Assembly (NCBI GenBank): GCA_024691465.1
Contig: JAILNO010000064.1
Coordinates: 1-16,318, forward strand
Direction: 5' to 3'
Length of the DNA stretch: 16,318 bases
Origin: Pseudobutyrivibrio sp.
GTDB lineage: Bacteria > Bacillota_A > Clostridia > Lachnospirales > Lachnospiraceae
In this document: one piece after another, positions 1-16,318 of the stretch
How positions within the stretch are numbered: position 1 is the first letter of the stretch
Layout: each line of letters begins with the position of its first letter
The notes under the pieces: generated by a model
The model's input: only the letters and a program-made list of their open reading frames with translations
Told to the model about the DNA's origin: nothing
Databases searched by the model: none
Made by a program: the position numbers and the translations under genes

Positions 1-192
1 ACTATGCAGCAGGAGACTGGACTAAGCTTCAATTTCTCATTTGCTAGAAATACAGGGGTCAGTGTGAACGATGTGTACAACTGGGAGCTTGGAAACTATC
101 AGCAGATTACCGAAAGAGATAATGAGATTCAGACAGAGAGATTATACAGCATAGCTCGAGGCTACATTAAAGTCATGGGCGAGATGTTCTAG
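1..192 (+). CDS. C-terminal end of an unrecognised protein (5' truncated by the window)
   Basis: The reading frame is open from the first base and ends at TAG 190-192, so only about 63 residues of the C-terminus are visible. An ATG at position 4 has no ribosome binding site in view and is probably internal. The segment is polar and contains the motif VNDVYNWELGNYQQI followed by an amphipathic stretch (ETERLYSIARGY-like) and the end KVMGEMF. There is no membrane segment, cysteine or catalytic motif. I do not recognise the family. A strong hairpin terminator follows directly, which supports this being a real gene end. Confidence 0.55.
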   Translation, partial: TMQQETGLSFNFSFARNTGVSVNDVYNWELGNYQQITERDNEIQTERLYSIARGYIKVMGEMF

Positions 193-204
193 TAAGTTAA
201 TTAA

Positions 205-234
205 AGGAGTCTAGCATAAGCTAGGCTCCTTTTT
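205..234 (+). terminator. Rho-independent terminator, probably bidirectional
   Basis: An 11-bp stem (205-215 pairs with 220-230, one G-U pair) has a 4-nt ATAA loop and is followed by a T run at 230-234. It lies between the stop codons of two convergent genes (192 on plus, 238 on minus). The minus strand has an A-rich flank that becomes a short T tract when read from the other side, so it may serve both genes. Confidence 0.85.
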
Positions 235-235
235 G

Positions 236-1036
236 TTAGAATATATCGGATTCTCGTCTCTTTTTACGACGACCGCAAAGGGACTTCTTGATGATGACAC
301 CAGGTACCCATTGGAGAAAAGTGATGACTACCATGATAAACAGGTGGGTGAAGAATATATTAGTGATTACGCCATTATGCTTAAGCAGGTAATCATTAGA
401 ATAACCATATAGGCACATGATTCCAAGGTAGCTAAGGCATATGAATAGAATTGGTAAATTCTTGGCAGCTCGTTTAATACAGCCTAAGAAATCCCTGAAG
501 CTGGCATCGAAGTATACGAAGCGACCAATCATAAGTGTAAGGAAGTAGGTTATAAACATATCATAATTATCATCCTCGTATATGAACTTAATGTAGCAGA
601 AGATAAGAATCATATAGAGCATGCCTGTAAGCCTGATAGAGGCCATGTCCTCGTGGTCTAGGTGCTTGAGGCGCACAATCAAGTGATCGAAGATTGTGTT
701 GAATATAATAGAAATGACCATAAGCACTAACAGTAGATAATCCTTGTAATTATCCCAGAAGGTCCTGAAATCTCCAGTGGTGACGAAGCGATTGATTAGA
801 TAATATATAGCCATGAAACCAATGATAGAACCCCCGGAAAAAATCAACTCATAAAGGCGCTCAGAGAGGGAATAGAACTCCTGGGCAATTCTCTCAGTCT
901 TCTTATTCGTACCTTTTGCGTAGATGAAAAATATAGCGTATATAACAAGAAGTAATATAGCGGCTAGGCACAAGAATATAATAAACTTAGGCATTTGAAA
1001 ATAGTGAGATATGTATTCTGAATATGACATTTCCAT
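236..1036 (-). CDS. Unrecognised multi-pass membrane protein
   Basis: The product has 266 residues and about seven strongly hydrophobic segments, spread over nearly the whole length. The first runs from about residue 15 to 40 and the last ends near residue 250; a basic cytoplasmic-looking tail (CGRRKKRRESDIF) follows. Aromatic and charged residues lie between the helices, with no clear catalytic or transport signature, so no function is assigned. The start is well supported: on the minus strand GGAGGA (plus 1043-1048) lies 6 nt before ATG at 1036; a second ATG two codons later is possible. The gene is transcribed divergently from flagellin and convergently with the gene at the left edge, so it is probably monocistronic. 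Confidence 0.8.
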   Translation of the reverse strand: MEMSYSEYISHYFQMPKFIIFLCLAAILLLVIYAIFFIYAKGTNKKTERIAQEFYSLSERLYELIFSGGSIIGFMAIYYLINRFVTTGDFRTFWDNYKDYLLLVLMVISIIFNTIFDHLIVRLKHLDHEDMASIRLTGMLYMILIFCYIKFIYEDDNYDMFITYFLTLMIGRFVYFDASFRDFLGCIKRAAKNLPILFICLSYLGIMCLYGYSNDYLLKHNGVITNIFFTHLFIMVVITFLQWVPGVIIKKSLCGRRKKRRESDIF

Positions 1037-1102
1037 AATTAGTCCTCCAAAATGCTTATTAGAAAAATTAACTATTTAAGCAAAATATTCATTATGAGGA
1101 AC

Positions 1103-1130
1103 ATTTTAGTACAATGGCTCAAAAATACAA
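1103..1130 (-). promoter_or_regulatory. Candidate sigma-A promoter for the membrane protein gene
   Basis: On the minus strand TTGTAT (plus 1125-1130) is separated by 16 nt from TAAAAT (plus 1103-1108). It lies about 65 bp upstream of the ATG at 1036. The -10 hexamer is good and the -35 partial. This is by eye only; AT-rich DNA makes chance matches common. Confidence 0.4.
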
Positions 1131-1171
1131 GGTCTTGGTAATTTTATAGCCAAAAAGTTACATATATTGGG

Positions 1172-1198
1172 TTAAGTTTAAAGAGACCCGTCCGATAA
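1172..1198 (+). promoter_or_regulatory. Sigma-28 (FliA/SigD) type promoter of flagellin
   Basis: TTAA at 1172-1175, a 15-nt spacer, then TCCGATAA at 1191-1198 closely match the flagellar sigma factor consensus TAAA-N15-GCCGATAA. The site sits about 85 bp upstream of the flagellin ATG, so the transcript would start near 1205 and carry a leader of about 80 nt. Flagellin and FliS are classic late genes of this sigma factor, so sequence and context agree. Confidence 0.88.
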
Positions 1199-1241
1199 TA
1201 ATGTTGTAAGGACATGGAAGACCTACACAATTGAAAACACC

Positions 1242-1278
1242 GCACGGATGCTAGACTTGTTTTACGGCTATTAGGAGG
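1242..1278 (+). promoter_or_regulatory. Candidate CsrA-binding leader of flagellin, with its ribosome binding site
   Basis: GCA-CGGA-TGC at 1242-1251 can form a small hairpin that presents GGA in the loop, the signature of a CsrA site. A second GGA lies in the Shine-Dalgarno AGGAGG (1273-1278), 5 nt before the ATG. A further AAGGA sits at 1208-1212. In Bacillus subtilis CsrA represses flagellin (hag) translation by binding one upstream site and the Shine-Dalgarno, and FliW relieves this. The arrangement here is the same; csrA and fliW are not in the window, so this is inference from leader sequence. Confidence 0.5.
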
Positions 1279-1283
1279 CAACT

Positions 1284-2711
1284 ATGAGAATTAACAACAA
1301 CATGTCAGCGGTGATTACTAATAATCAACTTCTAGGTACAGAAGATTCCCTTGCAGATGTAATGGAAAAATTGAGTTCAGGCTATAGTATCAATCACGCA
1401 TCAGATAATCCTTCTGGTATTGCTATTGCCGGTAAGATGCAGGCTCAGATAGAGGGCCTTGACCAAGCATCGACTAATGGTAGTGATGGAATTTCTGTAC
1501 TCCAAACTGCCGAGGGTGCACTTAACGAAGTAACTGATATGATTCAGAGAATGAGAGAGTTATCAGTACAGGCTGCTAATGGCACCAACTCAGATTCAGA
1601 AAGAGAGACAATTCAAAAGGAAATAGATTCCCTTTTAACAGAAATTGATAGAGTTGCAGACACAACAGAATTCAACAACATTAATCTATTAAACGGCTCT
1701 TTAGACAACAGAACATATGCGGAACATGCAACTAGAATACAGACAACAGATCAGGTACCAGCAGGAATCTATCAGTTGACAATTGATAGAGCTGCTACAC
1801 AGGCAACAGTTGGAAATACTACACAATTACTTGGTGGTGCAGATAAGCTTGGAATGTCAGGTGAAATTACCATCAACGGATATGGAATAACACTTACTGA
1901 AGGAATGACACGTGAAGCAGTTTATGAAGCTATGCGTGATGCTTGTGAAAAGGGTAGTGCTACTATTTCAAAACCAGATGACAATATTGCAATCAAATCA
2001 CTTAAGTATGGTGCACATGCAGATTTAGAAGTTAACTTTTCATCAGCAGAGTTTGCAGAGGCACTTGGATTCACAGGAACTACAACTACAGATAGCGGAG
2101 CAACGATTTCATCCTTTGGTGTAGACGCTGTAGTAACTCTTAATAAGAATGACCCATCTATGTTTGGTGATCAGGCCACCACAAGATATGATGGCAACCA
2201 TATCATCGTTTCAGATGTTAATGGATTCGAATTAACATTCAAGGCAGAGGCAGGATTTGACGCAACTACAGATACTTCTACCACAGCAGGTCAGATTACA
2301 TTTAATGTTACAGATATTGGCTCAATGACACTTCATATCGGTGCTAATACTAACCAGAATATGGATGTCAGAATTGCAGGAGTAACTACAGAATTCATGT
2401 ATATTGATGATCTGGATGTTACTAGAAAGAGTGGGCCAGAGGATGCTATTAATTCTCTTGATTTTGCCCTCAGCTATGTAACATCTGTTAGATCTCAGTT
2501 GGGTGCATATGAGAACAGACTAGATCATACAACTAGATCACTTGATGCAACACAGGAGAACATGACATCAGCTATTTCACGAATTGAGGATGCCGATATG
2601 GCAACCACAATGGTGGAATATACAAGGCTTAATGTATTAGAGCAGGCTGGTACATCAGCACTTGCTCAGGCTAATGAAATACCACAGCTTGCATTACAGC
2701 TACTCCAGTAA
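1284..2711 (+). CDS. Flagellin, flagellar filament subunit
   Basis: This 475-residue protein forms the flagellar filament. Its N-terminal D0/D1 region (about residues 1-140) and C-terminal D1/D0 region (about the last 90 residues, ending QLALQLLQ) are typical flagellin, with the NHASDNPSGIAIA and RIEDADMA blocks. The central 240 residues form a variable, surface-exposed region rich in Thr, Gly and Asp. Residues 88-95 (QRMRELSV) match the segment of beta/gamma-proteobacterial and Bacillus flagellins that binds TLR5. There is no signal peptide, as expected for export through the flagellar type III system. AGGAGG 5 nt upstream fixes the start. Transcription is from the sigma-28 type promoter, and FliS follows 38 bp downstream with no terminator between. 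Confidence 0.97.
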   Translation: MRINNNMSAVITNNQLLGTEDSLADVMEKLSSGYSINHASDNPSGIAIAGKMQAQIEGLDQASTNGSDGISVLQTAEGALNEVTDMIQRMRELSVQAANGTNSDSERETIQKEIDSLLTEIDRVADTTEFNNINLLNGSLDNRTYAEHATRIQTTDQVPAGIYQLTIDRAATQATVGNTTQLLGGADKLGMSGEITINGYGITLTEGMTREAVYEAMRDACEKGSATISKPDDNIAIKSLKYGAHADLEVNFSSAEFAEALGFTGTTTTDSGATISSFGVDAVVTLNKNDPSMFGDQATTRYDGNHIIVSDVNGFELTFKAEAGFDATTDTSTTAGQITFNVTDIGSMTLHIGANTNQNMDVRIAGVTTEFMYIDDLDVTRKSGPEDAINSLDFALSYVTSVRSQLGAYENRLDHTTRSLDATQENMTSAISRIEDADMATTMVEYTRLNVLEQAGTSALAQANEIPQLALQLLQ

Positions 2712-2749
2712 GCTTAATGAAGTAGAATGCCTTAGAAGGAGTGAAGTAA

Positions 2750-3226
2750 ATGAATAGAGATAAGATTTCAGCTTTTACCTTAAAAATAGCCTCTAGCAAT
2801 GGATGCGGGCTTATATCAATCCTTTACGATATCTATGAGGAATATGAAAGTGACGCAATAGAGGAATTTGAAGCTGGCCAAGTGGATGAAGCTGTGAAGG
2901 CACTGAAGAAATGTGCCGAAGTAGTCAACCACCTCCAGAAGGATTTGAATTTTGATTACGAGGTAAGTAGGAATCTGTACGCGCTATACGATTATGTACA
3001 GCGAAACATATCAAAGTCCATCTATAAGGCTAATACAGAAGGTTTACTAGAGGCTAAGAAAGTGATGGATGAATTGGGAGATGCTTTTGAACAGATTGCA
3101 GACCAGGATTCATCTGCTCCAATAATGAGTAACACTCAGCAGGTGAGAGCAGGCATCACATACAGTAGGAATTCCCTTAATGAAAGCATCATGGGAAACC
3201 AGACCAGTAGAGGGTTCTGGGCATAG
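2750..3226 (+). CDS. fliS: FliS-type flagellin export chaperone
   Basis: FliS binds the C-terminus of newly made flagellin in the cytoplasm, prevents premature polymerisation and delivers it to the export gate. The core (about residues 15-120) is helical and has the family pattern: LISILYDIYEE, an amphipathic helix ending in a VNHLQKDLNFDYEVSRNL segment, then LYALYDYVQRNI. The protein has 158 residues against roughly 125-135 usual; the extra is a C-terminal tail ending ITYSRNSLNESIMGNQTSRGFWA-like sequence. AAGGAG at 2736-2741 is 8 nt before the ATG. Position directly behind flagellin agrees with the function. The stop codon lies inside the 12-bp palindrome TAGTAATTACTA (3224-3235). Confidence 0.88.
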   Translation: MNRDKISAFTLKIASSNGCGLISILYDIYEEYESDAIEEFEAGQVDEAVKALKKCAEVVNHLQKDLNFDYEVSRNLYALYDYVQRNISKSIYKANTEGLLEAKKVMDELGDAFEQIADQDSSAPIMSNTQQVRAGITYSRNSLNESIMGNQTSRGFWA

Positions 3227-3270
3227 TAATTACTAGCCTACTGTGAATAATTACCATAGAAAATTATAGA

Positions 3271-3304
3271 AAAGAGATTTCAAGAAATTGGAATCTCTTT
3301 TTTT
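3271..3304 (+). terminator. Rho-independent terminator of the flagellin-fliS unit
   Basis: An 11-bp stem (3271-3281 with 3290-3300, one G-U pair) and an 8-nt loop are followed by a run of T ending at 3304. It separates the flagellar unit from the Tad pilus locus, so the two are probably transcribed independently. Confidence 0.88.
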
Positions 3305-3427
3305 AATGTTTGCAACATTTTTGATTGTGGAAAAGTTACTACATGGAAAAGAAGAATGTGGAAAGGCTGAGTTACTTTTCACAAAAATCAAAAAAGTTAA
3401 AATGCCAAAAAATCGATATAGCGAGAA

Positions 3428-3904
3428 ATGTTATATACGAATGGCCAGGGAGAAATTATACTGTCTTGCGGAACGGAGGTGAAGAAAACGAGCACGTTTT
3501 TGACTTGGAGCATTTTGACGACGGCGTCACTTTTCGATGCCAGATCGTATAAGATTCCAAATCAACTGATCGTCCTGGGATACCTGGCAGGAATCTATAT
3601 AAACCTGTTGAGTTATGGGGTGATTGGAATTGCCTATTTCATAATAAAAGCTACGTGGCCTGTGATTGCTTTAATGCTGCTGTATATCATTAACAAATCC
3701 ATGGGTGCTGGTGATATCAAATTGTTTTCAGTGATGGCAACCATGGTGGGTACCGGATCTGTGTTAAGGACAATGGTGATATCGGTAATGCTTGCTGGCA
3801 TTACAATCGTAGTTTTGAGTTTATATGAGAGGCATTTGATAAAAAGAAATCTTCATTATTCTTTTTACATAACGGCTGCGTTTTTTTTACTGCAGTATTA
3901 CTAA
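3428..3904 (+). CDS. TadV/CpaA-type prepilin peptidase 1 (A24 aspartic protease)
   Basis: This membrane protease cleaves the leader of Flp pilin and TadE-like minor pilins. The A24 signature is visible: FDARSYKIPN with Asp37 and GAGDIK with Asp96, the two catalytic aspartates, embedded in four to five hydrophobic helices. There is no cysteine-rich methylase domain, as in TadV/CpaA. The start is uncertain. ATG 3428 gives 158 residues but lacks a good ribosome binding site. GTG 3479 is in frame, gives 141 residues and puts the first Asp at residue 20, as is usual, but the GGAGG overlaps it. The gene opens the Tad cluster; I found no convincing promoter in 3305-3427. A second peptidase of the same family lies at 10808. 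Confidence 0.85.
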   Translation: MLYTNGQGEIILSCGTEVKKTSTFLTWSILTTASLFDARSYKIPNQLIVLGYLAGIYINLLSYGVIGIAYFIIKATWPVIALMLLYIINKSMGAGDIKLFSVMATMVGTGSVLRTMVISVMLAGITIVVLSLYERHLIKRNLHYSFYITAAFFLLQYY

Positions 3905-3926
3905 AAGAAATAATGGAGGAGTTGTG

Positions 3927-4928
3927 ATGAATAATTTGGAAGTAGCTTTATGTGACTGCTGTGAAAGTTACATTATGAAATTTGCTTCATACCTGATGGA
4001 GAATATGAAGGTGTCAATTCATATCTTTACTACTACAGAGAGTTTCTTCAGTGATGAGGGTTGTTATGATGTGGCAATCCTGTCTGAAGAGTTTATGGAG
4101 GTCTCTGATTTTAGACCAAAGGGTAAGGTGAAGCACAAGTACTTCTTAACAGAAAACAAGGAAGCTGCGGAGGACAGTACCATCTATAAGTATCAATCAA
4201 TGGATTGCATATTAGATCAGGTGGCTGAACTCAAGAAACTTCAAAATATGGTAGCTAGTATTAAGCATTCTAACTCACATTCTAAAATGATAGGTGTGTA
4301 TTCACCTGTAGGTCATGAATTGCAGTTGCCATTTTCTATGGCGCTGGGTCAAGCATACAGAAGCGATGGAAAGGTTCTGTTCTTAGATTTGGAAGAGATT
4401 TCTATTATGCCTGATTTAATAGGCAGAAGCTGTGAAAGAAACCTTCTAGATCTTCTATACGAAATTAATACTAATACCAGTGATGAGTTTAATTTATCAA
4501 AATATGCAAGGAGCTTCATGGGATTTGATTATATAGAACCCTTTTTAAATCCAAATGAACTCTCGGAAATTGATCAGGAAACCTGGAGTAGGTTGTTTAA
4601 CAGACTCCAGGCAACAGATTACGACGTGATAGTGATTCTTTTTGGAAGAGCCATTAATGGCTTCAACAGCTTTATAGAGGGGCTTGAGAAGCTATATGTA
4701 CTTGGTAAACCAGGAGACTATTTCAAGAAGGGTCAGGAAGCGTTCTTCGAATTCTTAGATCGTATTGACACTGAGGTTGAGAGTGAAAATGTAATCTTGC
4801 CAATGTCAGCCGGCAACTTAACAGATGGAACATATCAAATCGAGGAGCTATTGCAGGGTAATTTAGGAGTATTTGTTAAAAAGCTAATTAATATGAAGGT
4901 CAGAAATGCAATTGAAAATTACGGATAA
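3927..4928 (+). CDS. TadZ/CpaE-like pilus localisation protein with degenerate P-loop
   Basis: The 333-residue protein has the two-part CpaE/TadZ layout: an N-terminal region resembling an atypical receiver (LEVALCDCC, then YDVAILSEEF near residues 50-60) and a MinD/ParA-like C-terminal half (IGVYSPVGHELQLPF, then KVLFLDLEE, then DYDVIVILFG). TadZ proteins place the pilus machine at its site on the inner face of the membrane. The loop that normally reads GGxGKT is here SPVGHELQLPF (residues 126-136), with no lysine or GK[ST], so ATP binding is doubtful. ATG 3927 is preferred over GTG 3924 because GGAGG (3915-3919) is then 7 nt away. The 3' end overlaps the next gene by 23 bp. Confidence 0.75.
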   Translation: MNNLEVALCDCCESYIMKFASYLMENMKVSIHIFTTTESFFSDEGCYDVAILSEEFMEVSDFRPKGKVKHKYFLTENKEAAEDSTIYKYQSMDCILDQVAELKKLQNMVASIKHSNSHSKMIGVYSPVGHELQLPFSMALGQAYRSDGKVLFLDLEEISIMPDLIGRSCERNLLDLLYEINTNTSDEFNLSKYARSFMGFDYIEPFLNPNELSEIDQETWSRLFNRLQATDYDVIVILFGRAINGFNSFIEGLEKLYVLGKPGDYFKKGQEAFFEFLDRIDTEVESENVILPMSAGNLTDGTYQIEELLQGNLGVFVKKLINMKVRNAIENYG

Positions 4929-6132
4929 TTTAGAAGATGAGATACGGAGTGAGGTAATGGATTTAATCGATTTATCCATGGACGTATCTGACGAAGAAAT
5001 TCTAGCGTTGATAAAAGAAAGAATTATAGAAAAAGGCAGGCGGGTTCCTATTTCACTCTCCCAAAGACAAAGGATGGAAACCCATGTGTTTAATTCTTTG
5101 AGAAAGCTAGATGTATTAGAGGATTTGCTATCTGATGAGGAGATAACAGAAATAATGATTAATGGACCAGATAATATCTTCATAGAGAAGAGAGGTCAGG
5201 TGATTCATTGTAATGAGAGATTCTCCTCGGAAGAAAAGCTAAATGACATTATTCAAAACATAGTTGCTTCAAGCAACAAAATCGTAAATGAAAGAAGCCC
5301 TATTGTGGACACCAGACTTGCAGATGGAAGCCGTGTCAATATAGTGCTTAAACCAGCGGCTGTAGATTACAGCATCATATCTATACGAAAATTCCCTAAA
5401 GAACAAATGACTATGGAACGACTAGAGAGCTATGGCTCAATTTCTATCGAGCAGATAGAGCTTCTTAGGAAGCTTGTCATCAGCGGATACAACATATTTG
5501 TGTCTGGTGGTACAGGCAGTGGAAAGACCAGCTTTCTCAATGCTTTAGGTGAGTTTATACCGAAGGATGAGCGAGTAATTACTATTGAGGATTCCGCGGA
5601 GCTACAGCTTAAGAATGTGGAAAATATAGTTCGTCTAGAGGCTAGAAATGCAAATCTCGAAGGTAAAAATGAAATAACTATAAGAGATTTGCTTAAGTCT
5701 TCTCTTCGAATGAGGCCCGATAGAATAATTGTGGGTGAATGTAGAGGAGCTGAGGCTCTAGAAATGCTTCAGGCCTTTAATACAGGCCATGATGGCAGCT
5801 GCTCTACAGGACACAGCAACTCATGTCATGATATGTTATCTCGACTTGAGACGATGGTGTTAATGGGGGCAGATATACCGCTAGCTGCCATTAGACAGCA
5901 GATCGCATCTGGTATAGATATCATAGTGCAACTGGGAAGACTTAGAGACAAGAGCCGTAAGTTGCTAGAGATATCTGAAGTGATTGGAATTGAGAATGAG
6001 GCTATCAAGCTCAATCCTCTGTATAAATTTAAAGAGTTGGAAGAAGTCAATGGAAGGATAGTGGGCCAATGGGAAAAGATAGGAGATCTAATACACCAAG
6101 AGAAGCTAGAGGCAAGCGGCATCTCAATCTAG
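4906..6132 (+). CDS. cpaF: CpaF/TadA pilus assembly ATPase
   Basis: This is the hexameric ATPase that drives Flp pilus assembly from the cytoplasm, a member of the GspE/VirB11-like family. The 408-residue protein has the CpaF order: a helical N-terminal domain (to about residue 80), a domain with EEITEIMINGPDNIFIEKRG, then the RecA-like core. Walker A is GGTGSGKT (residues 201-208), the acidic box ITIEDSAELQL follows, the Walker B region is RPDRIIVGECRG (Glu278), and the His box is STGHSN (His303). All key residues are present, in contrast to the degenerate TadZ just before it. It overlaps the preceding gene by 23 bp and the next by 64 bp, implying coupled translation. Confidence 0.95.
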   Translation: MQLKITDNLEDEIRSEVMDLIDLSMDVSDEEILALIKERIIEKGRRVPISLSQRQRMETHVFNSLRKLDVLEDLLSDEEITEIMINGPDNIFIEKRGQVIHCNERFSSEEKLNDIIQNIVASSNKIVNERSPIVDTRLADGSRVNIVLKPAAVDYSIISIRKFPKEQMTMERLESYGSISIEQIELLRKLVISGYNIFVSGGTGSGKTSFLNALGEFIPKDERVITIEDSAELQLKNVENIVRLEARNANLEGKNEITIRDLLKSSLRMRPDRIIVGECRGAEALEMLQAFNTGHDGSCSTGHSNSCHDMLSRLETMVLMGADIPLAAIRQQIASGIDIIVQLGRLRDKSRKLLEISEVIGIENEAIKLNPLYKFKELEEVNGRIVGQWEKIGDLIHQEKLEASGISI

Positions 6133-6848
6133 CCATTAATCGTGGAGACATCGTACCTTTTTTCCAAGGAATTGGACTTACAGCAGTGATAGCCTTCCTG
6201 TTCTACAGATCCATGGCAGGAATGATTATAGGAATAGGTGTGATACCCTTCTGGATTAAATTAAGCAGAAGGGAAGCTGCCGCTAAGAAAAAGGGGCGGT
6301 TATTGGTGGAATTCAAGGAATACATGATGCTTATAGTTCAAGGACTCCAGACTGGATATTCTATTGAGCGTGCTCTTTTACAATCGGAAAAAGAGCTAAA
6401 GAAAATGTTTGTGGAAGACAGTGCATTACTCCCTTATGTGCATGTAATGAATCAAAGGATATCAATGAATGTTCAGTTGGAAAGAGCATTTATGGAATTT
6501 GCTAAGGAAGTAGATTTAGAGGAGGCCATGAGCCTGGCGGAAATCATTGCTTTTGCCAAAAGAAGTGGAGGAGATTACGGCAAGAATATTAGAGAGACAG
6601 CCATGAAAATAGAAGATAATCTTGCAGTAAAACAGGAGATTGAAACCATAACAACTGAGAAGCGACTAGAGCTTAAGGTGATGTGCGTAATGCCTATAGG
6701 AATACTTGCATATATCACCGTAACCTCAAGCGGGTTCATAGCTCCACTATATGGCAATATCATGGGGATTTCCATAATGAGTATATGTCTAATAGTCTAT
6801 GGATTCCTTATATCTCTAGGCAAAAAGATAATTGATATTAAGGTTTGA
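6069..6848 (+). CDS. tadB: TadB, inner membrane platform protein of the Tad pilus
   Basis: A type II secretion F-domain protein of 259 residues. Two hydrophobic segments lie near residues 30-60; the cytoplasmic F domain (about residues 78-210) contains FKEYMMLIVQGLQTGYSIERAL and LAEIIAFAKRSGGDY, both typical of TadB; two helices close the protein. It would sit in the membrane with TadC and connect the CpaF motor to the growing pilus. The start lies inside cpaF with a 64-bp overlap, long for bacteria. An AAGGA 10 nt upstream supports it, and no later in-frame start has a better site. The protein before the first helix is very basic. Confidence 0.9.
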   Translation: MGKDRRSNTPREARGKRHLNLAINRGDIVPFFQGIGLTAVIAFLFYRSMAGMIIGIGVIPFWIKLSRREAAAKKKGRLLVEFKEYMMLIVQGLQTGYSIERALLQSEKELKKMFVEDSALLPYVHVMNQRISMNVQLERAFMEFAKEVDLEEAMSLAEIIAFAKRSGGDYGKNIRETAMKIEDNLAVKQEIETITTEKRLELKVMCVMPIGILAYITVTSSGFIAPLYGNIMGISIMSICLIVYGFLISLGKKIIDIKV

Positions 6849-6873
6849 TAGGAAAAGAGTTGAGGAGAGAGGC

Positions 6874-8103
6874 TTGTTTAATAAACAGGAATTAACCAGC
6901 AAGAAGACGCTGATTGAAGTAATAGTCATATGTGTAGTAATGGGCGTAGGCTTGCTTATATATGACTACGTGCAAAACAGGGTATATTTCGACGGATCCA
7001 TCGAAAGAAGTGAAGCTGGTGATGGGAAAAAGCGAGAAGACTTAGAGTTAGAATTCTACGATAACAAAGAGGAGCTATCGGTGGAAGTATCTGATAAGAG
7101 ACTATCCTCAAGTCAGGTGGATGAGTATTTTGATCAGGCCCAAGCAGAAATAGATGAGTCGTATCTAGGGTCCAATGAGTCAGCCAATAAAGTAACGGAG
7201 GACCTGGATTTAAGAGGAAGCTATTGCGATGGGATGGTTAAAGCATACTGGTCATTTGACAGGACAGGAGTTGTGTCGTCAGATGGAGCTCTCAGAGTGG
7301 AAAACATAGAAAAAGAAGGCCAGATCATTAATCTGGTGGCTGAGCTTAGCTATGAAAATGAGAGTAGGCTCTATGCTTTTTCGGTATTTGTATGTAGAAA
7401 AGGCATGGATACAGTGGAAGGTCAATTAACTGCCATCCAAGAAGAAGTTATCTGTGTGGATGAAAGTAGTCGAAATGAAGATAACCTGGTTCTCCCAAAA
7501 CAGGTAGGAGATATTCCATTAGTTTGGAAACGCAAAATGAATTTCAGAGGTTTGCAAATCTTGATTCTGGGACTGGTCACAGTGGTGGCCGTGTCTATAG
7601 GAAAGAAAAGAGACGAAGCCATAAGTAAAAAGCAATTAATTGAAGAAAAGGATAAGGATTACCCCATGATTGTAAGTGAATTATCTATCCTAATGGGCGC
7701 TGGAATGAGCTTCAGAAAAGCGTTAGAGCGAATTGTGGGTAGATATAACCTTAAGAAACAAGCCGGGATAATACGACCAGGCTATGAAGATATGGCTTAC
7801 ACATATAGAAAAATATGCGATGGAGCAGGAGAGATAGCGGCATTAGAAGACCTGGGAAACCGAAGCGAAAGCAAAGAATATAGAAAACTGGCGTTGCTCT
7901 TAGTTCAAAACCTGAGAAAGGGCTCCACAGATTTGCTTAACTCTCTGGAAAAAGAAGAGAAATATGCCTTTGAATTGAGAAAAGAGAAGGCGATTAGAGC
8001 AGGAGAGGAGGCATCCACTAAGCTATTAATACCGATGGCAGGAATGCTATTTATTGTAATAGTAATACTGGTGGTGCCAGCACTCATGCAGATGAATATT
8101 TAG
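6874..8103 (+). CDS. tadC: TadC-like platform protein with large extracytoplasmic insert
   Basis: The C-terminal third (about residues 245-409) is a type II secretion F domain: YPMIVSELSILMGAGMSFRKAL, then a final hydrophobic helix near 383-406. This makes it the TadC partner of TadB. Unlike an ordinary TadC of about 300 residues, an N-terminal helix (about 13-30) is followed by some 190 polar, acidic residues before the next helix (about 226-243), so this region should lie outside the membrane. It contains VKAYWSFDRTGVVSSDGAL and a LVAELSYENESRLYAFSVFV strand pattern, reminiscent of bacterial Ig-like repeats. TTG 6874 was chosen because AGGAG is 6 nt upstream; TTG 6832 would add 14 residues and overlap tadB but has no clear site. 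Confidence 0.82.
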   Translation: MFNKQELTSKKTLIEVIVICVVMGVGLLIYDYVQNRVYFDGSIERSEAGDGKKREDLELEFYDNKEELSVEVSDKRLSSSQVDEYFDQAQAEIDESYLGSNESANKVTEDLDLRGSYCDGMVKAYWSFDRTGVVSSDGALRVENIEKEGQIINLVAELSYENESRLYAFSVFVCRKGMDTVEGQLTAIQEEVICVDESSRNEDNLVLPKQVGDIPLVWKRKMNFRGLQILILGLVTVVAVSIGKKRDEAISKKQLIEEKDKDYPMIVSELSILMGAGMSFRKALERIVGRYNLKKQAGIIRPGYEDMAYTYRKICDGAGEIAALEDLGNRSESKEYRKLALLLVQNLRKGSTDLLNSLEKEEKYAFELRKEKAIRAGEEASTKLLIPMAGMLFIVIVILVVPALMQMNI

Positions 8104-8147
8104 ATTCTTGTGTACTACATAAGGAAAAAATAGAAATGAGGTAGAAT

Positions 8148-8327
8148 ATGTATTTTTTAAAAAATAAGATTAGAGATTTTATTCAGGAAGAGGATGGAAT
8201 AGGAACAGTCGAGATGATTCTTATATTGGTGGTTCTTATTGGTATTGTCCTAATTTTTAAGGATGAACTTAATTCATTAGTTGAGAGTATCTTTGAGACA
8301 ATTAATTCTCAGGCAGGAAGAGTGTAG
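8148..8327 (+). CDS. flp: Flp-type pilin (major Tad pilus subunit)
   Basis: A 59-residue ORF with a basic leader, then EEDGIGTVEMILILVVLIG. Cleavage after Gly17 leaves a mature pilin of 42 residues with Glu at position +5 and a single hydrophobic helix, exactly the Flp layout. The leader MYFLKNKIRDFIQEEDG is typical. GAGGT (8138-8142) is 5 nt before the ATG. The 44-bp gap before it is the largest inside the tadZ-tadE stretch, with nothing else recognised in it. The TAG stop overlaps the next GTG start by one base. It is the only pilin-sized Flp gene here, and its place just after tadC fits a Tad locus. Confidence 0.92.
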   Translation: MYFLKNKIRDFIQEEDGIGTVEMILILVVLIGIVLIFKDELNSLVESIFETINSQAGRV

Positions 8328-9814
8328 TGGCAAAGGGTTCATTATCAGTATTCTTCGCCATGGTAATGGTGGCGGTAATGACCTTAATATTTACCATGTC
8401 AGAATGCATAAGAGTATTTGAATTCCATAATTTATCTCAAGAGTATACAGACATGGCGGTGGAGAGTGCTTTTTCAGAGTACAACCCATATCTATGGACC
8501 AACTATAGGATACTGGCAGTGGACCTAGGATATGGGACTGACACCATAGGTCCTAGCATCTTAGAGAGGAAGACCATGGATTACTGTAGCTACAACTCTA
8601 ATATTTCTGAAGGTAAAAATTACACAAGACTTACTCCGGATAGTTGTAGAGCTGATAAATATACACTTTTGACTGACGGACAGGGGCAGGGTGTAGTTAG
8701 GCTTGGGGTCAAGGCCGCGGAAGATGGGCTGGCCCAACAGATAATAGATGGAGTTCAGGGTAAGTCTGACAGCATAAATGGAGTGGAAATAGTTGCGGTA
8801 GAAGAACTGGCAGATAGTGGTGATCAGGCACTGACTCAGGCAAAGGCTGAGTTAGAAGAGAAAAAGCGAATTGCAGCAGAGGACGATAATCCGGACACTA
8901 ATCCTTCTGATTATCCTGAACCAGGGCATGTGGAAGATGATCCATTGGATGCTTTTAAAGCTATCAGAGAGTCCTTTTCAAAAGGAGTTGTTTCTCAGGT
9001 GGTTTCAAAGGATGGTCTATCAGAAGCGTCTATAGATGAGGATACCATGCCATCTCACAGGAGCCTGCACTCTGGCAATCAGGAAATTGAAAGTGGCAAT
9101 GCGATAGTTGATAAAGCTCTGTTTATAGATTATCTGATGACTAATTACAGTTACTATGGTTATGACTTAAAGCATGATGGACTGAAGTACGAAGTGGAAT
9201 ATCTCATATCAGGGAAGGAATCAGATGTGGAGTCTCTAGCCAGAGTAGTTGAGGAGCTGATGGTTATAAGAGAAGCTGCCAACTATACAACTATAGTTAA
9301 TAATTCGTCACTTTCTTCCCAAGCAGGAGCTATAGCAGAGATATTGGCAGGATTCACAATGAATACAGCCATAATTGAAGCGGTGAAGTACGCAATTATA
9401 GGGGCATGGGCCTATATCGAGAGTATCCTTGATATTAGATTGCTCCTATCTGGCGGTAAGATTCCTGTGGTTAAGAACATAGACCAATGGACCTCAGATG
9501 TGTGGCATCTTTCTTCGGTCTTCGATATTAATACGAAGGCTAAAGCATGCGAGAATGGTATGAGTTACAAGGATTATCTAATAGGATTCTTAACGCTGCA
9601 CGCTAATACAACTCTTGCCATGAGAGCTTGTGACGTCATGGAAAATGCACTCAATTCCACAGAGGATTACAAGAGTGTCAAAGTAGATAATATGGTAATT
9701 GCCGCTGATATATCTATTAACTATTCAGGAAGTGAAATGTTTCTGTCATTACTATCTGCGCCGTCTAATGAGACGGGTTATTCCTTTAAAAAGAACAAAT
9801 TAATAGCTTACTAA
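8327..9814 (+). CDS. DUF5702-type pilus-associated secreted protein
   Basis: A 495-residue protein with a short N-terminus and one hydrophobic helix (about residues 6-24, KGSLSVFFAMVMV), followed by a long outside domain. The opening and the LSQEYTDMAVESAFSEYNPYL region resemble the DUF5702 family found in clostridial Tad loci, where it takes the place of TadG-like proteins; assignment is from memory of the family. A Pro/Asp-rich linker lies at about 185-205 and a second hydrophobic stretch at about 348-378. Although KGS resembles a prepilin cleavage site, position +5 is Phe, not Glu, so processing by the A24 peptidases is unsure. GTG start with a GGAAG-like site 6 nt upstream; starts on the stop codon of flp. 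Confidence 0.75.
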   Translation: MAKGSLSVFFAMVMVAVMTLIFTMSECIRVFEFHNLSQEYTDMAVESAFSEYNPYLWTNYRILAVDLGYGTDTIGPSILERKTMDYCSYNSNISEGKNYTRLTPDSCRADKYTLLTDGQGQGVVRLGVKAAEDGLAQQIIDGVQGKSDSINGVEIVAVEELADSGDQALTQAKAELEEKKRIAAEDDNPDTNPSDYPEPGHVEDDPLDAFKAIRESFSKGVVSQVVSKDGLSEASIDEDTMPSHRSLHSGNQEIESGNAIVDKALFIDYLMTNYSYYGYDLKHDGLKYEVEYLISGKESDVESLARVVEELMVIREAANYTTIVNNSSLSSQAGAIAEILAGFTMNTAIIEAVKYAIIGAWAYIESILDIRLLLSGGKIPVVKNIDQWTSDVWHLSSVFDINTKAKACENGMSYKDYLIGFLTLHANTTLAMRACDVMENALNSTEDYKSVKVDNMVIAADISINYSGSEMFLSLLSAPSNETGYSFKKNKLIAY

Positions 9815-9837
9815 TAATAGAAAGGAGGTGTAAAAAG

Positions 9838-10803
9838 GTGTCTCTTTCACAAAATTATCCCCCAGACAGTTTACTTGCACCAAACTGTCTAAAGTCAAAA
9901 AATTATCTTAATAAACCAAAAATATATAAGTCCCAACTTCATAAAATTATCAATATAAAAGAGATGCCTTTTTATGCCTCCTTTTTAAAAGCCAGCTATA
10001 CCATAGAAGCTGCGATTATAATGCCGCTATTTATTACACTTATGGTATTTGGAATATTCATCTTTAGAGTGTTACAGGTTCAATCAGGTATGCAGCAGTC
10101 TATTAATACTGCCAGCAGAACTATGGCAGTATCTTTAGGCAATGTGGCTAATTCAGGCGAATCTAATAAAGATGTTAATCCTGATGGTGAGGATCCATCA
10201 GTAAAGGGTGAATTATCCGAGGCGGCATTACTAGCTTCAACGATTGCTCTGGCGGGAGTTGAGGTGGCTAATAACCATGTGCCATTGGAATTTATAGATG
10301 GTGGAGCCGCGGGTATTAATTTTTTAGAAAGTGACGCAAGCGGAAATTATATAGATTTAAAAATAAGTTATGAAATGACTTTTCCAGTAGGATTGCTAGG
10401 GGATTATTCCTTTGAAGTTAATCAGAGAGCCCGCAATCGCAAATGGGTAGGATATGACAAGTCGGAAGGTTCTACAGATGGCACATATGTATATATTACG
10501 GATCATGGAGAAGTGTATCACAGGAATTATTTCTGTACCTACTTAAATCCATCGGTTCATAGAGTAGGAGAGTCCGAGGTGCCTAATCTTAGAAACAAGA
10601 GCGGTGGTAAGTATTACCAATGTAAGCGGTGTAAAGGAACGAAGGCTAATGGATTCTTATATGTGACGGATTATGGTGAAGCATATCACACTGATGTGAA
10701 TTGTACAGAGATAAAACATAACATTAAAAAAGTATTATACGAAGAAGTAAAAGATAAAATGAACCCTTGCAGCAAGTGTTCTGCTGGGGAGCATGAGGAG
10801 TGA
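9838..10803 (+). CDS. TadE-like minor pilin with long leader and two tandem Cys/His motifs
   Basis: Residues 51-64 (KASYTIEAAIIMPL) are a TadE prepilin signal: cleavage would fall after Ala52 (usually Gly), leaving Glu57 at +5 and a single hydrophobic helix. The 52-residue leader is unusually long. The exterior part ends in two copies of one module: YVYITDHGEVYH with His228, Cys233, Cys262, Cys265, and FLYVTDYGEAYH with His284, Cys289, Cys311, Cys314. Both copies keep H-x4-C and C-x2-C, so each may hold a metal ion. GTG 9838 is chosen because of the near-perfect AAGGAGGTG 7 nt upstream; ATG 9964 (residue 43) is a weaker alternative. It starts 23 bp after the DUF5702 gene. Confidence 0.82.
   Translation: MSLSQNYPPDSLLAPNCLKSKNYLNKPKIYKSQLHKIINIKEMPFYASFLKASYTIEAAIIMPLFITLMVFGIFIFRVLQVQSGMQQSINTASRTMAVSLGNVANSGESNKDVNPDGEDPSVKGELSEAALLASTIALAGVEVANNHVPLEFIDGGAAGINFLESDASGNYIDLKISYEMTFPVGLLGDYSFEVNQRARNRKWVGYDKSEGSTDGTYVYITDHGEVYHRNYFCTYLNPSVHRVGESEVPNLRNKSGGKYYQCKRCKGTKANGFLYVTDYGEAYHTDVNCTEIKHNIKKVLYEEVKDKMNPCSKCSAGEHEE
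9864..9890 (+). repeat. Perfect 9-bp inverted repeat inside the TadE leader coding sequence
   Basis: AGACAGTTT (9864-9872) and AAACTGTCT (9882-9890) flank a 9-nt loop, 26 bp after the GTG start. No T run follows, so it is not a terminator. It may act on translation of the TadE-like gene or mark a segment of former spacer DNA. Confidence 0.6.
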
Positions 10804-10807
10804 GTTA

Positions 10808-11245
10808 ATGGAAACTTTTGGTTTAATCTGCCTGTATGGAATTGCAGCGGTGGATGATATAAAGACAAGGGAAGTAAGAGTTATTGAAATAGTAATATTT
10901 GGAATGTTAGGAATTATCTTCAATATTATTTGCAAGCCATATAGCATGGTGAGTATAGCAGGTGGCGTGGGAATAGGTCTACTTATATTAATATTTAGCC
11001 TATTAACCAGAGGAAAAATCGGCGCAGGTGACGCATATATCATTATGGTAACAGGTCTATTCTTAGGTTTCATAAATACAGCTATATTGCTTTGGGTTAG
11101 TTCAATTCTTGCAGCGATATACGGCATATGCATGGTTCGTATATACGGTAGAAGCATGAGAATGGAATTACCATTCGTACCTTTTTTACTAATAGGCTAT
11201 CTACTCTTGAATATGATGAGGATATTAGGAGGTTCGATAGCATGA
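10808..11245 (+). CDS. TadV/CpaA-type prepilin peptidase 2 (A24 aspartic protease)
   Basis: A second, divergent A24 peptidase in the same cluster, 145 residues. The catalytic pair is visible: VDDIKTREV with Asp17 and IGAGDAYII with Asp75. Hydrophobic helices fill the rest, and ELPFVPFLLIGYLL near the C-terminus is usual for the family. The IPN triplet seen in peptidase 1 is replaced by VRV here. ATG 10808 is preferred over ATG 10793 because GAGGAG (10795-10800) is then 7 nt upstream. The gene begins 4 bp after the TadE-like stop and ends in an ATGA overlap with the mini TadE-like gene, suggesting it processes these adjacent minor pilins. Confidence 0.85.
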   Translation: METFGLICLYGIAAVDDIKTREVRVIEIVIFGMLGIIFNIICKPYSMVSIAGGVGIGLLILIFSLLTRGKIGAGDAYIIMVTGLFLGFINTAILLWVSSILAAIYGICMVRIYGRSMRMELPFVPFLLIGYLLLNMMRILGGSIA

Positions 11246-11448
11246 AGTTAAAGGGAAGTTATACAGTTGAGGCAGCTATAGTTATTAGCTTTTGCTTTAT
11301 ATTGTTTGGCCTTGCAGTGGGACTCAGCTATGAAATATTTAAGTTGGTAATAGAGTATGTGCAGTATGACAAGGATAATTTCGATGCAGTAAGTATGTTT
11401 AGAATAAAGGAGGGAATTACTGGCATTATTCATGCCATTAAAGATTAG
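11242..11448 (+). CDS. Small TadE-like pseudopilin
   Basis: A 68-residue protein beginning MKLKGSYTVEAAIVIS. A clean prepilin site is present: cleavage after Gly5 leaves Ser at +1 and Glu at +5, followed by one hydrophobic helix to about residue 28 and a short polar tail. Compared with TadE proteins it lacks the large exterior domain. AGGAGG (11227-11232) lies 9 nt before the ATG, and the start overlaps the peptidase stop as ATGA. It is likely a minor or initiating subunit of the pilus. Confidence 0.8.
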   Translation: MKLKGSYTVEAAIVISFCFILFGLAVGLSYEIFKLVIEYVQYDKDNFDAVSMFRIKEGITGIIHAIKD

Positions 11449-11452
11449 AGTT

Positions 11453-12565
11453 ATGGAAATATCTTATGAAAGAAAACACAATGATAGCTATATGATAATT
11501 GATGGTGAAGTGGATAGTAGTATCTATGAGGTCAGAATGATAAATGACAATGATATATCTGCTCTGCTTAAATTCACAACCTTCGCATTAGATGGAAGAG
11601 AGAAGTATAGTTATAATATCAGCCGTAAGGAGAATCTTGAAGACTTCGTTGAATCCCAGGATTTTACAATAGATGTATTAGAAAGAATTGTTATTAATAT
11701 TCAGTTAGCCCTGGATGAATTAGGGAAGTATTTAATAGATGAGGAATATATATGGCTTAGTAAGGAATCTATATTTTTAGAGAAAAGTAACGAGAATTTT
11801 AAGGTGGGATTATGCTTTTACCCTAAGAAATTCGGAAGTGTTCAGATTCAGTTTAGAGAACTAATGGAATATTTCATAACCGTTATCACAAAGGATGATA
11901 GAGATGGAGCTAGACTAGTATACGAAGCATATGACCTAACTCTTAAGGATGATTACACATTAGAAGAAATAATCGATTGTCTTCAGATGAGGGAAGAGAT
12001 AATGGAAGAGCAGGAAGAAATATATGTGGAGCACATTAGTCTGGATGATGATAGTGATGTGGTATATGAGGCCACCGAAGCAGAATATATTTCAGATATC
12101 TATGAAGATGAACCCAAAAAAGTGGGATTCATTGAAAGACTCATTGGAAGAGGAGTGGAAGGATTCTCTAGAAGAAAGCAACGTAAGGAAGAAAGTGTAG
12201 ATGAATTTGAGGATTTCGTCATTGATCCGGATTACGAGCTGGAAGAGAAGACGGTGTTATTGACTGAGAGCAAAGCTGTTGGAAAGTTAATCTATGACGG
12301 AAATAGTAATGAGGATGACTTTATAATTAACAAAGACATATTTAGGATTGGTTCGTCCAAGAATAACGATGCCATACTTCACGCTAAGACTGTCAGTGGT
12401 AGTCACGCCAAGATAGTGAAGGAGGGAGATGATTACTACCTTACAGATACCAATAGCCTAAATGGCAGTTTTGTTAATAGCATGCCTCTTCCTTATCGCA
12501 AGCCATATCTTCTTAAGCCTATGGACATAATTAGGTTTGCAAGTGAATCGTATGTGTTTATGTAG
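11453..12565 (+). CDS. FHA-domain protein with DUF6382-like N-terminus
   Basis: A soluble protein of 370 residues that ends the pilus cluster. The N-terminal 190 residues (MEISYERKHNDSYMIIDGE onward) resemble DUF6382, which in clostridia is coupled to FHA domains in Tad loci. An acidic linker (about 190-275) follows, interrupted by a basic helix with GFIERLIGRG. The C-terminal FHA domain (about 285-370) has FRIGSSKNNDAIL, SGSHAKI (Ser315, His318) and DTNSLNGSFVN (Asn337). FHA domains bind phosphothreonine; the usual GR arginine is Ser301 here, which may weaken binding. ATG 11453 lies 4 bp after the previous stop and fits the family start; ATG 11432 would add seven residues and overlap the previous gene. 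Confidence 0.85.
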   Translation: MEISYERKHNDSYMIIDGEVDSSIYEVRMINDNDISALLKFTTFALDGREKYSYNISRKENLEDFVESQDFTIDVLERIVINIQLALDELGKYLIDEEYIWLSKESIFLEKSNENFKVGLCFYPKKFGSVQIQFRELMEYFITVITKDDRDGARLVYEAYDLTLKDDYTLEEIIDCLQMREEIMEEQEEIYVEHISLDDDSDVVYEATEAEYISDIYEDEPKKVGFIERLIGRGVEGFSRRKQRKEESVDEFEDFVIDPDYELEEKTVLLTESKAVGKLIYDGNSNEDDFIINKDIFRIGSSKNNDAILHAKTVSGSHAKIVKEGDDYYLTDTNSLNGSFVNSMPLPYRKPYLLKPMDIIRFASESYVFM

Positions 12566-12569
12566 ATGA

Positions 12570-12758
12570 TACTAGTCGCAGCGGCTCAATCCTTATTCAT
12601 AATGGGAGTCTTTCAGACTCCTTTTTCGTTGCTTTCGCAACTAACATTATTCATAAGGTTTGAGTCACTCATTCTTCGTTATTAAGTAGTATTAATACTT
12701 CTTTTACAAGCAAGCTTGACAAGAAGTTATTAATTCAACTTAGTAACTGCGACTAGTA
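12570..12758. repeat. Nested inverted-repeat element able to form a three-way junction
   Basis: The outer arms are a perfect 12-bp inverted repeat: TACTAGTCGCAG (12570-12581) and CTGCGACTAGTA (12747-12758). Inside, arm A pairs 12585-12604 with 12645-12664 (17 of 20 positions) and encloses the terminator and a small GTTGC-TTTC-GCAAC hairpin (12628-12641). Arm B pairs 12678-12703 with 12721-12747 with two mismatches, one bulge and one G-U, around a CAAG tip. It starts 5 bp after the FHA stop codon. No T-box, tRNA or known riboswitch signature was seen. It could be a MITE-like insertion or a structured RNA. Confidence 0.75.
12604..12627 (+). terminator. Rho-independent terminator of the Tad operon
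   Basis: GGAGTCT (12605-12611) and AGACTCC (12615-12621) form a 7-bp stem with a 3-nt loop, followed by TTTTT at 12622-12626. It lies 40 bp after the FHA stop codon, at the top of arm A of the larger inverted-repeat element. Confidence 0.85.
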
Positions 12759-12773
12759 ACATATATTATTACA

Positions 12774-12802
12774 TTGTGAAGTGTCTTCTTTTTTGTTAAA
12801 AT
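12774..12802 (+). promoter_or_regulatory. Sigma-A promoter of secA with extended -10
   Basis: TTGTGA (12774-12779), a 17-nt spacer and TAAAAT (12797-12802), with TG at 12794-12795 in the extended -10 place. Transcription would start near 12809, giving a leader of about 36 nt. AGGAG at 12833-12837, 7 nt before the ATG, is the ribosome binding site. Confidence 0.75.
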
Positions 12803-12844
12803 AAAGGAAGTTTTTGGGTTAATCCCTAGATTAGGAGATGGAAC

Positions 12845-15412
12845 ATGAGCATTATCGATAAAGTATTTGGAACACATTCTCAGCGAGAGCTTAAGCGTAT
12901 TAAGCCTATCGCAGATAAGATTGAATCATATAGATCTGCTATGCAGGCTCTTTCTGATGAGGAACTTCGTGGTAAGACTACCGAATTTAAGGAGAGACTT
13001 GCTAAGGGAGAGACACTTGATGATCTTCTTCCTGAGGCATATGCAGTAGTTAGAGAAGCTGGTAAGAGAGCTCTTGGAATGGAGCACTTCAGAGTACAAC
13101 TTATTGGTGGTATCATTCTTCACCAGGGTCGTATCGCTGAGATGCGTACAGGTGAAGGTAAGACACTTGTTTCTACACTTCCAGCATATCTTAATGCACT
13201 TGAGGGCAAGGGAGTTCATATCGTAACAGTCAATGATTACCTTGCTAAGCGTGATGCTGAGTGGATGGGTGAGGTTCATAGATTCTTAGGACTTACAGTT
13301 GGTGTAGTTCTTAATGATATGACTAAGGAGGAACGTCAGGCAGCTTATAACTGTGATATTACTTATATCACTAACAATGAGCTAGGTTTTGATTACCTCC
13401 GTGACAATATGTGTGTATATGAGAAGGATTTAGTACAGCGTGGTCTTCACTACTGTATCATCGATGAGGTGGATTCAGTACTTATTGATGAGGCTCGTAC
13501 TCCTCTTATTATTTCAGGTCAGTCCAGCAAGTCTACTAAGCTCTATGAGCTTTGTGATGTGCTTGCTCGTCAGCTTAAGCGTGGTGAGGATCTTCCAGAA
13601 TTCTCTAAGATGGATGCAATCATGGGCGTTGAGCGTAATGAGACAGGTGATTTTATCGTAGATGAGAAGGATAAGGTAGTTAATCTTACTGCACAGGGTG
13701 TTGAGAAGGTTGAGCAGTTCTTCCATATCGATAACTTAGCAGATCCAGAGAATCTTGAGATTCAGCATAATGTTATACTTGCACTTCGTGCTCATAACCT
13801 TATGTTCAAGGATCAGGATTATGTAGTTTCAGATAATCAGGTTATGATTGTCGATTCATTTACAGGTCGTATTATGCCAGGTCGTAGATACTCTGACGGA
13901 TTACATCAGGCTATTGAGGCTAAGGAGCATGTTGAGGTTAAGCGCGAGTCTATGACTCTTGCTAATATCACATTCCAGAACTTCTTCAACAAGTATGACA
14001 AGAAGGCTGGTATGACAGGTACAGCTCTTACTGAGGAGCAGGAGTTCCGTGATATATATGGAATGGATGTAGTAGAGGTTCCTACTAATAATCCTGTTCA
14101 GCGTATCGATCATGATGATGCGGTTTACAAGACCAAGCAGGAGAAATACAAGGCTGTTGTTGAGGAAGTTAAGAAGGCTCACGAAAAGGGACAGCCAGTA
14201 CTTGTTGGTACAATAGATATTGATATTTCAGAGTTAGTTTCTAAGATGCTTCGCCGTGAGGGCATTGAGCATAATGTACTTAATGCTAAGTATCATGAGA
14301 AGGAAGCTGAGATAGTTGCTGAGGCTGGTAAGCATGGTGCTGTTACCATCGCTACTAATATGGCCGGCCGTGGTACAGATATTAAGCTTGACGAGGAGGC
14401 TCGTGCAGCAGGTGGTCTTAAGATTATCGGTACAGAGCGTCACGAGTCACGTCGTATAGATAATCAGTTGAGAGGTCGTTCAGGTCGTCAGGGTGATGTG
14501 GGTGAGTCACAGTTCTTTATCTCACTCGAGGATGATCTTATGAGACTCTTCGGTTCTGAGAGACTTATTAGCATGTTTAATGCTCTCGGAGTACCAGAGG
14601 GTGAGCAGATTAAGCATAAGATGCTTTCTGATGCAATCGAAAAGGCGCAGAAGAAGATAGAGGAGAATAACTTCTCAGCTCGTAAGAATCTGCTTGATTA
14701 TGATCAGGTTATGAATGAGCAGAGAGAGCTTATCTACAAGCAGCGTCGTAGAGTTCTCATGGGCGAGGATATGCATGAGCAGATTATCGGCATGATTGAG
14801 GACAAGGTAGACGAGTGCATAGAGAAGACTATTCCTGATGATGTAGAGAAGGAACTCTGGGAGCTTAAGGAACTTAATCATATCCTTTGCCCAGTTATTC
14901 CAGTGCCAGTCATGACACAGCTTTCTATTGGAAACATTAAGACTAAGAAGGAACTTAAAGAGAAGCTCACTGAGATTGCTCTTAAGATGTACGCAGATAA
15001 GGAAAAGGAATTCGACCAGCCAGAGCAGTTTAGAGAGGTTGAGAGAGTTATTCTTCTCCGTGTTATCGACCGCAAGTGGATGGAAGAGATTGACGATATG
15101 GAACAGCTTCGTCAGGGTATACGCTTACAGGCATACGGTAATCGTAACCCAGTTGATGAGTACAAGGCAGCCAGCTACGATATGCTTGATGCCATGAATG
15201 CAGCTATTATCAATGACACTCTTACCATGCTATACAGAATCCGCATCGAGAAGAAGGTAGAGCGTGAGGAAGTTGCGAAGGTAACAGGAACCAATAAGGA
15301 CGAATCTGCAGGTAAGGCACCACAGAAGCGCAAGGAGAAGAAGGTATTCCCTAATGATCCATGTCCATGTGGCTCAGGACTGAAGTATAAACAGTGTTGC
15401 GGAAGGAAGTAA
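12845..15412 (+). CDS. secA: SecA, preprotein translocase ATPase
   Basis: SecA is the motor that pushes unfolded preproteins through SecYEG. The 855-residue protein is complete. Walker A is TGEGKT (residues 102-107), the DEAD-like box DEVD at 207-210, TGTA and [11 protein letters not shown] motifs follow, and GRSGRQGD at 544-551 is motif VI. The C-terminus has the zinc site [13 protein letters not shown] (Cys840, Cys842, Cys851, Cys852), which binds SecB-like partners or phospholipid. Length is near that of Bacillus SecA (841). Codons such as CTT, GCT and CGT dominate, unlike the AGA/TTA/CTA-rich pilus genes upstream, the mark of a highly expressed gene. It has its own promoter and is not part of the Tad operon. 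The stop lies inside a strong hairpin. Confidence 0.99.
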
Positions 15413-15446
15413 TTTTTCAAAAGCTTGCTTATTGAAAAATTACTTC
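15406..15446 (+). terminator. Perfect 15-bp hairpin over the secA stop codon
   Basis: GAAGTAATTTTTCAA (15406-15420) pairs fully with TTGAAAAATTACTTC (15432-15446), 11-nt loop. The TAA stop (15410-15412) is within the 5' arm. No T run follows it, so it is more likely an mRNA 3'-end stabiliser or processing signal than a terminator by itself. With the next palindrome it forms the secA 3' region. Confidence 0.6.
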
Positions 15447-15449
15447 TAC

Positions 15450-15487
15450 GACACGCCCCGCGCGAAGCGCATATAAATGGGCGTGTC
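15450..15487. repeat. GC-rich REP-like palindrome
   Basis: GACACGCCC (15450-15458) pairs with GGGCGTGTC (15479-15487), enclosing a second hairpin GCGC-GAA-GCGC (15460-15470). This is strikingly GC-rich against AT-rich surroundings. The composition and hairpin-in-hairpin form suggest a dispersed extragenic palindrome; copy number elsewhere cannot be seen here. Confidence 0.65.
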
Positions 15488-15521
15488 TTCCCGTTTCCCG
15501 CTTCCCGCTTCCCGTCCCGCT
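15488..15521. repeat. Four 7-bp tandem repeats, G-quadruplex motif on the minus strand
   Basis: TTCCCGY occurs at 15488, 15495, 15502 and 15509, exactly 7 bp apart, followed by TCCCGC. On the minus strand this gives five GGG tracts with loops of 2 and 4 nt, meeting the G3+N1-7 quadruplex pattern. It adjoins the GC-rich palindrome and may be one element with it. Confidence 0.7.
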
Positions 15522-15543
15522 ATAGAAGATTAAAGATTCAACT

Positions 15544-15576
15544 AGAACCATCTCAATTAGAGATGGTTCTTATATT
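15544..15576 (+). terminator. Strong hairpin between secA and the methyltransferase gene
   Basis: AGAACCATCTC (15544-15554) and GAGATGGTTCT (15560-15570) form a perfect 11-bp stem with a 5-nt loop, followed by a weak T/A tract (TATATTAT). It probably ends secA transcription. It sits only 20 bp before the next ATG, so it could also affect expression of that gene. Confidence 0.7.
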
Positions 15577-15589
15577 ATAAGGAGTGTAA

Positions 15590-16318
15590 ATGACAAATTT
15601 AGAAGAGTACTACAATAAATTCAATGAGGATAAGAGACTCAATAGTCGTCATGGAATTATGGAATTTACTGTAACAATGAAGTATGTTCATAAATATTTA
15701 GATATGGTATCTACTGAGACTGGCAAATCTAATAGTGACATACAGATCCTTGATATAGGAGCTGCTACAGGTGGATATAGTATACCTTTATGGGAAGAGG
15801 GCTACGATGTAACAGCTGTTGAATTAGTTAAGCATAATCTGGGTATGCTTAAAGCTAAAGGTACAGGTGTTAAGGCTTATCAAGGTAATGCTCTTAAGCT
15901 GAAGAAATTCCAGGACGAAAGTTTTGATCTTACCCTTCTGTTTGGACCTATGTATCACTTGAAATCTCGAGAGGAACAGTTGCAGGCACTCAAGGAGGCT
16001 AAACGTGTAACGAGGACTGGTGGATATATATTAGTTGCATATGTAATGAATGAATATGCCTTCCTAACATACGGAATAAAGGAAGGACATATCTTAGAGA
16101 ATATTGCTGAAGGAAAATTGGATGACAGTTTCCACGTAAGACCAGGTGAGGATGACTTATATATGTTTATGCGCACCGAAGATATAGTAAGCCTTAATAA
16201 AGAAGCTGAATTAGAGCGCGTGCAGATTATTTCTCCAGATGGTCCAGCCAATCATATGCGAAGAGAAGTCAACGCACTGTCAGAAGAGCAGTTCGAGCAA
16301 TTTATTAAGTATCAAATG
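15590..16318 (+). CDS. Class I SAM-dependent methyltransferase (3' end outside window)
   Basis: 243 residues are visible with no stop before the right edge. The Rossmann-type methyltransferase fold is supported by motif I ILDIGAATGGYS (residues 53-64), an acidic residue at the end of strand 2 (VTAVE, Glu78), the strand-4 motif DLTLLFGPMYHL (113-124), and ARVTRTGG-like sequence after it, where the chain turns into strand 5. GPMYHL is common in a broad Firmicute group of small methyltransferases; the substrate cannot be told. AGGAG (15580-15584) lies 5 nt before the ATG. A hairpin sits just upstream, so the gene probably has its own transcription or depends on read-through from secA. Confidence 0.88.
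   Translation, partial: MTNLEEYYNKFNEDKRLNSRHGIMEFTVTMKYVHKYLDMVSTETGKSNSDIQILDIGAATGGYSIPLWEEGYDVTAVELVKHNLGMLKAKGTGVKAYQGNALKLKKFQDESFDLTLLFGPMYHLKSREEQLQALKEAKRVTRTGGYILVAYVMNEYAFLTYGIKEGHILENIAEGKLDDSFHVRPGEDDLYMFMRTEDIVSLNKEAELERVQIISPDGPANHMRREVNALSEEQFEQFIKYQM

What the first reader, a model, noticed from the sequence alone, without database searches (positions are those of the whole stretch)
12570..12758. Nested inverted repeats after the Tad operon fold into a three-way junction holding the terminator
Three independent pairings share one 189-bp segment: a perfect 12-bp outer stem, a 17/20 inner arm with a terminator at its tip, and a long arm B. Pairing at this scale is far beyond chance for spacer DNA. 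The terminator would stop transcription before the structure completes, which suggests either a DNA element (MITE-like, with 12-bp ends) or an RNA made only in read-through transcripts reaching secA. No known leader class matched.
Basis: partly seen in the sequence, partly recalled or inferred. Interest (0 to 1): 0.72.

Follow-up and report, generated by a model that had tools for sequence, protein, structure and literature searches.

The report
Folded miniature transposon after Tad operon
The strange folded segment is one old copy of a small gene-less jumping DNA whose two arms keep matching each other through evolution as DNA rather than as RNA, and it appears related to two catalogued "RNA" families whose function is unknown.

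Summary
The fold is real (RNA z -11, 0 of 200 shuffles as stable). It is a 193-bp element, 12568-12760, with 14-bp terminal inverted repeats (family consensus GTTACTATTCACAG). Six of six Pseudobutyrivibrio relatives lack it at this locus, but copies are dispersed: 20 of 29 genus genomes by blastn, 33 of 250 Lachnospiraceae by covariance model. Copies show 8-bp target duplications (z 6.4; 5 of 40 exact, all outside the genus): a MITE. IS4-family elements with the same tips are candidate mobilisers. The body is not junk: 47 of 68 pairs show two-sided changes. G-U and A-C cells are equally rare (25 vs 30), while RNase P RNA of the genus gives 214 vs 2; the pairing looks maintained as DNA, not RNA. 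On the minus strand it distantly resembles Rfam Clostridiales-1, and the same tips bound ~600-bp TwoAYGGAY palindromes; both are listed as probable RNAs. The terminator is private to this copy (1 of 30). Why a MITE keeps such a fold is unproven: end synapsis as folded DNA, or arm homogenisation.

The parts
12568..12760 (+). whole element (193 bp), orientation as in model R1
   Evidence: cmsearch R1 181 bits over positions 1-193 of 193 (the window copy is one of the 30 rows of the model); ends set by 14-bp inverted repeats shared by dispersed copies
12568..12581 (+). left terminal inverted repeat (GATACTAGTCGCAG), 5' half of stem P1
   Evidence: family consensus GTTACTATTCACAG; 3 differences in this copy
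12747..12760 (-). right terminal inverted repeat, 3' half of P1
   Evidence: 2 differences from consensus, both matched in the left repeat (G-C pairs at columns 8/190 and 11/187)
12583..12666 (+). arm P2, with a conserved TC/TC internal loop (12597-12598/12651-12652; GA/GA on the minus strand) and two hairpins at its tip
   Evidence: fold; pair counts (helix 2); internal loop UC/UC in 28 of 30
12604..12622 (+). hairpin P2a, terminator-like in this copy only
   Evidence: U-rich tail in 1 of 30 copies
12628..12641 (+). hairpin P2b (GTTGC/GCAAC)
   Evidence: helix 4, 4 of 5 pairs with two-sided changes
   Evidence: fold; helices 6-8: 21 of 23 pairs with two-sided changes
12560..12567 (.). left flank 8-mer (ATGTAGAT), place of the former target duplication, decayed
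   Evidence: 4 of 8 match to 12761-12768 by reading the letters; 8-bp duplications in other copies
12761..12768 (.). right flank 8-mer (ATATATTA), decayed target duplication
   Evidence: letters; for other copies
11432..12565 (+). DUF6382-FHA protein gene upstream; its stop codon lies 2 nt before the element
12845..15412 (+). secA downstream

Best explanation
[quoted passage not shown] Shown by computation: 14-bp terminal repeats, 8-bp target duplications in other, younger copies, dispersed copies in both orientations, unoccupied orthologous sites, and a body whose pairing is preserved while its bases change, without the G-U bias of an RNA. Inferred: it is moved in trans by a DDE transposase, most likely of the IS4-family elements that carry the same 14-bp tips; and the body folds as single-stranded or extruded DNA (probably the minus strand, with GNA triloop, tandem GA and mostly a CTTG tip), which pairs the two ends as stem P1 and so presents them together to the transposase. 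In this copy hairpin P2a has by chance gained a U-rich tail and may now end transcription of the Tad operon (not tested).
For: TIRs and copies: (exact 14-mer in 22 of 29 genus genomes, reversed control in 0 of 29). TSD: z 6.4 at n=8 among 40 units of 180-205 bp, 5 exact; an earlier, overlapping hand-made list of 49 units gave z 6.3. Unoccupied sites. DNA-level pairing: (element GU 25, AC 30; RNase P GU 214, AC 2), repeated on 28 copies fetched by the family-wide search, outside the genus set (GU 37, AC 46, WC 1521). Covariation: (0 of 500 shuffles reach any of five measures; 228 two-sided cells vs 33-44 in slid controls). Two-sided changes between orthologous copies at the flgG-flgJ slot. IS4-family unit with the same tips at both ends and a 7/8 TSD: L346 1574-3321. 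GCGAAGC on the minus strand 17 times in 14 of 28 copies, 0.17 expected in shuffles, 0 on the plus strand.
Against: Folding the minus strand gives GU 54 vs AC 25, a mild lean that an RNA of that strand could leave (RNase P: 214 vs 2). 85 of 2027 cells are not paired (from the 95.8%). All five exact 8-bp duplications of the ~193-bp class lie outside the genus; within it the best is 7/8 (L149). The named IS1675, 37% identical to the L346 transposase, lacks the 14-bp tip: it starts at CAATGTCATT with a 10-bp duplication, or at CCAATG with an 8-bp one, so the tip may be target rather than end of the IS4 units. IS4 units with the tip were seen at both ends only in G029 (TSD 4/8; its second copy has a defective right end) and G096; G026 holds fragments and G268 an IS-like end without a recognisable transposase. 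No transposition was observed. Decayed copies exist, so the fold is not kept everywhere.
Confidence: 0.72

Rival explanations
1. The arms stay complementary by a neutral process: template switching or hairpin-mediated repair during replication copies one arm onto the other, so the covariation needs no selection. The element is a plain MITE.
For: Two-sided changes outnumber one-sided ones (228 vs 17 cells by my sum of the per-pair rows, besides about 85 unpaired cells), G-U and A-C intermediates are equally rare, and two-sided changes separate orthologous copies.
Against: Homogenisation should also erase internal loops, yet the UC/UC loop is kept in 28 of 30 and the UNC triloop in 29 of 30; the architecture recurs across the family. 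The tip is less fixed (CAAG in 20 of 30).
Confidence: 0.3
2. A functional RNA: a Clostridiales-1-like small RNA read from the minus strand, spread by transposition.
For: 10 of 15 loci give RF01699 hits at the element, all on the minus strand, though each is weak (20-29 bits, E 0.015-4.3); model R1 finds 3 of 8 RF01699 loci on the opposite strand at E 1.7e-9 to 1.2e-4; tip and tandem GA would also suit RNA; minus-strand GU 54 vs AC 25. For TwoAYGGAY a CsrA-binding sRNA role has been proposed (PMC4333381, passages).
Against: GU/AC near parity against 214:2 in RNase P; orientation to genes 12 sense, 11 antisense, 8 divergent, 2 unclassified of 33. Own promoter and terminator were not tested.
Confidence: 0.12
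3. A bidirectional terminator or mRNA 3'-end element kept for its host, folding as RNA on both strands.
For: Symmetric GU/AC; several copies lie just after terminator-like hairpins (seen by eye; not counted against chance); this copy has a terminator-like hairpin.
Against: Fewer than 5 U in the tail in 29 of 30 copies; 0 of 31 classifiable copies lie between convergent genes and 8 between divergent ones (simple ORF caller); 8-bp TSDs.
Confidence: 0.06
4. A chance palindrome, or a REPIN-like element moved by a RAYT (Y1) transposase.
For: REPINs are symmetric hairpins with compensatory changes (PMC3116915, passages). Y1 genes occur in tip-rich G268, G141 and G199, and 2 of 8 of the family-wide Y1 loci have a pair of tip-like sequences (2-3 mismatches) nearby (L365, L371; not tested against chance).
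Against: Chance: z -11 and homologues. RAYT: PF01797 in 10 of 29 genus genomes and 4 of 13 tip-bearing family genomes, not found in copy-rich G014, G024, G175, G085, G096; a TSD is present.
Confidence: 0.06

Closest known systems
Bacterial MITEs (review PMC10969869, passages read, e.g. QMITE2 of Coxiella with 7-9 bp DRs)
   Same: Short, non-coding, AT-rich, TIR-bounded, 8-bp target duplications, dispersed mostly between genes, stable fold; presumed mobilisation in trans by an IS.
   Different: Body is a conserved branched structure with two-sided changes in 47 of 68 pairs and conserved loops; several unlike palindromic bodies share the 14-bp tip.
REPINs / RAYT-mobilised palindromes (PMC3116915, passages read)
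   Same: Symmetric non-autonomous mobile DNA predicted to fold as a hairpin, compensatory changes common.
   Different: 193 bp and branched, 8-bp TSDs, no consistent link with Y1 transposases.
Rfam RF01699 Clostridiales-1 RNA (PMC2864571, passages read)
   Same: Long arm with GCUUGC tip, tandem-GA internal loop, junction; copies L188 and L190 carry the related tip GTTTCTATTCAG.
   Different: Hits of element copies stay at 20-29 bits against a cut-off of 48; opposite strand; copies L188-L190 fold with one hairpin at the tip of the second arm, the present element with two.
Rfam RF01731 TwoAYGGAY RNA
   Same: Lies at the centre of ~600-bp palindromes bounded by the same or nearly the same tip; one has an exact 8-bp TSD (L194).
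   Different: Body not alike in sequence; G011, with 49 copies, has no exact tip.
IS4 family (NF033592; subgroups in PMC2266710, passages read)
   Same: Units in G029 and G096 are tipped with GTTACTATTCACAG; IS4 subgroups are reported with 7-13 bp duplications.
   Different: The named relative IS1675 lacks the tip; I recognised no IS-derived sequence in the element beyond the tip.

Membership tests
MITE | short, non-coding, terminal inverted repeats | tested here: met
   193 bp, 14-bp TIRs; no ORF of >=80 aa inside 12568-12760
MITE | target-site duplication | tested here: met
   8 bp in the family: z 6.4, 5 of 40 exact; decayed in the window copy
MITE | multiple dispersed copies and unoccupied sites | tested here: met
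MITE | autonomous partner with the same ends | tested here: inconclusive
   IS4-family units with the tip at both ends in G029 and G096, fragments in G026, an IS-like end in G268; IS1675 lacks the tip
MITE | mobility in trans | not testable with these tools
   needs a transposition assay
RF01699 Clostridiales-1 | score at or above 48 bits | tested here: not met
   window no hit at gathering score; 10 of 15 loci hit at 20-29 bits, none at the cut-off; at the element 0 of 20 family-wide loci reach it
functional RNA | G-U favoured over A-C in pairs on the functional strand | tested here: not met
   25 vs 30 on the plus strand; 54 vs 25 when the minus strand is folded (mild lean); RNase P 214 vs 2
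REPIN | linked RAYT/Y1 transposase | tested here: inconclusive
   Y1 in 10 of 29 and 4 of 13 genomes without match to copy number; 2 of 8 family-wide Y1 loci near an inward tip-like pair, 0 such pairs in 18 genus loci
intrinsic terminator | GC stem plus U-tract | tested here: inconclusive
   present in this copy only; transcription not measured

The most novel reading that the evidence does not exclude
A class of MITEs in Lachnospiraceae whose bodies are selected as folded DNA: the fold joins the two transposon ends and is part of the transposition substrate. Rfam's Clostridiales-1 and TwoAYGGAY 'RNAs' would then be bodies of such elements rather than RNAs, and equality of G-U and A-C pairs would be a general test to tell structured DNA from structured RNA in motif catalogues.
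Probability: 0.45. Interest if true: 0.78.

Novelty: new variant of a known kind. Interest (0 to 1): 0.64.

Why it matters
Covariation is the usual argument that a motif is a functional RNA. Here a strongly covarying structure (0 of 500 shuffles) sits on a transposon and lacks the strand bias that RNase P RNA of the same genus shows. If right, two published RNA families of unknown function would need re-filing as mobile DNA, and the GU:AC ratio gives a cheap check for others. It also poses a testable question: why a MITE keeps a branched fold, and whether that fold brings the ends together for the transposase.

Tried and rejected
IS4 as master: first considered, then rejected (related IS begin at CAATGTCATT beside unlike hairpins), then reinstated as a candidate after the 8-bp duplication outside the tips of the G096 unit; IS1675 keeps it open. 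Target duplications: none seen by eye, found at 8 bp by the shuffled-pair test. RAYT/Y1 partner: no consistent link; the later check found tip-like pairs near 2 of 8 family-wide Y1 loci, so I moved this from 'not met' to 'inconclusive' and its odds from 0.04 to 0.06. Recurrent gene near copies: the listed clusters are orthologous neighbourhoods and common families, no shared transposase among those shown. Phage and plasmid collections: no match to the element at E<=1; viral contigs: no exact two-ended match, no relative of the neighbouring protein. Terminator as a family trait: rejected. Minis of <=60 bp: no TSD signal (11 units).

Rows dropped before counts: the 30-copy alignment left out tandem partial copies, remnants and L037 (= L007), L051, L060; A3 takes L007 in place of L061. 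The RNase P control used 20 of 29 listed loci, leaving out 7 longer RNAs and 2 fragments. One search used 36 genus and 28 other rows of 89; the other 25 are matches on the opposite strand of copies already counted. One search made 81 units with unlike flanks; 79 fell into the size classes tested, 2 did not. In one search the 'other sizes' class also had z 2.0 at n=7. Copy counts include fragments; the single G008 hit (E 0.0056) may be chance. In one search the reversed control has one match in 10 of 250 genomes, so lone matches of the 14-mer may be chance.

Full report
Setting. The window encodes a flagellin, a Tad/Flp-type cluster, a DUF6382-FHA protein and SecA ('flagellin' and 'Tad' rest partly on recall). 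The six relatives of the FHA protein found in genome contigs are all Pseudobutyrivibrio, best 63% in P. ruminis DSM 9787, so the host is Pseudobutyrivibrio-like. No whole genome is held for the window.

Observation. The three pairings exist and fold into a branched structure far more stable than shuffles. Comparison with copies sets the unit at 12568-12760, 193 bp. In the six relatives the gap from the FHA stop codon to secA is 100-178 nt against 279 nt here, with no blastn match to the element beyond 9-10-nt words. In L001 the alignment stops at window 12564 and resumes at 12774.

A dispersed family. Blastn in the six relatives' genomes found two clear homologues elsewhere (77% and 71%), both between flgG- and flgJ-like genes and antisense to them (gene names by recall). 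In the genus 20 of 29 genomes have a blastn match at E<=0.01. Most full-length copies share GTTACTATTCACAG...CTGTGAATAGTAAC; the exact 14-mer occurs in 22 of 29 genomes, its reversed control in 0. A covariance model built from 30 copies finds matches at E<=1e-4 in 33 of 250 Lachnospiraceae genomes, G002 and G022 of the genus among them, with up to 10 copies each (stricter filters). The exact 14-mer occurs in 33 of 250 (reversed control: one match in each of 10), with 243 ends in G268.

It is a transposon. Left and right flanks of copies agree at a duplication length of 8: 40 units of 180-205 bp, identity 0.475 vs 0.315 shuffled, z 6.4, five exact (L297, L308, L309, L350, L363, all outside the genus), other lengths from 4 to 12 within z 1.6; 12 units of 400-720 bp, z 3.8, one exact (L194, in the genus); 13 of other sizes, z 5.3 (and z 2.0 at 7); 11 minis, no signal. 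At one orthologous slot behind a terminator-like hairpin I read 17 genomes: G014 has one element, G024 two in tandem, G017 and G011 a TwoAYGGAY-type palindrome, G002 another palindrome; G006, G007, G009, G013, G021, G025 and G028 look empty, G003 and G008 hold a short tip-like remnant, and G012, G022 and G029 were not resolved. Relative to flanking ORFs from a simple caller, 33 copies stand 12 sense, 11 antisense, 8 divergent, 0 convergent, 2 unclassified. IS4-family units with the 14-mer at both ends occur in G029 and G096, fragments in G026, and an IS-like end without a recognisable transposase in G268. The G029 and G096 transposases are only 37% identical; the G096 unit has a 7/8 duplication outside the tips, the G029 unit 4/8. 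IS1675, a named relative, lacks the tip; GAGTATACCC stands on both sides of CAATG ends, or AGTATACC if the ends are taken as CCAATG. Whether the tip belongs to these IS or is their target is open.

The body is a structure kept at the DNA level. On 30 copies 95.8% of 2027 cells pair, 47 of 68 pairs show changes on both sides, and 0 of 500 shuffles reach any of the five measures; slid controls give 34-43% paired. Relatedness inflates the shuffle test, but the slid control shares it. Non-Watson-Crick cells are GU 25 and AC 30 (other mismatches 82), whereas the same procedure on RNase P RNA of 20 genomes of the genus gives GU 214 and AC 2. RNAalifold favours G-U over A-C, so its bias runs against this result. 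On 28 copies from the family-wide search (alignment fitted to the model) GU 37, AC 46, WC 1521, other 81, and 67 of 68 pairs have more than one Watson-Crick type. Against it: folding the complementary strand gives GU 54, AC 25; RNase P on its wrong strand gives 82 and 46. At the flgG-flgJ slot three species compared pairwise show 10, 5 and 12 two-sided Watson-Crick changes against 7, 2 and 5 one-sided and 1, 0 and 1 two-sided breaking ones; L040/L045 show 2 against 1; three close pairs show none against 0, 2 and 1. So paired changes appear after insertion, unless copies were exchanged by gene conversion. Loops read on the minus strand as GNA triloop (29 of 30), GA/GA internal loop (28 of 30) and CTTG tip (20 of 30); GCGAAGC, recalled as a hyperstable DNA mini-hairpin (papers seen only in a listing), occurs there 17 times in 14 of 28 family-wide copies.

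Relation to Rfam. At gathering scores the window has no hit. With relaxed thresholds 10 of 15 loci hit RF01699 at the element at 20-29 bits (cut-off 48; E 0.015-4.3), always on the minus strand. In reverse, R1 finds 3 of 8 RF01699 loci on the opposite strand (45.8, 37.8, 26.1 bits), and L188 and L190 carry GTTTCTATTCAG. At the element 0 of 20 family-wide loci reach RF01699's cut-off. So it is a relative in design, not a member. Of nine tip-bearing loci with long bodies (two seen at one end only), seven reach RF01731 TwoAYGGAY above cut-off; that family is in 27 of 29 genus genomes with up to 49 copies, and its GU/AC is 15/8 on the Rfam strand, 35/16 on the other. PMC2864571 lists both families as probable RNA, not cis-regulatory (passages); PMC4333381 proposes that TwoAYGGAY binds CsrA (passages), and PMC11661157 treats it as an RNA of unknown function (passages). 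In ten searches of the open-licence library (listings capped) I saw no paper tying either family to a transposon; I opened passages of seven papers only, and most subscription journals are not held.

Function of this copy. Two nucleotides after a stop codon, with decayed target repeats and 3 and 2 departures from the tip consensus, it is an old insertion. P2a followed by UUUUUCGU is terminator-like; the other 29 copies have 1-4 U in that stretch. It may end the Tad operon transcript; that is not tested.

Judgement. MITE: near certain on sequence grounds. DNA rather than RNA: likely. Why the fold is kept: undecided between end synapsis by folded DNA and arm homogenisation; the conserved internal loops favour the first.

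Noticed in passing
L102, L106, L107, L131, L098, L194 (genus loci): ~580-630 bp imperfect palindromes bounded by the same or nearly the same 14-bp tip, with Rfam TwoAYGGAY inside; L194 has an exact 8-bp target duplication.
   Followed up: partly
L111 2294-4003; L346 1574-3321: IS4-family elements tipped with GTTACTATTCAC(A/G)G at both ends in two genomes; transposases only 37% identical.
   Followed up: partly
L160, L161, L168, L172, L173, L176: Related IS4-family IS starting about CAATGTCATTAAGTTAAG, beside various small hairpins, as if it targets terminators.
   Followed up: partly
L283-L287, L262, L264: RNase P RNA matches of 374-466 nt against about 345 in most of the genus; the extra stretch was not examined.
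   Followed up: no
G014:C29 53401-53911 (L273, L189): A Clostridiales-1 copy begins 5 nt after the RNase P RNA match.
   Followed up: no
L355, L356 (G175): 31-bp palindromes made of the two tips with a 3-nt loop, several in this genome, next to a second A/T-rich hairpin.
   Followed up: partly
G268 (L347-L354): 243 exact tips in a 2.8-Mb genome, many of those listed near contig ends: perhaps an element now amplifying.
   Followed up: partly
L365 (G268), L371 (G199): Y1 (PF01797) genes with a tip-like palindrome (2-3 mismatches) within the fetched flank; not tested against chance.
   Followed up: partly
L007 2500-2600, L008 2505-2600: A second, different inverted repeat between the neighbouring flagellar genes, near the element's slot (seen by eye).
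   Followed up: no
window 3428-3904 and 10793-11245: Two prepilin-peptidase (Peptidase_A24) genes in one Tad-type cluster.
   Followed up: no
L295 2640-2792: A full-scoring Clostridiales-1 copy (128.6 bits) about 1 kb from an element of the present family.
   Followed up: no
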